Positions 1 through 64,000 of a DNA stretch of 64,000 nt are shown one piece after another. Source of the stretch: Acidobacteriota bacterium (GTDB lineage: Bacteria; Acidobacteriota; Terriglobia; Terriglobales; Acidobacteriaceae); contig JABCZI010000003.1 in the NCBI GenBank assembly GCA_013289765.1, positions 124,001 through 188,000 of the forward strand, read 5' to 3'. The notes below the pieces were generated by a model. The model was not told the DNA's origin. It did not search any database and saw nothing but the letters and a program-made list of their open reading frames with translations. The position numbers were made by a program, and so were the translations under genes. Within the stretch, counting starts at the first letter, position 1, and each line of letters starts with the position of its first letter.

Positions 1-1
1 T

Positions 2-202
2 GAGTACCAACTGCGCGCCGCGGCAATGTATGCGGATGCGGGAAACCGGCTGCGCAATTCAGTGCAGTGGGATAAAGAAGAAGCGACGTACAAACAGCAA
101 CTCGCCGACAAGCAGAAAGCTCTCGACGAAGCCAAGCAGAAGCTTGAAGACATGAAGGAAGAAGCTGTGAAGGCGGGAATTCCTTCGTCGATGATTGAGT
201 AG
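2..202 (+). CDS. C-terminal end of a helical protein (partial)
   Basis: Only the last 66 residues are present; the frame enters from the left edge and stops at TAG 200-202. The visible part is highly charged and helix-prone, rich in Lys, Glu, Gln, Asp and Ala, and looks like a coiled coil over its middle section. It ends in GIPSSMIE. No catalytic motif or family signature can be seen, so no function is proposed. The open frame and lack of rare-looking codons support a real gene. The next gene is convergent. Confidence 0.6.
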   Translation, partial: EYQLRAAAMYADAGNRLRNSVQWDKEEATYKQQLADKQKALDEAKQKLEDMKEEAVKAGIPSSMIE

Positions 203-230
203 GCGATGCAGCTGGATTGGATACAAGAGT

Positions 231-743
231 TCAGTGGTTCTCGAGCGCATTGCGCAGACGCAGCAGCTGTTTTCGGTGATGCATTCCGTGGAGCAGGTGA
301 AACTTTCTCCATTGCGTGGCGCTCAACGGACCGAGAATGGGATGATCGAGCAGCGGAATTCCGCGGCCGAAGCGGCTTTCACATTGCTCGATGATCGTAT
401 CCATGGCGGCGATCTTCGTGCCTAATTCGGTGCGAACCGTTTCCGAGGAGAGTCCACGGGGCTCAGTCACCGACGGCGCTTTTCGTCCTGTAGGCACATA
501 GCCAAGACCGATGACCACCAGAGTCCGCCAGCGCTGTTTCGTGGAAGGGGAGGTTGCCGTGGGCTTGCCCGAATCCAGCAGCCTCTCGAAGCCCTTGATC
601 GTACCGTTATATGTCAGGTACAGGTGCTCCAATACTTCGGTTGCGCACCATTTTCCCGGCGGATGCCATCGGAGTTGCTCGTTGGACATGCCTTCTACCG
701 CTGATTCGAGGGCGCGCGCCAGTTTTGGCAGGTGGGTATCCAT
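231..743 (-). CDS. DinB-fold (DfrA/YfiT-like) protein
   Basis: A 170-residue protein of the DinB/YfiT four-helix-bundle type (a metal-binding fold, unrelated to DNA polymerase IV). Likely metal-ligand histidines are in the N-terminal EHLYLTY helix and the C-terminal HLLHGMHHRKQ helix, the usual spacing for the family. Members often act as thiol-dependent transferases or hydrolases, but the substrate cannot be read from sequence. The upstream in-frame GTG at 767 would add eight residues. I prefer ATG at 743 because a GAGAG-like Shine-Dalgarno lies just ahead of it. It is divergent from the lipoprotein gene at 827, and the two share an 83-bp promoter region. Confidence 0.75.
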   Translation of the reverse strand: MDTHLPKLARALESAVEGMSNEQLRWHPPGKWCATEVLEHLYLTYNGTIKGFERLLDSGKPTATSPSTKQRWRTLVVIGLGYVPTGRKAPSVTEPRGLSSETVRTELGTKIAAMDTIIEQCESRFGRGIPLLDHPILGPLSATQWRKFHLLHGMHHRKQLLRLRNALENH

Positions 744-826
744 TGCACTACTCTCGCGTTTCTGCACGCTTCAGGTAGAATGTTGCGCGACATCAAAACA
801 TCCTAGTTTATAACAGGAAGATCGCC

Positions 827-1537
827 ATGAAAATGACGCACTTTGTGCAGTCAGAGACCCCCGTTGTTGCCGAAGTCGTTGAAGCAGTGCGCCCCGGCGT
901 TGTTCGCCATCGAATAGCCACGATCCCGGCGGCGGTGGTTTTTATTTTTCTCGCTCTGGTTTCAGCCTGCGATTCAAACACGGCCAAACCGGCGCAATCG
1001 AAGCCGGAGCCCAAGCCTGCAGAATTGCTAACTGCACGGGCCGCCTTTCAAAAGGTATTTATCGCGGCCCGGAATTATGCCGCCGACGTGAAGCCTTTTC
1101 GCATCGAATCGACTCCTTCGAGTGAGAGCAATGGGCACGATGGCAAGTCCGCGATCTGGAGAGCGAGTTTCGCCTCGGCCATGCAACACGGCGTGAAGCC
1201 TTTTATATGGTCTGGAACCGATGCCCCCGATGCGCCGTCGCGCGGCGTTTCGCCGGGAAACGAAGACACTTATAATCCCAGCAACGCTTCCACCCAGATT
1301 TTTGACGTAGCGTTCCTCAAAGTGGATTCCGACCAGGCGTTCGCCGAGGCACAAAAGCACGGCGGAGAAAAGATTCTGGCCAACGATCCCGCGACGCCGG
1401 TAATTTACATCTGCGACTGGAACCATAACACCAACGAGCTTACCTGGCATGTGATCTATGGCGGTTCTCGCGAAACTGCGAAGCTGACAGTCGCGATCAA
1501 CGCCTCGAGCGGCGCATTCATCCGGGTGGAGAAATAA
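827..1537 (+). CDS. hypothetical lipoprotein
   Basis: 236 residues. A long charged N-terminus (residues 1-30) precedes a hydrophobic stretch ending in LALVSAC, which looks like a lipobox with Cys about 48, so the mature protein is probably a lipoprotein. After a Lys/Pro/Glu linker comes a globular domain of about 170 residues ending in a repeated beta-strand pattern (LTWHVIYGG ... GAFIRVEK) reminiscent of PepSY-like folds, but not clearly any family. An AGGAAG ribosome site precedes ATG 827. The unusually long n-region makes the start slightly uncertain. No function is assigned. Confidence 0.65.
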   Translation: MKMTHFVQSETPVVAEVVEAVRPGVVRHRIATIPAAVVFIFLALVSACDSNTAKPAQSKPEPKPAELLTARAAFQKVFIAARNYAADVKPFRIESTPSSESNGHDGKSAIWRASFASAMQHGVKPFIWSGTDAPDAPSRGVSPGNEDTYNPSNASTQIFDVAFLKVDSDQAFAEAQKHGGEKILANDPATPVIYICDWNHNTNELTWHVIYGGSRETAKLTVAINASSGAFIRVEK

Positions 1538-1597
1538 GCTAGTGGTCAGGTGTGCAGGCAGCGCTTGCGGAACGAAAAAGAGTACTAAATGCGAGCT

Positions 1598-1846
1598 TCA
1601 TTTTTTCCGTTCGGCTTGCTTTATTTGTTCAGCGATGGAGGCAAAGAAGCGGCAAAGGGCGTCGGCGGATGCGATTGCCCCCTTCAAGGACTGGCGTTCG
1701 GCGAAAAAGACAATATCTGCGACAGAATACTGCATGCGAAGGCGATCGGCGGCACACTGGGCGCTGAGCAGTTCAACTTTCGCGGCCCGGACCTCGGAAT
1801 TCAGGCGGGCGATCCCCGCTTGTCTTAAAGAATCATCGTTCAACAT
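1598..1846 (-). CDS. small helical protein of unknown function
   Basis: 82 residues, almost entirely predicted helix, with alternating Ala/Leu/Glu/Arg positions and no signal peptide. An AGGTGG ribosome site lies about 7 bases before the ATG at 1846. Competing frames on the plus strand across the same interval are rich in Arg, Ser and Cys and look like shadows. The protein has no recognisable family. It lies between the lipoprotein gene and the TetR regulator and is convergent with the former. Confidence 0.5.
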   Translation of the reverse strand: MLNDDSLRQAGIARLNSEVRAAKVELLSAQCAADRLRMQYSVADIVFFAERQSLKGAIASADALCRFFASIAEQIKQAERKK

Positions 1847-2036
1847 CCACTACCCACCTTTGGAAGATTTGCCCGCCCGCCCGTATTTCGATTGGTGACG
1901 GCTGGGAACCATTAATGGCTCCGAAAGTGCCTGCGGAATTACTGCGGGGTTGATAAAATTGTACGAGGTTAGTTATACATAGTCAAAGCAAAGAGGTCGG
2001 GCCCAGCGGTGATATTTGTAGTGCGGAGGCGGGCCG

Positions 2037-2729
2037 TTGCCCAGACAAGCCGATCCCCAGCTCGAACAACGTATACTAGATGCAGCTTGCCGGTTGTGGT
2101 CGCGGGGTGGCGAGAAATCGCTTACCATGCGCGCCGTCGCCAAAGCAGCCGGCACGACCACCCCTACCGTTTACGAGCGTTATCGGGATCGCGGTGATAT
2201 TCTCCGCGCCCTACGCATACAGACTCGCGTCGAACTTTTCTCTTCCCTTACCCGCACGCGCTCCCTGACCCAAGCCTGCCAGCGCTATCTGGAGTACGCA
2301 TTGGCGCATCCCCATGCCTACGAAGTACTCTTCGATGGTTTTGCCGAACCGCCGTCTCTGTACGAGCCGTGGCCGTCCTTTAACCTGATGCGTCTGCGGC
2401 TGGCGCAGCGGATTGGCGGCGCTCCACGCAAACACACTCGTCTTATGCTTTCACTTTGGTCTCTGATGCACGGCACGGCCATGCTCATGATTCGGGGCGG
2501 GGTTTCCGGAGTGTTGAGCAGGCAAATGACTCACGCGTGTCTGGACGCGCTTGAAGCCATTGTCGGAGAAGCCAAGCGCTCGAAGGGTAAAGTATTTTCC
2601 GGCCCCAAATGGCCTTCTGGCCTTATCCTCGGAGAAGCGACCCGTAGCAAGGTGCATTTGAAAGCGGGCACTGCTCGCACTAAATCCTCGAAGCGACGCA
2701 GACTTTCGAAGGGACGGACCGCCGCGTAA
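2037..2729 (+). CDS. TetR/AcrR family transcriptional regulator
   Basis: 230 residues. The N-terminal 50 residues form a TetR helix-turn-helix: QRILDAACRLW, then SLTMRAVAKAAGTTTPTVYE, where the recognition helix ends in VYERYRDR. The remaining helical ligand-binding domain ends about residue 185, followed by a basic Lys/Arg/Ser-rich tail of about 45 residues that is not typical of the family. I chose the TTG at 2037 because a GGAGG-like site (gcggaggcgg) is correctly spaced and no ATG lies near. It has no obvious divergent target; the neighbouring TPR gene is convergent. Effector and operator are unknown. Confidence 0.85.
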   Translation: MPRQADPQLEQRILDAACRLWSRGGEKSLTMRAVAKAAGTTTPTVYERYRDRGDILRALRIQTRVELFSSLTRTRSLTQACQRYLEYALAHPHAYEVLFDGFAEPPSLYEPWPSFNLMRLRLAQRIGGAPRKHTRLMLSLWSLMHGTAMLMIRGGVSGVLSRQMTHACLDALEAIVGEAKRSKGKVFSGPKWPSGLILGEATRSKVHLKAGTARTKSSKRRRLSKGRTAA

Positions 2730-2779
2730 ACGCCGCGCCTCTTCCACCGAAAGATGCTTTGATGGCTTCAGCTGTGGCT

Positions 2780-3457
2780 TTACTTGGGTCCTGCCGTCTC
2801 TACTTTCAGGCGGCTAATTGCCTTCAGCGCCTCAGAAGATTGCGGTCCGTGCGGCAGAATCTTCAAGTAGCTTTCGTATTCTGCGCGTGCATCGTCGAGG
2901 ATCCCCAACTTTTCCAGAGAGATCGCCAGCCGGATGGTGGCTACCGCATCGTTGTCCTTGTAGCGAAGCGCTTCGCGATAACGCTCTTCGGCGGCGCGAT
3001 AATTTCTCCGCTTGAAATAAAAGTCGCCCACCTCGACGCTCTTCGCGGCCTTATGCGGATCCCAGGTATGGAACTCGCTGACTCCGTTACCAGTTAAGAC
3101 TTCGGCCTCGGCATCCGCCACCGCAGTCGTACTCTGCGGGTGCGCTTTGGCGTCGTCGGCCGGTGCACTCAAATCCACCTGGGTATCCTTGCTCGAACTC
3201 TCACCTGTTCCTGAACCCAAATCCTCTGCCCGCACGCGATCCGAGCGCGGCGGTTCCATGGTGCCGTTGTGGGGTTGGGGCGCAGGGTCTGCATTCTCGG
3301 CAGAGTCGCCTTCTGGAAAAGGATTGCGCTCAGCCGCCGACGGCTCCCTGGCGGGGGTAGAAGATGATGATGGCGGAGAGGGTTTTGGCGAGTCTTGCTG
3401 CGCCCAGAGCACGGCACTGAATGCCATTAACCAGCACAACAACCAACAGCGTCGCAT
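2780..3457 (-). CDS. secreted TPR-repeat protein
   Basis: 225 residues. A signal peptide (about residues 1-19, ending VLWAQ) is followed by a Pro/Ser-rich low-complexity segment to about residue 120. The C-terminal 100 residues hold at least two tetratricopeptide repeats, visible as KSVEVGDFYFKRRNYRAAEE and AVATIRLAISLEKLGILDDA. Such proteins usually act as protein-protein scaffolds in the cell envelope; a BamD/YfiO-like role is possible but not shown. No strong ribosome site precedes ATG 3457. It is convergent with the TetR gene and codirectional with the OmpA-type gene upstream, from which a terminator separates it. Confidence 0.75.
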   Translation of the reverse strand: MRRCWLLCWLMAFSAVLWAQQDSPKPSPPSSSSTPAREPSAAERNPFPEGDSAENADPAPQPHNGTMEPPRSDRVRAEDLGSGTGESSSKDTQVDLSAPADDAKAHPQSTTAVADAEAEVLTGNGVSEFHTWDPHKAAKSVEVGDFYFKRRNYRAAEERYREALRYKDNDAVATIRLAISLEKLGILDDARAEYESYLKILPHGPQSSEALKAISRLKVETAGPK

Positions 3458-3512
3458 AGTTCTATTCTACCGTTGGATACTTGTTTGGCAACCCGACAAA
3501 CCGCAAAAAAAT

Positions 3513-3547
3513 ACAGGCCGCTCAGGGGGAGGCTTTGAGCGGCCTGT
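3513..3547 (-). terminator. Rho-independent terminator of the OmpA-type gene
   Basis: A perfect 12-bp inverted repeat (acaggccgctca / tgagcggcctgt) encloses an 11-base loop. On the minus strand the stem is followed by an uninterrupted T tract (atttttttg). It lies about 45 bases after the stop codon of the OmpA-type gene. Confidence 0.9.
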
Positions 3548-3593
3548 TTGGTGAAGTCCTCCAGGGGAACGAGGAAAACTCAATCCACGGCAA

Positions 3594-4331
3594 TTACATC
3601 GACGAGGGATTACTTTGTCCGCTCGGCGCTGGTGTCGCGGGAGTTGTGTCGCCTACAGTGTTGGTCATCAGCCGAACATCCACGCGTCGATTGTCGGCAC
3701 GGCCAGCGCTGGTCTTATTAGTTTCAACCGGTTTGTCCTTGCCCAAGCCGATCACATAAATCTTGTGAGCGGGCACGTTGTATTTCGAAGCCAAGTACTG
3801 GATGACGGCGTTGGCGCGGCGCTGGCTGAGATCATAGTTATATTCGGCCGGGCCCACGGAATCGGTACTGCCCTCGAGCGCGATGATGTAGCCCTTCGTG
3901 CTGGAGATGGTCGCTGCCAATTGATCGAGGGCTTCTTTCGCTTTGGGCGTGAGATTGTCCCGGTTAAAACCGAACTTCACCGAAGTCTCGGCTACGGGAC
4001 GATAGTTGTCGAGATTCGCTACCGTGTTGGTCAATACGCCTACGCGTCCGTTGGCGGCGTCTGCCATCTGCTGCGCCGATGCCGCGGATTGACCTGCGGC
4101 CTGCGCCTTCTGTTCCACGTCTGCCGTCTTGGCATTAACGGCTTGAATGCCGGCTTGCGCCCGGGCGTCAACGTCCTTGATGTCCTTGCTGTTCTTGGCC
4201 GTCATATCATCAAGTTCGTTAGTCTTGTTGATGAGCGGCGTGGTCTGTTGCTTCACGTAGTTCTTGCTGGTGCAGCCGACGGTTGCCGCCATGCTGACTG
4301 CCAGAAAAATCGTTAACGAAGTGCGGGTCAT
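3594..4331 (-). CDS. OmpA-family peptidoglycan-associated lipoprotein
   Basis: 245 residues. The signal sequence ends in a lipobox-like TVGC (Cys20). Residues 35-105 are an Ala/Gln/Lys-rich coiled coil like the Lpp-type stalk. The C-terminal OmpA domain (about 115-225) binds peptidoglycan and shows the expected elements: SVKFGFNRDNLTPKAKEALD, NYDLSQRRANAVIQYL and the diaminopimelate-binding end GRADNRRVDVRLM. The role is probably anchoring the outer membrane to the wall. ATG 4331 follows AAGGAG at good spacing; a longer in-frame extension to 4421 has no such site. The gene is monocistronic, with its own terminator downstream. Confidence 0.9.
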   Translation of the reverse strand: MTRTSLTIFLAVSMAATVGCTSKNYVKQQTTPLINKTNELDDMTAKNSKDIKDVDARAQAGIQAVNAKTADVEQKAQAAGQSAASAQQMADAANGRVGVLTNTVANLDNYRPVAETSVKFGFNRDNLTPKAKEALDQLAATISSTKGYIIALEGSTDSVGPAEYNYDLSQRRANAVIQYLASKYNVPAHKIYVIGLGKDKPVETNKTSAGRADNRRVDVRLMTNTVGDTTPATPAPSGQSNPSSM

Positions 4332-4652
4332 TGGAAGAGGCTCCTTGATTTCTTGTCTCAGCGCTTTCGGGTTATCCCGGGCGCAAATTCTGGTTATCTG
4401 CCTGCCTTGGGAATAGTTCAATCCTCACAGATCCCGCTCATACTTTTGCACGGGACGTGCCAGTTCGCCATACAGGAAATTCCCCGTATAAGTATATACG
4501 TTTTCAACCACTTGCGATTAAAGAAGGAAAAATGGCAGAAAATTGCGTAGCTCAGAGAACGCAAACCACACATTAAGTTATGGAAAATTTATACAGTTAG
4601 CCTTAGTTGGCCTAAGGACTCATCGGCCTCGGGTACAGGTTAATCTAGCCCG
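4332..4652. other. intergenic region between OmpA-type and phosphoesterase genes
   Basis: About 320 bases, more AT-rich than the surroundings. It probably holds the promoter of the OmpA-type gene. A small perfect inverted repeat (ccttag ... ctaagg, about 4600-4617) lies just past the 3' end of the phosphoesterase gene and may weakly terminate it. No convincing coding frame. Confidence 0.4.
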
Positions 4653-5723
4653 CTATTTCCAGATGTCCGTAATCGGCGCCGCGTCGCGATCGCCCTCGGC
4701 CAGGGGCTGCAATCCAAAGTTATCTTCGATGGTCCGCAGCACGTTGTAATGGGTGTAATGGCGATCGAGCACTTTGGGATCCAGTTGGCTAGCGTCCTTG
4801 ACCATGTCCCCAAGAAACAAGGTGTAGATCCGATTGTCGGAGTTGTGGTCGGACTCGTCGAAGGTCACAATCACAAGCGTGCCCTTGCGCAGCTTTTCGC
4901 TAAAAGTTTTGTCCAGGAATCTGCTGACCCAGGCGCCAGCCACTCCTACATTGGTGTTGTGGCCGTCGTTGTTCATGTTCGGGGAGTAAAACGAATAGGC
5001 CACGAGCCCTGCCTTCGCATCTCTCACGAAAGCGCTATCTTCTCCCAACCCTAACAAACTATTCCCCTTGGTGGAATCCACGCGTACGACGCGGTCGCAC
5101 CATTTTTCCTGCACTTCCACAAAACTTAAGAACGGTACGTGCCGCCGCACGTAGTCCCCCGCCTTGCGTTTGGAAACGTGTTGGCTGTCGACGCGGAACG
5201 GGCAATTCCCTTCCGGCAGTTCCTCCGCATAATTTTTAAAATCGAGCCCGCTCGCAATCAGGCGATCAGCGATGGTTTTATGCGCGGCGTCGTTGTGAAA
5301 ATTAACTTGCATGTCAGCAAGGTACCGTCGCCGATGTATGCCAAAGTCGGTGCCCGCCACCATCGCCAGGTAGTTCGGATAGGAGGGGTGAAACAGGGCG
5401 TGAAAGTTCGAGAAGCTCGCGCCCTTGGCGGCTAAAGCGGAAAGATTTTTATCTCTTACTGCGGCCTCGTAATCGCCGTTTTCAAGCACAATGACGACTA
5501 CACGGTCGAAGTGATGCGCTGTGGATTTGGCTGCCGCCTGCGCCGCATCGTCTTTCTTCTCCTGCGCGGGCTTCGCCGCTTCCGTCTTATTCGATTGATC
5601 GACAGTAATCGATTGCCCTACCAAGGAGACCTGAGTCGCGCAGATCACGACGCTTATCAGGAGAGACATCGTAAAAAAGCAACGCCGGGAAAGGCCCGGC
5701 TGGCCGGTCGATATCAGGCTCAT
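4653..5723 (-). CDS. secreted phosphoesterase (AcpA/phospholipase C-like)
   Basis: 356 residues of the alkaline-phosphatase-like phosphoesterase family that includes acid phosphatase AcpA and phospholipase C. Visible motifs are FDRVVVIVLENGDY near residue 75 (metal-binding Glu/Asn), the HPSYPNYLAMVAGTDFG segment, SFYSPNMNNDGHNTNVG, and TLVIVTFDESDHNSDNRI near the C-terminus. The N-terminus has SRRCFFTMSLLIS, which resembles a twin-arginine signal, and export of folded enzyme would fit the family. The frame stays open through the uvrC start region, but the conserved part only begins near 5723. Alternative start: ATG 5759. Divergent from uvrC. Substrate unknown. Confidence 0.85.
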   Translation of the reverse strand: MSLISTGQPGLSRRCFFTMSLLISVVICATQVSLVGQSITVDQSNKTEAAKPAQEKKDDAAQAAAKSTAHHFDRVVVIVLENGDYEAAVRDKNLSALAAKGASFSNFHALFHPSYPNYLAMVAGTDFGIHRRRYLADMQVNFHNDAAHKTIADRLIASGLDFKNYAEELPEGNCPFRVDSQHVSKRKAGDYVRRHVPFLSFVEVQEKWCDRVVRVDSTKGNSLLGLGEDSAFVRDAKAGLVAYSFYSPNMNNDGHNTNVGVAGAWVSRFLDKTFSEKLRKGTLVIVTFDESDHNSDNRIYTLFLGDMVKDASQLDPKVLDRHYTHYNVLRTIEDNFGLQPLAEGDRDAAPITDIWK

Positions 5724-5742
5724 ATTACTTTCTTGTAACACA

Positions 5743-5769
5743 TTGACATATCTGCTCATCGAATAGAAT
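5743..5769 (+). promoter_or_regulatory. candidate sigma70-type promoter of uvrC
   Basis: TTGACA at 5743-5748 and TAGAAT at 5764-5769, spacer 15. It would start transcription only a few bases before ATG 5784, and no Shine-Dalgarno is visible ahead of that ATG. A leaderless or nearly leaderless uvrC message is possible. Confidence 0.4.
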
Positions 5770-5783
5770 ACAAAGATCGCCCG

Positions 5784-7850
5784 ATGGACCTTCCCCAGAA
5801 AATCCGCAGTATCCCCACCGAGCCTGGCGTGTATCTGTACAAAAACGCCGAAGGCGAAGTCATTTATGTGGGCAAGGCGAAGAACCTGCGCAGCCGCGTC
5901 GCCAGCTACTTCCACGAGGGCCGGTGGGAAGATTCGAAGACCGGCACGCTGGTGCGCCAGGCCGTAGATGTCGACTATATTGTGGTCGCCAACAACAAAG
6001 AGGCGCTTGCGCTTGAAAACAATCTGATTAAGCAGCGCAAGCCTCGCTTTAACATCCTGCTGCGCGACGATAAAACTTATCCCTACGTGAAGCTGACGCT
6101 GAGCGAACGATGGCCGCGGGTATACGTCACGCGCCGCTTGCGCAAGGACGGCAGCGCCTATTACGGCCCGTACTTCCCGGCGAACCTGGCTTACCGCATT
6201 GTTGACCTGATCCATCGCAATTTTCTGATTCCATCCTGCAAGGTGGATCTCACGCGCTTTCATCCTCGGCCTTGCCTCCAGTACTACATCAAGCGTTGTC
6301 TCGGGCCGTGCGTGAAAGAACTGACCACGTCTGAGGCCTATCAGGAAGCCGTGCGCGACGTGAAGCTTTTTCTGGAAGGCCGGCCAACAGATTTAAGCCG
6401 CTCCCTTCACGAACGCATGGAACAAGCTGCCGGCGCTGAGGAGTACGAGCGCGCGGCGCGATACCGCGACCTGATTTCCACCGTCGAGCAATTGCAGGAG
6501 CGGCAGCGCATTGCGGCAGCGGAAGGCGATGACGCGGACGTATTCGGCTATCACTATGAGAATGGGATGCTGGCCGTAAATTTGTTCCATATGCGCGGGG
6601 GGCGCGTGGTTGATCGTCGCGAGTTCTTTTGGGAGGACTTGCCGGAATTCGCACCGGCGCGTTCCGGCGTGGAAACGAATGAGACGTTGGCTGGTCCCCT
6701 TCTACCCTGTCATCCTGAGGGGACGCCATTGGGCGCCGAAGGATTTGTGCACTCTGCCGGCAGTGCCGCTTCTGCTGGCGCCAGCATAGCCGCCGACGAC
6801 TCCATAGATCCTTCGGCCCGCCAAAAACGCGGGTCTCAGGATGACAAGGCGATCGATGGCCAGGCGATCGATGACGACGCGAGTTTTCATCCCGGCGAAT
6901 TCTTCTCCGCCCTTCTCAAGCAGCTCTACATCGGCCAGCCTTATGTCCCCCGCAATCTTTATGTCCCGGTTGATTTCGAGGATCGCGCCGAGTTGGAGGA
7001 CCTGCTCTCCGAGCAAGTCGCGGGCGGGGGCGCCCGCGCCACATCTGTCCACATTCTGGTGCCGCAGCGCGGGGACAAGCGTGCGCTCATCGACCTTGCC
7101 GGCACGAACGCCAAGCAATCCTACGACCAGCGATTCCGCGTGCTCAAACCAAACGCCAGAAAAATTCAGGAAGAGTTGCAGGAGACTCTTAGCCTTCCCG
7201 AATTGCCAAAGCGCGTCGAGTGTTTCGACATCTCGCACATTCAGGGCGCTGAGACCGTGGCTTCGATGGTGGTCTGGGAAGATGGCAAGATGAAGAAATC
7301 GGATTACCGAAAATTCATCATTCGCACAGTCGATGGCGTAAATGATTTCGCTTCGATGTGCGAGGTGGTGATGCGCCGCTACAAGCGCGTGCAGCAAGAA
7401 AAGAAGCCCATGCCCAGCCTGGTGCTGATTGATGGCGGCCTGGGACAATTGCATGCCGCCGCCGAAGCGCTGGAATCACTTGAAATCATTAACCAGCCGC
7501 TCGCCGCGATCGCCAAGCGCGAAGAGATTCTCTACGTCTATGGACAAGAGAAAGATCCGATTGCGCTTGATCATCACTCGCCGGTGTTACACCTGATTCA
7601 ATTGATTCGCGACGAGGCTCACCGCTTCGCCGTAACCTTCCATCGCAAACGCCGGCAAATGCGCGACCGTTCAACGGAATTGCTGGAGATCCCCGGCGTC
7701 GGCGCAAACACAACTCGCCGTCTTCTTGAACACTTTGGTAGCCTGCAGGCGGTGAAACAGGCGGACCCGGCCGCGCTGTCAGCGGTCGTGACCCGAGTGC
7801 AGGCGGAAGCAATCAGCAATCACTTTCGAAAAATAGCCGCCACCGATTGA
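5784..7850 (+). CDS. uvrC: excinuclease ABC subunit C
   Basis: 688 residues. UvrC makes both incisions in nucleotide excision repair. Domains in order: GIY-YIG nuclease (residues 12-95, PGVYLYKNAEGEVIYVGKAK), the Cys region CLQYYIKRCLGPC, a UVR motif near 210-240, the RNase H-like 3'-nuclease core (about 450-580, with CFDISHIQGAETVASMVVWE and VLIDGGLGQLHAA), and C-terminal helix-hairpin-helix motifs (IPGVGANTTRRLLEHFGSLQ). The protein is about 70 residues longer than usual. The excess falls at about residues 308-354, where the DNA is a palindromic repeat element read through in frame (see separate feature). Apparently monocistronic. Confidence 0.97.
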   Translation: MDLPQKIRSIPTEPGVYLYKNAEGEVIYVGKAKNLRSRVASYFHEGRWEDSKTGTLVRQAVDVDYIVVANNKEALALENNLIKQRKPRFNILLRDDKTYPYVKLTLSERWPRVYVTRRLRKDGSAYYGPYFPANLAYRIVDLIHRNFLIPSCKVDLTRFHPRPCLQYYIKRCLGPCVKELTTSEAYQEAVRDVKLFLEGRPTDLSRSLHERMEQAAGAEEYERAARYRDLISTVEQLQERQRIAAAEGDDADVFGYHYENGMLAVNLFHMRGGRVVDRREFFWEDLPEFAPARSGVETNETLAGPLLPCHPEGTPLGAEGFVHSAGSAASAGASIAADDSIDPSARQKRGSQDDKAIDGQAIDDDASFHPGEFFSALLKQLYIGQPYVPRNLYVPVDFEDRAELEDLLSEQVAGGGARATSVHILVPQRGDKRALIDLAGTNAKQSYDQRFRVLKPNARKIQEELQETLSLPELPKRVECFDISHIQGAETVASMVVWEDGKMKKSDYRKFIIRTVDGVNDFASMCEVVMRRYKRVQQEKKPMPSLVLIDGGLGQLHAAAEALESLEIINQPLAAIAKREEILYVYGQEKDPIALDHHSPVLHLIQLIRDEAHRFAVTFHRKRRQMRDRSTELLEIPGVGANTTRRLLEHFGSLQAVKQADPAALSAVVTRVQAEAISNHFRKIAATD
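6708..6846 (+). repeat. palindromic repeat element inside uvrC
   Basis: Bounded by a perfect 12-bp inverted repeat, TGTCATCCTGAG (6708-6719) and CTCAGGATGACA (6835-6846). Nested inside is a second inverted pair, CCGAAGGAT (6736-6744) and ATCCTTCGG (6808-6816). The element contributes about 46 residues to UvrC without breaking the frame. Low-complexity Ala/Ser/Gly residues (SAGSAASAGAS) come from its middle. It looks like a dispersed intergenic-type element that entered a gene. Confidence 0.8.
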
Positions 7851-7993
7851 CCTTAAGTTTTCTTCTCGACCTTCGCGGCCATTCCTCGCGGCAAAGCTCT
7901 TGTCTGATCTGTTTTTAGTACCGGCGCTGCCGTGGTTAAGATTTCCCACTCTTGCTAAACTAGCATTCGGATCCGTCTCTGCCTTTAACTTTC

Positions 7994-9844
7994 ATGAAAC
8001 CCATCCATTGGATTACCGCGACCGTGTTGTTCCTCCTGATGGCTTTGACCATCGTTGGTTTAGTGCGCACGCGCGAGCAGAAACTTCCGGCAGTCACCGA
8101 AGAAACCGGCAAAGCACCAACCGCGCGGATTCAGGCGCGGGGAGCGGCGAAGCGTCCCTTGGTCGATGAGACTCCTCTGCTAACGGCGCGGCGGATGTCG
8201 GCTCTGGCCTCGACTACGGAAGAAGAATCGTTGGCCCATCAGGCCCTGAAAGTCAGCGATCATGAAGTCGATCTGGCTTTTTTCGATGCATTGCGCACCG
8301 CGGAAGAAAGTCCACCGCCACTCAGCCCGGAAGCCAAGCTCCTCTCGGAAAGAAAGAACAAGGCCACGCTGGCGCTTAAGGAGGATCAAGAAAGCATTGC
8401 GGCGCTAACTCGCAGGCTGGCGGCTGCGCCAGAATCCCAAAAAGAGAATTTGCAGGATCAGATCGACGTCGCCAAAGCGCAATTGGATCTCGATCAGGAC
8501 GAATTTGACGATGCCGCCGAAGACCTTGAGCAGGCCGGGGGAGATCCGCAATCGAAGATCAAGCGGCTAAAAGCCGAGCATGATGCTGGCGATCGTACTA
8601 ATGTGCAACCAGTTTCGGCCGTGAACCCACACGAACTGGACTACAAGGCGCACACCATGCTGGCTGTGATTCGGGCCTGGAAAGCGTTGCGAGACAAGAA
8701 AACCTTGATCGAAGGGGCGCGGCAGGAGGCCGCCGACAAGGCGCAGCGCCTCACCCAGCGTCACACCATTTTGGCGGCACAGGTGGAAAAGGAGAAAGAA
8801 AACCGCGAAGCAGCAAAACAACAAGCTAAAGGTTTTGCCACGGGAAGCAAGGCATCGAGTCGCGATGAATCGAAAGCCGGGGCGCAGACTGCACTCGATT
8901 CCCTCAAACAATTCAGCCGTGACCAGAAGAATTTGGCGGACCAGGGCAGGCGCATCCAGGACGAACAGGAACTCAGCGACACCTACGCCAGTTGGATTGG
9001 GCTGGTGGACATCCGGCAGCGGGCCGCGCTCCACAACTTGATCGAAAGTCTGCTGTGGATTCTGGTCGTCGCGCTGGTTGTGTACATGGCGAACCGCCTG
9101 ATTGATCGGCTATTCGGCGGTATGACTGCGGAAAACAAACGCATCGAAACGTTACGAGCAGTGGCTAAGTTTGGAGCGGAGGTGCTGGGCGCGATCGTGA
9201 TCTTGTTCATCGTGTTCGGCATGCCCAGCGAGACTACTACGATCCTTGGCCTCGCCGGCGCTGGTCTCACCGTGGCCAGCAAGGATGTAATCATGGCGTT
9301 TTTTGGATGGTTCTTGCTGATGGGCCGCAACGGTATCCGGGTTGGTGACTGGGTTGAAATTAACGGCGTGGGCGGCGAAGTGATTGAAATCGGCTTGTTA
9401 AAAACCGTATTGCTCGAGACCGGCAACTGGGCCGATGCCGGACACCCTACTGGCCGCCGGGTTTCCTTCGTGAACAGCTTCGCCATTGAAGGCCACTACT
9501 TTAATTTTTCAACGTCCGGACAATGGATGTGGGACGAATTGCAGCTCACCTTGTCGGCAGATCAGGACCCGTATGCAGTGGTCGATGGATTGCAGAAACT
9601 GGTTGCCAAAGATACAGAAGCGAATGCAAAGAAGGCCGAGCAGGAATGGCAGCACACGACTACGCGATATCATGTGCAGACCTTTTCGGCTGAACCAGCA
9701 ATCAATGTGCGTCCCAGCGGTTCGGGAGTGGAAGTGCGCGTGCGCTACATCACAAGAGCCTATGAACGGCACGAGACGCGCAAGCGCTTGTATGAAGAAG
9801 TACTCGCCATGATGCGAGGAAAAACAGCAGAAGTAAAGGCTTGA
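7994..9844 (+). CDS. MscS-family mechanosensitive channel with long periplasmic coiled coil
   Basis: 616 residues. A signal anchor (residues 5-25) is followed by about 310 residues of charged, helix-rich sequence with coiled-coil character (rich in KKQE heptads at 115-175 and 240-325). Then come transmembrane segments near 348-370 and 393-413. The MscS pore helix and beta-domain follow (ILGLAGAGLTVASKDVIMAF, then NGIRVGDWVEINGVGGEVIE), and the soluble C-terminal domain runs to the end. Such channels release solutes during osmotic downshock. The large N-terminal extension resembles KefA-type rather than minimal MscS proteins. No clear operon partner. Confidence 0.9.
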   Translation: MKPIHWITATVLFLLMALTIVGLVRTREQKLPAVTEETGKAPTARIQARGAAKRPLVDETPLLTARRMSALASTTEEESLAHQALKVSDHEVDLAFFDALRTAEESPPPLSPEAKLLSERKNKATLALKEDQESIAALTRRLAAAPESQKENLQDQIDVAKAQLDLDQDEFDDAAEDLEQAGGDPQSKIKRLKAEHDAGDRTNVQPVSAVNPHELDYKAHTMLAVIRAWKALRDKKTLIEGARQEAADKAQRLTQRHTILAAQVEKEKENREAAKQQAKGFATGSKASSRDESKAGAQTALDSLKQFSRDQKNLADQGRRIQDEQELSDTYASWIGLVDIRQRAALHNLIESLLWILVVALVVYMANRLIDRLFGGMTAENKRIETLRAVAKFGAEVLGAIVILFIVFGMPSETTTILGLAGAGLTVASKDVIMAFFGWFLLMGRNGIRVGDWVEINGVGGEVIEIGLLKTVLLETGNWADAGHPTGRRVSFVNSFAIEGHYFNFSTSGQWMWDELQLTLSADQDPYAVVDGLQKLVAKDTEANAKKAEQEWQHTTTRYHVQTFSAEPAINVRPSGSGVEVRVRYITRAYERHETRKRLYEEVLAMMRGKTAEVKA

Positions 9845-9916
9845 AGTAAGGCATAACGACCCGAGTTCTTTGTCGTTTGTGCCAACCTTGCCAAAACTGA
9901 AGCGACACTACAGGTC

Positions 9917-10678
9917 GTGACCGGCCAAGGCCAACTCGGAACTCTCATCGTGACTGGCGCGAGCCGCGGTATCGGTGCGGCAATCGCGACACTGGCCGCT
10001 GAGCGCGGGTTTTCGGTCGCGATCAATTTTGCAACAGGCAAGGATGAAGCGGAGGCGATCGTTCAACGCATTGTTTCTACCGGCGGGCATGCTCGCGCGA
10101 TTCAAGCTGACATTGCCCACGAAGAAGATGTGATCCGGCTCTTTGAAACCGCGGAGCGCGAACTGGGAGCGGTCACGGGTTTAGTCAACAATGCTGCGAT
10201 CACCGGCGGATTTGCACGCGTGGAAGCAGTGAGCGCGAAAGCTCTCGCGCAAGTCATGGCGGTAAATGTTTCGGGCGCGATTTTGTGCGCGCGCGAGGCC
10301 GTGCGCCGCATGTCCACGCGCCTTGGCGGAAGTGGCGGCGCGATCGTTAACATCTCCTCCCGCGCAGCGCGCACCGGCTCTGCGGGAGAGTGGGTGCATT
10401 ACGCCGCGTCAAAAGGTGCGATCGATAGCTTTACGATCGGGCTGGCACGCGAGGTTGCAACCGAAGGAATTCGCGTCAACGCGGTTGCGCCCGGGCTGAT
10501 CGAGACTGGTCTGCACGCCGCCAATGGCGCTCCAGACCGGCTGAATCGGTTGGCGGCAAGCATTCCCATGCACAGGCCCGGTACTGCGGTTGAGATAGCG
10601 GAAGCGGTGTTTTGGCTGCTGTCTCCCGCCGCTTCTTACACGACAGGCGCCATTCTGGAAGTCGGCGGCGGGCGTTGA
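9917..10678 (+). CDS. short-chain dehydrogenase/reductase (FabG-like)
   Basis: 253 residues, full length for classical SDRs. The NAD(P)-binding motif TGASRGIG is at residues 13-20, then NNAA near 91-94, the catalytic Ser in NISSRAA, and YAASK (Tyr-x-x-x-Lys) about residue 163. It ends with the usual GAILEVGGG. It probably reduces a carbonyl with NADPH, in the manner of 3-oxoacyl-ACP reductases, but the substrate is not predictable. The start is GTG 9917, with only a weak AGG ahead. Convergent with the BadF-type kinase, separated by 10 bases. Confidence 0.88.
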   Translation: MTGQGQLGTLIVTGASRGIGAAIATLAAERGFSVAINFATGKDEAEAIVQRIVSTGGHARAIQADIAHEEDVIRLFETAERELGAVTGLVNNAAITGGFARVEAVSAKALAQVMAVNVSGAILCAREAVRRMSTRLGGSGGAIVNISSRAARTGSAGEWVHYAASKGAIDSFTIGLAREVATEGIRVNAVAPGLIETGLHAANGAPDRLNRLAASIPMHRPGTAVEIAEAVFWLLSPAASYTTGAILEVGGGR

Positions 10679-10688
10679 TTGCGCGGTC

Positions 10689-11636
10689 TCACTTCGATTT
10701 TGAATGAGCCAGGCGCGCCATTTGCAACGCGCCCGCTACCGGCTCGACGACGTTCTGATTTACCTGGATCCGCCAATCGAGTTTACGAACCTCATCACTG
10801 AAATGCTGCCGCACTATTGTGGAATGCCGGAAGACGCCTCCGATCATCGCCAGGCTCACTAGCGTCGAGTCGGCATCGGGTTCTGCGAAGAGTCGTCGAA
10901 TAACGATTTCTGCTATCCGTGAAAGTTCTTCGCCTGCTTGTTGGAGCACGCGTCGCGTCAACATGTTTCCGGCATCGGCAGTGGCAAGAACGGCAGGCAA
11001 CAACGCTGCGAAGTCTGGATTCGAGTTAGCGGTGCGCACAAATTCATCCAGAGAGCGCAGGTTCCATACGGCTTTCAGTTCGCAAAAGAGCGAAGAGAAT
11101 TCTGTTGTATTTTCAATTTGCCGTTCGAGTTTTTGATCAACCTCGCGAAGCGCAGCGGCAACGGCGGCACGGCCAATCCAGTGCGCCGAGCCTTCGTCAG
11201 AAATGGCGAAGCCCCACCCTCCGGCGCGAGCGGTGGTTCCCTGCGCGTTCCGGCCATAAGCGATTGAACCAGTGCCGGCTATTACGATTGCGCCCGGGCC
11301 GCTGCCGAAAGCCGCCGCCAGCGCAATTTCCATGTCGCCTACGACTTCAATTTCTCCACTAATAAGTTCCGCAACGATCTTTCGCACCATGCCCGCAACT
11401 TCTTTGCGTCCAGCCCCGGCGACGCCAATGCAAGCACAATCGATCTGATGAGGATCGAGTTTCGCCGTGGCGCACGCCTCACGAATCGCTTGATGCAGCG
11501 ATTCGCGCGCACGCCATTCCTCCACGCGGGTAATGTTGCTCGGACCGGCAGTCGACGTGGCCAAGATCGAGCGAACGTCCCCAACAGCACAACTTGTCTT
11601 GCTTCCGCCGCCATCAATGCCCAGATAGTAAGCCAC
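10689..11636 (-). CDS. BadF/BadG-type ATPase, probable N-acetylglucosamine kinase
   Basis: 315 residues of the BadF/BadG/BcrA/BcrD ATPase family, which contains eukaryotic-type N-acetylglucosamine kinases. The phosphate-1 motif YLGIDGGGSKTSCAVGD is at the N-terminus, and the adenosine/phosphate-2 loop VIAGTGSIAYGR near residue 118. An AGGWGFAISDEGSAHWIG segment is typical of the GlcNAc kinase subgroup. It probably phosphorylates an amino sugar recovered from cell wall or chitin. It is divergent from the cupin/symporter pair, whose symporter could bring in the substrate. That link is inference from position only. Confidence 0.85.
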   Translation of the reverse strand: MAYYLGIDGGGSKTSCAVGDVRSILATSTAGPSNITRVEEWRARESLHQAIREACATAKLDPHQIDCACIGVAGAGRKEVAGMVRKIVAELISGEIEVVGDMEIALAAAFGSGPGAIVIAGTGSIAYGRNAQGTTARAGGWGFAISDEGSAHWIGRAAVAAALREVDQKLERQIENTTEFSSLFCELKAVWNLRSLDEFVRTANSNPDFAALLPAVLATADAGNMLTRRVLQQAGEELSRIAEIVIRRLFAEPDADSTLVSLAMIGGVFRHSTIVRQHFSDEVRKLDWRIQVNQNVVEPVAGALQMARLAHSKSK

Positions 11637-11776
11637 GGCATAGTTCTATCACAGCGTTCCCGAAGATCTTTTGCTGAGAGGTGGGTTGCCAATTCGTTTA
11701 GTCTTTTCGATTGCCAGGTCTATAAAGACGCACTCGCGCGTCACGTTAATTACCGCCATAATTGGAGCAGGTAAAG

Positions 11777-12169
11777 ATGACGATTCAAATATCGACGCTC
11801 GACAATAATGGGGATGCACGCGGGCTGAGCTTTGCCATGCCGCCAGAGGCGCTGGAGTTCGTAGGACGAGTTGCAGATTTGCTGTTCGCCTCGACTGTTC
11901 CTGGAGCCGTGCGCGGAAATCACTATCACCTATCTAAGCGCCAGGCCCTTGTCTTGTTTCCCGGCGCGGCCTGGTCGCTTTATTGGGATGAGGGCGAGGG
12001 TACTGCAGAGCAGCACCGCACCTTTGACGGAAGAAGCGCGATCCTGGTATTGGTTTCGCCGGGATGTTCGCAGGCCATTCGCAACGAGGGCGCAGAGCCT
12101 TTGTGGTTGGTGGCCTGTTCTTCTAAGCCCTACGATCCTAAGGAAATTGTCGCGCGAAGCGTGATCTAG
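11777..12169 (+). CDS. cupin-fold protein (WxcM/RmlC-like)
   Basis: 130 residues. The sequence VPGAVRGNHYHLSKRQAL is the beta-strand and metal-binding His cluster of sugar-epimerase-like cupins (dTDP-4-dehydrorhamnose 3,5-epimerase or WxcM type), and VLVSPGCSQAIRNEGAEPLW fits the second cupin motif. Enzyme or small-molecule-binding role cannot be separated. ATG 11777 follows GGAGCAGG; an in-frame TTG at 11762 would include the ribosome site. It lies 26 bases before the sodium:solute symporter and is probably cotranscribed with it. Confidence 0.72.
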   Translation: MTIQISTLDNNGDARGLSFAMPPEALEFVGRVADLLFASTVPGAVRGNHYHLSKRQALVLFPGAAWSLYWDEGEGTAEQHRTFDGRSAILVLVSPGCSQAIRNEGAEPLWLVACSSKPYDPKEIVARSVI

Positions 12170-12195
12170 AAGCGGTTGCAAGTTGCCTTTAACGC

Positions 12196-13641
12196 ATGGG
12201 ACTCGACAAGCTCGATCTCGCGATCATCGCACTGTATTTGGTCGGCATCACGCTATTTGGATTGCGCTTCCGCAAGCGGCAGCGCTCGTTGCGCGATTAC
12301 TTTCTGGCGGGTCGCGATATCCCGTGGTGGGCGATCTCGCTCTCTATTGTGGCCGCCGAGACTAGCACACTCACCATCATTAGTATCCCCGGCCTTGCCT
12401 ACGACACGAATCTTACCTTCCTGCAGGTGGTAATGGGATACATGGTTGGACGGGTGGTGATCAGCTTTGTGTTGTTGCCGCATTATTTTCGGGGCGATCT
12501 TTATACCGCCTATGAATTGATTGAACGCCGATTTGGGCGCGGATTGCGCTCGCTTACAGCAGGTCTTTTCCTTTTGACCCGAGCTGCGGCTGAAGGTGTG
12601 CGAGTTTATGCCGTGTCGATCGTGGTGTCGATTGCGCTCGGCACGGGCGAGATCGCTTCCATCGCCATTATTACGATATTGACCCTTATCTATACTTTCG
12701 AAGGGGGATTGGCCGCCGTCATTTGGACGGACGTGGTACAGACATTTATTTACGTCAGCGGAACCTTGGTGGGGTTAGTGACGATTCTGCATCTCGTACC
12801 CGGGGGATGGAGCGCCATTCATGCCGCTGCCGCGAGCGCGGGCAAGTTCCAGGTGTTCGATTTCCGGCCAAATTTCTGGCTACCGTATACCTTCTGGGCG
12901 GGCGTTATTGGCGGCACGGCGTTCACAACCGCGAGCCACGGCACGGACCAGCTCTTTGTACAGCGGTTGCTGGCGGCACGCGGACAGAAGCAGTCTGCCA
13001 TGGCGCTCATTTCGAGTGGGGTGGCAATTCTATTCCAGTTTGCATTGTTCCTGACTGTCGGTGTGATGCTGTGGGCGTTCTATCGCGTGCCTTCCGCGAA
13101 TTTCGGAAAGCCGGATCGGATATATCCCACATTTATCGTGACTCAGATGCCTCATGGCATTTCCGGGCTGCTGATTGCGGCGGTACTGGCTGCGGCCATG
13201 TCGAACCTCAGCGCCGCTCTGAATTCGCTCTCGTCGAGCACGATCATGGATTTCTTTCTGCGCTTCCGGCCGCAAACTGATGAGCGGAAGAGAATACTTC
13301 TTTCACGGGTAGCAACTTTTTTGTGGGCGATGGTTCTCTTTGGTTTGGCAGTCCTCGCTCTGCAAAAAGTGGGGCGCGTGGTCGAGGTGGGCCTGCAGAT
13401 CGCATCTGTCGCCTACGGCGCGCTACTCGGAGTATTTTTGCTCGGTGTGTTGACCAAGCGTGCGAATCAGCGCGGTGCGATGGTCGGAATGCTATTTGGG
13501 TTCAGTATGGAGTTGTATCTATGGCGAATGCAGCTCCCGTGGACGTGGTGGGTGATGATCGGCACCATGGTGACTTTCGCGGTGGGGTACGCAGCTAGCT
13601 TGCTAATGCGGAGTGACGTGCAGTTAGGGAAAACCCTTTAG
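12196..13641 (+). CDS. sodium:solute symporter (SSS family)
   Basis: 481 residues with about 13 hydrophobic segments. The start (LAIIALYLVGITLFGLRFRK), the RSLRDYFLAGRDIPWWAISLS segment region and the sodium-site helix ending ETSTLTIISIPG match SSS proteins. LAAAMSNLSAALNSLSSSTI is the conserved TM8 region that contributes Na+ ligands. It imports an unknown solute, sugar- or organic-acid-like, with sodium. It follows the cupin gene by 26 bases and precedes the APC permease by 46 bases, so the three may form one transcript. Confidence 0.9.
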   Translation: MGLDKLDLAIIALYLVGITLFGLRFRKRQRSLRDYFLAGRDIPWWAISLSIVAAETSTLTIISIPGLAYDTNLTFLQVVMGYMVGRVVISFVLLPHYFRGDLYTAYELIERRFGRGLRSLTAGLFLLTRAAAEGVRVYAVSIVVSIALGTGEIASIAIITILTLIYTFEGGLAAVIWTDVVQTFIYVSGTLVGLVTILHLVPGGWSAIHAAAASAGKFQVFDFRPNFWLPYTFWAGVIGGTAFTTASHGTDQLFVQRLLAARGQKQSAMALISSGVAILFQFALFLTVGVMLWAFYRVPSANFGKPDRIYPTFIVTQMPHGISGLLIAAVLAAAMSNLSAALNSLSSSTIMDFFLRFRPQTDERKRILLSRVATFLWAMVLFGLAVLALQKVGRVVEVGLQIASVAYGALLGVFLLGVLTKRANQRGAMVGMLFGFSMELYLWRMQLPWTWWVMIGTMVTFAVGYAASLLMRSDVQLGKTL

Positions 13642-13687
13642 TCGCGGAGAACACGGAGAACCTCCGCAGAGGGCGCGGGGATCAACT
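13642..13687 (+). repeat. short CGGAGAA repeat between symporter and permease
   Basis: The 46-base gap holds gcGGAGAAcacGGAGAAcctccgcagagg, a degenerate tandem with self-complementary ends (cggag / ctccg). It resembles the A/G-rich dispersed repeats at 32258 and 62581. It may form a weak hairpin between the two genes. Confidence 0.35.
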
Positions 13688-15088
13688 ATGGCGGTGGTGA
13701 CAGATCGAACTGGCACTCGTCCCGAACTCGCCCGCGATCTCGGCGTCAGCCATGCCGCCGCCGTCGTCGTAGGCACCATCATCGGCAGCGGAATTTTTCT
13801 GGTTCCCGCCGAAATGATGCAAGCTGTGGGTTCGGCCAAGCTCGTCTATCTGGCATGGCTGGTAGGCGGGATGCTCTCTTTTTTTGGCGCCCTTACGTAC
13901 GCCGAACTGGGAGCGATGAAACCTCAGGCGGGCGGCGAATATGTTTATGTCCGCGATGCCTACGGACCGCTGGGTGGTTTTCTGTACGCGTGGACATGGT
14001 TCGTCATCGCGAAGCCGGCGTCGGTGGCCACGGTCGCCACGGGATTGGTTCGCATCCTGGGGACGTTCGCGATCTTTTCATTCTTTCCCGCGAATGTAGT
14101 ATCCAGGCCATTTGCCATAAGCTGGGGACAGCTTGTGGCCATCGCGGCGGCCATTCTTATTTCCCTTCTGAACTACCTCGGGGTCAAGAAGGCCGGAGAA
14201 TTCCAACTGGTGTTCACGGTGTTAAAAGTAGCGATCATCCTCGGCATTGTGTTCGTGTGCTTCAGTGGTGCCGGCAATGCAAGCCAGCGGGGTTGGAATA
14301 ACTTTGCTGGAACATTCACCGGGGCCAAGGGCGGAATTGCTGGATTCATGGCGGCGCTGGTCGCGGCGCTGTGGGCCTACGATGGCTGGAACGATCTGAA
14401 TATGGTCGCGGGCGAAGTAAAACAGCCAGAGCGAAATATCCCGATTGCGTTGATCGCCGGCGTCGCGACGGTCGGTGTGCTTTATGTGCTCATGAATGCC
14501 GCGGTGCAGTACGTCCTGCCCGCGGATGCGATTGCAACTTCGCCTCGTCCCGCCTCTGACGCCGTCGCACTAATCATGGGTCATATGGGCGCCAGCATCG
14601 TCTCTGCCGGCATGGCAGTGTCAATGCTGGTCACGCTGAATGGCACTATTATGAGTGGCGCCCGCGTGCCCTTCGCCGTAGCTCGGGACGGCTATTTTTT
14701 CTCGGCCCTCGCCGAGGTTCATCCTCGTTTTCATACGCCGTCGGTTGCGATCGTCCTTCAAGCGGCGATGTCGATTGCTCTTCTTCTTTTGGGAGGAAGT
14801 TTCCGCCAGCTCTTTTCACTGGCCATTTTCGCCGAATGGCTGTTCTACATGATTGCCGGGAGCACCGTCTTTATCTTCCGCTGGCGCGATCCCGATGCCG
14901 CGCGGCCCTATCGCATGTTCGGCTATCCTCTCGTCCCAGCCCTGTTCATCGCGGTAGCGGGAGTGCTTCTCTACTACACCTTCCGGACCGACTGGCCCAA
15001 TTCGTTTTACGGATTGCTGGTAATCCTGGCCGGTGTGCCGGTTTTCGCCTGGTTTCGCGGGCGGCGTATGGCACAATTAGGGTCTTAA
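13688..15088 (+). CDS. APC-family amino acid permease
   Basis: 466 residues with about 12 membrane segments. The opening VSHAAAVVVGTIIGSGIFLV holds the G-S/A-G-I-F substrate-binding break of TM1 in APC transporters. LWAYDGWNDLNMVAGEVKQPERNIP is the conserved TM6-TM7 region, followed by NGTIMSGARVPFAVARDGYF. It probably exchanges or imports amino acids. The C-terminus ends in a basic stretch after the last helix. A GGGG-type ribosome site lies 6 bases before ATG 13688. Confidence 0.9.
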   Translation: MAVVTDRTGTRPELARDLGVSHAAAVVVGTIIGSGIFLVPAEMMQAVGSAKLVYLAWLVGGMLSFFGALTYAELGAMKPQAGGEYVYVRDAYGPLGGFLYAWTWFVIAKPASVATVATGLVRILGTFAIFSFFPANVVSRPFAISWGQLVAIAAAILISLLNYLGVKKAGEFQLVFTVLKVAIILGIVFVCFSGAGNASQRGWNNFAGTFTGAKGGIAGFMAALVAALWAYDGWNDLNMVAGEVKQPERNIPIALIAGVATVGVLYVLMNAAVQYVLPADAIATSPRPASDAVALIMGHMGASIVSAGMAVSMLVTLNGTIMSGARVPFAVARDGYFFSALAEVHPRFHTPSVAIVLQAAMSIALLLLGGSFRQLFSLAIFAEWLFYMIAGSTVFIFRWRDPDAARPYRMFGYPLVPALFIAVAGVLLYYTFRTDWPNSFYGLLVILAGVPVFAWFRGRRMAQLGS

Positions 15089-15260
15089 GCTGGAACTTGC
15101 CGATTCCTAGCTCGTTTTCGGATTTTTTCCCAAGTAACGAGGTTGACAGGTTACTTTTGGTCAAGGGCCGTGGACACGTTTACCCCCTGTCCTTTCTCCC
15201 GTAATGTGAGAACTCCAATCCCGGTCCGCTCCCTCGGCCTGGATCCCCGGAGTTCTATAC

Positions 15261-16310
15261 ATGGCTACGTTTCAACAAGAATTTCAGCTCGGCATTTTGC
15301 CGGAGCGCAAGATTGACCGGCGCGCGGTCGCCACCGGCTACTCGGTGATCGTGCTGCTTGTTTTGATTCTCATTAATGTGGGACTTTTGTTTCCCGAGAG
15401 AATCCAGCTGAAGGAGTACCGCGTCACCTCGCTGATTCCCCTTCCGTCGATGAGACCGGAACCCGAACCGGTCAAAGTTAGACCGATAGAGATTAAGGCA
15501 AAACTGTTGCCGCCGGCGCCTGTATTCGATCAACCGAGGTTAGTGGTTCCTCACGAAGTTCATCGTGCACCGGCTCCAGAGCCGGTGGAAGCTCCCAAGG
15601 TAGTAGTGAACCAGTTCGCAGCTCCGCAGCTGAAGATGACCGCTACTGGCGGAGCCCGTCCGCAACTCTTGCATACTGGAGAATTTTCGGGCAGCTCCGT
15701 AATTCCGACGGTGAACGCCCCTGTACAAAAGGTGCAGACCGGAGGCTTCGGCGATCCTAACGGCTTGCAAGGCACGGGAAAACAAGCCGCCAAGCTCTAC
15801 GCAGCTCAAACCGGCTCCTTCGAAATGCCTGTCGGCGCGGGACAAGGCAACGGCTCAGGCGGGGCGAAAGGTGTCAAAGGCACGGTGGCCAGCGCAGACT
15901 TCGGCAACGGCATCGCCAACGGCGGCAATGGAGATGGCCGCAGCAGCGGCCATGGCGCCGCAGTTGCAACTGGCGGATTCGGATCAGAGCAAGTCGTTCA
16001 CGGCGGGCCAAAACTCGTTCAGGTCGATTCGGGTCCTCCTACCAACTCGGTGGAAATCACCTTCAAGCCGCAACCGGTTTACACCGATGAAGCGCGAAGT
16101 TTGAAGTTGGAAGGCGAAGTACTTTTGGAAGTAATGTTCGGCGCCAACGGAGTTCTGCATGTAAACCGCGTGGTCCGGGGTCTGGGGCACGGCCTGGATG
16201 AGGCAGCAACTGCGGCGGCCAACAAAATGCGATTCAAGCCGGCGCTGCGTAATGGGCAACCCATGGATTCGACGGCAATCGTACACGTGTCATTTCAGAT
16301 GGCGTACTGA
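15261..16310 (+). CDS. TonB-like energy transducer protein
   Basis: 349 residues. A single transmembrane anchor (about residues 27-50, YSVIVLLVLILINVGLLF) is followed by a Pro/Val-rich spacer and a Gly/Asn-rich linker (170-240). A TonB C-terminal domain fills residues 262-349: ITFKPQPVYTDEARSLKLEG, then EVLLEVMFGANGVLHVNRVV and MRFKPALRNGQPMDS. TonB transmits proton-motive energy to outer-membrane receptors. No exbB/exbD are nearby, so it may serve another periplasmic role. The M48 protease gene follows after 71 bases and is likely cotranscribed. Confidence 0.85.
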   Translation: MATFQQEFQLGILPERKIDRRAVATGYSVIVLLVLILINVGLLFPERIQLKEYRVTSLIPLPSMRPEPEPVKVRPIEIKAKLLPPAPVFDQPRLVVPHEVHRAPAPEPVEAPKVVVNQFAAPQLKMTATGGARPQLLHTGEFSGSSVIPTVNAPVQKVQTGGFGDPNGLQGTGKQAAKLYAAQTGSFEMPVGAGQGNGSGGAKGVKGTVASADFGNGIANGGNGDGRSSGHGAAVATGGFGSEQVVHGGPKLVQVDSGPPTNSVEITFKPQPVYTDEARSLKLEGEVLLEVMFGANGVLHVNRVVRGLGHGLDEAATAAANKMRFKPALRNGQPMDSTAIVHVSFQMAY

Positions 16311-16381
16311 GACGCGAGCGGTTCACGGAAACAATCGGTTCGAAACGATATCGGTAAAAGAAACTGGAGAGAGAAAGAGTT

Positions 16382-18250
16382 ATGCGCAATTCGAAATGGA
16401 TGTTCACAGCCGCATTATTTGTCTCAGTAAGCGCTGCCGCACAGCAGCCCGTGGAATCGCGGCAACCGGTCCCTGCTTCAACCTCGCAGAGATCGCCAAT
16501 GCCGGCGTCTGATAAGCCGCAGCCCGTGGCTCAACCCGCGACCACGCCGGCAACAACCACGGCCGCGCCCTCAGCGGACACGCCCGCGCCCCAGCCGCAG
16601 CCACAGCCACAGCAGGCAAGCGCGCCGGCGCCGACTCCGTCAGTTTTGACACAGCCCGTCACCATGGATCAGGTTGTGGATCGCTTTATTGAACGGGAAC
16701 ACGATCTCATGAAGGCGCTCTCCAATCGCACCCCGGTGGTTGAGACTTACCTGCAGAATTTGACTGCCGATGCACAACTGGGCCCCGTCCCCCGAGACGA
16801 TCACTATTTCCTCGGCCGCATGGATATGGGCGAAACAGTCGACCGCAAGGACTATTTAAAGGAGCAGGACAAGGGCATGCAGACCCGCCTGATGGGCGGC
16901 TTCAACAAGCTTTTCAAGGTGCAGTACCAGCCCCTAGGCTTCTCCTGGATGGTCTATGCCGACCGCACCGACTTTGACCGCTCGCACTATGAATTCCACT
17001 ACATTCGCCGCGAATTTCTGGGCGACGTTCGTTGCCTGGTGTTTGACGTTACTCCCAAGAAAGACGCTGGCAAGGGACGTTTCCTTGGCCGCGTCTGGGT
17101 GGAAGATCAGGACTACAACATCGTGCGGTTGAACGGCACGTACGTTCCAGCTCCGAGAAACTCGTTCTTCTTTCACATGGATAGCTGGCGCCTGAACCTG
17201 ATTCCCGGTTACTGGGTTCCGGCCTACATCTACAGCGAAGAAGGAGACTTCAGCGCTGGCGCAAAGAATAAGACCGCCTTCAAGGCGCAGACTCGCATCT
17301 GGGGCTACGACCTTAAAAAAGAGGGTGGCAACGATGAACTCACGCAAATTCGCGTCGACAGCGTGAAAGATGAAACTGCCAGCGTGCAGGACGCGTCTCC
17401 GCTGCAGGCGGAACGGGAATGGCAGCAGCAGGCGGAAGATAACGTTATCGAGCGCCTCACCCGCGCCGGATTGCTCGCGCCTGAAGGCGACGTCGATCAC
17501 ATTCTCCAGACCGTGGTTAACAATCTGGAAGTCACCAATAACATCGACCTGCCGCGGCCGGTACGCACTCGCGTTCTGCTCACCGCGCCGCTTGAAACCT
17601 TCAGCGTGGGCAACACCATCGTCATCAGCCGGGGATTAATTGACGTACTTCCTGATGAAGCCAGTCTTGCCGCTGTGCTTTCTCACGAACTGGCGCACAT
17701 TGTCCTCGGCCACAACCTGGGCAGCAAGTATGCCTTTAACGACCGCATGCTGTTCTCGGATGACTCCACCTATAACAATCTGGGGTTCCGGCACATTCCG
17801 GAAGAAGAAGCTGCGGCCGACAAAAAGGCTGTGGACTTGCTGAACAATTCACCTTACGCCCAGAAACTTGATAACGTGGGATTGTTCCTGAAGGCATTGC
17901 AAATCCGCGCTCCTCAGCTGAACGCTCTTTTGACCACACACCTGGGAAATTCACTGGCGCAAAACGGAACGGTGACCCGCCTGTCTGCTCTGGCCACGAA
18001 AGGACCCGCGCTCGACAATACCAAACTAGATCAGGTCGCAGCGCTTCCGCTGGGTGGACGCGTGAAGATCAATCCCTGGGATGACAAGGCAGAAATGGTG
18101 AAGACGTCTCCGGTCGCCATCACCTCGGCGCGTGACAAAATGCCGTTTGAAGTTACACCGTTCTATCCGCGGCTGGCGCGATTCGGCGCCTCGACCACGC
18201 CGAGCGGCACGCCGGCCACATCCGCCGCGAACGCACCAACGGGCAACTAA
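16382..18250 (+). CDS. M48-family metalloprotease with N-terminal outer-membrane-lipoprotein-sorting-like domain
   Basis: 622 residues. A signal peptide (about 1-20) is followed by a Pro/Gln/Ala/Thr-rich linker to about residue 90. Residues about 100-330 (YFLGRMDMG ... FKVQYQPLGFSWMVYADRTD ... GKGRFLGRVWVEDQDYNIVR) resemble LolA/LolB-type lipid-binding repeats. The protease domain follows: AVLSHELAHIVLGHNLG carries the HExxH zinc site near residue 435, and EEEAAADKKAVDLL supplies the third ligand. It probably acts in envelope quality control, like BepA. Pairing with a TonB-like gene supports an envelope role. The ribosome site is weak. Confidence 0.85.
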   Translation: MRNSKWMFTAALFVSVSAAAQQPVESRQPVPASTSQRSPMPASDKPQPVAQPATTPATTTAAPSADTPAPQPQPQPQQASAPAPTPSVLTQPVTMDQVVDRFIEREHDLMKALSNRTPVVETYLQNLTADAQLGPVPRDDHYFLGRMDMGETVDRKDYLKEQDKGMQTRLMGGFNKLFKVQYQPLGFSWMVYADRTDFDRSHYEFHYIRREFLGDVRCLVFDVTPKKDAGKGRFLGRVWVEDQDYNIVRLNGTYVPAPRNSFFFHMDSWRLNLIPGYWVPAYIYSEEGDFSAGAKNKTAFKAQTRIWGYDLKKEGGNDELTQIRVDSVKDETASVQDASPLQAEREWQQQAEDNVIERLTRAGLLAPEGDVDHILQTVVNNLEVTNNIDLPRPVRTRVLLTAPLETFSVGNTIVISRGLIDVLPDEASLAAVLSHELAHIVLGHNLGSKYAFNDRMLFSDDSTYNNLGFRHIPEEEAAADKKAVDLLNNSPYAQKLDNVGLFLKALQIRAPQLNALLTTHLGNSLAQNGTVTRLSALATKGPALDNTKLDQVAALPLGGRVKINPWDDKAEMVKTSPVAITSARDKMPFEVTPFYPRLARFGASTTPSGTPATSAANAPTGN

Positions 18251-18322
18251 AACACTCTACCTTGTAGCGTCGACCCTCGGGCGGCATCGAGCCGGCGCCA
18301 CACTCAAGTTGCAATAAGACGC

Positions 18323-18360
18323 AGGCCGGGATCCGGAATCACCTTCCGGGATACCGGCCT
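18323..18360 (+). terminator. hairpin after the M48 protease gene
   Basis: An imperfect inverted repeat (aggccgggatccggaa / ttccgggataccggcct) with a 5-base loop lies about 70 bases past the stop of the protease gene, followed by the T-rich ttcgttctt. Probable terminator of the TonB-like/protease pair. Confidence 0.55.
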
Positions 18361-18446
18361 TCGTTCTTGGGCCGTCGTGAGTGCCGCGTCGAGCTTATCC
18401 GACGACTGACGCCATCACCATGAACAACGATACGGGGTGCCGTGCT

Positions 18447-19040
18447 TTACGGGGTGCAGTGAAAGATGCAGGCTGGCAGGATGTTGAACAGCTGAAAGCC
18501 CTGCTGTACGGAACTGAAGCTGGACCTGAGGTATGGAAGCACGGTGCGTGTGTACTGGAACACAAGCAGCGACCCCTGGGCTTTAAGCGCATGACGAGAC
18601 TCAATCACGACCTCCTGCCGCAGCGATTCGGGCATGATGCTGTAGGGCAGACTGGAGATGATGTAATCCGCAGGTGCGAGCCTCTGTTCCGCAAGTATGC
18701 GGCGCACATGGGCAGCGGATGCATGGACAATGCGGAGACGAGGGTCACCAATGGTGTTTTTCAGATGCTCCACGAAATCGCTGTTGACTTCAATAACCAC
18801 GAGCACAGAGTCCTTGCGCATTCGCTTGAGGATTTCGCGAGTGATAGTACCGACGCCGGGTCCAAACTCTACCAGGACGCGCGCGCGGTTCCACTCCACC
18901 CGCCGCAGAAGAGTATTAACCAGAAATGGAGAACTTGGTATGACCGAGCCCAGCATGGAGGGATACTTGAAGAAATTCCGGGCGAACAGAATCGCGGAAC
19001 TGGATTTTGTCGCTGACTTCTTGGCGGCCTGACTGGGCAT
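18447..19040 (-). CDS. class I SAM-dependent methyltransferase (phospholipid methyltransferase-like)
   Basis: 197 residues. The SAM-binding motif LVEFGPGVGTITREIL is near residue 57. The acidic loop VLVVIEVNSDFVEHL follows, and IISSLPYSIMP occupies the motif IV position. The overall pattern (FLVNTLLRRVEW preceding motif I, GSLLVFQYTR near the end) is that of the PmtA-like phosphatidylethanolamine N-methyltransferases and rRNA adenine dimethylases; the shorter length favours the former. It probably methylates lipid headgroups at the membrane. The first 25 residues are Lys/Ser-rich and may be untranslated if a later start is used. Convergent with the protease gene. Confidence 0.78.
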   Translation of the reverse strand: MPSQAAKKSATKSSSAILFARNFFKYPSMLGSVIPSSPFLVNTLLRRVEWNRARVLVEFGPGVGTITREILKRMRKDSVLVVIEVNSDFVEHLKNTIGDPRLRIVHASAAHVRRILAEQRLAPADYIISSLPYSIMPESLRQEVVIESRHALKAQGSLLVFQYTRTVLPYLRSSFSSVQQGFQLFNILPACIFHCTP

Positions 19041-19347
19041 TTAGAAACGTTCCTCGACATCCAAAGACTTTGGCGGAGTGCAGAATTTATCCTAACCCTA
19101 GTGAGCGCGAAGCAGGCCCTCATTGTCGAAACGAAAGGTCACTAGTGGGGTACCTTCGTCACCTGCTGAATGTTGTCGGACGTTCGGTAATTTCTTCTGC
19201 GGCTAGTTGTGTCGTTCGGCGCGCAACCGGCGGCGTTTGCCCACGGTAACTTGCGGCGGTGGTGGTTGGCGAAGAGAATCATCTTAAGTGTTGGTGCCAA
19301 CATAGGTATTGGCGCTAAGGCACCGGTGTCGCCGTCGAGGACTGAAT
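19041..19347. other. divergent intergenic region before the sulfatase-fold gene
   Basis: About 300 bases between the methyltransferase start and the sulfatase-like start. No convincing coding frame; short overlapping frames here have Arg/Ser-rich composition. Presumed to carry divergent promoters. No strong -35/-10 pair stands out. Confidence 0.3.
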
Positions 19348-21945
19348 TTGAGGCTTTGGCTTAATACTCTGTTGCGGCTTGCGTGGGGGATCTATTTTGC
19401 CCTCACGTCGATTTATTGCATTCTCGCTTTCCTGCCCTACACGTTTTGCGCGTTCATCAAGGCACCTCCATACCCATGGATGCCGTGGTTTGTACATCAC
19501 CAAGCGGGCCTGTATTGGGCTGCGAGCGCGGCTGTAGTGGCGGCTAACTGGGGTCTGCGAGAAAGCTGGAGGCAAACAAACAAGGTTTTTCTAGCAGGGA
19601 TTGCGGTTCTGGCCGTAGGTGGCATTTATCTCACCTTCCGTCCGTTCCTGCCTGGTCTTGAAAGTAACCGCGCTGCCTACGGCTGGAGCCTGGCCAGTTT
19701 GCTCGCACTCGGCGCCCTGAGCCTATGGCGATCCGCGAATGTACAACAGCAGAATGTGCAACAGCAGAATGTGCAACAGCAGAATGTGCAACAGCAGAAT
19801 GTGCAACCGAAGCCAGATGCGGGCACAGTCGTTGAAACAGCCGGTGCAAGGCTTTTTGGATACTCCGGCGGCCTACTGATCGCCATCATTGTCAGTTTGA
19901 TCTATGTAAGCGGGGCGCGGATACGTGTGTACAGCGAGACCCACACGCTTAGTTTCCATTCCGCCGATGTGGAGCTTGCTTTCTGGAGTCTGGTTTCCCA
20001 TTGCGCGCTCGCGATTGCGGTGCTGTCGGCACTCAATCTGATTTGCCTGATCGCGGCCAGAACGCGGAGGCAACGATTGGTGCTATGCGGGCTGACCGGT
20101 GCATTGCTTGTAGTTGCCTTATGCACCACGATGACCCACTTCCTTAATAGCGCGATGAGTTTTGATGGATGGGGCGCGCGCATCTACGCCACCAGTCTTG
20201 CGCTGGCTCTGACGCTGTGGGGATTTTCGTTGGTGCTGCCATTCCTGACGAAGCGGAAGTCGAAGATAGCAACGGAAGCTGCGGCCACGAGAAAACTTTT
20301 TTCCTGGCGCAACCTCGGCACATGGATCGCGATCACAGTTCTCGCCGCTCTGGCATTGGCCTCGCGCTCTCTGATCGGCGGAGAAGACTGGAACGGATTC
20401 GTGGGGAGCACGTGGGCCTTGGTTTTCTGGATTGCCATGAGCCTGTGCCTGTTTCGCCTGCGTCCCGTGCGTGCGAAGTATTCTATCGTCGTGATCGCAG
20501 GGACTCTACTGGTGAGCGCCTTCGTCTACAAAGGTCTGCAGGCGACAGAAATTTTTTGGGGGCGGGCGCTCGGCTCGACTGACGACGAGATTTCGCGGAA
20601 ATTCGAAGAGTATGGGCAACGCGACGCCTCGTTTGAGCTGGCGCACCAAGTCCTGGGCAACGGACGCGCGCAGAACTGCGGGGATTTTTGCCGCATTCTG
20701 CGCCAGTACACGAACATTCGCGATACCCACATCCGGGCAGGAGTGAATTTGGTTGAGGAACTGACCAGAGCGCAAGGCGAGCGCCCGAACATTTTCATTT
20801 TTGTGATCGATTCAATGCGGCCGGATTATCTCGGAGCCTACAACCCGGAGCATGTCGACTACACGCCAAATCTGGATGCGCTGGCTCGCGATAGTGTCGT
20901 GTTCAAGAATGTTTATACGCACTATGCCGGCACTTCCTTGTCGGAGCCCGCCATTTGGTCGGGAGCGTTGCTGTTGCACACGCATTTCCCGGAGCCGTTT
21001 GCCAAAGTGAACAGCCTCCAGACCATGGCCCAGGCCGATGGGTATCAGATGGTGGTCAGCTACGACTCGGTGTTGCGGCAAGTCCTCCCAGCATCGCAGG
21101 ATCTGATCAAGCTCGATACAAACAAAAGTCTTTGGAACCAGTACGAGGCTTGCTCCACGGTGCAGCAATTGGAATCCACACTGGACGGCCGGCAGGATAA
21201 ATCGCACCCGGTTCTTTTCTATGCGCAGCCCATGAACGTGCATCAATTTGCGCGCAACGATATGCCCTCCCTGGTGTCGCAACACTGGCAATCGCGCCCG
21301 GGAATGAACTCTCGCATTACCGCCGAAGTTCACTGGGTGGATTCCTGCCTGGGCGGGTTTTTCGGGTATCTGAAACAGCGCGGAATGTATGACAACAGCG
21401 TCATCGTGATTGCCAGCGATCATGGGGACGCCACCGGAGAATTCGGACGGATCAGCCATTCGACTTCGATCTGGCCGGAAATCATGCGGGTGCCGCTGAT
21501 CATTCATGTGCCAACCAAGATGCGCACGCATCTCGTGTACGACGACAGCCGCATTGCAGCGCTTACCGACATCGCACCAACTCTCTACTACTTGCTGGGG
21601 CATCGGCCCATTCGGGAGAATCCGCTTTATGGCCGGCCTTTACTCGCGGAGACGAAGCAGGAATTGGATCTCTACCCGAAGCGGGACCTTCTGCTGGCTT
21701 CTGATGTGCGCGCGGTTTACGGAATTCTTACGGCCGACGGACGCTACCTGTATGCGACTTATGACTCCCCGGAACAGAGTTATTTATTTGACTTGAAAAC
21801 GGATGCCAACGCCGAGCGCAACGTTCTCACCCCGGCTCTCAAGCAGCATTACGACGAGGAAATCATCGAGCATCTGCAGTTGATCGCCGACTATTACGGC
21901 TACAAACCAGGGATAGGATCGCTCGTGGCTTCCTCGAGGCGTTGA
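19348..21945 (+). CDS. membrane-anchored sulfatase-fold hydrolase/transferase
   Basis: About 865 residues. The N-terminal half has roughly nine hydrophobic membrane segments, like LTA synthase or phosphoethanolamine transferases. The C-terminal half (from about residue 485) is an alkaline-phosphatase-superfamily domain: PNIFIFVIDSMRPDYLGAYN (metal Asp), a YAGTSLSEPAIWSG region at the nucleophile position with Thr/Ser and no sulfatase CxPSR, and VIVIASDHGDATGEFGRISH (metal Asp/His). It probably moves or cleaves a phosphate or sulfate ester of an envelope polymer. Between TM segments lies a VQQQN repeat (see separate feature). TTG 19348 follows AGGA at 6 bases; an earlier TTG at 19309 is the alternative. 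Confidence 0.82.
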   Translation: MRLWLNTLLRLAWGIYFALTSIYCILAFLPYTFCAFIKAPPYPWMPWFVHHQAGLYWAASAAVVAANWGLRESWRQTNKVFLAGIAVLAVGGIYLTFRPFLPGLESNRAAYGWSLASLLALGALSLWRSANVQQQNVQQQNVQQQNVQQQNVQPKPDAGTVVETAGARLFGYSGGLLIAIIVSLIYVSGARIRVYSETHTLSFHSADVELAFWSLVSHCALAIAVLSALNLICLIAARTRRQRLVLCGLTGALLVVALCTTMTHFLNSAMSFDGWGARIYATSLALALTLWGFSLVLPFLTKRKSKIATEAAATRKLFSWRNLGTWIAITVLAALALASRSLIGGEDWNGFVGSTWALVFWIAMSLCLFRLRPVRAKYSIVVIAGTLLVSAFVYKGLQATEIFWGRALGSTDDEISRKFEEYGQRDASFELAHQVLGNGRAQNCGDFCRILRQYTNIRDTHIRAGVNLVEELTRAQGERPNIFIFVIDSMRPDYLGAYNPEHVDYTPNLDALARDSVVFKNVYTHYAGTSLSEPAIWSGALLLHTHFPEPFAKVNSLQTMAQADGYQMVVSYDSVLRQVLPASQDLIKLDTNKSLWNQYEACSTVQQLESTLDGRQDKSHPVLFYAQPMNVHQFARNDMPSLVSQHWQSRPGMNSRITAEVHWVDSCLGGFFGYLKQRGMYDNSVIVIASDHGDATGEFGRISHSTSIWPEIMRVPLIIHVPTKMRTHLVYDDSRIAALTDIAPTLYYLLGHRPIRENPLYGRPLLAETKQELDLYPKRDLLLASDVRAVYGILTADGRYLYATYDSPEQSYLFDLKTDANAERNVLTPALKQHYDEEIIEHLQLIADYYGYKPGIGSLVASSRR
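19738..19808 (+). repeat. 15-bp tandem repeat in the sulfatase-fold gene
   Basis: The unit AATGTGCAACAGCAG occurs four times head to tail (first copy with one change), plus an 11-base partial copy. It encodes NVQQQ repeats in a loop between membrane helices. Multiples of 15 keep the frame, so the copy number can change without disrupting the protein. Confidence 0.95.
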
Positions 21946-22024
21946 TGTTGATAAGGTGCGCGAGAAAAACGTTGAGCTCCGAACGCCTGGAGCTGTCAAC
22001 CTTTCAGCCATCTATCTCCAGCAA

Positions 22025-23290
22025 CTATTCTCGCTTCGTTTTCCTGTTTCCCGGCAAGCCTGCGGGATTCTCGTGAGTGCGTTCACGGAAAGTTCCGTTC
22101 ATACCTCCGGCCAGCTTCACGCTAGCCTCCCCAAACTTATCGCGCAGGCGATCGGCTGTGGCCAGCGCGTCTTTCCAGCGCTGTTGCCTCCCACCCTCGA
22201 GTAAGTTGATCTGCCCGGCCTCGCCCTCTAAGGACGAGGCCTGCACTCCCAGCAACCGGACCTGTCTGCCTGGCTTCCAGTTTTTGCGAAACAGTGCTCT
22301 AACCTGCTCGAAGATTTCGCCGTCAAGTTGCGTAGAGGCAGGTAAGGTATGTGCGCGCGTGATGGTAGTAAAGTCTTTGTAGCGCAGCTTGAGTTGAAGG
22401 GTGCGGGCGTAGAAGTTCGCCTCCCGCAAGCGTCGCCCCACCATTTCCGACAATCGCATTAATGTGGCCTCAAGCTGGCTCGGGTCGGCGGTATCTTCGT
22501 TGTAGGTATGTTCGTGGCTGATGGATTTCGCTTCGGTGTCGGCGCCCACTTCGGAATCGAACCATCCTCCCGCATCTTCTCCGCGAGCCTTTCCGGCCAA
22601 TGCCAGTCCCCACTTGCCAAACCGTTCTTCCAGTTCAGATTCTTCCAGCCGTGCCAAGTCTCCGACCTTCTTGATTCCCAGTTTGTGAAGGTGGCTCTCC
22701 ATGACCTTGCCGACGCCGGGAATCTCGCGCACATCCAGTGGCGCGAGGAATTTTGATTCTTCGCCGGGGACGATCCACAACACTCCGTTAGGCTTCGCCT
22801 GTGCGGAAGAGACCTTCGCAATCAACCGCGACGAACCAATGCCGATCGAACAATTCAGGCACGTTTCGTCCTTCATACGCCGGTGCAATTTGTGCGCCGC
22901 CAGCAGCGGAGGCCCATGCAGCCGTGCCGTGCCTGTCATGTCCAGATAAGCCTCGTCGATGGAAGCCATCTCCACCTGCGGCGAGAATGCCTGCAGAACT
23001 TTGAAAACCTTTTCCGACCATTCGCGATAGCGCTCCGGGTGGCCGTCAACGAACGTGGCGTGCGGACAAAGTTTCGCCGCGGTTCGCAGCGGCAGGGCGG
23101 AATGAACTCCGAATTTTCTCGCTTCGTACGAAGCCGCCGACACTACCCCGCGCTCGTCGCGTTGTCCGCCGACAACGACAGCTTTGCCTTTCAAGGAGGG
23201 ATCGTACAACTCTTCTACCGAGACGAAGAACGCGTCCATGTCGACGTGGAAGATGGTGCGAGGGAAAACGGGCTGAAGGGCAGCAGCCAT
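22025..23290 (-). CDS. dinB: DNA polymerase IV
   Basis: 421 residues. This Y-family translesion polymerase shows HVDMDAFFVSVEE (catalytic Asp) at residue 15, the YEARKFGV finger motif and EMASIDEAYLDMTG (second catalytic Asp-Glu) near 107. The helix-hairpin-helix thumb IPGVGKVMESHLHKLGIKKV and the little-finger domain (residues 260-370) follow. The C-terminal end is a basic tail; no clear beta-clamp motif is visible. The starting MAAALQPVFPRTIFHVDMD gives the expected distance from ATG to the first active-site motif. Convergent with the sulfatase-fold gene. Confidence 0.96.
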   Translation of the reverse strand: MAAALQPVFPRTIFHVDMDAFFVSVEELYDPSLKGKAVVVGGQRDERGVVSAASYEARKFGVHSALPLRTAAKLCPHATFVDGHPERYREWSEKVFKVLQAFSPQVEMASIDEAYLDMTGTARLHGPPLLAAHKLHRRMKDETCLNCSIGIGSSRLIAKVSSAQAKPNGVLWIVPGEESKFLAPLDVREIPGVGKVMESHLHKLGIKKVGDLARLEESELEERFGKWGLALAGKARGEDAGGWFDSEVGADTEAKSISHEHTYNEDTADPSQLEATLMRLSEMVGRRLREANFYARTLQLKLRYKDFTTITRAHTLPASTQLDGEIFEQVRALFRKNWKPGRQVRLLGVQASSLEGEAGQINLLEGGRQQRWKDALATADRLRDKFGEASVKLAGGMNGTFRERTHENPAGLPGNRKTKRE

Positions 23291-23488
23291 GCTGAAGCGG
23301 ATTGTAGCAGCCGGCGAGACGGAGGTCCGGACAAGTCTTTCTTGTTGACAAAGGAGTAGTCGCCCGTCAGAATTCCTTCTCAGACAGAAAGTTTCCTGCC
23401 TTACTCCAAGGGGCTCGTTGCCCGAGTACCGATCCAGACCTTCTCATCAACTTTTAGCTTTTCGTAGCCGAGATCAAGGGGAATTTTT

Positions 23489-24553
23489 ATGAAATCCAAG
23501 CTGCTCTCGATCGCTTTCCTTCTGTACTTGACTCCGGCGGCTCTGGCCAGCACCTGGTACGTCAATGGGCAGAACGGCGGTGACAGCAACGACTGCAAGT
23601 CCGCCCTGACCGCGTGCCAGACAATCACGCATGCCATTTCGATGGCGGCCTCGGGCGATTCGATCCAGATCGCGCCTGCGATTTACACGGAGAACCTCAA
23701 TATCACCGTCAACTTGCAGCTGACCGGTGCCGCACCCGCGACAACAATTATTGATGGCGGATACTACACGCATGTGGTTTCAATCCTGAATACCGCGCTT
23801 AAAGTGACCCTTTCCAAGCTGACCATTCGCAATGGTTCGGCAGCGGGCGGCGGGGGCATTATTAACTGGGGAACTCTGACGATCAGCAACGGTATCCTCA
23901 GCGGGAATCTTGCGGGAAGCTCCGACTCCGCCACCGGAGGAGGCATCTATAACAGCGGCACCTTGACGATCAACAATAGCACTCTCAGCAAAAACAGCGG
24001 TTCGACCAATTTCGTTTACGGCGGAGGTATTTACAACAGCGGCACGCTGGCGATCAACAACAGCACCCTCTACAGTAATAGCGCGGCCGATTTTACGGGG
24101 GGAGGTGGCGGTGCTATCTACAACGACGGCACTGCAAAGATCAGCAACACAACCTTCAGCGGGAACAACTCTCGGCTCGGCGGCGGCATTTATAACGGCG
24201 GCACGATCACTTTCCAAAACAGCATCATCGCGAACAGCACTTCGGGCGGCAACTGCTATGGTACTGTGACCTCCAGCGGCTACAACCTTAGCAGCGACGG
24301 CACTTGCAATTTCAGCAACGCCGGAGACCGAAACAACACCAATCCCAAGCTGGGCGCCTTGCGGAACAACGGCGGATCGACACCAACCATGGCTCTGCCC
24401 ACTGGCAGCCCGGCCGTTGACGCGGGCAATCCGAGCGGATGCACCGACAATTTAGGGCTGCTGCTGAAGACCGATCAAAGGGGCCAGCCGCGTCCTGACA
24501 AAGAAGACACCGGCGGCTGCGATATGGGGGCTTATGAGAGGTCGAGCGACTAG
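23489..24553 (+). CDS. secreted right-handed beta-helix protein, choice-of-anchor Q type
   Basis: 354 residues. The signal peptide (residues 1-20) ends LASTWYVNG. Residues 95-260 hold at least five short repeats of the form GGGIYNSGTLTINNSTLS, which stack as a right-handed parallel beta-helix similar to pectate-lyase and autotransporter passenger domains. The end (TMALPTGSPAVDAGNPSGC ... DQRGQPRPDKEDTGGCDMGA) is the choice-of-anchor Q signature of surface proteins. Substrate or ligand is unknown; binding of polysaccharide or cell surface is likely. GGGG about 8 bases before the ATG fits a ribosome site. Confidence 0.85.
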   Translation: MKSKLLSIAFLLYLTPAALASTWYVNGQNGGDSNDCKSALTACQTITHAISMAASGDSIQIAPAIYTENLNITVNLQLTGAAPATTIIDGGYYTHVVSILNTALKVTLSKLTIRNGSAAGGGGIINWGTLTISNGILSGNLAGSSDSATGGGIYNSGTLTINNSTLSKNSGSTNFVYGGGIYNSGTLAINNSTLYSNSAADFTGGGGGAIYNDGTAKISNTTFSGNNSRLGGGIYNGGTITFQNSIIANSTSGGNCYGTVTSSGYNLSSDGTCNFSNAGDRNNTNPKLGALRNNGGSTPTMALPTGSPAVDAGNPSGCTDNLGLLLKTDQRGQPRPDKEDTGGCDMGAYERSSD

Positions 24554-24611
24554 CTCTTCGTAGAAGACGAACGCGCTCGAATGGGAGAAGGGGTGTTCGT
24601 TTGGGCGCGGC

Positions 24612-26090
24612 TTATACCAGCACCTTCTCCAGCACCGGCGTGACGCCCCGCGCCTGCCGCACTCGCTCATAAATCTTCCCGTACTCTCGCGCCGAAGCGT
24701 TCCAGGAGAAATCTTTATTCATGCCGTTTCGCATTAGCACTTGCCATGAAGTCTGATCGCGAAAGGCCTGCAGGGCCTGTTTGATCGTCAGGAGCAACGA
24801 TTCGCCGTTATATTCCGTAAACTTGAATCCCGTCCCTTTGCCGGAGCGCGCATCCCAGGGCTCAATCGTATCGTCGAGGCCGCCGGTCGCGCGCACAATC
24901 GGCACCGTTCCATACTTCAAGCTGTAGATTTGGTTTAGGCCGCAAGGCTCATATTTAGAAGGCATTAGGAACATGTCGCTGCCGGCTTCGATTTTGTGCG
25001 CGATGGCATTGTCGTAAGCCACCTTCACGGCAATCTTGTTCGGGAACTGCTTATTGAGCCGGACGAACATTTCTTCATACTGCTTATCGCCCGCACCCAG
25101 CGCGACTACGATCATCTCTTCACGCGCTAGCCGGTCCATGATCTGCGAGATCAGATCGAAACCTTTCTGCGCCGCAAAGCGGGACAGGATGCCGATTACC
25201 GGCACTTTAGAATCGCTATTCGTCACGCCAAATGCCGCAAGCAAATCTTGTTTGCAAAGCGCCTTGCCCGAAAGATCCTGGGGCGAATATTTTGCGGCGA
25301 TGAACTTATCGGCCTCGGGACTCCATTCGTCATAGTCCACACCGTTCAGAATGCCAGTCACCGTCGCTGCCCGGTCGCGCAGAACGCCCTCCAAACCAAA
25401 TCCGTACTCGGCGGTTTGAATCTCCTGGCTGTATTTGCGGCTGACAGTTGTGACGTAGTCTGAATAGGTAAGCGCGCCCTTCAGAAAATTTACCTGCCCA
25501 AAGAATTCCATCTTCGACATCGTGAACAAATCCCACGGAAGCATCAGCAGCGGCAAAGTCTCCGGCGGGAACAGGCCCTGGTAGCCCATGTTGTGAATCG
25601 TGAAAACGGTCCCGACTTCGCGGAACGCAGGATCCTCGGCGTATACCGTCTTCAACAACACCGGAACCAGCGCCGATTGCCAGTCGTGACAATGGAAAAC
25701 CTGCGGCACTCCCAGTATCTTTGTCGCCTCGAGCACGGCGCGAGAAAAGAGCGCGAAACGCTCCGCATTGTCCGGATAATCCCCAGCCGGAGTCCCGTAG
25801 AGCGCATCCCGATCGAAGTACTCCGGGCAATCGACAAAATAAAACCGCACCCCGGACTGACTTCCGCCCGTCACCACCGACGCGAAGCGGTACTTGTCAT
25901 CGAAGGGAATGGTGATGCTTTTCACTGCCGTAGCCGGATCGGTCAGTTTGGTCTGCCGGTAACGGGGCAGATACACGCTTACCTGGTGACCAAGGGCAGC
26001 CAGCGCCCGAGGCAGAGCGCCCACCACGTCAGCCAAGCCGCCGGTTTTTGAAAATGGAACACCTTCCGAAGCTGCGAATGCAATATGCAT
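24612..26090 (-). CDS. glgA: glycogen synthase (ADP-glucose type)
   Basis: 492 residues, family GT5. It transfers glucose from ADP-glucose to the growing alpha-1,4-glucan. HIAFAASEGVPFSKTGGLAD at the start holds the conserved KTGGL sugar-nucleotide loop. FHCHDWQSALVP and TIHNMGYQGLFP lie in the N-terminal domain, and MPSKYEPCGLNQIYSLKYGT is the C-terminal nucleotide-binding signature. ATG 26090 is preceded by GGAGGGG; the longer in-frame extension upstream would run into the divergent promoter region. The gene is divergent from rsmA. Confidence 0.96.
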   Translation of the reverse strand: MHIAFAASEGVPFSKTGGLADVVGALPRALAALGHQVSVYLPRYRQTKLTDPATAVKSITIPFDDKYRFASVVTGGSQSGVRFYFVDCPEYFDRDALYGTPAGDYPDNAERFALFSRAVLEATKILGVPQVFHCHDWQSALVPVLLKTVYAEDPAFREVGTVFTIHNMGYQGLFPPETLPLLMLPWDLFTMSKMEFFGQVNFLKGALTYSDYVTTVSRKYSQEIQTAEYGFGLEGVLRDRAATVTGILNGVDYDEWSPEADKFIAAKYSPQDLSGKALCKQDLLAAFGVTNSDSKVPVIGILSRFAAQKGFDLISQIMDRLAREEMIVVALGAGDKQYEEMFVRLNKQFPNKIAVKVAYDNAIAHKIEAGSDMFLMPSKYEPCGLNQIYSLKYGTVPIVRATGGLDDTIEPWDARSGKGTGFKFTEYNGESLLLTIKQALQAFRDQTSWQVLMRNGMNKDFSWNASAREYGKIYERVRQARGVTPVLEKVLV

Positions 26091-26148
26091 GAACCCCTCC
26101 CGAGCGAGACCCGCTTTTCGCGGCCGCGCGATATGATGGACTATATGC

Positions 26149-26169
26149 CGCGGGACCCAAGGTCCCGCG
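26149..26169. promoter_or_regulatory. perfect inverted repeat between glgA and rsmA
   Basis: CGCGGGACC at 26149-26157 and GGTCCCGCG at 26161-26169 are 9-base arms separated by CAA. It lies midway in the 136-base divergent spacer, with no T tract on either side, so an operator or structured leader is more likely than a terminator. Confidence 0.45.
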
Positions 26170-26226
26170 CAAACATTGCGCGCATGCAACTTTTCAGTCT
26201 ATAGCCCGAGGAAAAGAGGGGTCAAC

Positions 26227-27105
26227 GTGCCGAAGGTCGTTTCTACGCGTCGTCCGCAACACAAGCCCAAGTTGGGACAGCATTTCCTCTCCGATGACAG
26301 TTTTGCGCTGCAAATTGTCGAGGCTCTCGGTGAAGTTTCGCAGCACACGGTACTTGAAATCGGCCCCGGACGCGGCATTCTGACTTCTTTGCTGGCCAAG
26401 CGCGCCCGCCGCCTGATCGCGGTGGAACTCGACCGCGTACTGGCCGCTCAGCTTCGCCTGCGCTTTGGCATGTTTCCTAACGTCGAAGTCATTGAGGCCG
26501 ACATCCTCTCTGTCGATGTTGATTCGTTATTCGGCCCCAAGCCCGGACTGCAGCGTCCCGGAATTGAGTTTAAGCCCTCCCCAGCAAAGGTTATCGGTAA
26601 CCTTCCTTACTACATTACATCCGACATCCTGCTGCGTTTGTTGGAATACTCTAAGTACTTTGAGACGCTCGTCATTCTGGTGCAGCGCGAAGTCGCGGAT
26701 CGCATTGCCGCCGAACCCGGCAGCAGCGACTATGGACTGCTCTCGGCGACCACCCAGCTCTATGCCCGGGTGGAGAAGCTTTTCACACTTCCACCCGCAG
26801 CGTTTGCGCCGCCGCCCAAAGTGCACTCCACTGCGCTTCGCCTTACGATGGCGCCCCGGCAGCAGAAATTGGGCCTCAACTCAAATGGAATTAGCAACGA
26901 CGGCTTCATCGACTTCCTGAAACTTTCTTTTGGACAGAAGCGAAAAACTTTGTGGAACAATCTCAAATCTAACTATGCGGACGAGAATCTCCGTTCGGCC
27001 CTGGCCCGAGCGAAGATAAAACCCACCGCCCGGGCTGAGACGTTGACGCTGGAGCAGAGTGCGGCACTGTTTCACGCCTTGCGAAATTCGAGTGATGGCT
27101 CGTAG
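26227..27105 (+). CDS. rsmA: 16S rRNA (adenine1518-N6/1519-N6)-dimethyltransferase
   Basis: 292 residues. RsmA (KsgA) dimethylates two adenosines in helix 45 of 16S rRNA during 30S maturation. KPKLGQHFLSDDSFALQIVE opens the fold, LEIGPGRGILTSLLA is the SAM-binding motif I, AVELDRVLAAQL is motif II, and VIGNLPYYITSDILLRLL carries the NLPY active site. FGQKRKTLWNNL is typical of the C-terminal RNA-binding domain. Start GTG 26227 follows AGAGGGG; an upstream TTG at 26176 has no ribosome site. Confidence 0.96.
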   Translation: MPKVVSTRRPQHKPKLGQHFLSDDSFALQIVEALGEVSQHTVLEIGPGRGILTSLLAKRARRLIAVELDRVLAAQLRLRFGMFPNVEVIEADILSVDVDSLFGPKPGLQRPGIEFKPSPAKVIGNLPYYITSDILLRLLEYSKYFETLVILVQREVADRIAAEPGSSDYGLLSATTQLYARVEKLFTLPPAAFAPPPKVHSTALRLTMAPRQQKLGLNSNGISNDGFIDFLKLSFGQKRKTLWNNLKSNYADENLRSALARAKIKPTARAETLTLEQSAALFHALRNSSDGS

Positions 27106-27156
27106 CATAGGATTCTAGTCTCCATTTTCTGATAATTTGTTCGTTGCCGAGAGAAC

Positions 27157-27984
27157 ATGACTGCGGCGGCAGTTCGACATCCCGCGGTCGCGGGCCGATT
27201 CTATCCCCGCGACCCCGAAGCACTGCGCCAGGAGGTTCGCAGATATCTCACCGAATCCGGACAAACAAAGCCGGCTCCCGCCCTCGGCTGCCTTGCCCCC
27301 CATGCCGGATACATGTACTCCGGGCACGTCGCGGGAGCCGTATTTGCGGCCTCAGAGATTCCGGAACTTTGCTTTGTGCTGTGCCCGAACCACACTGGAG
27401 TCGGGCGTCCGCTGGCAATCGTTAGCGAAGGCGCCTGGGAGACACCGCTGGGCGATGTTCCGATCGACAGTGCATTCGCTGCCGCGCTCAAACAACGGTG
27501 TCCCCTTCTCGAGGAAGATTCGTCCGCGCACCGTACCGAGCACGCTATCGAAGTCGAGCTGCCCTTTCTGCAATCCATTCAACCCGATCTAAAATTCGTG
27601 CCGATCGCGATTGGCACATCGCGGTTCGAGGAGCTGGAGCAACTCGGGAACGCAATTGCCGACGTCATCGCCGCGCAGACTACTCGAGTCCTGATCGTCG
27701 CTTCCAGCGATATGAATCATTACGAATCCGACGCCATCACCCGGGTGAAAGATCAAAGCGCGATTGAACCAATCCTGCGCCTCGACGCCCGTGCCCTTTA
27801 CGACGCGGTCACCCAAAAACACATCAGCATGTGCGGCTTCGGCCCGGCCGTGGCAATGCTCACCGCAACAAAAAAGCTCGGCGCAAAGTGCGCCGAGCTT
27901 ATAAAGTATGCAAATTCTGGTGATGTATCCGGAGACCGCGATCAGGTCGTCGGTTACGCTGGCATCATTGTTCCCGCAATCTAG
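27157..27984 (+). CDS. MEMO-family protein (AmmeMemoRadiSam system protein B)
   Basis: 275 residues. PHAGYMYSGHVAGAVF, LCPNHTGVGRPLAI, SSDMNHYESDAITRVKDQSA and MCGFGPAVAMLTATKKLGA match MEMO1/AmmeMemoRadiSam B, a fold related to extradiol dioxygenases. His and Asp/Cys positions that bind metal in MEMO1 are present (His in PHAGY and PNHTG, Cys in MCGFG). The usual partners AMMECR1 (A) and the radical SAM protein are not adjacent, so this is an orphan copy here. The reaction is unknown. The stop codon overlaps, on opposite strands, the stop of the next gene. Confidence 0.9.
   Translation: MTAAAVRHPAVAGRFYPRDPEALRQEVRRYLTESGQTKPAPALGCLAPHAGYMYSGHVAGAVFAASEIPELCFVLCPNHTGVGRPLAIVSEGAWETPLGDVPIDSAFAAALKQRCPLLEEDSSAHRTEHAIEVELPFLQSIQPDLKFVPIAIGTSRFEELEQLGNAIADVIAAQTTRVLIVASSDMNHYESDAITRVKDQSAIEPILRLDARALYDAVTQKHISMCGFGPAVAMLTATKKLGAKCAELIKYANSGDVSGDRDQVVGYAGIIVPAI
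27869..27900 (-). terminator. terminator for the convergent small gene, inside the MEMO coding region
   Basis: A perfect 12-bp stem (27874-27885 with 27889-27900) and a 3-base loop. Read on the minus strand, the stem is followed by TTTTTTG. It lies 81 bases past the minus-strand stop at 27981, yet it is entirely coding (KKLGAKCAELI) on the plus strand. Confidence 0.8.
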
Positions 27985-28301
27985 TCGTGATGCTCGTGCT
28001 CTTCGTGTTCCTCGTGCGAGTGACGCCAATTCCAGTAGGCTCTTTGTTCTTTATGCTTCAAATGTTCGTAATCGACATAAGCTTCATGCCGTTCCTCCAG
28101 CCAGTGCCGATACACGCTATCTTCACGGTTATCCCAGTTGTGGTAATCCTTATGTTCAGGATCGTAGATCCTGCGATTTTCGCGCTCCTGGCGCTCATGT
28201 TCTTCGTGATCTTGCGCGATGACGGGTCTGGCATTCATCAGCGGTGCTCCGAGCGCCGCGGTTAACAGGAAAGTCCCCAAATAGCGATATCCACTATGCA
28301 T
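27981..28301 (-). CDS. small secreted His/Glu/Tyr-rich protein
   Basis: 106 residues. A signal peptide (HSGYRYLGTFLLTAALGAP, cleavage near residue 30) leads to a mature chain dominated by His, Glu, Arg, Tyr and Trp, ending HEEHEEHEHHD. The repeated His/acidic clusters suggest metal binding or a polyelectrolyte role in the periplasm, but no known family is recognised. The perfect GGAGGAG ribosome site before ATG 28301 supports this start; an open frame upstream to 28469 lacks one. Its TAG overlaps the plus-strand stop of the MEMO gene in a shared CTAG. Confidence 0.75.
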   Translation of the reverse strand: MHSGYRYLGTFLLTAALGAPLMNARPVIAQDHEEHERQERENRRIYDPEHKDYHNWDNREDSVYRHWLEERHEAYVDYEHLKHKEQRAYWNWRHSHEEHEEHEHHD

Positions 28302-28336
28302 GTACTCCTCCGATTTTAATTTAAAGGCTTCACCAC

Positions 28337-28585
28337 TCAGACCCTGGCGGCGGCATTGTCCTGGAACGCTGGCCGCGGCTGCGCCGCCGATGTCGCTTCG
28401 ATATCCAGCGTCGATAGTGCCTGCAGGCGCTCGCGCAATTCCTGCACCTGCGCCTGTCGCTCGTAGCATTCAGTTAGAAGTTCATCGGTCAATCCCGAAG
28501 GAGAATTCAAAGCTTCCATCTGCTGGCGGAGCAAATCCATAATCTGCTGCCGCACCGCATTCATCTCTTCGGCTCCTGCTTGCAT
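28337..28585 (-). CDS. small helical protein of unknown function
   Basis: 82 residues: QAGAEEMNAVRQQIMDLLRQ, then a Gln/Glu/Leu-rich helical stretch (QEL-RERLQALSTLD) with coiled-coil character and a short polar tail. ATG 28585 is preceded by AGGAGAAG at 7 bases. The frame remains open to 28720 but without a ribosome site. It lies 35 bases upstream of the secreted His-rich gene, so the two may be one operon. No family recognised. Confidence 0.6.
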   Translation of the reverse strand: MQAGAEEMNAVRQQIMDLLRQQMEALNSPSGLTDELLTECYERQAQVQELRERLQALSTLDIEATSAAQPRPAFQDNAAARV

Positions 28586-28817
28586 AGAGCTTCTCCTGAA
28601 GAACGCTGTCTCGTGGATCACATTACCCGGCTCCACAAAAACCTCGTATCCGGTAGAAACTGTATTTGCGGGAGTTTGACGCTCCACGCTTTGCACGTGA
28701 ATAACGTTTTGCACACTCACATGGTTTTTTTTGGGGAGGCGGTCCCGATCCGGGAGTTGCTATCAAGGGTATTCACTGCGGTCAAGCCGCCTGTGCAAGG
28801 GCGCCTCAAAATAGAAC

Positions 28818-28849
28818 GGGGCGGGCGTCAAGCAGAGCCGCCCCGCCCC
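28818..28849 (-). terminator. GC-rich hairpin after the FecR gene
   Basis: GGGGCGG and CCGCCCC arms separated by about 17 bases, 25 bases past the stop of the FecR-domain gene. On the minus strand it is followed by ttctatttt. Likely terminator. Confidence 0.6.
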
Positions 28850-28873
28850 ATCTGTTCTTCGCGAACAAACTTG

Positions 28874-30175
28874 TCAGTGTCCGGTGTGTCCGCCTGCGCT
28901 CGATGCATGTCCCGCCGGCGCCGCGCTCGCATGACCTACGGAACTCATCGTAAGAGCCGGAGTGGAAAAACCGTAGCCGCCAGCACGCGAACTCGCGGCG
29001 AACGCGGGTGCCGCGTGCAATTGCACCGCTCCTGTCCTTGCGACCTGTCCATTTAATTGGTGGAGATTGCTGATTGATCCGCGTGGGATGGCTAAACCTG
29101 CGGACTGATTCGTCACAATTGTTCGCCCTGTTGGAGCCGTCGTCGTCGCCGGCCCACCCCTGCCGACCACAACGTTGCTCACCGTACCGGACGGTACCGC
29201 CGGAGGATGGAAAGTTGCCGCGGCCCCCACATAGTGAATTCCACCGTGCCATGTGTTCCATCCGCCAGGCTGCCATCCCCAGCCAAAACCTGGAGCGAAC
29301 GTCCAGTTCCCGTAGTAGTAAGGCATCCAGCCCCACGGATACGCCGAGGCCCACATGAATCCCATACCGGGATACCATGACCACGCGCCATCCATAAATG
29401 GATTCCAGCCTACGCCCGCAAAGTACGGTTGCCACATGGTGCCGTAGCCGGCAACGTTGCTGTATCCACCGTAATAGCTGAGATCGCTGTAGCCGTAACC
29501 ATACGGCGTAGAGTTATCTTTCGAGTACTGATCGTGATACTCGACTGCTTGTTTGTCCCACTGATCATAGGGATCTTGTTCAACATTCTTCGCCAGAGTT
29601 GCACCGTCGTTATCGTTATCACTCACGTCGAAAGTGACCATCTTTTTCTTGCCGACCTTGGCCGTGCCCGACGGGCCCACAACTTCCAATTCGTTCTTGA
29701 AGCTAGCAATTTCCGCGGTGCTCGAAGAGCTTGCCACACGGAAGTGGGCCGCCTGCTTGAGTTCCACACGCTCGCGAGAAAAATTCAGCGTCAGCTCATC
29801 ACCGCTCTTTCCCAGCCAGTTGATGTACGCCCTGCCTTCGACCAAATCAATTGCGGAAATTCGCTTGCCTGCGTCACTCAACCCTAGTGTGCTGAACTGC
29901 ACCATCGTGTTCGGTGTGACACGCAACGTGCTGCCATCTTCGAATTCAATCTCGGCCCGGCCATTCTCCCGCGTGCGCAGTTGCGTCCCCTGAGTAATGG
30001 GGAGATTGACAAAAGCATTCTCGAACCCCAGCCCCGCATTCTTGTCGATTTGAACGGTGCCTTGCACATCGCTCAATCGAACGATGCGCGCCTGCGATCC
30101 AGCCGTAGCGGGCAACGCGAAAAGCGCGCAGGCCAAGGCCATTCCTACCATCGCGAAAATTCGTGGCTTGCACAT
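28874..30175 (-). CDS. FecR-domain protein with Trp/Tyr/Gly-rich tail
   Basis: 433 residues. The signal peptide (about 1-25, ALFALPATAGSQ) is followed by a FecR domain (about residues 35-150: GTQLRTRENGRAEIEFEDGS, STLGLSDAGKRISAIDLVEG, LNFSRERVELKQAAHFRVAS). From about residue 215 the chain becomes rich in Trp, Tyr, Gly and Pro (GWNPFMDGAWSWYPGMGFMW, WGWMPYYYGNWTFAPGFGWG), a pattern seen in envelope proteins with DUF6600-type tails. No ECF sigma factor is adjacent, so a structural or sensor role unlinked to sigma control is likely. AGGAGG before the ATG. Confidence 0.82.
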   Translation of the reverse strand: MCKPRIFAMVGMALACALFALPATAGSQARIVRLSDVQGTVQIDKNAGLGFENAFVNLPITQGTQLRTRENGRAEIEFEDGSTLRVTPNTMVQFSTLGLSDAGKRISAIDLVEGRAYINWLGKSGDELTLNFSRERVELKQAAHFRVASSSSTAEIASFKNELEVVGPSGTAKVGKKKMVTFDVSDNDNDGATLAKNVEQDPYDQWDKQAVEYHDQYSKDNSTPYGYGYSDLSYYGGYSNVAGYGTMWQPYFAGVGWNPFMDGAWSWYPGMGFMWASAYPWGWMPYYYGNWTFAPGFGWGWQPGGWNTWHGGIHYVGAAATFHPPAVPSGTVSNVVVGRGGPATTTAPTGRTIVTNQSAGLAIPRGSISNLHQLNGQVARTGAVQLHAAPAFAASSRAGGYGFSTPALTMSSVGHASAAPAGHASSAGGHTGH

Positions 30176-30272
30176 AAAAGCCTCCTAATGCGGCGCAGGG
30201 TCCGAATTCCCTTCCATGGACGATTCTCAGCCTATTAGAACACGTTCCCAATCCGTCGTTGTCTCTAACCTA

Positions 30273-30992
30273 TCACCGGCCAGACTCACTCATCTGGATC
30301 AGTTCCTGCGCTCGCGCCCGTACTACGTTCATGACCGAAGCATCCTCAACAATCTCTCGCAGAACCGGCGTCACGCCCTGAATTTCACTGAGTTCATTAT
30401 TCTTCGCCTGCGCCTGCATCCGCTTTAGCTCCTCGTCCAGCGCGAGTTTCTGATAGCGATGGTAGTAAGCGAGCCGCCGGCCATATTCCAGTGTGCCAGC
30501 CATGCCCTGGAAGAAAGCGGTCAGTTCCCGGACCGGTTCCAGATGCGAGTAGTTGTATCGCGCAGTGTTGGACCTATCATTCTCTTGATAGCTGAGCACC
30601 TTGGTCCCGGTAAATGCCAGCTTGCTATTACCTGAATCGATCTTGCCGGCAAAGTAGTGCGCCTGTTTGGCCCAGTCAAAGATCCGCTGGCGATTCTGCG
30701 CTGATATCTCGAATTCCGTATGGTACGTCTCCTCGTCGGAGTCTTTCACTACCTTTGCGCTGCTCTCATAGCACGCGCGCCCGTTTACGTCGACTGCGAT
30801 CGAATAATGTTCCGGACTCGATTGTGGAAAATCCAGCGTGAAGGTAACTGTCGGGGGGAAAGCGGCGCCGCTATGCGCGGCATCCTGCGAAATCATGGAC
30901 GTGGTCATGGCGACCCACGCCACGATCCCTATCGGCAGGGTCCTAAATCGCATGCCGCGAATCCGAGCTCGAATCACCGAAGATTGTCTCAT
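30273..30992 (-). CDS. hypothetical exported protein translationally coupled to ruvC
   Basis: 239 residues. An N-terminal hydrophobic segment (IGIVAWVAMTTSMI, about 22-36) suggests export or a membrane anchor. The rest contains beta-rich sequence followed by a helical C-terminus (ALDEELKRMQAQAKNNELSE). The ATG overlaps the ruvC stop in TGATG, so it is translated from the ruvC mRNA. No family is recognised. An internal Met at residue 14 could be the true start. Confidence 0.65.
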   Translation of the reverse strand: MRQSSVIRARIRGMRFRTLPIGIVAWVAMTTSMISQDAAHSGAAFPPTVTFTLDFPQSSPEHYSIAVDVNGRACYESSAKVVKDSDEETYHTEFEISAQNRQRIFDWAKQAHYFAGKIDSGNSKLAFTGTKVLSYQENDRSNTARYNYSHLEPVRELTAFFQGMAGTLEYGRRLAYYHRYQKLALDEELKRMQAQAKNNELSEIQGVTPVLREIVEDASVMNVVRARAQELIQMSESGR

Positions 30993-31495
30993 CAGCGCGC
31001 TACGGCTCCCTGCCTGGCAAGGGTGGCCGCAGTGTGCAAATGGCAGATTGCGATGGCCAGCGCATCGGATGCGTCCATCGGCTCTGGAGGCTCGTCCAAC
31101 CCAAGCAAGCGCGTGACCATGTCTTGCACTTGCTGTTTCTCTGCCCGCCCGTACCCAACTACCGAAGACTTGATGGTCAGTGGCGAATACTCCGCCACGT
31201 CGAGGCCCGCCGCAGCAGCAGCCAGCATGGCCACTCCCCGCACCTGACCCAACTTCAATGCCGACTTCACATTCAGCGCGTAGAAAATCCCTTCAATCGC
31301 CACCTCGTTCGGCTGATGTTCGACGATGAGTGCGCCCAGGCCGTCATAAATGCGCGCCAGGCGCCGCGCTAGCGGATCGCGCGGTGAAAGCTTGATCGCT
31401 CCGCATGTCAGGCATACTAACCGTCCACCGGAATGCATCTCCACCACCCCGTACCCGGTGTATGTTCCGCCGCAGTCGATGCCCAGAACTCGCAT
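30992..31495 (-). CDS. ruvC: Holliday junction resolvase RuvC
   Basis: 167 residues. RuvC resolves Holliday junctions left by recombination, working with RuvAB. The four acidic catalytic positions are visible: Asp in MRVLGIDCGGTYTGYG, Glu in VAIEGIFYALNVKSALKLGQ, and two Asp in DASDALAIAICHLHT. VVGYGRAEKQQVQDMVTRLL is also typical. ATG 31495 is chosen because it directly precedes the conserved start; an upstream start at 31546 would add 17 unconserved residues. ruvA and ruvB are not adjacent. Confidence 0.95.
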   Translation of the reverse strand: MRVLGIDCGGTYTGYGVVEMHSGGRLVCLTCGAIKLSPRDPLARRLARIYDGLGALIVEHQPNEVAIEGIFYALNVKSALKLGQVRGVAMLAAAAAGLDVAEYSPLTIKSSVVGYGRAEKQQVQDMVTRLLGLDEPPEPMDASDALAIAICHLHTAATLARQGAVAR

Positions 31496-31592
31496 GTGAG
31501 TGCAGTTTATCGCGGAAGCCACCGACAGCCTAGTATCGCTTTCCATACGATACGTCGGCAGCGTGAAGAAACAGTGTTCTTCTCAGTTGCGC

Positions 31593-32165
31593 TTACTTCT
31601 TGGGGCGCGACTCGGGGGGCACCAGACCTGACAGCCGGTAGTATGCAACCAGTTGGCCGTAGTGCTCGCCCGAATGTTCGATGAAACCGTAGGCCAGATC
31701 GGAGATGCGGGCCTTCTGGTGCTCAAATGGATCCACGACGATGTCGGACATTCCTTTGTCGCCTTTAGCTTTGATGGCGGCGGCGCCATCGGCAAACGAT
31801 TTTTTCACGAAGGCAACGATTTCAGTTTTGGTCTTGTACTTATCGCGTTTGGGATCTTCTTCGGCAGGCGGTTTCTCGCCTAGGGCTAAATTCGTGAAGA
31901 AATAATTAGCGCCGGCGGCGTGCAGAAGTTGCTCGGCAAAGCTACGCTGGGCGGGCGTGGGCTTGAAGTCGTACTTATCTTCGGGAAAATCTTCGGCCAT
32001 GGCGGTAAGTTTGCGGCCTATGTCGTTCCAGGATTCGAGCACTGCCCCCGATGGACTGCGGACGGGCTTGGTGGCCACTTCTTTTTTTGTGTCTTGGGCG
32101 CGGGCGGAGAAGGTTAAGAATGCAGCGGCCAGAATCGCTGCGGCGAGAAATGGCGTTTTGCTCAT
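31593..32165 (-). CDS. secreted DinB-fold protein
   Basis: 190 residues. A signal peptide (AILAAAFLTFSARAQ, cleavage about residue 23) precedes a four-helix DinB domain (VLESWNDIGRKLTAM, FAEQLLHAAGANYFF, FIEHSGEHYGQLVAYYRLSG). The usual three His positions appear as H in QLLHAAG and H/H in IEHSGEHYGQ. This is a second DinB-fold protein in the window (the other is at 231-743), here exported. The enzymatic role is unknown. It lies 97 bases upstream of ruvC on the same strand. Confidence 0.8.
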   Translation of the reverse strand: MSKTPFLAAAILAAAFLTFSARAQDTKKEVATKPVRSPSGAVLESWNDIGRKLTAMAEDFPEDKYDFKPTPAQRSFAEQLLHAAGANYFFTNLALGEKPPAEEDPKRDKYKTKTEIVAFVKKSFADGAAAIKAKGDKGMSDIVVDPFEHQKARISDLAYGFIEHSGEHYGQLVAYYRLSGLVPPESRPKK

Positions 32166-32257
32166 GGTGATTCCTCCGATGATCTGTGGTGGGCGAGCGC
32201 CATCTTAGTCTGAAATTGGTGTCGTGTAAACCGGGAATCGAAGCGTTGGGAAAGATA

Positions 32258-32291
32258 AATCTTTAACACAGAGGACGCGAGGTCACACAGG
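32258..32291 (+). repeat. dispersed TTTAACACAGAGGAC repeat, copy 1
   Basis: Contains AAATCTTTAACACAGAGGAC followed by gcgaggtcacacaggg. A diverged copy in the opposite orientation occurs at 62581-62622 (on its minus strand AAATCCTTTAACGCAAGGAC, then acaggggttcacggggg). Both lie in intergenic DNA. A purine-rich gap at 13642 looks related. Confidence 0.6.
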
Positions 32292-32336
32292 GTAGAGATG
32301 TTTTGTATCGAGTTATATTATCGAGTTTGGATCTGA

Positions 32337-33077
32337 TTATAAAAGTCCGGCGGTGGGAAGAATTTCGAGAGTTTCGACTGTGGCGTTCGCGTGCAATAGG
32401 ATTGCATTCACGACTGATTGGGCGATTGTGGCTGGAGACATCATTTTTTTGCGCGGAGCTTCGGGCCAGAAGGTGTTCCAGATTTCGGTGTCGGTGGCGC
32501 CGGGCATGAGCGCGATGACGCGGATTCTTTTCGGTCGCAGTTCTTCGCGCAGCGTGTTGGTGAGGCCGAGGGCGCCGTGCTTGGAAGCGATGTAGGCGGC
32601 CATTCCGGCGAAGACGCGGTTGGCGATGGAGAGGTTGTTCACGATAGTGCCGCCACTTCTCATCATGGGGAGGGCGGCCTGCGTGACCAGGAATGTGGCG
32701 GTCAGATTGGTATCGATCACGTCTTTCCAGAGTTCCGCTGGGAGTTTGTCGACGGTAAGATTCGTGTGGGCGATGCCGGCGTTGTTGATGAGAATATCCA
32801 GACGCTTGAATTGGCGGCGGAGAGCGCGGAAGAGAGCGTCGATGGACTGCGGATCGCGGAGGTCGCAGGGGTGGGCGAGAGCCTTAATTTTGGCTGAGGC
32901 CAGTTCCCTGCTGATGCGGTCGAGGGCTTTTTCGTCGCGGCCGGTGAGGATTAGATTGCAGCCTTGGGCGGCCAGGGCGCGTGCGATGGCGAGTCCGATG
33001 CCGCGGGTTGCGCCAGTGACAAGGGCGGCCTGATTGCGTAAAGGCTGTGTGGAGATTTTGGTGGAGGGTTTTGGCAA
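32337..33077 (-). CDS. short-chain dehydrogenase/reductase next to pterin genes
   Basis: 246 residues. LVTGATRGIGLA (cofactor loop) is near residue 20, NNAG follows the acidic loop, the active-site serine is in NNLSIANRVF, and YIASK carries the catalytic Tyr-Lys pair. VRVIALMPGATDTEIWNTF and the C-terminal ETLEILPT are typical of classical NADP-dependent SDRs. Because folE and two pterin synthases lie just upstream, a sepiapterin-reductase-like role is possible. The hairpin at 33213 separates it from folE, however, so cotranscription is unproven. TTG 33077 follows AGGAG; the frame is open further upstream. Confidence 0.8.
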   Translation of the reverse strand: MPKPSTKISTQPLRNQAALVTGATRGIGLAIARALAAQGCNLILTGRDEKALDRISRELASAKIKALAHPCDLRDPQSIDALFRALRRQFKRLDILINNAGIAHTNLTVDKLPAELWKDVIDTNLTATFLVTQAALPMMRSGGTIVNNLSIANRVFAGMAAYIASKHGALGLTNTLREELRPKRIRVIALMPGATDTEIWNTFWPEAPRKKMMSPATIAQSVVNAILLHANATVETLEILPTAGLL

Positions 33078-33212
33078 GCGCCGGTCGCTCCTGAGTGAGT
33101 TCTTTCCTAGCGTATAGAAAAGCCCCGCTTCCCGCAAAGGATGCGAGATGTTCGGCACCCCCATATTGCCCGATAGAAACTTAACAACCAAAATCACCGT
33201 CAACGTCAAAAG

Positions 33213-33232
33213 CGTCGGACAGGAGTGTCCGA
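33213..33232 (-). repeat. GTCGGACA hairpin repeat, copy 1
   Basis: GTCGGACA, GGAG, TGTCCGAC: a perfect 8-bp stem with a 4-base loop. It lies 24 bases beyond the folE stop, and on the minus strand is followed by GCTTTTGACG. A near-identical copy sits at 36427. Both may act as terminators of minus-strand genes. Confidence 0.7.
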
Positions 33233-33255
33233 CGCCGCACGATTACATCGGGGCT

Positions 33256-33861
33256 TTAGATTCCGTTGGGGCGCTGACGGATTAGCGAGAGGAACTCCTG
33301 ACGCGTTTCGTTTTCGTTGCGGAAGCAACCGAGCATGGAAGAGGTGACGGCGGCGGAGTGTTGCTTTTCAACTCCGCGCATCATCATGCACAAGTGACGG
33401 GCTTCGATGACGACGCCGACGCCTTGCGGTTCGATTACTTTCTGAATAGTTTCTGCGATCTGGGTCGTAAGGCGCTCCTGAATCTGCAGGCGGCGGGAAA
33501 AGAGTTCGATTAGTCGCGGAACCTTGCTGAGGCCGATTACTTTGCCGTTGGGGATGTAAGCGACGTGTACTTTCCCGAAGAACGGCAGCATGTGATGCTC
33601 GCAGAGGCTGAACATTTCGATATCTTTGACGATCACCATCTCATCGTAGGTGACGGTGAAGAGCGCGCCTTTGAGCAAAGCTTCGGGATCTTCGGTGTAG
33701 CCGCGGGTAAGGAATTGCATGGATTTGCGAACCCGCTCGGGAGTGAGAAGGAGGCCTTCGCGTTTGGGATCTTCGCCGAGGCGGACGATCATTTCCTGCA
33801 CCAGATCTTCGAAGCTGGCGCTGGTGAGAGTTGCAGGTTCGCTGGTTGGTTTCATGGTCAT
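33256..33861 (-). CDS. folE: GTP cyclohydrolase I
   Basis: 201 residues. FolE converts GTP to 7,8-dihydroneopterin triphosphate, the first step towards folate, biopterin and related pterins. [20 protein letters not shown] holds zinc ligands, [20 protein letters not shown] the substrate region, and [20 protein letters not shown] the second zinc Cys and active-site His. All key residues are present. It is tightly followed upstream by two pterin synthase paralogues, and probably cotranscribed with them. Confidence 0.97.
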
Positions 33862-33908
33862 ATCACATCGCTAATTGCGTAGCTGCTCACTTTTCTGTTG
33901 AAACAAGA

Positions 33909-34313
33909 TTATCCAGAATACTCGAACGAATTCATCATCGTTTCTTCGATGCGCACTCTTTCCAGATGCGCTAGATGGAAGCCGCGCTGCACTATTTCGT
34001 ACACGTGGATGCACAGATTTTCCGTGGTGGGAACTTCGTTGGCGAATTCCGGCAGCATATTCAGGTCCTCATGATCGAAGCGGGCCAGGACTTCCCTTCC
34101 GATGAAGCCGTCGAGATCGGTGAGATTGCACACCATCCCAGTTTGCTGGTCGACCGGGCCGCTGACGGTCACTTCGACGGTGTAGTTGTGGCCGTGGCCG
34201 TAGGGGTTGTTGCACTTGCCATAAGTCGTCTGATTTTCTTCAGGCGACATCGCTTCGCTGTGGAGACGGTGCGAGGCGGAAAAAAGATAGCGGCGAGAGA
34301 GGTGGGCTTTCAT
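33909..34313 (-). CDS. 6-pyruvoyl-tetrahydropterin synthase family protein (paralogue 1)
   Basis: 134 residues. LFSASHRLHSE contains the first zinc His, GKCNNPYGHGHNYTVEVTVS the catalytic Cys and two more zinc His, and FDHEDLN and PTTENLCIHVYEIVQ the remaining conserved positions. PTPS enzymes convert dihydroneopterin triphosphate to pyruvoyl-tetrahydropterin; bacterial relatives make carboxytetrahydropterin for queuosine. The GKCNNP motif and FSASHR start resemble the biopterin-type enzymes. No other queuosine genes are nearby. It is about 47 bases upstream of folE and 34 bases downstream of paralogue 2. Confidence 0.92.
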   Translation of the reverse strand: MKAHLSRRYLFSASHRLHSEAMSPEENQTTYGKCNNPYGHGHNYTVEVTVSGPVDQQTGMVCNLTDLDGFIGREVLARFDHEDLNMLPEFANEVPTTENLCIHVYEIVQRGFHLAHLERVRIEETMMNSFEYSG

Positions 34314-34347
34314 ATTTGGCTTCTAGTTTCTAGCTTCTGGTTGTCCC

Positions 34348-34758
34348 TCACTCCTCTCCAAAGAAATCGACGAATAGATCTGGAGTTTCGTAAACCCGCA
34401 CGCGGTGCAGTTTGGCGCGCTCGAGTTTGGTGGCCAGGCGCTGCCAGATTGCTATCGCGATGTTTTCCGTGGTGGGGATTTGATGCTGAAACTCAGGGAC
34501 CTCTTTGTTCAGGAACCGGTGGTCCATGGCATCGAGCACTTCGCGGTGCATGATTTCTTTCAGTTGCTTGAGATCGACGACGAAGCCAGAGCGCGGATCG
34601 ACTTCGCCTTTTACGGTGACTTCGAGTGTGTAGTTGTGACCGTGGCCGTTTGGATTATTGCATTTGCCGAAGACGCGTCGATTCTCTTCCGGAGTGAAAT
34701 CCGGATTGTGATAGAGATGCGATGCGGAAAATTCAGCTTTGCGCGTGAGATAGACCAT
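34348..34758 (-). CDS. 6-pyruvoyl-tetrahydropterin synthase family protein (paralogue 2)
   Basis: 136 residues, about half identical to paralogue 1 by eye. AEFSASHLYHN, GKCNNPNGHGHNYTLEVTVK, DLKQLKEIMHREVLDAMDHR and PTTENIAIAIWQRLATKLER give a complete active site (catalytic Cys, zinc His triad, and Asp/His/Glu network). This copy is nearer the canonical enzyme in the zinc region. Its start lies only 6 bases after the glycosyltransferase stop, so it is almost certainly cotranscribed. Two different synthases in one operon suggests two steps or two substrates. Confidence 0.92.
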   Translation of the reverse strand: MVYLTRKAEFSASHLYHNPDFTPEENRRVFGKCNNPNGHGHNYTLEVTVKGEVDPRSGFVVDLKQLKEIMHREVLDAMDHRFLNKEVPEFQHQIPTTENIAIAIWQRLATKLERAKLHRVRVYETPDLFVDFFGEE

Positions 34759-34764
34759 AAGTGC

Positions 34765-35841
34765 TCAGTGGCCTGTGGCCACCGGACAGCAGACTTTTTC
34801 ATCGGAATAATTGCGACCCTTCCAGGGCACATTGCCATTTGCATGCGCTCTCGTCGACCGCAACAGTAAATAGGAGAAGAGCGGAAGGCCGAAGAGGGCG
34901 AGGATATTCGCATCCCAAGAAAAATGCGCACGGCGGATTCGTTTGAGAAAAACTGCATAGACAATTGCGCACAGGAACGCAATGATGACTCCGAACTGCC
35001 GACGCCCGTGCATACTGCTAGCGATCGCGATCGAAAAGGTCGCGAGGATGAGGACGAACTCAACTCCGCGGAGTACAGCCAGGCGAACAGGAGACGGGAA
35101 TAAGAGCGCCAGGTTCTTGGTCCAGCCCTCGCGGAGTTGGGTGAAGCTGCGATACATGCGAGTGCGAACCGCGTCCGCTCCGTAGCGGAAGAAAATCTTC
35201 CTGCCGGATTGTTTTACGGCGCGGGCCAGGGCCACGTCTTCGAGCAGGCAGGTCGCGACTGCTGCATGTCCGCCCACCGCATCGTAGGCTTCGCGCGTGA
35301 TCAGGATGTACTGGCCGTTGGCCGCCGCGGCAGAGGAGTTCGGATCGCTCACTTGCGAGGGACGAAAGGTAGCTGCGAGTTCGGCGAAGATTACCGGCAT
35401 GACCGCTCTCTCCGAAAACGTTTTCACAACTTGCTCGGGAGAATAAGAAAGCATAGCCGCGCTTTGCCGCTTCGATTCTGCAATACTGCGTGCCAGCGAT
35501 CCGGGCAGATGGATCGTATCGGCGTCCGTGAAGAGCAGCCATTCGGCGCGAGCTGCCTGGGCTCCGGCGGTAACGGCGTTATTTTTGCCGGTCCAACCTG
35601 CGGGGATCGGGCCGGCATCGATGACTCGAACTCCTCGACTCGCGAATGAGTCGGCTATTTCACGGGTCCGGTCGGTAGATTGATCGTCCACAACGATGAT
35701 TTCGAGCGTCAAATTATTCAGGGAAGCATTATGCTGCGCGAGCAGGGACTGAAGGCACGCGCTCAAGCATGCCTCTTCATTGCGCGCTGGCACGATTATC
35801 GAAACTGCGGGCTTCGCGGTTGCTCTATCTATCGCAGGCAT
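34765..35841 (-). CDS. membrane-bound family 2 glycosyltransferase (HpnB/CrtQ-like)
   Basis: 358 residues. VSIIVPARNEEACLSACLQS and EIIVVDDQSTDRTREIADSF are the GT2 nucleotide-sugar site, TDADTIHLP is the DxD-type motif, and CLLEDVALARAVKQSG carries the catalytic Asp. The C-terminal third has three or four membrane helices. This pattern matches HpnB/CrtQ-like transferases that glycosylate lipids or carotenoids. It starts the five-gene run with the pterin synthases and folE, so a pterin-glycoside role is conceivable, though known pterin glucosyltransferases belong to other GT families. Start ATG 35841 follows GGAG by 1 base. Confidence 0.85.
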   Translation of the reverse strand: MPAIDRATAKPAVSIIVPARNEEACLSACLQSLLAQHNASLNNLTLEIIVVDDQSTDRTREIADSFASRGVRVIDAGPIPAGWTGKNNAVTAGAQAARAEWLLFTDADTIHLPGSLARSIAESKRQSAAMLSYSPEQVVKTFSERAVMPVIFAELAATFRPSQVSDPNSSAAAANGQYILITREAYDAVGGHAAVATCLLEDVALARAVKQSGRKIFFRYGADAVRTRMYRSFTQLREGWTKNLALLFPSPVRLAVLRGVEFVLILATFSIAIASSMHGRRQFGVIIAFLCAIVYAVFLKRIRRAHFSWDANILALFGLPLFSYLLLRSTRAHANGNVPWKGRNYSDEKVCCPVATGH

Positions 35842-35855
35842 ACTCCGAATCTATT

Positions 35856-35861
35856 ATTATA
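35856..35861 (-). promoter_or_regulatory. TATAAT -10 candidate ahead of the glycosyltransferase gene
   Basis: On the minus strand a perfect TATAAT lies 14 bases before ATG 35841. The -35 position at 17-base spacing is poor (ACAAAG). It would give a very short leader. It overlaps the start of the divergent thioredoxin-like gene. Confidence 0.35.
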
Positions 35862-35866
35862 GCTGG

Positions 35867-36370
35867 GTGCGACCCATCCTTTGTGTTTCCGCGACCATTG
35901 TCTCCGCGTTCATTCTGTTAACTCTCTTTGGCTGCAACCGGGGCAGCCGTCCGCCGCGCATTGGAAATGCCGCTCCGGATTTCACGGTGCGCGACTCGGA
36001 ACATGCGGTCACGCTGAGCCAACTCAAGGGACAGGTCGTGGTGCTAAATTTTTGGGCGACGTGGTGCGCGCCTTGCGTAGAAGAAGTGCCGTCCCTGGTG
36101 CAGATGCAGCAGCGAATGAAATCGAAAGGCGTGACAGTGCTGGCAGTGAGCGTCGACGCCGATGCTAGCCAGTACCAGCGGTTCGTGAAGGATCACTCCA
36201 TCAATTTGCTTACGGTGCGGGATGCTGACCAGAAAAGCAATGCGCTGTATGGCACGTCGAAGTTTCCAGAGACTTACATCATTGACCGCCAGGGCGTGAT
36301 GCGGCGTAAGTTCATTGGGGCGGTGGATTGGACGGAGCCCGAGATTATTGAGTTTCTGGGGAAGCTCTAG
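35867..36370 (+). CDS. TlpA-like thioredoxin-fold lipoprotein
   Basis: 167 residues. MRPILCVSATIVSAFILLTL ends in a lipobox LFGC (Cys 23), making it a lipoprotein. The thioredoxin domain has VVLNFWATWCAPCVEEVPSL with the CxxC active site, FPETYIIDRQG with the cis-Pro-like position, and GAVDWTEPEI at the end. It resembles TlpA/ResA proteins that reduce apocytochrome or copper-site disulfides in the periplasm. A frame open further upstream into the glycosyltransferase gene gives a longer N-terminus without signal character. The GTG start has only a weak ribosome site. It is the partner of copA in proximity only. Confidence 0.85.
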   Translation: MRPILCVSATIVSAFILLTLFGCNRGSRPPRIGNAAPDFTVRDSEHAVTLSQLKGQVVVLNFWATWCAPCVEEVPSLVQMQQRMKSKGVTVLAVSVDADASQYQRFVKDHSINLLTVRDADQKSNALYGTSKFPETYIIDRQGVMRRKFIGAVDWTEPEIIEFLGKL

Positions 36371-36426
36371 AGTTTGGGTCAAGGCTAAGAATTGTGCCGT
36401 CCCTAACTTGAGCAAAATTCAAAGTC

Positions 36427-36446
36427 AAAAGCGTCGGACAAGAGTG
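36427..36446 (-). repeat. GTCGGACA hairpin repeat, copy 2
   Basis: GTCGGACA, AGAG, TGTCCCAC: the second copy, with one stem mismatch. It is preceded by the same tcaaaagc flank as copy 1 at 33213, so the flank is part of the repeat. It lies 55 bases past the copA stop and is followed on the minus strand by GCTTTTGAC. Confidence 0.7.
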
Positions 36447-36500
36447 TCCCACCCATACCAGCATTTCCCACGAACACGGGTCAGTGTCAGATCCACACAA

Positions 36501-38978
36501 TCACAGCCTTGCGTTGCGCAGCCGGAGGGCGTTGGTGATGACCGAGACGGAACTGAAGCTCATGGCAGCGGCGGCGAAGATGGGACTGAGAAGCAGTCCG
36601 AAGAATGGGTAGAGGACGCCGGCGGCGATCGGCACGCCTATCGCGTTGTAGACGAAGGCGAAGAATAAATTCTGCCGGATGTTGCGCATGGTGGCCCGGC
36701 TTAAATTGCGGGCACGCAAAATTCCAGAGAGATCGCCTTTCACGAGTGTGATGCCGCCGCTTTCCATGGCAACGTCGGTGCCGGTGCCCATGGAGATCCC
36801 GACATCGGCTTGAGCCAGCGCGGGGGCGTCGTTGATGCCGTCGCCCGCCATCGCGACCACTCTTCCCTCCCCTTGCAATTTGCGGACGATCTCCAACTTT
36901 CTTTCAGGCATGACCTCGGCTTCGAACTCGTCGATACCGAGTTGCTTCGCGATCGAGGCGGCAACGATCTTGTTGTCGCCGGTAAGCATGACGATGCGAA
37001 TGCCTTGAGCTTTCAGATCGCGGAGGGTGGCGGGCGTGGATGCTTTTACGCGGTCGGCGACGACGAAGTTTCCAGCGTACTTTCCGTCGATCGCTACGTG
37101 CAGGGTCGTGCCGTCGATCGGAGTCGCGATCCACATGCTGCGATTCTTTTCGAAGGCGCCAGCGTCGATCATCAGCGCCTGATTGCCGATTGCGATGTTT
37201 CTTCCGTCGACCACTCCACGTACACCTTTTCCTGTGACGGAAGTGAACTGCTCGGGTTGCGAGAGTTTAAGATTGCGCGCCACGGCAGCTTCGACAATCG
37301 CAGATCCTAAGGGATGTTCACTGGCGCGTTCAAGGCTGGCGGCTAGACGGAAGAGTTCGGGGTCATCCCCAATGGCTTGCGAGAAACTGAAGAGGCGCGG
37401 CTTGCCTTCCGTAAGCGTTCCAGTTTTATCGACAACGAGGGTATCGACTTTTTCCAGAATCTCGAGGGCTTCGGCATTTTTAATCAGAACGCCGGCGCGG
37501 GCGCCGCGGCCTACACCGACCATAATGGCCATGGGCGTAGCGAGTCCCAAGGCGCAGGGGCACGCGATGATCAGAACGGCAACGGCATTCACGAGAGCGT
37601 GCGCGAAGCGAGGTTGCGGGCCGAGGAAAAGCCACGCGAAAAATGTGACGAGCGCGATCGCGACTACGATTGGCACAAACCACTTCGCGACGCGATCGGC
37701 GAGACGCTGAATGGGAGCGCGGCTGCGCTGTGCCTGGCCAACGAGTTGCACGATTCGCGCCAGCAGCGTTTCGCTGCCGACGCGTTCGGCCTGCATCACG
37801 AACGAGCCGGCGCCGTTGATAGTCGCGCTGATTACTTTGCTGGCCGGCGATTTCTCGACCGGCATGGATTCGCCAGTAATCATCGACTCGTCGATCGAAC
37901 TGCGGCCTTCGCTGAGCACGCCATCCACCGGAATTTTCTCTCCCGGACGCACCCGCAAACGATCTCCGGGCTTCACTTGCTCGAGAGGAATATCCTTTTC
38001 AATTCCGTCGGCGGTGAGCAAGCGCGCCGTTTTGGGGCTGAGGTCGAGCAGGGCGCGAATCGCGGCGCTGGTACGGCTGCGGGCGCGCAACTCCATGACT
38101 TGACCGAGAAGAACGAGAGTGGTGATCGCGGCCGCTGCTTCGAAATAAACGTCGGGATATCCACCCATGCGCAGCGACTCGGGAAAGATCTGCGGCGCCA
38201 GCGTGGCGATGACGCTGTATCCATAGGCGACGCCGGTGCCCATGCCGATCAGCGTGAACATGTTTGGACTGCGATTGACGAGTGAGGTCCAGAAGCGTTC
38301 GAAGAATGGCCATCCGCCCCAGAGAACAACAGGCGTGGCCAAGGCGAGTTCAAGCCAGGGCAGAACCGCGCCGGGCAGAATGCGGTGCAGAGGCATCGCC
38401 GAGAACATTGCCGCCATCGCGATGGCCATCAGGGGCACGGTGAGGGCGAGGCTGATCCAGAAGCGGCGCGTCATGTCGCGAAGTTCGGGATTTTCTTCGG
38501 CGGCGGTGATGGTGCGAGGTTCAAGCGCCATGCCGCAGATCGGACATGATCCCGGTGCGGGCCGCACGATCTCGGGATGCATGGGGCAGGTGTATTCGAT
38601 GCGTGTGGAAGAGACGGGAACGTCCGCTTCGAGGGCCATTCCGCAGGAAGGGCAGGCTCCTGGTTTGTTTTCGCGGACCTCGGGGCACATGGCGCAGACG
38701 TAAACGGGGGGAGTCTGGGTCTGGGATTCGATTGGCAGGGATGTATCGCGAGGCTGGGCGCCGCCAAGGGTTATCAAACCGGGTGAATACGACGGCACAT
38801 CGTGGCTCAGATATTTCGAAGGATCTGCTTTGAATTTTTCCGCGCACGACGCGCAGCAAAAATAGTAGTCCTTACCTTGATGACGATAGATATGTTTGGC
38901 GGTCGCGGGACTCACGTTCATCCCGCAGACGGGGTCGCGTTCGAGGGTGTGGGTCGAGTTGGATGAGAGAGTAGACAT
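36501..38978 (-). CDS. copA: copper-translocating P1B-type ATPase
   Basis: 825 residues. This P1B ATPase exports Cu(I) or a similar soft metal. The N-terminus holds a YHS domain (residues 14-60, [20 protein letters not shown], then [10 protein letters not shown]), then two heavy-metal-binding modules (YVCAMCPEV ... CPSCGMALE, and YTCPMHPEI ... CPICGMALE). No CxxC HMA domain is present. Core motifs follow: [15 protein letters not shown] (CPC) near residue 474, DKTGTLTEG (phosphorylated Asp) near 515, SEHPLG, and [10 protein letters not shown] near 713. Divergent from the HMA-like gene at 39197. ATG 38978 is chosen; the frame opens further upstream with no domain content. Confidence 0.93.
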
Positions 38979-39196
38979 AGGTTTCGTTAACGGCGAGAGC
39001 CCGAGCATGCGGGCTGAAGCCCACTTCAATTGTTTCTCTTTACGGGGCGCTGAAGCGTCGCTCTTCGATGTTGATGCGAAGCCACTGCTCTTCGTTACGA
39101 TATTTGTTCGATTGGCAATGCTATATATTGGATTCAGCCCGTGCATACGGAACAGCATATGTCGGCAAGACGCTAAACCTGCGGGTAAGGATTCCC

Positions 39197-39424
39197 ATGA
39201 CTTATTTGGACGTCGTTTTTCAGTACGGTGCTGTACCTGGTGAGAGCGCAATGCGGGCGATCGATGGCATGCGTGAGGTCTACGGTATTCGCCGGGTGCA
39301 GTTCAATGAAAAAGAGCGCACAGTTCGTGTGGAGTTCGACGCTTCAAGGCTCAAAGCCGATGGTGTGGCGAAACTCCTACGCCAAGCAGGAATAGATGTG
39401 CGGGAACCCGTCGTGCTGGCTTGA
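39197..39424 (+). CDS. small HMA-like protein lacking the CxxC motif
   Basis: 75 residues, with the beta-alpha-beta-beta-alpha-beta pattern of a heavy-metal-associated domain: [55 protein letters not shown]. At the metal loop the usual GMxCxxC is replaced by GAVPGES, so copper chelation by cysteines is impossible. AAGGA precedes ATG 39197 by 7 bases. It is divergent from copA, so it may be a degenerate chaperone, an adaptor that contacts CopA, or an unrelated ferredoxin-like protein. The metal role is not demonstrable. Confidence 0.72.
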
Positions 39425-39930
39425 AAAATCTCTGATTAACTCTAAGAAGGGGATGGGGGAGGGCTGGTTCGAAGCGACAGCAAATGCAAAGGGGCGCCCA
39501 AGAAAACCTCTGGCCGAAGTTCTTCTTGGAGCGCCCCGTTGCGCGCCACTTCGTCTGACCTTACTAATGCACCTACCGTGCCGTTCCTAAGTTACTCAAA
39601 ATACAGAAGCCTAGATCGGTCGGCATTGTAGGAATTGCTCTAGGCCGAGAAAGATTTACGTCGCAGATGAAGATTCGGATTCCAAGTGCCAAAGCGCTGT
39701 GGAAAAAGCGTTTGTAAAGATCTTCCCCTGGTTTTTCGCGTCTGGTTCATCGCGTCTAAGTTGAAAGCCTTAGAGGGACGCACAGCCGCCCAGCCAACGA
39801 AATCAGGTCAATAGAAAGTCCGATGTTCCGTTTCTCTCTCCGAAAACTGTCTCCGCAGGCGAACATTTCGCGACGACAGAGGACTTCCGTTATAATTCAT
39901 GAGCGAGTTCTCCTTCCAATAGCCAGAACT
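39425..39930. other. intergenic DNA with a long hairpin (39494-39537)
   Basis: About 500 bases without a convincing gene. A strong imperfect hairpin (GGGGCGCCCAAGAA with TTCTTGGAGCGCCCC, one bulged base, 15-base loop) lies about 70 bases beyond the HMA-like gene and is probably its terminator or a small structured RNA. An ATG-initiated 16-codon frame at about 39666 ending LWKKRL lacks a ribosome site and is not called. Confidence 0.45.
39891..39896 (+). promoter_or_regulatory. TATAAT -10 upstream of the tRNA-Arg fragment
   Basis: A perfect TATAAT 35 bases before the tRNA-derived sequence, with no good -35. Probably the remains of the original tRNA promoter. The intact tRNA-Arg has its own promoter (see 41738). 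Confidence 0.45.
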
Positions 39931-39971
39931 GCGCCCTTAGCTCAGTTGGATAGAGCGTCTGGCTACGAACC
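39931..39971 (+). repeat. 5' fragment of tRNA-Arg (left attachment-site duplication)
   Basis: 41 bases with one mismatch (cagTtgg against cagCtgg) to the 5' end of the intact tRNA-Arg at 41781-41821, covering acceptor strand, D arm and the anticodon loop up to the start of the 3' anticodon stem. The rest of the tRNA is absent. It marks one end of an integrated element. Confidence 0.9.
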
Positions 39972-40318
39972 CCTTTTGAGTGTCCACGCCATACCAAACC
40001 AAACGCAAGTGACTGAAAACATTAGCGGGCATCTGTGGAAAAAGTGGCTTAATTAGGCTGGAGCAGTTTGCCCAATGTGCATAGTTCGTGCATAGCTAAT
40101 AGGTAGTGGTCCTAACACTGTGTTGAAAAACGAAAGAGTCTCGGATGTCTTCTCCCCAAAAGACTATCCGAGACCCCGTTCGTCTAAATTGGCGTCGGAA
40201 GCATGGTGCCGAATTAAACTATGGGCAAGAAGTCTTTGGACTCCAGGTGAGCAATATTGAACAGCCCGTACTTTCGTGCGTCGCATACGCTACTAGTGAC
40301 CGTCCAAAGGAGGCATTT
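39972..40318. other. left end of the element, with paired GTGCATAG boxes
   Basis: About 350 bases of no recognised gene. The frame after the tRNA fragment ends in ISGHLWKKWLN and could be a fragment of some gene. GTGCATAG occurs twice, separated by three bases, at about 40076-40095; the same paired box (spacer two bases) is at about 41692-41709 beside the intact tRNA. These may be recombinase arm sites. Confidence 0.4.
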
Positions 40319-40489
40319 ATGGGTGGTCACCCTTTCCCAGAAATACCCTGTACAATTTGCGCCAAACCAGTCGATTTACAGGCTGATTTAACCGCGGATG
40401 AGAACGGCAAGGCTGCCCACGAGCACTGCTACGTCCAACACATTACAAGCTCTAACAGCAATCCGCCTGCCCCTATGATGGCCGATTAA
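40319..40489 (+). CDS. small zinc-binding-type protein (CxxC...HxxC)
   Basis: 56 residues: GGHPFPEIPCTICAKPVDLQ, then DENGKAAHEHCYVQH. The CxxC plus HxxC pattern with a DENGK loop looks like a short zinc-binding module of the kind common in this bacterial group's genomic islands. ATG 40319 is preceded by AAAGGAGG at 6 bases. The frame is open upstream to 40145, but that part lacks a ribosome site. Function unknown; binding of zinc is inference from the spacing. Confidence 0.7.
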   Translation: MGGHPFPEIPCTICAKPVDLQADLTADENGKAAHEHCYVQHITSSNSNPPAPMMAD

Positions 40490-40595
40490 ATTCAGATCAT
40501 GCGCTACCGTGCAGACGAATCAAACCGCGCCTTGTACTCCTTGGGCCAGACGTGCGCGGCTGCTTTCAAGAACAAATCCAAGTCTTTTGCGCCAA

Positions 40596-40760
40596 TCACG
40601 AAGCGGTCGGAAGTTTCTTAGCCTCTGCTTTCAGTTGGTCAAGGCGCTCATGCACTGCATCTCTGAATTCCCACAGAATGGTTTCTATCTCGGCAGAATC
40701 GGTCGTGGCAACAGCCTTTAACCACAAACTCCTAAGCCGCTGTTCAGATGGAGCAAACAC
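40596..40760 (-). CDS. small helical protein in the element
   Basis: 54 residues from GTG 40760: MFAPSEQRLRSLWLKAVATT, then AEIETILWEFRDAVHERLDQ, LKAEAKKLP. Codon usage and amphipathic helices look real. Similar short DxxE/HExL proteins are common in small islands. No ribosome site stands out, and the frame continues upstream without ATG to a TAG near 40897, so it could be a remnant of a longer gene. It lies 62 bases downstream of the next small gene and could be cotranscribed with it. Confidence 0.5.
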   Translation of the reverse strand: MFAPSEQRLRSLWLKAVATTDSAEIETILWEFRDAVHERLDQLKAEAKKLPTAS

Positions 40761-40822
40761 TCGAATAGAGTAACGGTGCCTGCTGAGGGTGTTCTGAGCA
40801 ATATTGCGCTCAGATAACGGAT

Positions 40823-40981
40823 TTAGGCAGGTTTCGAGCGCGGTTTCTTTTTCTTTTTCTTGTTCCGTTCTCGGGCCAGCTTGGCTTCCGACGCGAGACT
40901 ATCTTTCTCGTACATGGAAAGGCTGCTGTGATAGTCGAGGATGTTCGTGGAGTATGGCTTCGTGCGGGTCTTTCGCGCCAT
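40823..40981 (-). CDS. small basic protein in the element
   Basis: 52 residues: MARKTRTKPYSTNILDYHSS, LSMYEKDSLASEAKLARERN, then a run of six lysines and KPRSKPA. Very basic (pI clearly high), with a central acidic-aromatic patch, so it may bind nucleic acid. There is no clear Shine-Dalgarno ahead of ATG 40981. It is not homologous to anything I recognise. The lysine tract and short length raise the chance of a false call. Confidence 0.5.
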   Translation of the reverse strand: MARKTRTKPYSTNILDYHSSLSMYEKDSLASEAKLARERNKKKKKKPRSKPA

Positions 40982-41161
40982 GCGGCTACAATGGTAGTTC
41001 CGACGCGGTGAGTTGGCTGTCCGCTAGCGCACTGATGGGTTAGTGAAAGGCCATAATCCGGCTAGACTCACTTTGTCACGGACTCCTAAGAAAACACGGT
41101 AGTACAACCTGAGCAATATTGCTCATTTCCCCTTTGGGACTAATAGTACCGTCGAAGAATA

Positions 41162-41374
41162 ATGACCCAGAATATCGACGATCTGTTCGATGTTTTAGCG
41201 GCGGAACCGCCACGCTCCCTGTGTCGCAAATGTGGATCGAAAATGATGTACTTGGACACAACGTTTTTCTCGCCAGGTGCAAGCGGGAAAGTGTGGATCG
41301 TTCCCCTGCCCGTCTGTCCGAAGTGTGAACTGAAGGAAGACGCGGCGCGCTTCATTTCTCCCTTGGTCTGTTAA
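41162..41374 (+). CDS. small zinc-ribbon-type protein
   Basis: 70 residues. SLCRKCGSKMMYLDTTFFSP and VPLPVCPKCELKEDAA give two CxxC pairs 28 residues apart, the pattern of a zinc ribbon. The N-terminal 20 residues are acidic and helical (TQNIDDLFDVLAAEPP). The spacer carries FSPGASGKVWIVPLP. Only a weak ribosome site precedes ATG 41162. It is probably cargo of the element bounded by the tRNA-Arg repeats. Function unknown; DNA or protein binding is possible. Confidence 0.65.
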   Translation: MTQNIDDLFDVLAAEPPRSLCRKCGSKMMYLDTTFFSPGASGKVWIVPLPVCPKCELKEDAARFISPLVC

Positions 41375-41456
41375 TTGAAAAGGCTGGTAGTTGGCACGCC
41401 TTGTGGGCTGAATTGTGCGCTACTCAGATCGCACCAGACCAGAGTTTGATCTCAGG

Positions 41457-41684
41457 CACCTTGATCTTAGGCGCACGGCAGTTCGAGAAATGCTGCGCTC
41501 TGGCGTGCTTGAGTCTACGGCGCGGAAGATCAGCGGACACAAGACAGCTTCCATGCTGTAACGCTACAACATTCAATCGGAGTCCGACATTCGGGAAGCA
41601 ATGCAGCTGCGCGAAATGCGGATTGCAACCCAGCAGCAAGAGAATCGGCTGGCCGTTCCAATGGTCACGAAACAGGTTCAGTAA
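41457..41684 (+). pseudogene. tyrosine recombinase (integrase) C-terminal remnant
   Basis: The frame reads HLDLRRTAVREMLRSGV, STARKISGHKTASML, then TAA 41559-41561, then RYNIQSESDIREAMQLREMR, and a final stop at 41682. HDLRRTAVR carries the catalytic Arg, SGHKT the HxxR-equivalent second box, and RYNI is the tail around the Tyr nucleophile in such integrases. The internal TAA is exactly where Gln (CAA) is expected. Upstream sequence is degraded, with no intact N-terminus. So the element's integrase is dead, which explains why it is fixed beside its tRNA. Confidence 0.88.
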
Positions 41685-41723
41685 AAAGTTTGTGCATAGA
41701 CGTGCATAGAGGCAAAATCAAAA

Positions 41724-41746
41724 GGGCAGCCGCACATTGGCTGCCC
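41724..41746 (+). terminator. hairpin between the integrase remnant and tRNA-Arg
   Basis: GGGCAGCC (41724-41731) and GGCTGCCC (41739-41746) form a perfect 8-bp stem with a 7-base loop, preceded by aaaatcaaaa. It is likely the integrase gene's terminator, possibly bidirectional. It also encloses the -35 of the tRNA promoter. Confidence 0.55.
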
Positions 41747-41766
41747 TGAACTTTCTTTGCTATGAT
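41738..41766 (+). promoter_or_regulatory. promoter of tRNA-Arg
   Basis: TTGGCT at 41738-41743 and TATGAT near 41761-41766, spacer about 17-18 bases, 15 bases before the tRNA start. Fits a sigma70 promoter. Confidence 0.55.
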
Positions 41767-41780
41767 GCACTTACAAGTAC

Positions 41781-41857
41781 GCGCCCTTAGCTCAGCTGGA
41801 TAGAGCGTCTGGCTACGAACCAGAAGGTCGGGAGTTCGAATCTCTCAGGGCGCACCA
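41781..41857 (+). tRNA. tRNA-Arg (anticodon ACG)
   Basis: 77 bases including encoded CCA. Acceptor stem GCGCCCT / AGGGCGC, D stem GCTC/GAGC, anticodon stem TCTGG/CCAGA with loop CTACGAA (anticodon ACG, 41815-41817), T arm GGGAG-TTCGAAT-CTCTC with one G-T pair, discriminator A. All stems pair well. A 41-base duplicate of the 5' half is at 39931-39971. It probably functions as the attachment site restored by the element. Confidence 0.97.
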
Positions 41858-42008
41858 TCCTCACCTGCCTCAGGTCGTTGCCAGAAGGTCGGGATGTCCA
41901 ACAGCCCACGCTCTGCGAAGCACTTCTCGAAGAGTTCGTCGCAAAATCATTGAGGCTCTACAGATCAGCTTTGCGTCTCCTCAGCAAAATCGCCTATCAT
42001 AAGCATCT

Positions 42009-43109
42009 ATGCTCAGGAAAAACTGGCTGTTTTTAGCGCTGGGTTTGGGCTTTACTGCCATGCTGACAGCGGCGGTTCCGGTTGGCGCGCAAAGCTCGGC
42101 GCTGTCATTAGGCACCATCGATAGGAAATCCATTACGCGATTGGCCTCGTGCCCGGCGGGATTTGATTCAGGGATGACCTGCTATCGAGGCGCCGTAGAA
42201 AACTGTCAGAGCACGGTCGACCTTGGATTTACTTACGGTGTAGAGAATCCAACGCAGGCAAGATTGGGGACCGTGGTCCTGCTGGACGGGGGAGGCGGCG
42301 TTACGCCTTACAGCAATCCCGATTATGCCAAGAAATATCTCGCCAATGGCTACCAGATAGTTTATGTGGCTTGGGATACGCCCTGGGAGTTCACCAACGG
42401 AAGCACTGGAAACAGCATCAAGAATGCCGCTTGCCGGCCCGCGACATTTCTGAACTATGTCTATCAGAACGTCTATCAGAACGTCTATCATAACGTGTAT
42501 AACCGCGGCGGACTTTGTGCTCAAGGCATAAGTGCAGGCTCCGCCGCCGTGGCCTATTCGCTGGCGTGGTACGGAAGCTCTTCTTATTTGGATAATGTGG
42601 AGTTGCTTTCTGGGCCCGTGTTCGGCGATATCAAGGAGGGATGCAGGGTACCCAACCCACCGGTCCTGGAAGTCTGTGGGAACTCAGCGCCAGATTGCAA
42701 TGGAGCACCCTGGCCTGACAGCCCCTCGTATGTATCCATTGACATAGCCTTGGTGGCGCGGTGGTCCGGTCAACCTAGTTGCAACGGAATCAACTTCACC
42801 GGCGCCTCGGCCAATGCGGCCTGGAAAGCGATGAGCATTGTCGATGGAACCGACAATCCGAGTTTCAGCTATCCCCAAACGTCCCTTGCAGGTTGGTTGT
42901 GCAGCAACGGTCAGAATAACTCCGCCGCCCAAGGTGACTTTTTCTACCAGCAGTTCACTAGTCCGCAACAGACCGCAGGATTCTCCGTAACTCGAATTGA
43001 CAATTGCGCGGGCGCCGAGGGAGTGAGCCAAGGGACAACTCCGCAAGGCAAGCTTGGTCTCGACGCCATCACTGAACACATGATTTCAGCGTGCGTGAAA
43101 CGGCATTAA
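42009..43109 (+). CDS. secreted alpha/beta-hydrolase-like protein
   Basis: 366 residues. A signal peptide (residues 1-27, cleavage near VGAQS) is followed by a hydrolase-like core: LGTVVLLDGGGGVTPYSNPD (oxyanion region), YLANGYQIVYVAWDTPWEF, and GISAGSAAVAYSLAWYGSSS, where GISAGS is the nucleophile elbow with Ser about residue 178. Multiple Cys suggest disulfides. No clear acid/His positions could be assigned by eye. The YQNVYQNVYHNV stretch is a 12-bp microrepeat. It is the first of a run of secreted carbohydrate-related genes. Substrate unknown; an esterase is likely. Confidence 0.7.
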   Translation: MLRKNWLFLALGLGFTAMLTAAVPVGAQSSALSLGTIDRKSITRLASCPAGFDSGMTCYRGAVENCQSTVDLGFTYGVENPTQARLGTVVLLDGGGGVTPYSNPDYAKKYLANGYQIVYVAWDTPWEFTNGSTGNSIKNAACRPATFLNYVYQNVYQNVYHNVYNRGGLCAQGISAGSAAVAYSLAWYGSSSYLDNVELLSGPVFGDIKEGCRVPNPPVLEVCGNSAPDCNGAPWPDSPSYVSIDIALVARWSGQPSCNGINFTGASANAAWKAMSIVDGTDNPSFSYPQTSLAGWLCSNGQNNSAAQGDFFYQQFTSPQQTAGFSVTRIDNCAGAEGVSQGTTPQGKLGLDAITEHMISACVKRH

Positions 43110-43432
43110 TTTGCCGGAACAGGGCGGAATCCGCTACAGCGCGCGAAATATTTTCCCGTCCGTACTTTTGGCTTCCGGCCAACGGGGTAGCCAATTCTCC
43201 ACGAATTGGATCCACTACTCCGAAAATGCGGGAAACTAAACGGGACAGCGCTCGGCATCTAGGTCGATGAGTGTAAAGCGGCTGTTTTGCGGTTTGCGCG
43301 TCCAACAATGCATTGATACACTGCTCGCCGCTTATAAGCACTCCGCCCGCACGCACATCGGGCTTGGGACCGAAAACATAGTTCGTACCAGGAACATTCG
43401 TGCTGGTAGTTTCCGATCGGAGCTTAGTGTTT
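43110..43432. other. intergenic region before the beta-mannosidase gene
   Basis: About 320 bases with no convincing gene. It contains a candidate operator TACCAG, 11 bases, CTGGTA at 43386-43408, directly upstream of the beta-mannosidase start. A minus-strand frame spans 43069-43521 but looks like a shadow. The promoter of the glycosidase is probably here. Confidence 0.35.
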
Positions 43433-46084
43433 ATGAAACCCTCTCGCTCTCCTCTTATTCCGGCAATCAGGTTTTTCGTTTTCAGTTTTCTGCTGATAGG
43501 CTCTGTTGAGGTTTTGCCCATGTACGCAACGGAACCATCCTCGCAGAACCTTGATGCGGGCTGGCAATTTCGAGCCGTCGCAAACGCGGACCAACCCGAG
43601 GTAAAACAGTGGCACCCCGCGCAGGTTCCGGGAGTAGTTCAAACCGACCTGCTCAATAACAAACTGATCCCCGACCCCTTCGATAAAGATAATGAGTTCC
43701 ATTTGCAGTGGATCGGCCTGGCCGACTGGGAATATCAAACTACATTTCAAGCCGATGCGGTCACGCTCGCCCACCAACACGTTGATTTAGTTTTTGACGG
43801 TCTCGATACATTCGCGGACGTCTATCTGAATGGCCAGGCGATTCTTCACGCGGACAATATGTTCCGGCGCTGGCGAATTCCGGCAAAGGCGCAGATTAAC
43901 CGCGGTTCGAATACGCTTCGGATCGTTTTCCATTCTGCTGTGGAAAAAATGCTTCCCTACGTCAAATCACTGCCTTATGTTCTGCCCTCTATCTCGACCC
44001 ACAACTACGGAAACGAAGAGAACATCGCCACCGCACCTTATACCCGCAAGGCTCCGTATAACTATGGCTGGGATTGGGGGCCTCGCTTCATGACTGAAGG
44101 CATATGGGGGCCGGTACGCCTCGAAACTTGGGACGCGCTCCGCATCGACAATTTTCACATACATCAACAGAACATCACTTCCGCCTTTGCGAACGTTAGC
44201 GCGGAAGTGGAAATCGAGGCTAGCCGACCAATCACGGCCACGTTGACTCTAACGCACGATGACATGTCGGCCTCGCAAAGCTCCGATGGAAATCAGCCGT
44301 TACAACTGAATGCCGGCATCAATCATGTTTCTTTTCCAGTGCGACTTGTCGCTCCAAAGCTTTGGTACCCCGTTGGGTACGGAGATCAAAACCGCTATCA
44401 CTTCTCCGCCAAGATCCACGCGGGCCGCGAGCTTATCGCGCATGCAGAGACCAGGACTGGACTGCGCTCACTGGAACTGCGCCGCGTTCCCGATGAATGG
44501 GGAAAGAGTTTCGAATTTGTGGTCAATGGAATCTCCGTTTTCGCCAAAGGCGCGGACGTCATTCCATTCGACAGCTTTCCGAATCGCGTCACTCCTCAGA
44601 TTCATCGGAATATTCTTCAGTCTGCCCGCGACGCGCATATGAATATGGTTCGTGAGTGGGGAGGCGGTTACTACGAATCCGACGATTTCTACGATATCTG
44701 CGACGAGCTTGGAATTATGGTGTGGCAGGAGTTCATGTTTGGCGGAGACCTGGTCCCGGGCGACGTCGCCTTCCAGGAAAACGTCCGGCAAGAAGCGATC
44801 GACCAGATCAAACGCTTGCGCGATCATCCCAGCATCGTGATCTGGTGTGGAAATAATGAAGTTGAAACTGGCTGGTACCACTGGGGCGACCGCCTGGAAT
44901 TCAAAGAATCGATCTCGCCGGAGGCTCGCGATCGCGTCTGGCTCGATTACGTGGTTCTTTTTGCCGACATTCTCAAGGGTGCCGTTACTCAGTACGCCGG
45001 CGGGGTACCCTACTGGCCCAGCTCTCCCAGCGCCAACTTCGAGGAAGTTCCAGACAATCAGCACAACGGCGACATGCACTACTGGCAAGTTTGGCACGCG
45101 CAAGCCCCCGCCTCGGACTACACGTTGCAGTTCCCGCGCTTCATAACCGAATACGGATTTCAATCCTTTCCCGAGATGCGCACTGTCCGCGCCTTTGCCA
45201 AGCCCGAGGATTTCGACATTCGCTCGACCGTTATGCAGGCGCATCAGAAAAATAAGGGTGGAAACGAACGCATCCTGACTTACATGCTGCGCGAATATCG
45301 CGAGCCGAAAGATTTCGCGTCATTCGTTTACCTGAGCCAGGTGCAACAAGCGGAAATTATTAAGATCGGCGCCGAGCATTTGCGGCGGCAACGGCCGCGC
45401 ACCATGGGATCGCTGTACTGGCAGTTGAATGACTGTTGGCCAGTGGCTTCGTGGGCAAGCATCGATTACTATGGCCGCTGGAAGGCTCTTCATTACTACG
45501 CCCGTCGCTTTTACGACGATGTGCTGATCTCGCCGTTCCTCCACGACGACAAAGTGGATGTCTACGTTGTGTCGGACAAAGTTCAACCAATGTCTGGGAC
45601 CATTCACATGCGCCAGCTCGACTTCTCCGGGAAGGTCTTGCTTGATCAAACCAAAGATGTTCAAATCCCCGCGCAGTCGAGTGCGATTTATTTCAGCGTC
45701 GAGAAGGCTTCCCTTTCTGCAACAGGCGATCCACGAAAGAGTTTTCTGGTCTTTGACCTGCAAGTGGCGAGAAAGCTGGTATCTCGGAATCTTGTTTTCT
45801 TCAACGTAACCCACGACCTGGATTTGCCGGTTGCACCAAAAATTGAGAGCGAGGTTACAAAAGTCGAAGGAGGATTCAACCTCACCCTGCAAACAGCGGT
45901 ATTGGCAAGGAACGTTTACGTGTCGCTGGGTGACCTGGACGTACAAACGTCTGACAACTACTTGGACCTGCTTCCCGGTGAGCCCGTGACCGTCGCGCTA
46001 AGGACTTCCAGCACCCAAGAGCAGGTACAGCGCGAGCTGAAGATTACGTCCCTGACCGAGGCTTTTCAGACGGCAATCCCCTGA
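43433..46084 (+). CDS. beta-mannosidase (glycoside hydrolase family 2)
   Basis: 883 residues. GH2 beta-mannosidase removes terminal beta-mannose from mannan or N-glycan-type oligosaccharides. It has a signal-like N-terminus (AIRFFVFSFLLIGSVEVLP), then a jelly-roll sugar-binding domain (LDAGWQFRAV, VDLVFDGLDTFADVYLNGQA). NMVREWGGGYYESDDFYDIC precedes the TIM barrel, VIWCGNNEVETGW carries the acid/base Glu near residue 476, and RFITEYGFQSFPE the nucleophile Glu near 573. Exported, so it acts on extracellular or periplasmic glycan. Start ATG 43433; an upstream GTG at 43400 is possible. Confidence 0.92.
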   Translation: MKPSRSPLIPAIRFFVFSFLLIGSVEVLPMYATEPSSQNLDAGWQFRAVANADQPEVKQWHPAQVPGVVQTDLLNNKLIPDPFDKDNEFHLQWIGLADWEYQTTFQADAVTLAHQHVDLVFDGLDTFADVYLNGQAILHADNMFRRWRIPAKAQINRGSNTLRIVFHSAVEKMLPYVKSLPYVLPSISTHNYGNEENIATAPYTRKAPYNYGWDWGPRFMTEGIWGPVRLETWDALRIDNFHIHQQNITSAFANVSAEVEIEASRPITATLTLTHDDMSASQSSDGNQPLQLNAGINHVSFPVRLVAPKLWYPVGYGDQNRYHFSAKIHAGRELIAHAETRTGLRSLELRRVPDEWGKSFEFVVNGISVFAKGADVIPFDSFPNRVTPQIHRNILQSARDAHMNMVREWGGGYYESDDFYDICDELGIMVWQEFMFGGDLVPGDVAFQENVRQEAIDQIKRLRDHPSIVIWCGNNEVETGWYHWGDRLEFKESISPEARDRVWLDYVVLFADILKGAVTQYAGGVPYWPSSPSANFEEVPDNQHNGDMHYWQVWHAQAPASDYTLQFPRFITEYGFQSFPEMRTVRAFAKPEDFDIRSTVMQAHQKNKGGNERILTYMLREYREPKDFASFVYLSQVQQAEIIKIGAEHLRRQRPRTMGSLYWQLNDCWPVASWASIDYYGRWKALHYYARRFYDDVLISPFLHDDKVDVYVVSDKVQPMSGTIHMRQLDFSGKVLLDQTKDVQIPAQSSAIYFSVEKASLSATGDPRKSFLVFDLQVARKLVSRNLVFFNVTHDLDLPVAPKIESEVTKVEGGFNLTLQTAVLARNVYVSLGDLDVQTSDNYLDLLPGEPVTVALRTSSTQEQVQRELKITSLTEAFQTAIP

Positions 46085-46272
46085 AACGGTACCATTGAGG
46101 CCACTCTCAGGCTTGCAAACAACATCCGCGATCTTCGGCATTGTCGCACTCCGGCATTGTTGCACATGGTGCGGAGCGGTTACGCTCGCCGATTTTTCTG
46201 CTAATCTTGGTTCACCCTGTTGTTTCTGTCACTGACCGGAAATGCTATCCGGGAATCGAGTCAACGCGCTTT

Positions 46273-46746
46273 ATGGCTAAGCTTGTCGGACAGGAAGCTT
46301 TTGTCCTGTCGTCGTCAAAACACGGGTTGGTTTATCTGACTGCCAACGACTGGGCGCTCGTGGCGGACAAGGCGAGCCGCGTCCATTTCAAGGAAGGCGC
46401 AATCCTGATCCAAAAAGGAAAGCGAGCGAATGGGGTTTATCTCTTGCTCAAAGGATCTTCGCGGGTGGTCATTCCGTCTCAACCTTCACGCATACTGGCG
46501 CCGGGCGAAATTTGCGGAGAAATGTCGTTTCTGGAGGACTCTGCCGCCAGCGCCAGCGTCATTGCTGAAGGAGATGTGGAAGCCTTTCACCTCGATCGCC
46601 CCACCTTGCAGAGCCTGTTTGAGCTATACCCTCACCTGGGTTCGCGCTTTTATCGGTCCTTGGCAACGAGTCTTTCTCACCGGCTCAGGGAATTGATCGG
46701 ACCCAGTTCTGAATTGCCTCCCACGTTGCAAAAAACTTCATCTTGA
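46273..46746 (+). CDS. cyclic-nucleotide-binding-domain protein without DNA-binding domain
   Basis: 157 residues. FKEGAILIQKGKRANGVYLL, then GSSRVVIPSQPSRILAPGEI, GEMSFLEDSAASASVIAEGD and a helical end fit a Crp-like cNMP-binding beta-roll. The phosphate-binding cassette is GEICGEMSFLEDSAAS-like. No helix-turn-helix follows, so it is not a standard CRP regulator; it may regulate by protein contacts. The true start is uncertain: the frame is open to 46141. It follows the beta-mannosidase by 188 bases. Confidence 0.78.
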   Translation: MAKLVGQEAFVLSSSKHGLVYLTANDWALVADKASRVHFKEGAILIQKGKRANGVYLLLKGSSRVVIPSQPSRILAPGEICGEMSFLEDSAASASVIAEGDVEAFHLDRPTLQSLFELYPHLGSRFYRSLATSLSHRLRELIGPSSELPPTLQKTSS

Positions 46747-46847
46747 CAAGTCTGTTTCGCAAGCACAGAATTGCCGGCGCGTAAGTTTGTATCTTTGCGG
46801 CGCTTATCCAATGCGCTTCACCCCCCTCAGCAAAGTGCAGGCGACTT

Positions 46848-46869
46848 AACAGCTATTGCGCTGTTTTTT
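46848..46869 (+). terminator. terminator after the cyclic-nucleotide-binding gene
   Basis: AACAGC and GCTGTT 6-bp stem with a 6-base loop, followed by a T tract (tttttt) on the plus strand, about 100 bases past the stop. Confidence 0.6.
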
Positions 46870-47020
46870 GCAGTCGATTTCGTCTCCAAAGTAGTTATAA
46901 GCCGTTGGTAAAGCCTGGGCAGCGGCTGTCACGCTCGTCATGCAGGCCCCCCATTTAAGTCTTGAATAGCTGTCTTGAGTAGTTGTCCCCCGGTTTTCGA
47001 AAAAATTGCAAGGAGGATCT

Positions 47021-47467
47021 ATGGAGCATTCCGGTAGTGCGAGTGCGTGGTCGAAGTACGCTGTGTTAGCGATTGTTCTGCTGGGAACTGTAACGGTCAC
47101 TGCCAATAATGGCCGCGAATTTTCTGGGTATTTCGATATGAGCAACGTGCAGCAACAGGGTGACTTGGTGCAAGTAACCCTTCACTTACAACTTTTTAAT
47201 CATGGCAGCGAAGATGTGAAGAGTGTCTTGGTGACGCTGGTAGATTCCAGTCCTTCGATGATGTTGCGCGGTAGCTTCGCGCCCTTGAAGGTGTGGAAGC
47301 ACCAGCAGCGCATCAACCTGAGCCAGGAATTTTTTGTGAGCCAGCGGGAATACGCGGAGTGGACAGCCGCCCCTGGGCAACCCAACCTGGTCATCCTTTT
47401 CCAGGACGCGAAGGGCAATACATGGCAACGGGGCGCTCAGATTAGCCGTCGTCCATTGGTCCGGTGA
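47021..47467 (+). CDS. hypothetical secreted protein
   Basis: 148 residues. ATG 47021 has a strong AAGGAGG site 5 bases upstream. A hydrophobic helix near the N-terminus (YAVLAIVLLGTVTVTA) suggests export, after which comes a beta-sandwich-like chain: REFSGYFDMSNVQQQGDLVQ, VTLHLQLFNHGSEDVKSVLV, LKVWKHQQRINLSQEFFVS. The alternating hydrophobic pattern looks like a single Ig-like or FN3-like domain. It lies 64 bases before the NHL/Hydin gene, so it may be cotranscribed and localised together with it. Confidence 0.7.
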   Translation: MEHSGSASAWSKYAVLAIVLLGTVTVTANNGREFSGYFDMSNVQQQGDLVQVTLHLQLFNHGSEDVKSVLVTLVDSSPSMMLRGSFAPLKVWKHQQRINLSQEFFVSQREYAEWTAAPGQPNLVILFQDAKGNTWQRGAQISRRPLVR

Positions 47468-47531
47468 GCGGATACGTCTGCCCAATTCCTACGCACACAT
47501 TCATAACATTGAGTTCCCAGGAGAAAATTTC

Positions 47532-50500
47532 ATGCGGCGCTTCACAATTTTGCTAGCTTTCTTTCTTACTGTCCTGGTGAGTTTGCCCGGGGTAGCACAA
47601 GATGTTATTACGACGGTTATCGGCGGCGGGCCAAACAACATGCCGGCTATCGATGCCAACCTCTACACACCCTACGGCGTTGCCGTGGACGCTTCCGGCA
47701 ATTTCTACATTGCCAGTTACAACCAACATCGCATTTTCAAAGTAAGCAGCGCCGGTACGCTGACGGTGATTGCAGGAAGCGGCGCGCAAGGCTATGCCGG
47801 GGACGGCGTCGTCGGAGGCGCCGCCAATGCCAATTTGTTCCATCCCGTCGCCGTGACCGTGGATGCCTCGGGCAACGTTTACATCGCCGATCAGTACAAC
47901 TGCGTCGTCCGCAAGGTGGATACGACGAATACCATCAGCACGGTCGCCGGAATTGCGGGTTCTTGCACCTATGGCGGCGACGGAGGAAAAGGAACCAGCG
48001 CGAATTTGTATTATCCCAGCGGAGTGGCCGTCGACGGTTCCGGCAATCTTTACATTGGCGACAACAACAACTGCCGGGTTCGCAAGGTGATTCTCTCCAC
48101 CGACATCATCAGTACTTTTGCCGGGAATGGAACTTGCGGATATTCCGGAGATGGAGGCTCGGCAACCTCCGCCGAGTTGTATACACCGCAAGGAGTGGCC
48201 GTAGACACAGCGGGCGACGTTTTCGTGGCAGACACCAGCAACTACGTGATTCGCCAAATAACAAAAGCGACTGGAAAGATCAGCACCGTCGCCGGCAACC
48301 ACACGGCCGGCTTCAGTGGCGACGGCGGTTTGGCGACCAGCGCCGAGTTCAATCAGGTCTTTCAGCTTGCCGTAAACGGGGCTGGAACGACTGTAACTTT
48401 CGCCGACTTTTACAACCAGCGGATTCGACAATTCACCGTGGGTGGAAACATCAACACTGTTGCCGGAACTGGAACGGCAGGCTTCTCCGGGGATGGCGCC
48501 GCCGCCACCAGCGCGGAGTTGTACTACCCTGAAGGCGTAGCTGTAACCAGCGCTGGGACCGTCTATGTAGGAGATAGTAACAACTACCGCATCCGCCAGT
48601 TTACCGTGGCTGGAAATATCGGCACCGTAGCGGGCGATGGCAGTGCGACGGTGGAGACTCTGCTCAACAACGCCCCTCCGCTTGGAGTGGTGTTGCAGTA
48701 TCCCTACGGAATTGCCACAGACTCATCGAAGAATGTTTTCGTAGCCGAAAGTCACAACTACATGGTGCGGGAACTTGTTCATTCCAGCAATCTCGTCGAT
48801 TTCTTTGCTGGTAACGGAACTTATGGTGATACCGGCGATGGGGGGCCGGCTACCAGTGCGGAATTGAGTTATGACTACGGAGTTGCGAAGGACAGCTCCG
48901 GCAACGTTTACATTGTCGACACCTACAACCACATTATCCGGGTCGTGAATTCGGCAGGCATTATCACTACCTTCGCCGGGACGCCGCAACGCGCCGGCTT
49001 CAACGGAGATGGCGGTCCAGCTACCAGCGCCTTACTCTACTATCCGAACGGCGTTGCCGTAGACAGCAAGGGAAGCGTGTACATAGCCGATTACGACAAC
49101 CACGTCATTCGCAAAGTGACCAGCGGAACGATCAGTACCATCGCTGGCATCGGGGGACGCAACGGCTATTCCGGAGATGGCGGTCCGGCTACTGGCGCGA
49201 TGCTGTATTCACCGGCGGCAGTGGCAGTCGATTCGCAGGGCAACGTCTACATAGCGGACTACAACAATTGTCGTATTCGCGAAGTGTCTGCCGTAACGGG
49301 AATCATCTCCACGGTGGCAGGCAACGGAGGCTGTACTTTCAGCGGAGACGGTATCGCGGTCGAGAACTCGATCGGCTACCCTCAGGGAATCGCGGTGGAC
49401 GCGAATGGAAACTTTTTCATCGGCGACTACTTCCAGCGGGTGCGCTGGGTGAACCCCGCCGGGTTCATGACTACGATCGCTGGCAACGGTAATGGAGGCT
49501 ACACCGGAGATGGAGTCCTCGCTACCACTTCGGAACTCTACGAACCGACTGGAATTGCGCTTGATTCGTCAGGCAACATTCTGATCTCCGATTACAACAA
49601 CTTGCGGGTGCGCAGCGTTTCGGCGTTCCCGGCTCTCAACTCCAGCGCCAGTAATCTGGCTTTTGGACTGACCAGCGTTGGCTCGACGAGCACTCCTCAG
49701 ACCATCACGCTGAGCGCGCTCGGTCCGCTGAGCATTTTTAGCATTACCACCAGCACGAATTTCAGCGAGACCGACGATTGTCCCTCCAGCATGACCAATG
49801 GCGCCACTTGCACGATGTACGTCTATTTCGTGCCCACGGCATCTGGCACTCTGAACGGAACCATCACCATCAACAACAACGGCTTCTTTAATTCCGTAAA
49901 CACGATGAACCTCACGGGTCTGGGAAGCGCTATTTCCGTGACTGGTGCGCCCGTCAACTTCGGCAACCAGTTAACCAAGACTACGAGCGCGGCACAGTCC
50001 GTCAGCGTAAAGAACAATGGCACGACCGCTATCACTATGGGAACGATCTCGTTGAATGAGACGACAGATTTTGCTATCTCCTCCAACACGTGCCCAGCGT
50101 CGGGCAGCAAGCTGAACGCCGGCGTCAGTTGCGCGATTGGACTGACCTTCACGCCAGCTTCCACGGGCGCCAAGAAAGGCGCTGTGCTCATTGCCGACAG
50201 CGACCCTTCCAGCCCTCAACTGGTCGGCGTGAGTGGCACGGGAATCAGCAATGTGTCGCTGAGTCCAAGTTCGGTAACCTTCGCCACGACCCCGGTGGGC
50301 GTCAGCAGCCCCGTAACTAAAATCACGCTAACCAACAACACTGGTGTCAGCATCACTCTCGGCAGTCCTGCCGTCACCGTAACAGGGCACTTCGTCAATG
50401 CCGCCAGCACGACCTGCACCAATAGTCTGGTGATTGCAGCCACGGGGACGTGCATCATTAACATCACGTTCAAGCCGACTTCCGTCGGTTACACCTCGGG

Positions 50501-50903
50501 ATTGCTGAGTGTGGCCGACAGTGATGTAACCAGCCCGCAAACTGTGGCCCTGCAAGGAATGGGCACCGCTATCAAGTTCACACCAGCAAGCGTGAACTTC
50601 GGTACCGTAAACCGGAACACGCAGGTGAGTTCGACGGTGACCATTACAAACGTTGGCACCACGGCGGTCGGATTCACGGGCGCGGAGATAGCGGGTGTGA
50701 ACAGCGGTGACTTCTCCGACAATTACGCGACTAACCCCCCGTGCAATGACAGCACGACCACGCCACTCCAGCCCGGAGCTACCTGCGTTCTGACGGTGTA
50801 CTTCCTTCCGACAAAAGTCGGTTCGGAATCGGCCACCTATAAGGTGTTCGATAAGAGTCCCGGCAGCCCACAGAGTTTAACGCTGACTGGAAAGGGGCAG
50901 TAA
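47532..50903 (+). CDS. large secreted NHL-repeat and Hydin-type Ig-domain protein
   Basis: 1123 residues. A signal peptide (1-22, VSLPGVAQ) is followed by a long repeat region to about residue 705 of NHL-type blades: PYGVAVDASGNFYIASYNQH, then GNGTCGYSGDGGSATSAELY, with the GDGG.AT.A motif recurring every 50-60 residues. Residues 715-1120 carry four choice-of-anchor D/Hydin-like Ig domains (SVTFATTPVGVSSPVTKITL, NFGTVNRNTQVSSTVTITNV). Proteins of this type are abundant in Acidobacteria and Planctomycetes; the NHL propeller may bind glycan or act as scaffold. AGGAG precedes ATG 47532. Confidence 0.9.
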   Translation: MRRFTILLAFFLTVLVSLPGVAQDVITTVIGGGPNNMPAIDANLYTPYGVAVDASGNFYIASYNQHRIFKVSSAGTLTVIAGSGAQGYAGDGVVGGAANANLFHPVAVTVDASGNVYIADQYNCVVRKVDTTNTISTVAGIAGSCTYGGDGGKGTSANLYYPSGVAVDGSGNLYIGDNNNCRVRKVILSTDIISTFAGNGTCGYSGDGGSATSAELYTPQGVAVDTAGDVFVADTSNYVIRQITKATGKISTVAGNHTAGFSGDGGLATSAEFNQVFQLAVNGAGTTVTFADFYNQRIRQFTVGGNINTVAGTGTAGFSGDGAAATSAELYYPEGVAVTSAGTVYVGDSNNYRIRQFTVAGNIGTVAGDGSATVETLLNNAPPLGVVLQYPYGIATDSSKNVFVAESHNYMVRELVHSSNLVDFFAGNGTYGDTGDGGPATSAELSYDYGVAKDSSGNVYIVDTYNHIIRVVNSAGIITTFAGTPQRAGFNGDGGPATSALLYYPNGVAVDSKGSVYIADYDNHVIRKVTSGTISTIAGIGGRNGYSGDGGPATGAMLYSPAAVAVDSQGNVYIADYNNCRIREVSAVTGIISTVAGNGGCTFSGDGIAVENSIGYPQGIAVDANGNFFIGDYFQRVRWVNPAGFMTTIAGNGNGGYTGDGVLATTSELYEPTGIALDSSGNILISDYNNLRVRSVSAFPALNSSASNLAFGLTSVGSTSTPQTITLSALGPLSIFSITTSTNFSETDDCPSSMTNGATCTMYVYFVPTASGTLNGTITINNNGFFNSVNTMNLTGLGSAISVTGAPVNFGNQLTKTTSAAQSVSVKNNGTTAITMGTISLNETTDFAISSNTCPASGSKLNAGVSCAIGLTFTPASTGAKKGAVLIADSDPSSPQLVGVSGTGISNVSLSPSSVTFATTPVGVSSPVTKITLTNNTGVSITLGSPAVTVTGHFVNAASTTCTNSLVIAATGTCIINITFKPTSVGYTSGLLSVADSDVTSPQTVALQGMGTAIKFTPASVNFGTVNRNTQVSSTVTITNVGTTAVGFTGAEIAGVNSGDFSDNYATNPPCNDSTTTPLQPGATCVLTVYFLPTKVGSESATYKVFDKSPGSPQSLTLTGKGQ

Positions 50904-50940
50904 AAGACCGTATTCTGTGCCTTTTATGAGCTAACTTTCG

Positions 50941-50970
50941 CCGCCGGGGGTATTCCTCCGGCGGTTTTTT
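50941..50970 (+). terminator. Rho-independent terminator of the NHL/Hydin gene
   Basis: CCGCCGG(GGG) and (CCT)CCGGCGG stem, loop TATT, followed by TTTTTT. 38 bases past the stop at 50903. Strong signal. Confidence 0.92.
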
Positions 50971-51018
50971 CTTGGAAGGGCCGCTTCCGTTAACTGAAGT
51001 GTTGCCGCAGAAAAGGGC

Positions 51019-51060
51019 CGAGCCATCAGCCTCCGATTTTAGTGGCGGAGTGATGGCTCG
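51019..51060 (-). terminator. hairpin overlapping the alpha-mannosidase stop codon
   Basis: CGAGCCATCA (51019-51028) pairs with TGATGGCTCG (51051-51060), with an inner CTCCG/CGGAG stem. The minus-strand stop TAA (51039-51041) lies in the loop. On the minus strand the stem is followed by gcccTTTTc. It is probably the gene's terminator, unusual in overlapping the last codons. Confidence 0.7.
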
Positions 51061-54000
51061 GGCGGAAGTACATCATACAGTGGTGACGCCGGACTAATGG
51101 AGTCATTATCTTCGGCAAGCGAGATCGCTAGAATGCGGATCTTTTCGTTCACCGGCAAAGTAAGTGTCTTCGCGCCGGCGGGGACATCGATAGAATACGC
51201 GAACAAGTAGGAGTAACTGTACGGTACATTCCCGCCAGCCGCGTTATGATGATGCGAGCAGTACCAGGCCAAATCCGCCCGCTTGATATAACCCTGCTTT
51301 ATTCCAGTCATTTCGCCATAATCGTCGTGCGAAGTATCTTTCGAGGTCCAGCTTCGATCATTCCACTGCCCGATGAATCCGCCCCAGTTCTGAATGTTGA
51401 GTTCGATGCGGGAGTTTCCGAGCTCGAAAGTCGCTTTTTGATCGCCTTCCGCCGAGGCCGCAAGTATATATAAGCGGTTGAGATTGCCGGGCGGCAGATC
51501 AATCCTCTCACCCTTAGGCACGAGCGCGTTGGGCGTTCCGGTTTTCGCTGCAGCAAGTTGGAACTGTACATCGTTGAAGACAATCTGGGATGGGAGCATT
51601 TCTGCCGGAAGCGAATTGCCTTGTCGGTCAAATCCACTCTTTGACTTGGTGCCATGATTGGTTGCTGTTGCGAGGTTGTAGCGCAGAGTAATCGGCACCG
51701 AGCGCGTCGCGGAAACTTTAGCTTGCGGCGCCGCTAAGCGCACCGCGAAGGTGCGCGGCTGATAGGCGGAAAACGAAGTAAGCAAAGCGCCGTTGTTCAG
51801 TTCGGCGTTGCCGAGCGGCTGCTCCTGGCCATTGACTTCTCTTGCCTCTATGATCTGCGTGTTGAACACTACTCGAACCTCGGGTTGAGGCTTGCCATCG
51901 AGTTCCACGAGTCGAATGATTGTTTCGTCACTCTGTTCCGCCTTCTTCAAAGCCAGGACTCGAACGCGTGGGCTGGTCACTTTCAATAAAGACAATTCGC
52001 GACCTAAAACGCCAGCATGTCTCGATGTTTCGAAAGCGATGAGCGGATCGTTGAGGCTCTGCGCTTGCCAGTCGGTCTGTGCTTCCCGCCAGCCTAAGGC
52101 GTGTCCGGCAATGCCATAGACGAATTCATGATGTCCGAGATCCTGTGTGCCTTGGTCGCGATAACCGCCGCGAGTGCCTGGGGTACGAATGAGAGTAAGT
52201 CGGATCGTGTGGTCGTCCGGTTTATCCGATCCGTTCTTGCAATCGGTAAGGATCGTTGCGCCGAATTCGCCGCTCATGTCGGTCAGGTCGATCCATTGAT
52301 GCGAGGGCACTTCGAATTTCTTCGGCTCCGCCGTGGGACGCTCGATTGTGCCAATATCCCAGTTATAAGTCGCCATCTGATTCGAAGCGGCGAGAGGAAA
52401 AGTCGCTTTCAGATTTGATTCTTTGGTGTTCCAGTCGACCACGTTCGCGAATTCGACGTGCTTGCCCGAATCGCCGGCCGAAAGCCGAATGGTCTGCACA
52501 AATTTCGAACCAGCAGCCTCGCGCGAAACTTCAATCGCCACGCGTGCAGGACCGTTTTCTACGATTCGAATCTTGGCCGGACCTGTGACGTATGCTTTCG
52601 GCGCGGCTTGCTCCAGATCCCAATCCATATTCCAGGCCGGCCAACGCTCGGGATTGTCATACGAAATGGCCAGCCGGGCTGGCGCAGTAAGCAGTTCCCT
52701 TCCCAGAGTTTTATCGAAGATGCTGGCGACATCACCGTCGGAGTTGAGTCGTACGCGATAGTACTGGTTCTCTAGCGAGTTCTCGGAAACTTTCAAATGG
52801 TGAGTGCCGGCGGTGCCACTCCCAGGCCGCACATCATAAACGACGTAACCCACGGACGGCGCACTCGCTGCAAAGATCACCTTGCCGTTCGAAATCTGCG
52901 CCGCAACTTCGTTGTTATCTGGACCGATGACGTGCACGGCTTGCGGTATATCGCCTGGAAATTTTATGTTGGCTTCCACCAAGCCCTCGCGCGCAATATT
53001 CAGCGAATTAAAAACAACAATCGGTATACCTTTCGTCTCCGTGTTCAGCGCCGCCGCAACCGCCTCGGTGGCATTGGTGAGCACTCCGGCGAACTGGTTC
53101 ATCGCGATCACGTCATCGTTCCACGCGAACTCGTAAGATTTTGGCGTGGCAGTTCCGGCAGCGATATCGTGAAATTGCCCGCCCATCACCAGCGTCCATG
53201 CGTCGTTTAAGCGCTGGCGTGGGTACGGGCGCGCACCCAGCCATTCCGCCGTTATTGAAGCTTTCTCGGCTGCGTCGGCCAGTAATTCTTCTTTTCGCAG
53301 CCAGCGCTTCTGGTACGCCTGCGACGTCAAAGATCCGGCGGAGTGATTGGTTAATTCCATTTCGCCCGTGTAGCGCGGAAGTCCAGCAGCTTCGGCCGGA
53401 GCGATATCGAGGAACATCTGCTCCGCATTTGCCGAGACCACATGCACCGGACCCTCGCCAACTTTCACCGGCGGACCTACCAACTGTGCCGGCTCTTGAT
53501 TCCCAAGCTGGTTCTCACGCGGCAGACCGATCGTACCTTTGGTGACGATGGCTTCAAGGCGCTTCACGAAATCTTCGCGCGGAGCACCGCCGATATCGCC
53601 GGTACCGTAGTAGTGGTAGTCCGTGAACACGCCGCTGACTTTGCCGTTCTGCTCCACTCGCGCCGCCCAGTCGTTCTGATGATGTTCTTGCGCCCGGTCT
53701 TGATCGATCCGGGTTAACGCTCTCACTTGGTTTTGCAGGTGTATGGATTCTTCAATATCGTTTGGATCGGACTGATGCCCACTCTTCTGCTCCTGGTCCA
53801 ACTTCGTTCGCACCGCTTGCCACTTGGTTTTTGCATCTTGAAGCGTTGTGTCGGGGGCGAGCGGAGGCAACGGTTTGCTAAGATCAGTATCGATACCGCC
53901 ATCGTAAGCACCGGGATTTAACCCCGCCAGTACGCTTTCACCATCCGGGCCTGCCCACACGCCTACGTTGAAGGGAGTGCCTTCCGGCGTTTTCTCGAGT

Positions 54001-54587
54001 GACTCCGGACCTCCGGCATTGCCTGAAGATCCCCAGACCAGCTTCTGCGTGGAGAATCCTTTCACTCCAGAGTGTGCCAGAATAGTGGGTAGCGAAGATG
54101 GAAAGCCGAAGCAATCTGGCAGCATATATTCCGCACTGGCTTTGCCGAACTCTTTGCGGAACCAGTTATTGCCGTACAGGATCTGTCGAATAATACTCTC
54201 GGCACTCGGCGCGTTGACATCGCCTTCTTCCATCGACGACCCCGCCGGAAACCATCTGCCTTGGTCCACGAATTGTTTCAGCTTGGCGAAGTCTGCCGGA
54301 AAATATTCTTTCATCAACCGATAGCGATTGGCGCCGCTGAAGTTGAAAATGTAATGCGGATATTTATCCAGAAGCCGAAAATTGTCTTCCATGGTCTTAC
54401 GAAGATATTCGTCGATGACCTGCGGATACTCCCACCGCCACTCGGTATCGAGATGAGAATATCCGACCACGTAGAGTGTGGGCTGTTTGCTTAAATCTGG
54501 TTTTTCGCTGCTTTGCGCGCGGGCGGACCCAATCAACGTAAGGCAGACTGCCAGCACGGCAATCAAACTCATGTGGAATCGTCGCAT
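51039..54587 (-). CDS. alpha-mannosidase (glycoside hydrolase family 38)
   Basis: 1182 residues. GH38 alpha-mannosidases hydrolyse alpha-mannosidic bonds of glycans. An N-terminal signal peptide (MSLIAVLAVCLTLIGSARAQ) is followed by LYVVGYSHLDTEWRWEYPQ, which holds the zinc site HxD near residue 44. AEYMLPDCFGFPSSLPTILA carries the nucleophile Asp near 168, and QFHDIAAGTATPKSYEFAWN near 475 another zinc His region. A long beta-sandwich C-terminus follows. Exported, so likely extracytoplasmic. ATG 54587 is 5 bases after GGAG; an overlapping ATG at 54590 is less well spaced. Confidence 0.94.
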   Translation of the reverse strand: MRRFHMSLIAVLAVCLTLIGSARAQSSEKPDLSKQPTLYVVGYSHLDTEWRWEYPQVIDEYLRKTMEDNFRLLDKYPHYIFNFSGANRYRLMKEYFPADFAKLKQFVDQGRWFPAGSSMEEGDVNAPSAESIIRQILYGNNWFRKEFGKASAEYMLPDCFGFPSSLPTILAHSGVKGFSTQKLVWGSSGNAGGPESLEKTPEGTPFNVGVWAGPDGESVLAGLNPGAYDGGIDTDLSKPLPPLAPDTTLQDAKTKWQAVRTKLDQEQKSGHQSDPNDIEESIHLQNQVRALTRIDQDRAQEHHQNDWAARVEQNGKVSGVFTDYHYYGTGDIGGAPREDFVKRLEAIVTKGTIGLPRENQLGNQEPAQLVGPPVKVGEGPVHVVSANAEQMFLDIAPAEAAGLPRYTGEMELTNHSAGSLTSQAYQKRWLRKEELLADAAEKASITAEWLGARPYPRQRLNDAWTLVMGGQFHDIAAGTATPKSYEFAWNDDVIAMNQFAGVLTNATEAVAAALNTETKGIPIVVFNSLNIAREGLVEANIKFPGDIPQAVHVIGPDNNEVAAQISNGKVIFAASAPSVGYVVYDVRPGSGTAGTHHLKVSENSLENQYYRVRLNSDGDVASIFDKTLGRELLTAPARLAISYDNPERWPAWNMDWDLEQAAPKAYVTGPAKIRIVENGPARVAIEVSREAAGSKFVQTIRLSAGDSGKHVEFANVVDWNTKESNLKATFPLAASNQMATYNWDIGTIERPTAEPKKFEVPSHQWIDLTDMSGEFGATILTDCKNGSDKPDDHTIRLTLIRTPGTRGGYRDQGTQDLGHHEFVYGIAGHALGWREAQTDWQAQSLNDPLIAFETSRHAGVLGRELSLLKVTSPRVRVLALKKAEQSDETIIRLVELDGKPQPEVRVVFNTQIIEAREVNGQEQPLGNAELNNGALLTSFSAYQPRTFAVRLAAPQAKVSATRSVPITLRYNLATATNHGTKSKSGFDRQGNSLPAEMLPSQIVFNDVQFQLAAAKTGTPNALVPKGERIDLPPGNLNRLYILAASAEGDQKATFELGNSRIELNIQNWGGFIGQWNDRSWTSKDTSHDDYGEMTGIKQGYIKRADLAWYCSHHHNAAGGNVPYSYSYLFAYSIDVPAGAKTLTLPVNEKIRILAISLAEDNDSISPASPLYDVLPPEPSLRH

Positions 54588-54716
54588 CATCTCTCCCGGG
54601 GGAAGGTTCGAAGAAGTCCCGCTTGCGCGGCATCGGTATTGTGCGACGTTCCATCTCGATTCTGCAATCTGTGTTTCCTGATACCCTCAATTCAGGTACC
54701 AGGAGAAACCAAGTCG

Positions 54717-56531
54717 TTGCCGCCGATCATCAATGCACAGGAAATTTCGAAGGCCTTTGGAGCGAATCCACTCTTTCAGAATGTCTCTTTCACGGTTTCC
54801 GAGAGCGATCGCATTGGTTTGATCGGTCCCAACGGATCCGGAAAATCAACCCTCTTGCGAATTCTGGCGGGGGATGAAAGTCCGGATAGTGGCGAAATCG
54901 CCTTCCGAAAAAGAATCCGCCTTAGTTATGTCGCGCAGGATTCCACATTCCCATCTGGCGTTACGGTCCGCTCGGTTGCCGAGACCGCGATGAAACTCGC
55001 AGCAGTGCCAGAGTCGGAACGGGGAACTCGCTTCGCGGAGACGCTCGGGCGGGCAGGATTCGAAGACCTCGAAGCCGAGGCCTCAACCCTCTCTGGCGGC
55101 TGGCAAAAACGGCTTGCCATCGTCGAGGCGCTGGTGCAGGGGCCCGACATTCTGTTGCTGGATGAGCCTACCAATCATCTCGACCTGGCTGGAATCGAAT
55201 GGCTGGAAGATCTGCTGGCGGCGGCAGGGTTCGCCTGCGTCGTGGTTAGCCACGACCGTTATTTTCTCGAGAACGTTGCCACGGAAATGGCGGAGTTGAA
55301 CCGCACTTATGCGGATGGATTGCTGCGTGTCTCTGGCGGTTACACCCGCTTCCTTGAAAAGAAGGAGGAATTTCTGCACGCTCAGGGAAAGCGGCAGGAG
55401 GCGCTGGAAAACCTGGTTCATCGAGAAATTGAATGGCTGCGCCGCGGAGCAAAGGCGCGCACCAGAAAGTCGAAGGCTCGAATCGACAAAGCGGGCGAGT
55501 TGATGGGCGAACTCGCAGATTTGAACTACAGACGCCGCACCGGCTCGGCCCAAATCGATTTCTCGGCCACTGATCGCAAAACCAAGCGGCTGATCGAACT
55601 GGAAGAGGTCTCTTGCGAGATGGGCAATCGGACACTCTTCAAGAAACTTAATTTCGTAATCACCGCGGGAATGAGAGTGGGACTGGTGGGTCCGAACGGC
55701 AGCGGAAAGACAAGTTTGCTGCGGCTGCTGCGCGGAGAATCTCTACCTAGCCAAGGCGAAATTCACCGCGCCGATTGGCTGCGCATTGTTTATTTCGACC
55801 AGACCCGCGAACTCGATCCCGATGTGACTTTGCGCCGCGCCCTGGCCCCCGAAGGTGATTCCGTGGTTTACCAGGATCGAATGATCCATGTGGCGGCATG
55901 GGCGGCAAAGTTCCTGTTTACCGGAGAGCAACTGAATCAGCCAGTGGGAAAGCTTTCCGGCGGCGAGCGGGCGCGAGTGTTGATTGCCCAACTCATGCTG
56001 CAACCCGCCGACATATTGCTGCTCGATGAACCCACGAACGATCTCGACATTCCGACTCTGGATATTCTGGAAGAAAGCCTGCTTGAGTTTCGTGGATCGC
56101 TCGTTCTGGTTACGCACGATCGCTACATGCTGGATCGCGTGTCAACCCTGGTTCTGGGGCTTGATGGAGAAGGCAACGCAGAAGTCTTCGCCGATTACTC
56201 GCAATGGGAAACCTGGCTGGAGGAGCGCAAAGCGGCGGCCCGCAGCGATGTGCGTTCCGCTGGACGCGGCGCGGCCGCTGATGAACCTGCCCGGCAATCA
56301 GCCGGCAAGAAAAAGCTCTCGTATCTGGAAGCGCGCGAATACGAAGCAATTGAAAATCGCGTCGCTGAAGCGGAGGAAGTATTGCAGAGCAAGCGGGAAC
56401 AGCTTGACGATCCCAGGATCGCCAGCGACGGTCCGCGACTGCTGACGGCTCATGCCGAGTTGGAAGAAGCGCAGGGCCGAGTGGATACGCTGTATGCGCG
56501 GTGGGCTGAGTTAGAGAAAAAAAAGAATTGA
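54717..56531 (+). CDS. ABC-F family ATPase (Uup-like)
   Basis: 604 residues. Two ABC domains in tandem: GLIGPNGSGKSTLLRIL, then LSGGWQKR in the first; GLVGPNGSGKTSLLRLL and LSGGERAR in the second. No membrane segments, as for ABC-F factors that act on ribosomes. DHLDLAGIEWLEDLL-like linkers separate them. The C-terminal coiled coil (KKLSYLEAREYEAIENRVAE ... LYARWAELEKKK) is the Uup type, which binds DNA/ribosomal structures. TTG 54717 is preceded by CAGGAG at 11 bases; longer upstream frames lack domain content. Divergent from the alpha-mannosidase. Confidence 0.9.
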   Translation: MPPIINAQEISKAFGANPLFQNVSFTVSESDRIGLIGPNGSGKSTLLRILAGDESPDSGEIAFRKRIRLSYVAQDSTFPSGVTVRSVAETAMKLAAVPESERGTRFAETLGRAGFEDLEAEASTLSGGWQKRLAIVEALVQGPDILLLDEPTNHLDLAGIEWLEDLLAAAGFACVVVSHDRYFLENVATEMAELNRTYADGLLRVSGGYTRFLEKKEEFLHAQGKRQEALENLVHREIEWLRRGAKARTRKSKARIDKAGELMGELADLNYRRRTGSAQIDFSATDRKTKRLIELEEVSCEMGNRTLFKKLNFVITAGMRVGLVGPNGSGKTSLLRLLRGESLPSQGEIHRADWLRIVYFDQTRELDPDVTLRRALAPEGDSVVYQDRMIHVAAWAAKFLFTGEQLNQPVGKLSGGERARVLIAQLMLQPADILLLDEPTNDLDIPTLDILEESLLEFRGSLVLVTHDRYMLDRVSTLVLGLDGEGNAEVFADYSQWETWLEERKAAARSDVRSAGRGAAADEPARQSAGKKKLSYLEAREYEAIENRVAEAEEVLQSKREQLDDPRIASDGPRLLTAHAELEEAQGRVDTLYARWAELEKKKN

Positions 56532-56549
56532 AGTCTGTTATTGCTGTCC

Positions 56550-57161
56550 TCAGGATGCCAGACAAAAAGCGATGATCGTGTTTCCGCGAGCTCCGCTACA
56601 CTTTTCGCGTTTCTTCAACAACTCCGATTCAAGATCGTGCGGGTCAGGCTTCATCTCGCAGGCCGCTATCTCTTTGTCTGAGGCGCCTTGATAGCAGAGC
56701 TCGCAAACCCCTAACCCATCCTCCGACTGAACCGGCGGTCCAAAGACCCGGCAGGTCATGGGGCGTGCTTCGTAGAGTTCGCAGTTCCCTGTTGCAGGAT
56801 CGAGGGCGGGGCAGGGTTCATCGTTCGCGAAATCAGAAAAGCTGGCGGCAGCTTCCGCGTCTTCGTCCAAAATGCCGCTCACCGGATCGCCCGGAAACTC
56901 TGCGGCGAGCTGAGCAACCGATTCGCGAGCCCGTTCACGCACCCCTGCCGCGCGTTTCGGGGCATGCCTCTCAAGTTCCGCCAGCCCTCGCCGCAATCGT
57001 TCGGCATCCAGTTGATTGATCGGGAACACTCCAATGCAGCACTGCGTACAGCCCGGGCGGCACACCAGCCACGATCCGCTGCACCGCGCCGCTTCGGCCA
57101 AGGCGGAGTCCACAATTTGAATGAGTGCCCGATCTTTTGCAGCTGGAAATCGAGTCGGCAT
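56550..57161 (-). CDS. YkgJ-family Cys-cluster protein
   Basis: 203 residues. The cysteine pattern CRPGCTQCCIGVFPINQLDA, CPALDPATGNCELYEARPMT, and CRVFG is that of the YkgJ/CxxCxxCC cluster family, which binds zinc or iron-sulfur. The middle is helical and Arg-rich (RRGLAELERHAPKRAAGVRE). Its function is unknown in the family. ATG 57161 is preceded by AGGAGG. Tail-to-tail with the ABC-F gene (18-base gap). Confidence 0.83.
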   Translation of the reverse strand: MPTRFPAAKDRALIQIVDSALAEAARCSGSWLVCRPGCTQCCIGVFPINQLDAERLRRGLAELERHAPKRAAGVRERARESVAQLAAEFPGDPVSGILDEDAEAAASFSDFANDEPCPALDPATGNCELYEARPMTCRVFGPPVQSEDGLGVCELCYQGASDKEIAACEMKPDPHDLESELLKKREKCSGARGNTIIAFCLAS

Positions 57162-57308
57162 ACTGATGCCTCCTATCATATAACTCTGGAATACCCTCCT
57201 CCTCCTCGGTTCCGCAAATGTTGTCAGCAGATGTTTACCTGCACCGTCCTCCCGTATATTGGAACCAGTCCGGTGCCGGGTTAATGCGTTGCCCGGTCAG
57301 CGGGGGCC

Positions 57309-58307
57309 ATGAAGCAAATTTCAGACGAATCGTTCATTGGCGTCGATGTCGGCGGCACGAAAGTGGCGGCGGGCTTAGTCAACTCTGCAGGCGAGATCAC
57401 CCACCAGCTGCGCACCCCCATGGTGGCGACGGACGCAGTTGCGGGTCTAGCTGCAGTAACGTCGGCGATCGATTCGGTGCGGACCGCCGCCACTGCTAGC
57501 GTTGACTCAAAGAGCTCGATCTCCGCGATCGGAATCTGCGCCCCCGGCCCGCTTAATCCTCGGACCGGCGTCGTAATCAATCCTCCAAATCTTCCGGGCT
57601 GGCGCAACTTTCCGCTTGCAGCGGAAATATCGAAGGCTTATAGCCTACCGGTTCGAATCGACAACGACGCCAATGCGGCTGCCCTCGCAGAAGCCTTATG
57701 GGGCGCGGGGCGCGGCTATCGAAATGTCTTTTACGCCACCATTGGTACGGGCATCGGAACTGGAATTGTGTTCGACGGCCGCATCTACCACGGCCGCACG
57801 GGAGCCGCCGGCGAGGGAGGTCACATGAGCATCGACTACCGCGGCCCGCGCTGCGGCTGCGGCAAACTGGGCTGCGTCGAAGCCCTGGCCTCCGGTCCTA
57901 GCATCGCTCGACGTGCCTCGGAAAAGATCGCGGCGGGCCACAGATCCAGTATCCAAGACCGTGCCGCAGGGCATGTCGGCCTCATCACCGCGGAAATGGT
58001 GGCTCAAGCTTATCTCGCCGGTGATGCCATGGCGAAACAGGTGTTGCAGGAAACGGCCACGTTTCTTGCCGTATGGCTGGGCAATATCATTGACCTGCTT
58101 GAGCCTGACGTGATGATTCTTGGCGGCGGCGCGGCGGCCATGCTGCAACCGTTTTTCGCCGACATACGCGATCAATTACCCACTTGGTGTGTGAATTCCC
58201 AATGTCAGGAGATCCCTCTCCTGCCAGCCCATTACGGCGCGGATGCCGGCATCGCGGGCGGTGCCGCGCTTTGCCGTGATCTCAGTGCCAACACCTTGAA
58301 TCACTGA
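57309..58307 (+). CDS. ROK-family sugar kinase (probable glucokinase)
   Basis: 332 residues. FIGVDVGGTKVAAGLV (ATP-binding), GICAPGPLNPRTGVVINPPN, and DNDANAAALAEALWGAGRGY carry the ROK core; GTGIGTGIVFDGRIYHGRTG follows, and GHMSIDYRGPRCGCGKLGCV gives the zinc motif HxnCxCGxxGC. Length and motifs fit NagC/ROK glucokinases. It phosphorylates a hexose at the 6-position with ATP. No regulator DNA-binding domain is present, so it is an enzyme rather than a repressor. Monocistronic by position. Confidence 0.93.
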   Translation: MKQISDESFIGVDVGGTKVAAGLVNSAGEITHQLRTPMVATDAVAGLAAVTSAIDSVRTAATASVDSKSSISAIGICAPGPLNPRTGVVINPPNLPGWRNFPLAAEISKAYSLPVRIDNDANAAALAEALWGAGRGYRNVFYATIGTGIGTGIVFDGRIYHGRTGAAGEGGHMSIDYRGPRCGCGKLGCVEALASGPSIARRASEKIAAGHRSSIQDRAAGHVGLITAEMVAQAYLAGDAMAKQVLQETATFLAVWLGNIIDLLEPDVMILGGGAAAMLQPFFADIRDQLPTWCVNSQCQEIPLLPAHYGADAGIAGGAALCRDLSANTLNH

Positions 58308-58448
58308 TCTTTTTTAGAAGCGGTTGCCCTTGACCGCTGGCAGTCGCGGATGTCAAACTATTGGTGGAAAGAACCGCTATAATCGGCGACAGCGTCTCAT
58401 GCGCGCCTGATTGCACTTATTCTGAACAACTTAGGACTTCCGGACTCC

Positions 58449-58781
58449 ATGATCATCCTTGTCACCATTCTTCACGTGATGGTTTGTCTGTTTCTAATAA
58501 TTGTCGTTCTCCTGCAAAGCGGAAAGGCCGGGGATATTTCAGCCGCCTTCGGCGGACAAGGCAGTCAAGCGGCATTCGGGCCGCGTGGCGCAGCCACGGC
58601 GCTTTCCAAGGCGACCACACTTTCGGCAGTGCTCTTCATGCTGACCTCGGTAACTCTCTCCGTCTATGCCGTTAAGCACGGCGGTCCAAGCTCGGTGTTA
58701 CAGGGAGTGAAATCAGCGCCTGCCAAGACGCAACCAGTCGCTCCTGCACCCACGCCTGCAAATCCTCCGGCAAAGAAATAA
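58449..58781 (+). CDS. secG: preprotein translocase subunit SecG
   Basis: 110 residues. Two membrane helices, TILHVMVCLFLIIVVLLQSG and KATTLSAVLFMLTSVTLSVY, flank the cytosolic loop AAFGGQGSQAAFGPRG, the conserved signature of SecG. SecG is the accessory subunit of SecYEG in the inner membrane and eases SecA-driven export. The C-terminal 35 residues are Ala/Pro/Lys-rich. A -10 (TATAAT at about 58376) may serve it; no strong -35 is seen. Often next to tpiA, but not here. Confidence 0.95.
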   Translation: MIILVTILHVMVCLFLIIVVLLQSGKAGDISAAFGGQGSQAAFGPRGAATALSKATTLSAVLFMLTSVTLSVYAVKHGGPSSVLQGVKSAPAKTQPVAPAPTPANPPAKK

Positions 58782-58969
58782 ATCGATCGAACCGGCGCCG
58801 TCCTCCCGCAAGCTTTTCTCGGGACTTTTTTCCCGCTTGTCCTCGTTGGTGTTGAAGCGTCGCTCGTGCAGTTTTCTACCTCGCAGGTTGCGGGTTTCGC
58901 TGTAATTGTATTCGCCCCATGCGGATGCTACCATTCAGTGTCGGCACTTATAGCCGGGAGGTGTTTAAA

Positions 58970-59284
58970 ATGTCGGATCGAGATGGCAGCGGTTTTGCTT
59001 GGTTTTTGGCCGGTTTAGGCGTCGGAGCGGCCGTGGGAATTTTATACGCCCCGCAGTCGGGCAGCGAAACGCGTGAGGCGCTTCGCGCTCGCGCCGAAGA
59101 AGGTCGCGAGTACATGAAGACTCGCGCCCGCGATGCTCGCAGTCAGGCCTCAGAATGGGTTGATAAGGGCCGCGATGTCGTAAGTCAGCAGAAGGATCAG
59201 TTCAAGGCCGCCTATGAGGCGGGACGGCAAGCCTATCAGGAAGCAACCTCTGAGACCGTTGCCGGGCCGCCTAAAAACCTGTAA
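58970..59284 (+). CDS. YtxH-domain protein
   Basis: 104 residues. FAWFLAGLGVGAAVGILYAP is the Gly-rich helix of the YtxH (DUF3618-like) domain, followed by SGSETREALRARAEEGRE and a charged coiled coil. ATG 58970 follows GGAGG. Such proteins are associated with the cell envelope and stress; function unknown. It lies 56 bases before the membrane-coiled-coil gene at 59341, with which it forms an apparent operon. Confidence 0.85.
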   Translation: MSDRDGSGFAWFLAGLGVGAAVGILYAPQSGSETREALRARAEEGREYMKTRARDARSQASEWVDKGRDVVSQQKDQFKAAYEAGRQAYQEATSETVAGPPKNL

Positions 59285-59340
59285 GCATTTAGATCAGCGG
59301 CAGCGGCGTTCCAATAGCCGCGCCGCAAGGATCTCTCTCT

Positions 59341-59862
59341 ATGGAAAACCTAACCACTGTCTTCATTGCGATAACCGGGGCTGCGGTAATCCTGCAAGCG
59401 GGGCTGCTCGCCGCCATGTACTTGGCGATGCGAAAGACAAGCACGCGCCTGGAATCGCTGGCCGAAGAAGTAAAGACCAAAGTTCTCCCTACCGTCGATT
59501 CGGCGCAGTCACTGCTTGCTGAGCTTCGCCCCAAGCTGCAAGTCATCATTGAAAATGTGGCGGAAACTACTACCACGGTTCGCGGCCAAATACAGCGCGT
59601 GGACGCCACTGTAGACGATGTAGTCGATCGCGCACGCCTGCAGGTTATTCGCGCCGACGATTTGCTGAGCCGCACCCTTGACAAAGTCGAAGAGACGTCC
59701 GAGATCGTGCATAAGACGGTGGTTTCGCCAGTTCGGCACGTGTCCGGATTGGTCCGAGGCGTAACCGCCGGAATCGAATTCCTGGTCGCTGGACGCGCGC
59801 ACAAAAATGGCGGTAGCCGCGATCCTCGGCGTCCTGTGCCGCAGGATGAGATGTTTATCTGA
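59341..59862 (+). CDS. membrane-anchored coiled-coil protein (DUF948-like)
   Basis: 173 residues. One membrane helix (AITGAAVILQAGLLAAMYLA, about residues 10-30) precedes a long coiled-coil region: RLESLAEEVKTKVLPTVDSA, VIIENVAETTTTVRGQIQRV, and DDLLSRTLDKVEETSEIVHK. It resembles DUF948/YtxH-associated membrane proteins. Adjacent to the YtxH gene and likely cotranscribed. The function is probably structural; the end is Arg/Pro-rich. Confidence 0.75.
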   Translation: MENLTTVFIAITGAAVILQAGLLAAMYLAMRKTSTRLESLAEEVKTKVLPTVDSAQSLLAELRPKLQVIIENVAETTTTVRGQIQRVDATVDDVVDRARLQVIRADDLLSRTLDKVEETSEIVHKTVVSPVRHVSGLVRGVTAGIEFLVAGRAHKNGGSRDPRRPVPQDEMFI

Positions 59863-59938
59863 TGTCGTAGGTACTGAATGGAAGAAGAAGAAGAAGAGCC
59901 TAGCGAAGCCTCCCTCTGGCTCCCGAACTAGAGTTTCC

Positions 59939-60790
59939 TTACTGAATCTGAATCACGCTGGCCGACTCGCCCGCTTTGATCTCTACCACCCGCGCCGCCA
60001 CTCTCCGTGCGAAAGCAAAGATCGACTTGGCATGCGGCGAATTCTCTCCCTCTAACACGACCGGCTTCCCGCCGTCTCCCGACTTGCGCACCTCGGAATC
60101 AAGTTCAATGTTTCCCAGGAACGGCACTGTAAATTGCTGCGCCATCCTCTCCGCCCCGCCGCGGGAAAAAATATCGATTTCATGATTGCAATGCGGACAC
60201 ACGAAATAACTCATGTTCTCGACCACTCCAACAATATCCACTTTCATCTGCCGGAACATCTCGATCGCCTTACGCGCATCTTGCAGCGAAACGTCAGAGG
60301 GAGTCGAAACCACCACCGCGCCCGTCAGCGGCACCGACTGCACCAGCGACAGCGCTATGTCTCCCGTTCCCGGCGGAAGATCCACCACCATGTAGTCCAG
60401 ATGTCCCCACTCCACCATCCCCAGGAATTGCTTCACGATCTGGTGCAGCATGGGGCCGCGCCATATGACAGGCTTGTCGCCGGGATTGAGAAACCCGACC
60501 GAGATCACTTTCACTCCAAAAGCCTGCAGCGGCTCAATGCGGTTTTCTCCCACCATCTTCGGCTGCCCGCTCATCCCCAGCATCAGCGGGACATTCGGCC
60601 CATACACATCCGCGTCCAGTAGCCCCACCTTGTGGCCCATCTTGGCCAAAGCGACCGCCAGATTTACCGAGAGCGTGGTTTTGCCCACGCCTCCCTTGCC
60701 CGAACCTACGGCAATGATGGCATCGACGCCCGGCAACGGCTGCGGCCCCGGCGTGGCTTGCCCGGGATGAGACGGCATATGTGCGTTCAA
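59939..60790 (-). CDS. mrp: Mrp/NBP35-family iron-sulfur carrier ATPase
   Basis: 283 residues. The deviant Walker A IIAVGSGKGGVGKTTLSVNL is near residue 25, YMVVDLPPGTGDIALSLVQS is the Walker B region, and VCPHCNHEID carries the CxxC Cys pair that bridges an [4Fe-4S] cluster between subunits. Mrp proteins carry and deliver Fe-S clusters. This copy lacks the usual N-terminal MIP18/DUF59 domain, starting right at the P-loop. TTG 60790 follows GGAG; ATG 60778 is the alternative. No other Fe-S assembly genes are adjacent. Confidence 0.92.
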   Translation of the reverse strand: MNAHMPSHPGQATPGPQPLPGVDAIIAVGSGKGGVGKTTLSVNLAVALAKMGHKVGLLDADVYGPNVPLMLGMSGQPKMVGENRIEPLQAFGVKVISVGFLNPGDKPVIWRGPMLHQIVKQFLGMVEWGHLDYMVVDLPPGTGDIALSLVQSVPLTGAVVVSTPSDVSLQDARKAIEMFRQMKVDIVGVVENMSYFVCPHCNHEIDIFSRGGAERMAQQFTVPFLGNIELDSEVRKSGDGGKPVVLEGENSPHAKSIFAFARRVAARVVEIKAGESASVIQIQ

Positions 60791-60886
60791 CTGATCACAC
60801 TCCAGATAAATTCAGGATGGCTAGAACATTAAATTATACAGCCCAGAATCGATACCCACTTTAGATAGACGCTCACGTAGCGACAG

Positions 60887-60925
60887 CCGCCCTCGGCTGT
60901 CCAGTCGAGCGAAGCTCGAAGCCTC
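60887..60925. repeat. GACAGCCG hairpin and TCGAG palindrome
   Basis: GACAGCCG, CCCT, CGGCTGTC is a perfect 8-bp stem with a 4-base loop (about 60887-60906). Next to it TCGAGCGAAGCTCGA is a 5-bp palindromic arm. The same 8+4+8 layout as the GTCGGACA repeats at 33213 and 36427, but with unrelated arms. The partly similar caGCCGCCCTgga occurs at 61630. Confidence 0.55.
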
Positions 60926-61025
60926 TCCACAACTGCCGGAAAACTGAGTGGCTACCCTCGCCCTTTGACAAGCTCGATGGGGCCCAGCAAATGAAAGATG
61001 TTGGGAAAGAATACCCGACGCAATA

Positions 61026-61526
61026 CTACCGCTTCGCCTTTCGCCGCCGTTCCAGTTCCCCTCGCCGGATCTCGCGCCGCCGGCCCGCATCGTCATACCG
61101 CCGTTGTTGGTCTTCCGATTCCGGAATCACGGCGGGAACTTTCAAGTGATTTCCCTGGGCATCGATGGCCACAAATGTCAGATAAGCCGACGCTACGTGC
61201 TGCGCCGTATCGGCAATATAGTTTTCCACGAAAACTTTTACTCCGGTTTCCATCGAAGTCTTAAATACCCGGTTCACCGAAGATCGCAGGATCACCAGAT
61301 CGCCAACCCGCACCGGGACCAGGAAATCAATATGATCCACCGAAGCCGTGACTACGTGACTACGCGAGTGCCGGTGCGCAGCCATTGCTCCCGCCAAGTC
61401 GATCCAATGCATCAACCGCCCGCCCAGCAACGCCCCAAGCGGATTGGCGTCGTTGGGCAAAACAATCTCCGTCATCTCCGATTGCGAATCCCTCACCGGC
61501 CGCGGCAGCAGCATCTCTTCGCTCAT
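61026..61526 (-). CDS. acyl-CoA thioesterase (hotdog fold)
   Basis: 166 residues. DSQSEMTEIVLPNDANPLGA, LLGGRLMHWIDLAGAMAAHR, VVTASVDHIDFLVPVRVGDL and VKVFVENY show a hotdog-fold acyl-CoA thioesterase of the YciA/BACH type; the catalytic Asn/Asp are in NPLGALLGGRLMHWIDL. It hydrolyses acyl-CoA, controlling CoA and fatty acyl pools. The last 30 residues are Arg/Lys/Glu-rich. ATG 61526 is chosen because AGAGG lies just ahead; two in-frame ATGs further upstream (61547, 61562) are alternatives. Confidence 0.9.
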   Translation of the reverse strand: MSEEMLLPRPVRDSQSEMTEIVLPNDANPLGALLGGRLMHWIDLAGAMAAHRHSRSHVVTASVDHIDFLVPVRVGDLVILRSSVNRVFKTSMETGVKVFVENYIADTAQHVASAYLTFVAIDAQGNHLKVPAVIPESEDQQRRYDDAGRRREIRRGELERRRKAKR

Positions 61527-61656
61527 AGTCCTCTTTCCGTTCGTCATGACTGAACCGTGCATGACTCAAGCTTGAAGCATAAGTTTTGGTTAGGCTGTTT
61601 CATGTGGATCAGGGTGTTCCATGTGGGGGCAGCCGCCCTGGAGTCAGTCCCATTCC

Positions 61657-62133
61657 TTAGCTCGCGATCCGTCCGACTCCCTGGTCTCTCCTCTTCGCAA
61701 TGTACGACTCCAGGAAGCATTCCGCCATCCGCTGTATTCGCTCGTCTGCATGCAGCTTGTTCCACCGCTCTCGAGCGGAATCAAAATCGAGTACACCGTG
61801 CTCCACTGGACAATGCCCCCGTTCGCAAATGTAGTGAACCTGAATGCATGTGCCTGACTCGTTATCCCCGTGATTGAAAACGGTTCGAGCTCCAAACCGC
61901 ACTGAGTCCCATGTCCGCTCTTGAGGCAGTCGCGCACATTTTTCTGCATACCCGAGATTGCAAAGCTCCCGTAAGTCCTCCTGCGACGGAACCTCGCCCT
62001 CATGACCCGGTGCCGTGCACTGCCCACTCCAGCCGCATCCCAATGGAAGCCGACCCGCATGCATCCACGCTCCGTTCTCGAACTTCTCCATCGGCATAAA
62101 AAACGGACACGCCACCAGTCGCCCCTCCTGCAC
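61657..62133 (-). CDS. Cys-rich protein of unknown function
   Basis: 158 residues. Cys residues occur in ACPFFMPMEKFENGAW, GCGWSGQC, RELCNLGYAEKC, GTCIQVHYICERGHCPVEHG and AECFLES; the first five (CPFF ... CGWSGxC ... CNLGYAxxC) look like a metal or Fe-S binding set. The protein reads like a genuine conserved hypothetical, not a shadow: the antisense and alternative frames are low-quality. No start ribosome site is obvious. No family is recognised. It lies about 130 bases upstream of the thioesterase gene. Confidence 0.62.
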   Translation of the reverse strand: MQEGRLVACPFFMPMEKFENGAWMHAGRLPLGCGWSGQCTAPGHEGEVPSQEDLRELCNLGYAEKCARLPQERTWDSVRFGARTVFNHGDNESGTCIQVHYICERGHCPVEHGVLDFDSARERWNKLHADERIQRMAECFLESYIAKRRDQGVGRIAS

Positions 62134-62265
62134 AATAAATAATGGAATCCAAACGATTGCCTATTCTACTCACCGATCTATGCCAGGGCCATATCGTAAA
62201 CCGAAACTGAATACTCCGTTTGTAGTAACCTCATCTCACTGGCCGCCGACCACTGGCCACGCCTT

Positions 62266-62574
62266 ATGGACCGAATCACCGCCCTCAACGACGTACTCAC
62301 TCTGAATCCGCACGACACCTTCGCCCGCTACGGGCTGGCGATGGAATACTCCAAGCAGGGCGACCTGGATCGCTCATTGGCAGAATTCTCGATTCTGCTT
62401 AAGGCGAGCCCTGATTACACTCCTGGCTACTTCATGGCGGCGCAAACACTAGCCAAGGCCGACCGAATCGCCGACGCGAAGACGATGCTGACCGATGGCA
62501 TCGCCTCCGCTCGCCGCACCGGCAATCTACACGCCCAGTCGGAAATGGAAGCCATGCTGGCCGAACTGGGATAG
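62266..62574 (+). CDS. small TPR-repeat protein
   Basis: 102 residues. NPHDTFARYGLAMEYSKQGD, LDRSLAEFSILLKASPDYTP, and GYFMAAQTLAKADRIADAKT are three tetratricopeptide repeats. No signal peptide, so cytoplasmic. The start ATG 62266 has no clear ribosome site. Partners and role are unknown. Confidence 0.75.
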   Translation: MDRITALNDVLTLNPHDTFARYGLAMEYSKQGDLDRSLAEFSILLKASPDYTPGYFMAAQTLAKADRIADAKTMLTDGIASARRTGNLHAQSEMEAMLAELG

Positions 62575-62580
62575 CTTCAG

Positions 62581-62622
62581 AAATCCCCCGTGAACCCCTG
62601 TGTCCTTGCGTTAAAGGATTTA
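62581..62622 (-). repeat. dispersed TTTAACACAGAGGAC repeat, copy 2
   Basis: Minus-strand sequence AAATCCTTTAACGCAAGGAC then acaggggttcacggggg, matching with gaps the copy at 32258. Located between the TPR gene and the SDR gene. Another element likely to be shared between genomes of this lineage. Confidence 0.55.
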
Positions 62623-62642
62623 CCTGCCAATAAAATCCACAA

Positions 62643-63425
62643 TCACCCCGCCATCCGTCCCATACCCCATTCCACCAGTCCTGGAAAGAACTGATAAAGT
62701 TTCACCGGCACGTGCATCGTCCAAGGCACAATCACTTCCCTTTTCTTCTTCAAGTATCCCCCCAGCGTAGCCCGCGCCACGCGCTCAGCCGTTATCCCGC
62801 GCACTGATCCCGGACGCACGCGCTTCAACTCATTGCCTAGCACCGCGTTCTCGCCGAACGCGGTCCGTACATACCCGGGACAAACGGTGAGCACATGGAT
62901 CCCGTCCTTTTTCAGTTCTACGGTGGCCGCCTTGCCCATCGCGTTCAGCGCAAACTTGGTGGCACCATAGGCCGCGTGAAACGGCAGCGGAATGTGGCCG
63001 GCCACGCTCGATATATTGATGATCGTCCCGCCTCCCTGCTGCCGCATCACAGGGATCACCGCCTGCATCGCCGCGACCGCGCCGAATAAATTCGTCTCAA
63101 ACATTTCCCGGCACGCCGCCATTTCCATCTGCGCCACCGAATCCAGCAACCCATGACCCGCGTTGTTCACCCAAACGTCAATCCTCTGAAAATGATGCAT
63201 CGTCAGGCCAACCGCGCGATCGATTTCTTCACGGTGCCTTACATCACAAGCCATCGCCAGCGTTCGCTCGGTATTACCAACTCGGTCTCGAGCGGCCTCC
63301 ACTCGGCCCGCATCGCGCGACAGCATCACCACGTTCGCTCCATGATCGGCAAAAATCTTCGCCAACGCTTCCCCAATCCCCATCGAAGCGCCCGTAACCA
63401 CCACGATCTTTCCCGTAAGTTCCAT
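62643..63425 (-). CDS. short-chain dehydrogenase/reductase
   Basis: 260 residues. VVTGASMGIGEALAKIFADH (cofactor), CDVRHREEIDRAV, WVNNAGHGLLDSVA, TIINISSVAGHIPL (Ser) and YGATKFALNAM (Tyr-Lys) show a classical SDR. It resembles DltE/YqjQ-type oxidoreductases with a C-terminal helix (VPVKLYQFFPGLVEWGM) that may be membrane-associated. Substrate unknown. It is divergent from the LON-domain gene at 63540. Confidence 0.87.
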   Translation of the reverse strand: MELTGKIVVVTGASMGIGEALAKIFADHGANVVMLSRDAGRVEAARDRVGNTERTLAMACDVRHREEIDRAVGLTMHHFQRIDVWVNNAGHGLLDSVAQMEMAACREMFETNLFGAVAAMQAVIPVMRQQGGGTIINISSVAGHIPLPFHAAYGATKFALNAMGKAATVELKKDGIHVLTVCPGYVRTAFGENAVLGNELKRVRPGSVRGITAERVARATLGGYLKKKREVIVPWTMHVPVKLYQFFPGLVEWGMGRMAG

Positions 63426-63539
63426 GACGTGCTTTTATTCTCCCCCGCGGTTCCAGTCAATCACGAAATTTCCGGCCACTCGGTCACGCTTCACAGTTAG
63501 CGTACAATCGTACAGCGCCGCCTGCCGCTGGAGATTCAC

Positions 63540-64000
63540 TTGCCCTCTCTGATCCCCCTCTTCCCGCTCGACGTTGTCCTGTTCCCCGGCACACCTCTGC
63601 CGTTGCACATTTTCGAGCCCCGTTACAAAGAGATGATCGGCGAATGCCTCGCCCGGCGCCAAACTTTCGGAGTCGTGCGAGCCCTCGAGCAGGGCCTTGC
63701 CGAGGTGGGATGCACCGCCGAAATTATGACGGTCGTCAAAGAATATTCCGATGGGCGCCTCGACCTCGTCACCGTGGGCCGCCAGCGTTTTGAACTCGTC
63801 AGCGTGAATCAAGACCGCTCTTTTCTCCGGGCCGAAATTCTCTCGATCGCGGACGATCCGGTTACGCCGTCACAGGAAGAAACTTCCCGCGCCATCCAGC
63901 TGCACGCGGAACTACTGGCCATCGCCGGCGCTACACCGGATCTCTCCGCCGCTGATCCTTCGGCTTTGTCGTTCTATCTCGCAGGCTCGCTACCGCTCGA
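63540..64000 (+). CDS. LON-domain protein (N-terminal part; cut by window edge)
   Basis: From TTG 63540, PSLIPLFPLDVVLFPGTPLP and LHIFEPRYKEMIGECLARRQ give the start of an ATP-dependent-protease LON substrate-binding domain; EYSDGRLDLVTVGRQRFELV follows. The visible 153 residues run off the right edge, so the full length cannot be judged. It may be the LON-domain-only family, not the full protease. GGAG lies 6 bases before the TTG. This frame was not closed in the window. Confidence 0.85.
   Translation, partial: MPSLIPLFPLDVVLFPGTPLPLHIFEPRYKEMIGECLARRQTFGVVRALEQGLAEVGCTAEIMTVVKEYSDGRLDLVTVGRQRFELVSVNQDRSFLRAEILSIADDPVTPSQEETSRAIQLHAELLAIAGATPDLSAADPSALSFYLAGSLPL

Follow-up and report, generated by a model that had tools for sequence, protein, structure and literature searches.

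A class of tagged REP units is strongly associated, as judged from sequence, with a gene encoding a GIY-YIG nuclease in bacteria of several phylum-level groups. The window, i.e. the whole stretch of DNA analysed (64,000 nucleotides; G000:C3:124001-188000), holds such units within a coding sequence, and the insert in its uvrC gene is a real in-frame, non-autonomous palindromic element, a fresh case of a known kind. We consider it quite probable that this insert is a non-autonomous TGTC/CGTC REP-like element and that a GIY-YIG nuclease mobilises units of this type. The gene and its insert comprise:

5784..7850, plus strand: uvrC, 688 amino acids, identified from its ORF and Pfam domains; the insert is residues 309-355.
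6708..6846, plus strand: REP dimer lying in frame, with two TGTC-tagged units in inverted orientation on either side of a spacer.
6708..6746, plus strand: left unit, consisting of TGTCATCCTGAG, a GC-rich inner part and CCGAAGGATTT.
6747..6806, plus strand: spacer separating the left and right units.
6807..6846, minus strand: right unit, inverted, consisting of TGTCATCCTGAG, a CCCGC..GCGGG hairpin and CCGAAGGATC.

The original prediction of a 139-bp segment read through by uvrC, with inverted pairs of 12 bp (outer, perfect) and 9 bp (inner), was borne out at 6708-6846. The outer arms, TGTCATCCTGAG (6708-6719) and CTCAGGATGACA (6835-6846), pair perfectly (15 nt at 93% with the flanks included), the inner 9-bp pair sits within a 20-nt pair of 80% complementarity (6735-6754 with 6798-6817), and the ORF at 5784-7850 is open and in frame across the segment. 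A TGTC tag is present at either end and the unit pattern, TGTC-ATCCT...AGGAT-C in two inverted copies, is REP-like. The insert does lie between the UVR motif and the nuclease core, as had been proposed, the domain order being UVR motif (residues 208-236), insert (309-355), best PF22920 stretch (365-449, beginning at profile position 37) and RNase H core (466-617); a single-sequence structure model of this UvrC had a mean pLDDT of 36 and was not interpretable. The proposed figure of about 46 extra residues needs correction: 139 bp is not a multiple of three, and the excess of the linker is larger, amounting to 207 bp (69 codons) over the shortest complete same-genus linker read (L065, from G007) and 237 bp over the shortest outgroup linkers. 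The gene had also been called an essential repair gene, whereas uvrC is usually not essential.

The fold of the insert beats 200 of 200 shuffles, with z scores of -3.8 (DNA) and -5.0 (RNA). The strong RNA fold would suit excision of the copy from the transcript or ribosomal bypassing, either of which would give a protein without those residues, but this is very improbable: no Rfam family reached its gathering score in 6600-6950, where one sub-threshold hit fell outside the element, and skipping is not needed because the frame is open. A known RNA family was rejected as an identity for the insert on the same Rfam result.

The arm, which had been thought to look like a dispersed repeat, is one. 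The 4.8-Mb genome contains 51 copies of its core, GTCATCCTGAG (27 and 24 by strand, both uvrC arms counted), against a single occurrence of the reversed control, and a genome-wide comparison of the complete 139 bp gave its own full match and three partial matches. The genome copies share a unit made up of TGTCATCCTGAG, an inner part that is usually a hairpin but variable in sequence, and GAAGGAYC; the outer stem, (A)TCCT/AGGA(T), measures 4-5 bp and encloses the inner hairpin. Units occur as inverted pairs, as in the uvrC copy, L002 and L004, or singly, and many stand alone. Among the 40 units with both ends found, one of which is the right unit of the uvrC insert (6807..6846; L027, z -2.6), 32 folded at z < -2, with a mean of -3.4 (RNA parameters, 60 shuffles each). 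On each strand, two of the three frames of the consensus unit are free of stops, so that its insertion in frame is easy. Other in-frame copies in the window's genome were sought as hits with at least 80 amino acids before and at least 60 after them, and three ORF contexts emerged from the 53 hits (51 sites, some of them counted twice because they fell in two loci): the two uvrC arms and L021, judged spurious by eye. An A-type pair was also seen in frame in G015 (L328:1929-2067), within an ORF named by eye as methylase-like; the frame in which it is read matches that in uvrC.

A search for UvrC covered 61 genomes, including 36 other members of the genus, and linker sequences were taken from the loci fetched. 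Of the 37 genus genomes, five did not enter the comparison: in G009, G021 and G035 no UvrC hit was usable, and the contigs of G017 and G032 were broken. The 32 same-genus loops, labelled by eye, comprised nine with the window's family (A), one with a decayed A, 17 with a second family (B) and five with neither, and two of the nine A-carrying loops (L037 and L040) also have a B-type left arm. Families A and B are both absent from 14 of 14 aligned outgroup UvrCs, and in 22 of 32 same-genus rows the stretch is replaced or absent, in agreement with the expectation that relatives' UvrC would lack the segment. An insert that is open and in frame, with a related stretch in nine same-genus UvrCs, might be taken for a native UvrC linker conserved as protein and palindromic by chance, but this reading was rejected, and given practically no probability, on the 51-fold dispersal of the arm and on the loop comparison.

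In a tree of UvrC with the linker excluded, where 17 of 43 inner branches are weak, sister sequences alternate between A and B; family A required 7 changes (equally low in 52 of 500 shuffles) and family B 10 changes (equally low in 13 of 500). This alternation, together with the mixed occupancy of the loop, leads us to read the uvrC loop as a site of repeated turnover, apparently a hot spot. Family B (ATGTGGGGAC..) is palindromic, with a second hairpin that is variable in sequence and seems to keep its pairing, and is dispersed in G019, where a 14-base pattern has 44 copies against 0 for the reversed control; in the 17 same-genus uvrC loops it likewise lies in frame.

Examples of family B: L375-L404 (G019) and the uvrC linkers L041, L047 and L051.

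Family B was rejected as a REP of Y1 genes, with 0 copies at 30 Y1 loci. In the uvrC linkers L039 and L047 the spacer appeared by eye to be alike in A-type and B-type inserts, as if the arms had been swapped.

The window's genome has one PF01541 match apart from UvrC, and units stand around that gene, whose product is a GIY-YIG nuclease of about 100 amino acids. In L330 (G000:C1) a second GIY-YIG copy, truncated and about 877 bases beyond the match to the upstream gene, adjoins an intact one and is preceded by the unit type of the intact copy. A search for PF01541 covered 45 genomes of the genus; apart from UvrC, its stronger matches were read as loci, and 18 matches scoring ≤39 bits were left aside. 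A [CT]GTCATNNNGA tag was present in the near flanks (about 260 bp upstream or 330 bp downstream) of 81 of the 84 GIY-YIG ORFs of at least 70 amino acids found in 81 loci, and on both sides of 72, seven shorter ORFs being omitted from this count; of 105 control cases with windows shifted by 850 bp, 26 had a tag on at least one side and 2 on both. The three tag-less ORFs belong to one divergent subfamily (L101 twice, L315), and an earlier tag test of 29 genus loci had found the tag at 25. A strict hairpin rule (stem ≥7) was passed by 2 of 24 genus loci, few because the outer stem that encloses the inner hairpin has about 5 bp.

Beyond the genus, one scan of a named genome collection yielded 559 relatives, the best 80 of which, not a random sample, were read as named loci and span about nine phylum-level groups according to their record titles. 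A tagged hairpin lay within 250 bp of the GIY-YIG gene at 69 of these best 80 of 559 and on both sides at 45 of 80 (six of the 80 having a flank under 250 bp), against 11 of 141 and 0 of 141, respectively, in control windows 1 kb away. The tag with two stem bases read CGTCAT in 72 and TGTCAT in 31 of the 114 nearest units, and the tag of the nearest unit faced outward at 43 of 57 upstream and 42 of 57 downstream positions, a tendency that was weaker at the genus loci (41 of 79 and 48 of 74). A tblastn search of plasmids gave 36 records, and 14 of the 16 regions read have tagged hairpins or inverted repeats beside the gene, five of these (L180, L184, L185, L186 and L187) having been missed by the first motif and recognised by eye. 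The flanked plasmid regions come from Cyanobacteriota, Bacteroidota and alpha-, beta- and gammaproteobacteria, flanking being one-sided in those of Photobacterium and R. tumorigenes, and the two of 16 without units are both from Bacillota (Subdoligranulum and B. subtilis yazA). Regularly spaced arrays of tagged units were seen to adjoin the GIY-YIG gene in L177 (Photobacterium) and L105 (G013). Units flanking a GIY-YIG locus of N. gonorrhoeae resemble dRS3, which is equated with CGTC-1 in the available part of PMC3733652. The top phylum-wide PF01541 hits were mostly of other subfamilies and unflanked, the strict rule finding flanks at 1 of 26, and by eye 4 of 28 such loci were flanked (L148, L163, L171 and L172).

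The linked proteins match PF01541 and have an almost invariant Y, Y, R, E and N, which we take to be catalytic-type residues. The model of the L191 protein had a pLDDT of 93, and its nearest solved folds were UPF0213, the UvrC N-terminal domain and Slx1, none with E ≤0.001. The last two of these are structure-specific nucleases, and the linked protein might thus be a host nuclease that processes palindrome cruciforms, with units gathering beside its gene for regulation or through selection and spreading by other means. The persistence of units in genomes where the cognate gene was not found would agree with this, but the patchy presence of the gene at one site and the ends of homology between copies at unrelated sites both speak against it, and we think it unlikely.

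As regards the ends, where copies at unrelated sites are compared, their homology tends to break off at the tags. In 180 pairs from 78 loci, which are not independent, 100 of 360 homology-block ends had a tag no more than 7 bp away in each of the two non-syntenic copies, against a mean of 8.5 and a maximum of 18 under a random null; L279 and L313 (both G023), for example, match at 83% over 540 bp, with ends at 0/0 and +6/+7 from the tags. As regards presence, a variable site 3' of a putative ABC permease gene (by eye) had matches in 39 of 45 genomes, 30 of which were read, and the gene there may be present, absent or of another type. A CCTGAG-type gene occupies it in four genomes (G000, G015, G031 and G034, the last with an internal stop), a remnant in G009 and a CCCGAC-type gene in G026 (in tandem) and G012, and there is no gene in 23 of 30, L345 being without downstream sequence and L336 having only 484 bp of it. 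In G011 (L337) the element is absent and a short gap leads to the same next gene, identified as such by its match to what lies past the element in L331, L339 and L355. Gene order 3' of the site differs in other genomes, and no target-site duplication could be defined there, the species being too diverged.

The GIY-YIG proteins formed eight clades at 70% identity (80 labelled proteins of 82), five of them with a prevailing unit label (CCTGAG in 14/14 and in 8/9, CCCGAG in 8/8, GCTGAG in 9/9 and TTCCGAA/TTCCGAC in 12/13) and three mixed. Nearest-neighbour proteins shared the unit label in 60 of 80 cases (2000 shuffles: mean 11.5, maximum 23), and agreement dropped to 10 of 80 when neighbours were restricted to <70% identity. 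Common descent of the gene and its flanks could also yield clade-matched labels, and clade specificity alone is no proof of recognition because gene and units may be co-inherited. Dispersed units were more numerous in genomes with the cognate gene than in those without, for GCTGAG (median 11.5 vs 2, p = 5.7e-4) and for TTCCGAA (median 17 vs 7, p = 0.047), gene presence being scored from fetched loci only and in partly incomplete assemblies; several genomes have many units and no cognate gene found among the fetched loci. The cognate gene thus accounts only partly for the numbers of dispersed units, clearly for GCTGAG and weakly for TTCCGAA.

The units might instead be spread by RAYT (Y1 family) transposases, with the GIY-YIG gene as a passenger. 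Y1 genes are present in 43 of 45 genus genomes, and RAYTs are proposed as agents of GTAG REPs in the portion of PMC3733652 available, but the Y1 loci, read as the best one per genome, are nearly free of units: 4 sites were found in 30 loci with one mismatch allowed, the tag test gave none among the 19 of these 30 having full flanks, and the hairpin test gave 1 of 19. Nor, so far as its available text goes, did the same survey find CGTC units flanking any tyrosine transposase gene. We therefore regard Y1 mobilisation as improbable, and rejected the RAYT/Y1 transposase as the linked gene, its loci being almost without units.

Under our preferred reading, mobilisation by the GIY-YIG nuclease, the enzyme would recognise the tagged hairpin of its own unit type and cut close to or at the tag, after which the tag-to-tag segment would be copied into new sites by the replication or repair machinery of the host. 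Spread could occur in cis, with the gene, or in trans, as dimers or single units such as the uvrC copy, and that copy would survive because the unit is stop-free in two of three frames and the loop is length-variable and tolerant of inserts. The route is incomplete, GIY-YIG nucleases not being known to rejoin DNA. We also favour, with less assurance, the broader proposal that the TGTC/CGTC palindromes of many phyla (RPE-4/6, dRS3 and the uvrC insert) are one mobile class with a single-domain GIY-YIG enzyme.

If the GIY-YIG nuclease is indeed the enzyme of CGTC REPs, a large body of bacterial repeats can be put to the test, each nuclease bringing its own predicted substrate and clades with differing tags providing built-in specificity controls. 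It would also offer a route to in-frame palindromic inserts like that of uvrC, and to some RPEs as well if the same holds in Rickettsia. The available part of the 2013 survey (Di Nocera et al., 2013; PMC3733652) left the spread of CGTC-tagged REPs open, there being no transposase gene beside them. As far as searched, the association of REPs with a GIY-YIG gene is undescribed: no paper among the matches listed links the two, preprints lying outside the search, and PMC12306157 and PMC6006769, both citing PMC3733652, have no mention of GIY-YIG among the matches listed from their partial texts.

In the text available, PMC3733652 names five phyla for CGTC units and describes CGTC/TGTC-tagged REPs, including Neisseria dRS3 and Rickettsia RPE-4/6, as having no dedicated transposase. 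The same text gives RPE-4 and RPE-6 of R. conorii as CGTC-tagged REPs, and the comparison with Rickettsia made in the original prediction goes beyond analogy, the uvrC unit resembling such REPs. RPE-1 is likewise a palindromic element found in frame within genes and differs in being called longer there, only RPE-4 and RPE-6 being named as CGTC-tagged in what is available of that paper. The CGTC-tagged REPs described there are like the genus family in their CGTC/TGTC tag, AT stem start and, for copies such as those of uvrC, L002 and L004, inverted pairing, and like the uvrC case in being intergenic and sometimes in frame, including in excinuclease genes, so that the uvrC insertion is not new in kind. 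The uvrC insert has one of the tags of that class (CGTC, TGTC or CCTC) and is dispersed (51 copies vs 1 for the control), but in the genus family a variable inner hairpin is enclosed by a short outer stem, 4-5 bp in the window's genome, where CGTC REPs have a stem of 8-9 bp from AT and a loop of 4-5. Because of this stem the uvrC copy is REP-like and related rather than a strict CGTC REP. The class also differs here in being flanked about a GIY-YIG gene, where the survey, in its available part, reports no dedicated enzyme.

Free-standing GIY-YIG homing endonucleases are alike in being small GIY-YIG genes present or absent at one site; the loci described here, in which no intron or intein was seen, differ in being bounded by tagged palindromes that also occur free of the gene. 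In REPIN-RAYT systems, as at the GIY-YIG loci, inverted REP units flank one gene whose product is proposed as the mover. The units here do not flank a Y1 tyrosine transposase gene, the arrangement that defines REPIN-RAYT, but a GIY-YIG nuclease gene, and their tag is TGTC/CGTC rather than GTAG; if our reading is true, they would form a counterpart of REPIN-RAYT built on a different nuclease fold.
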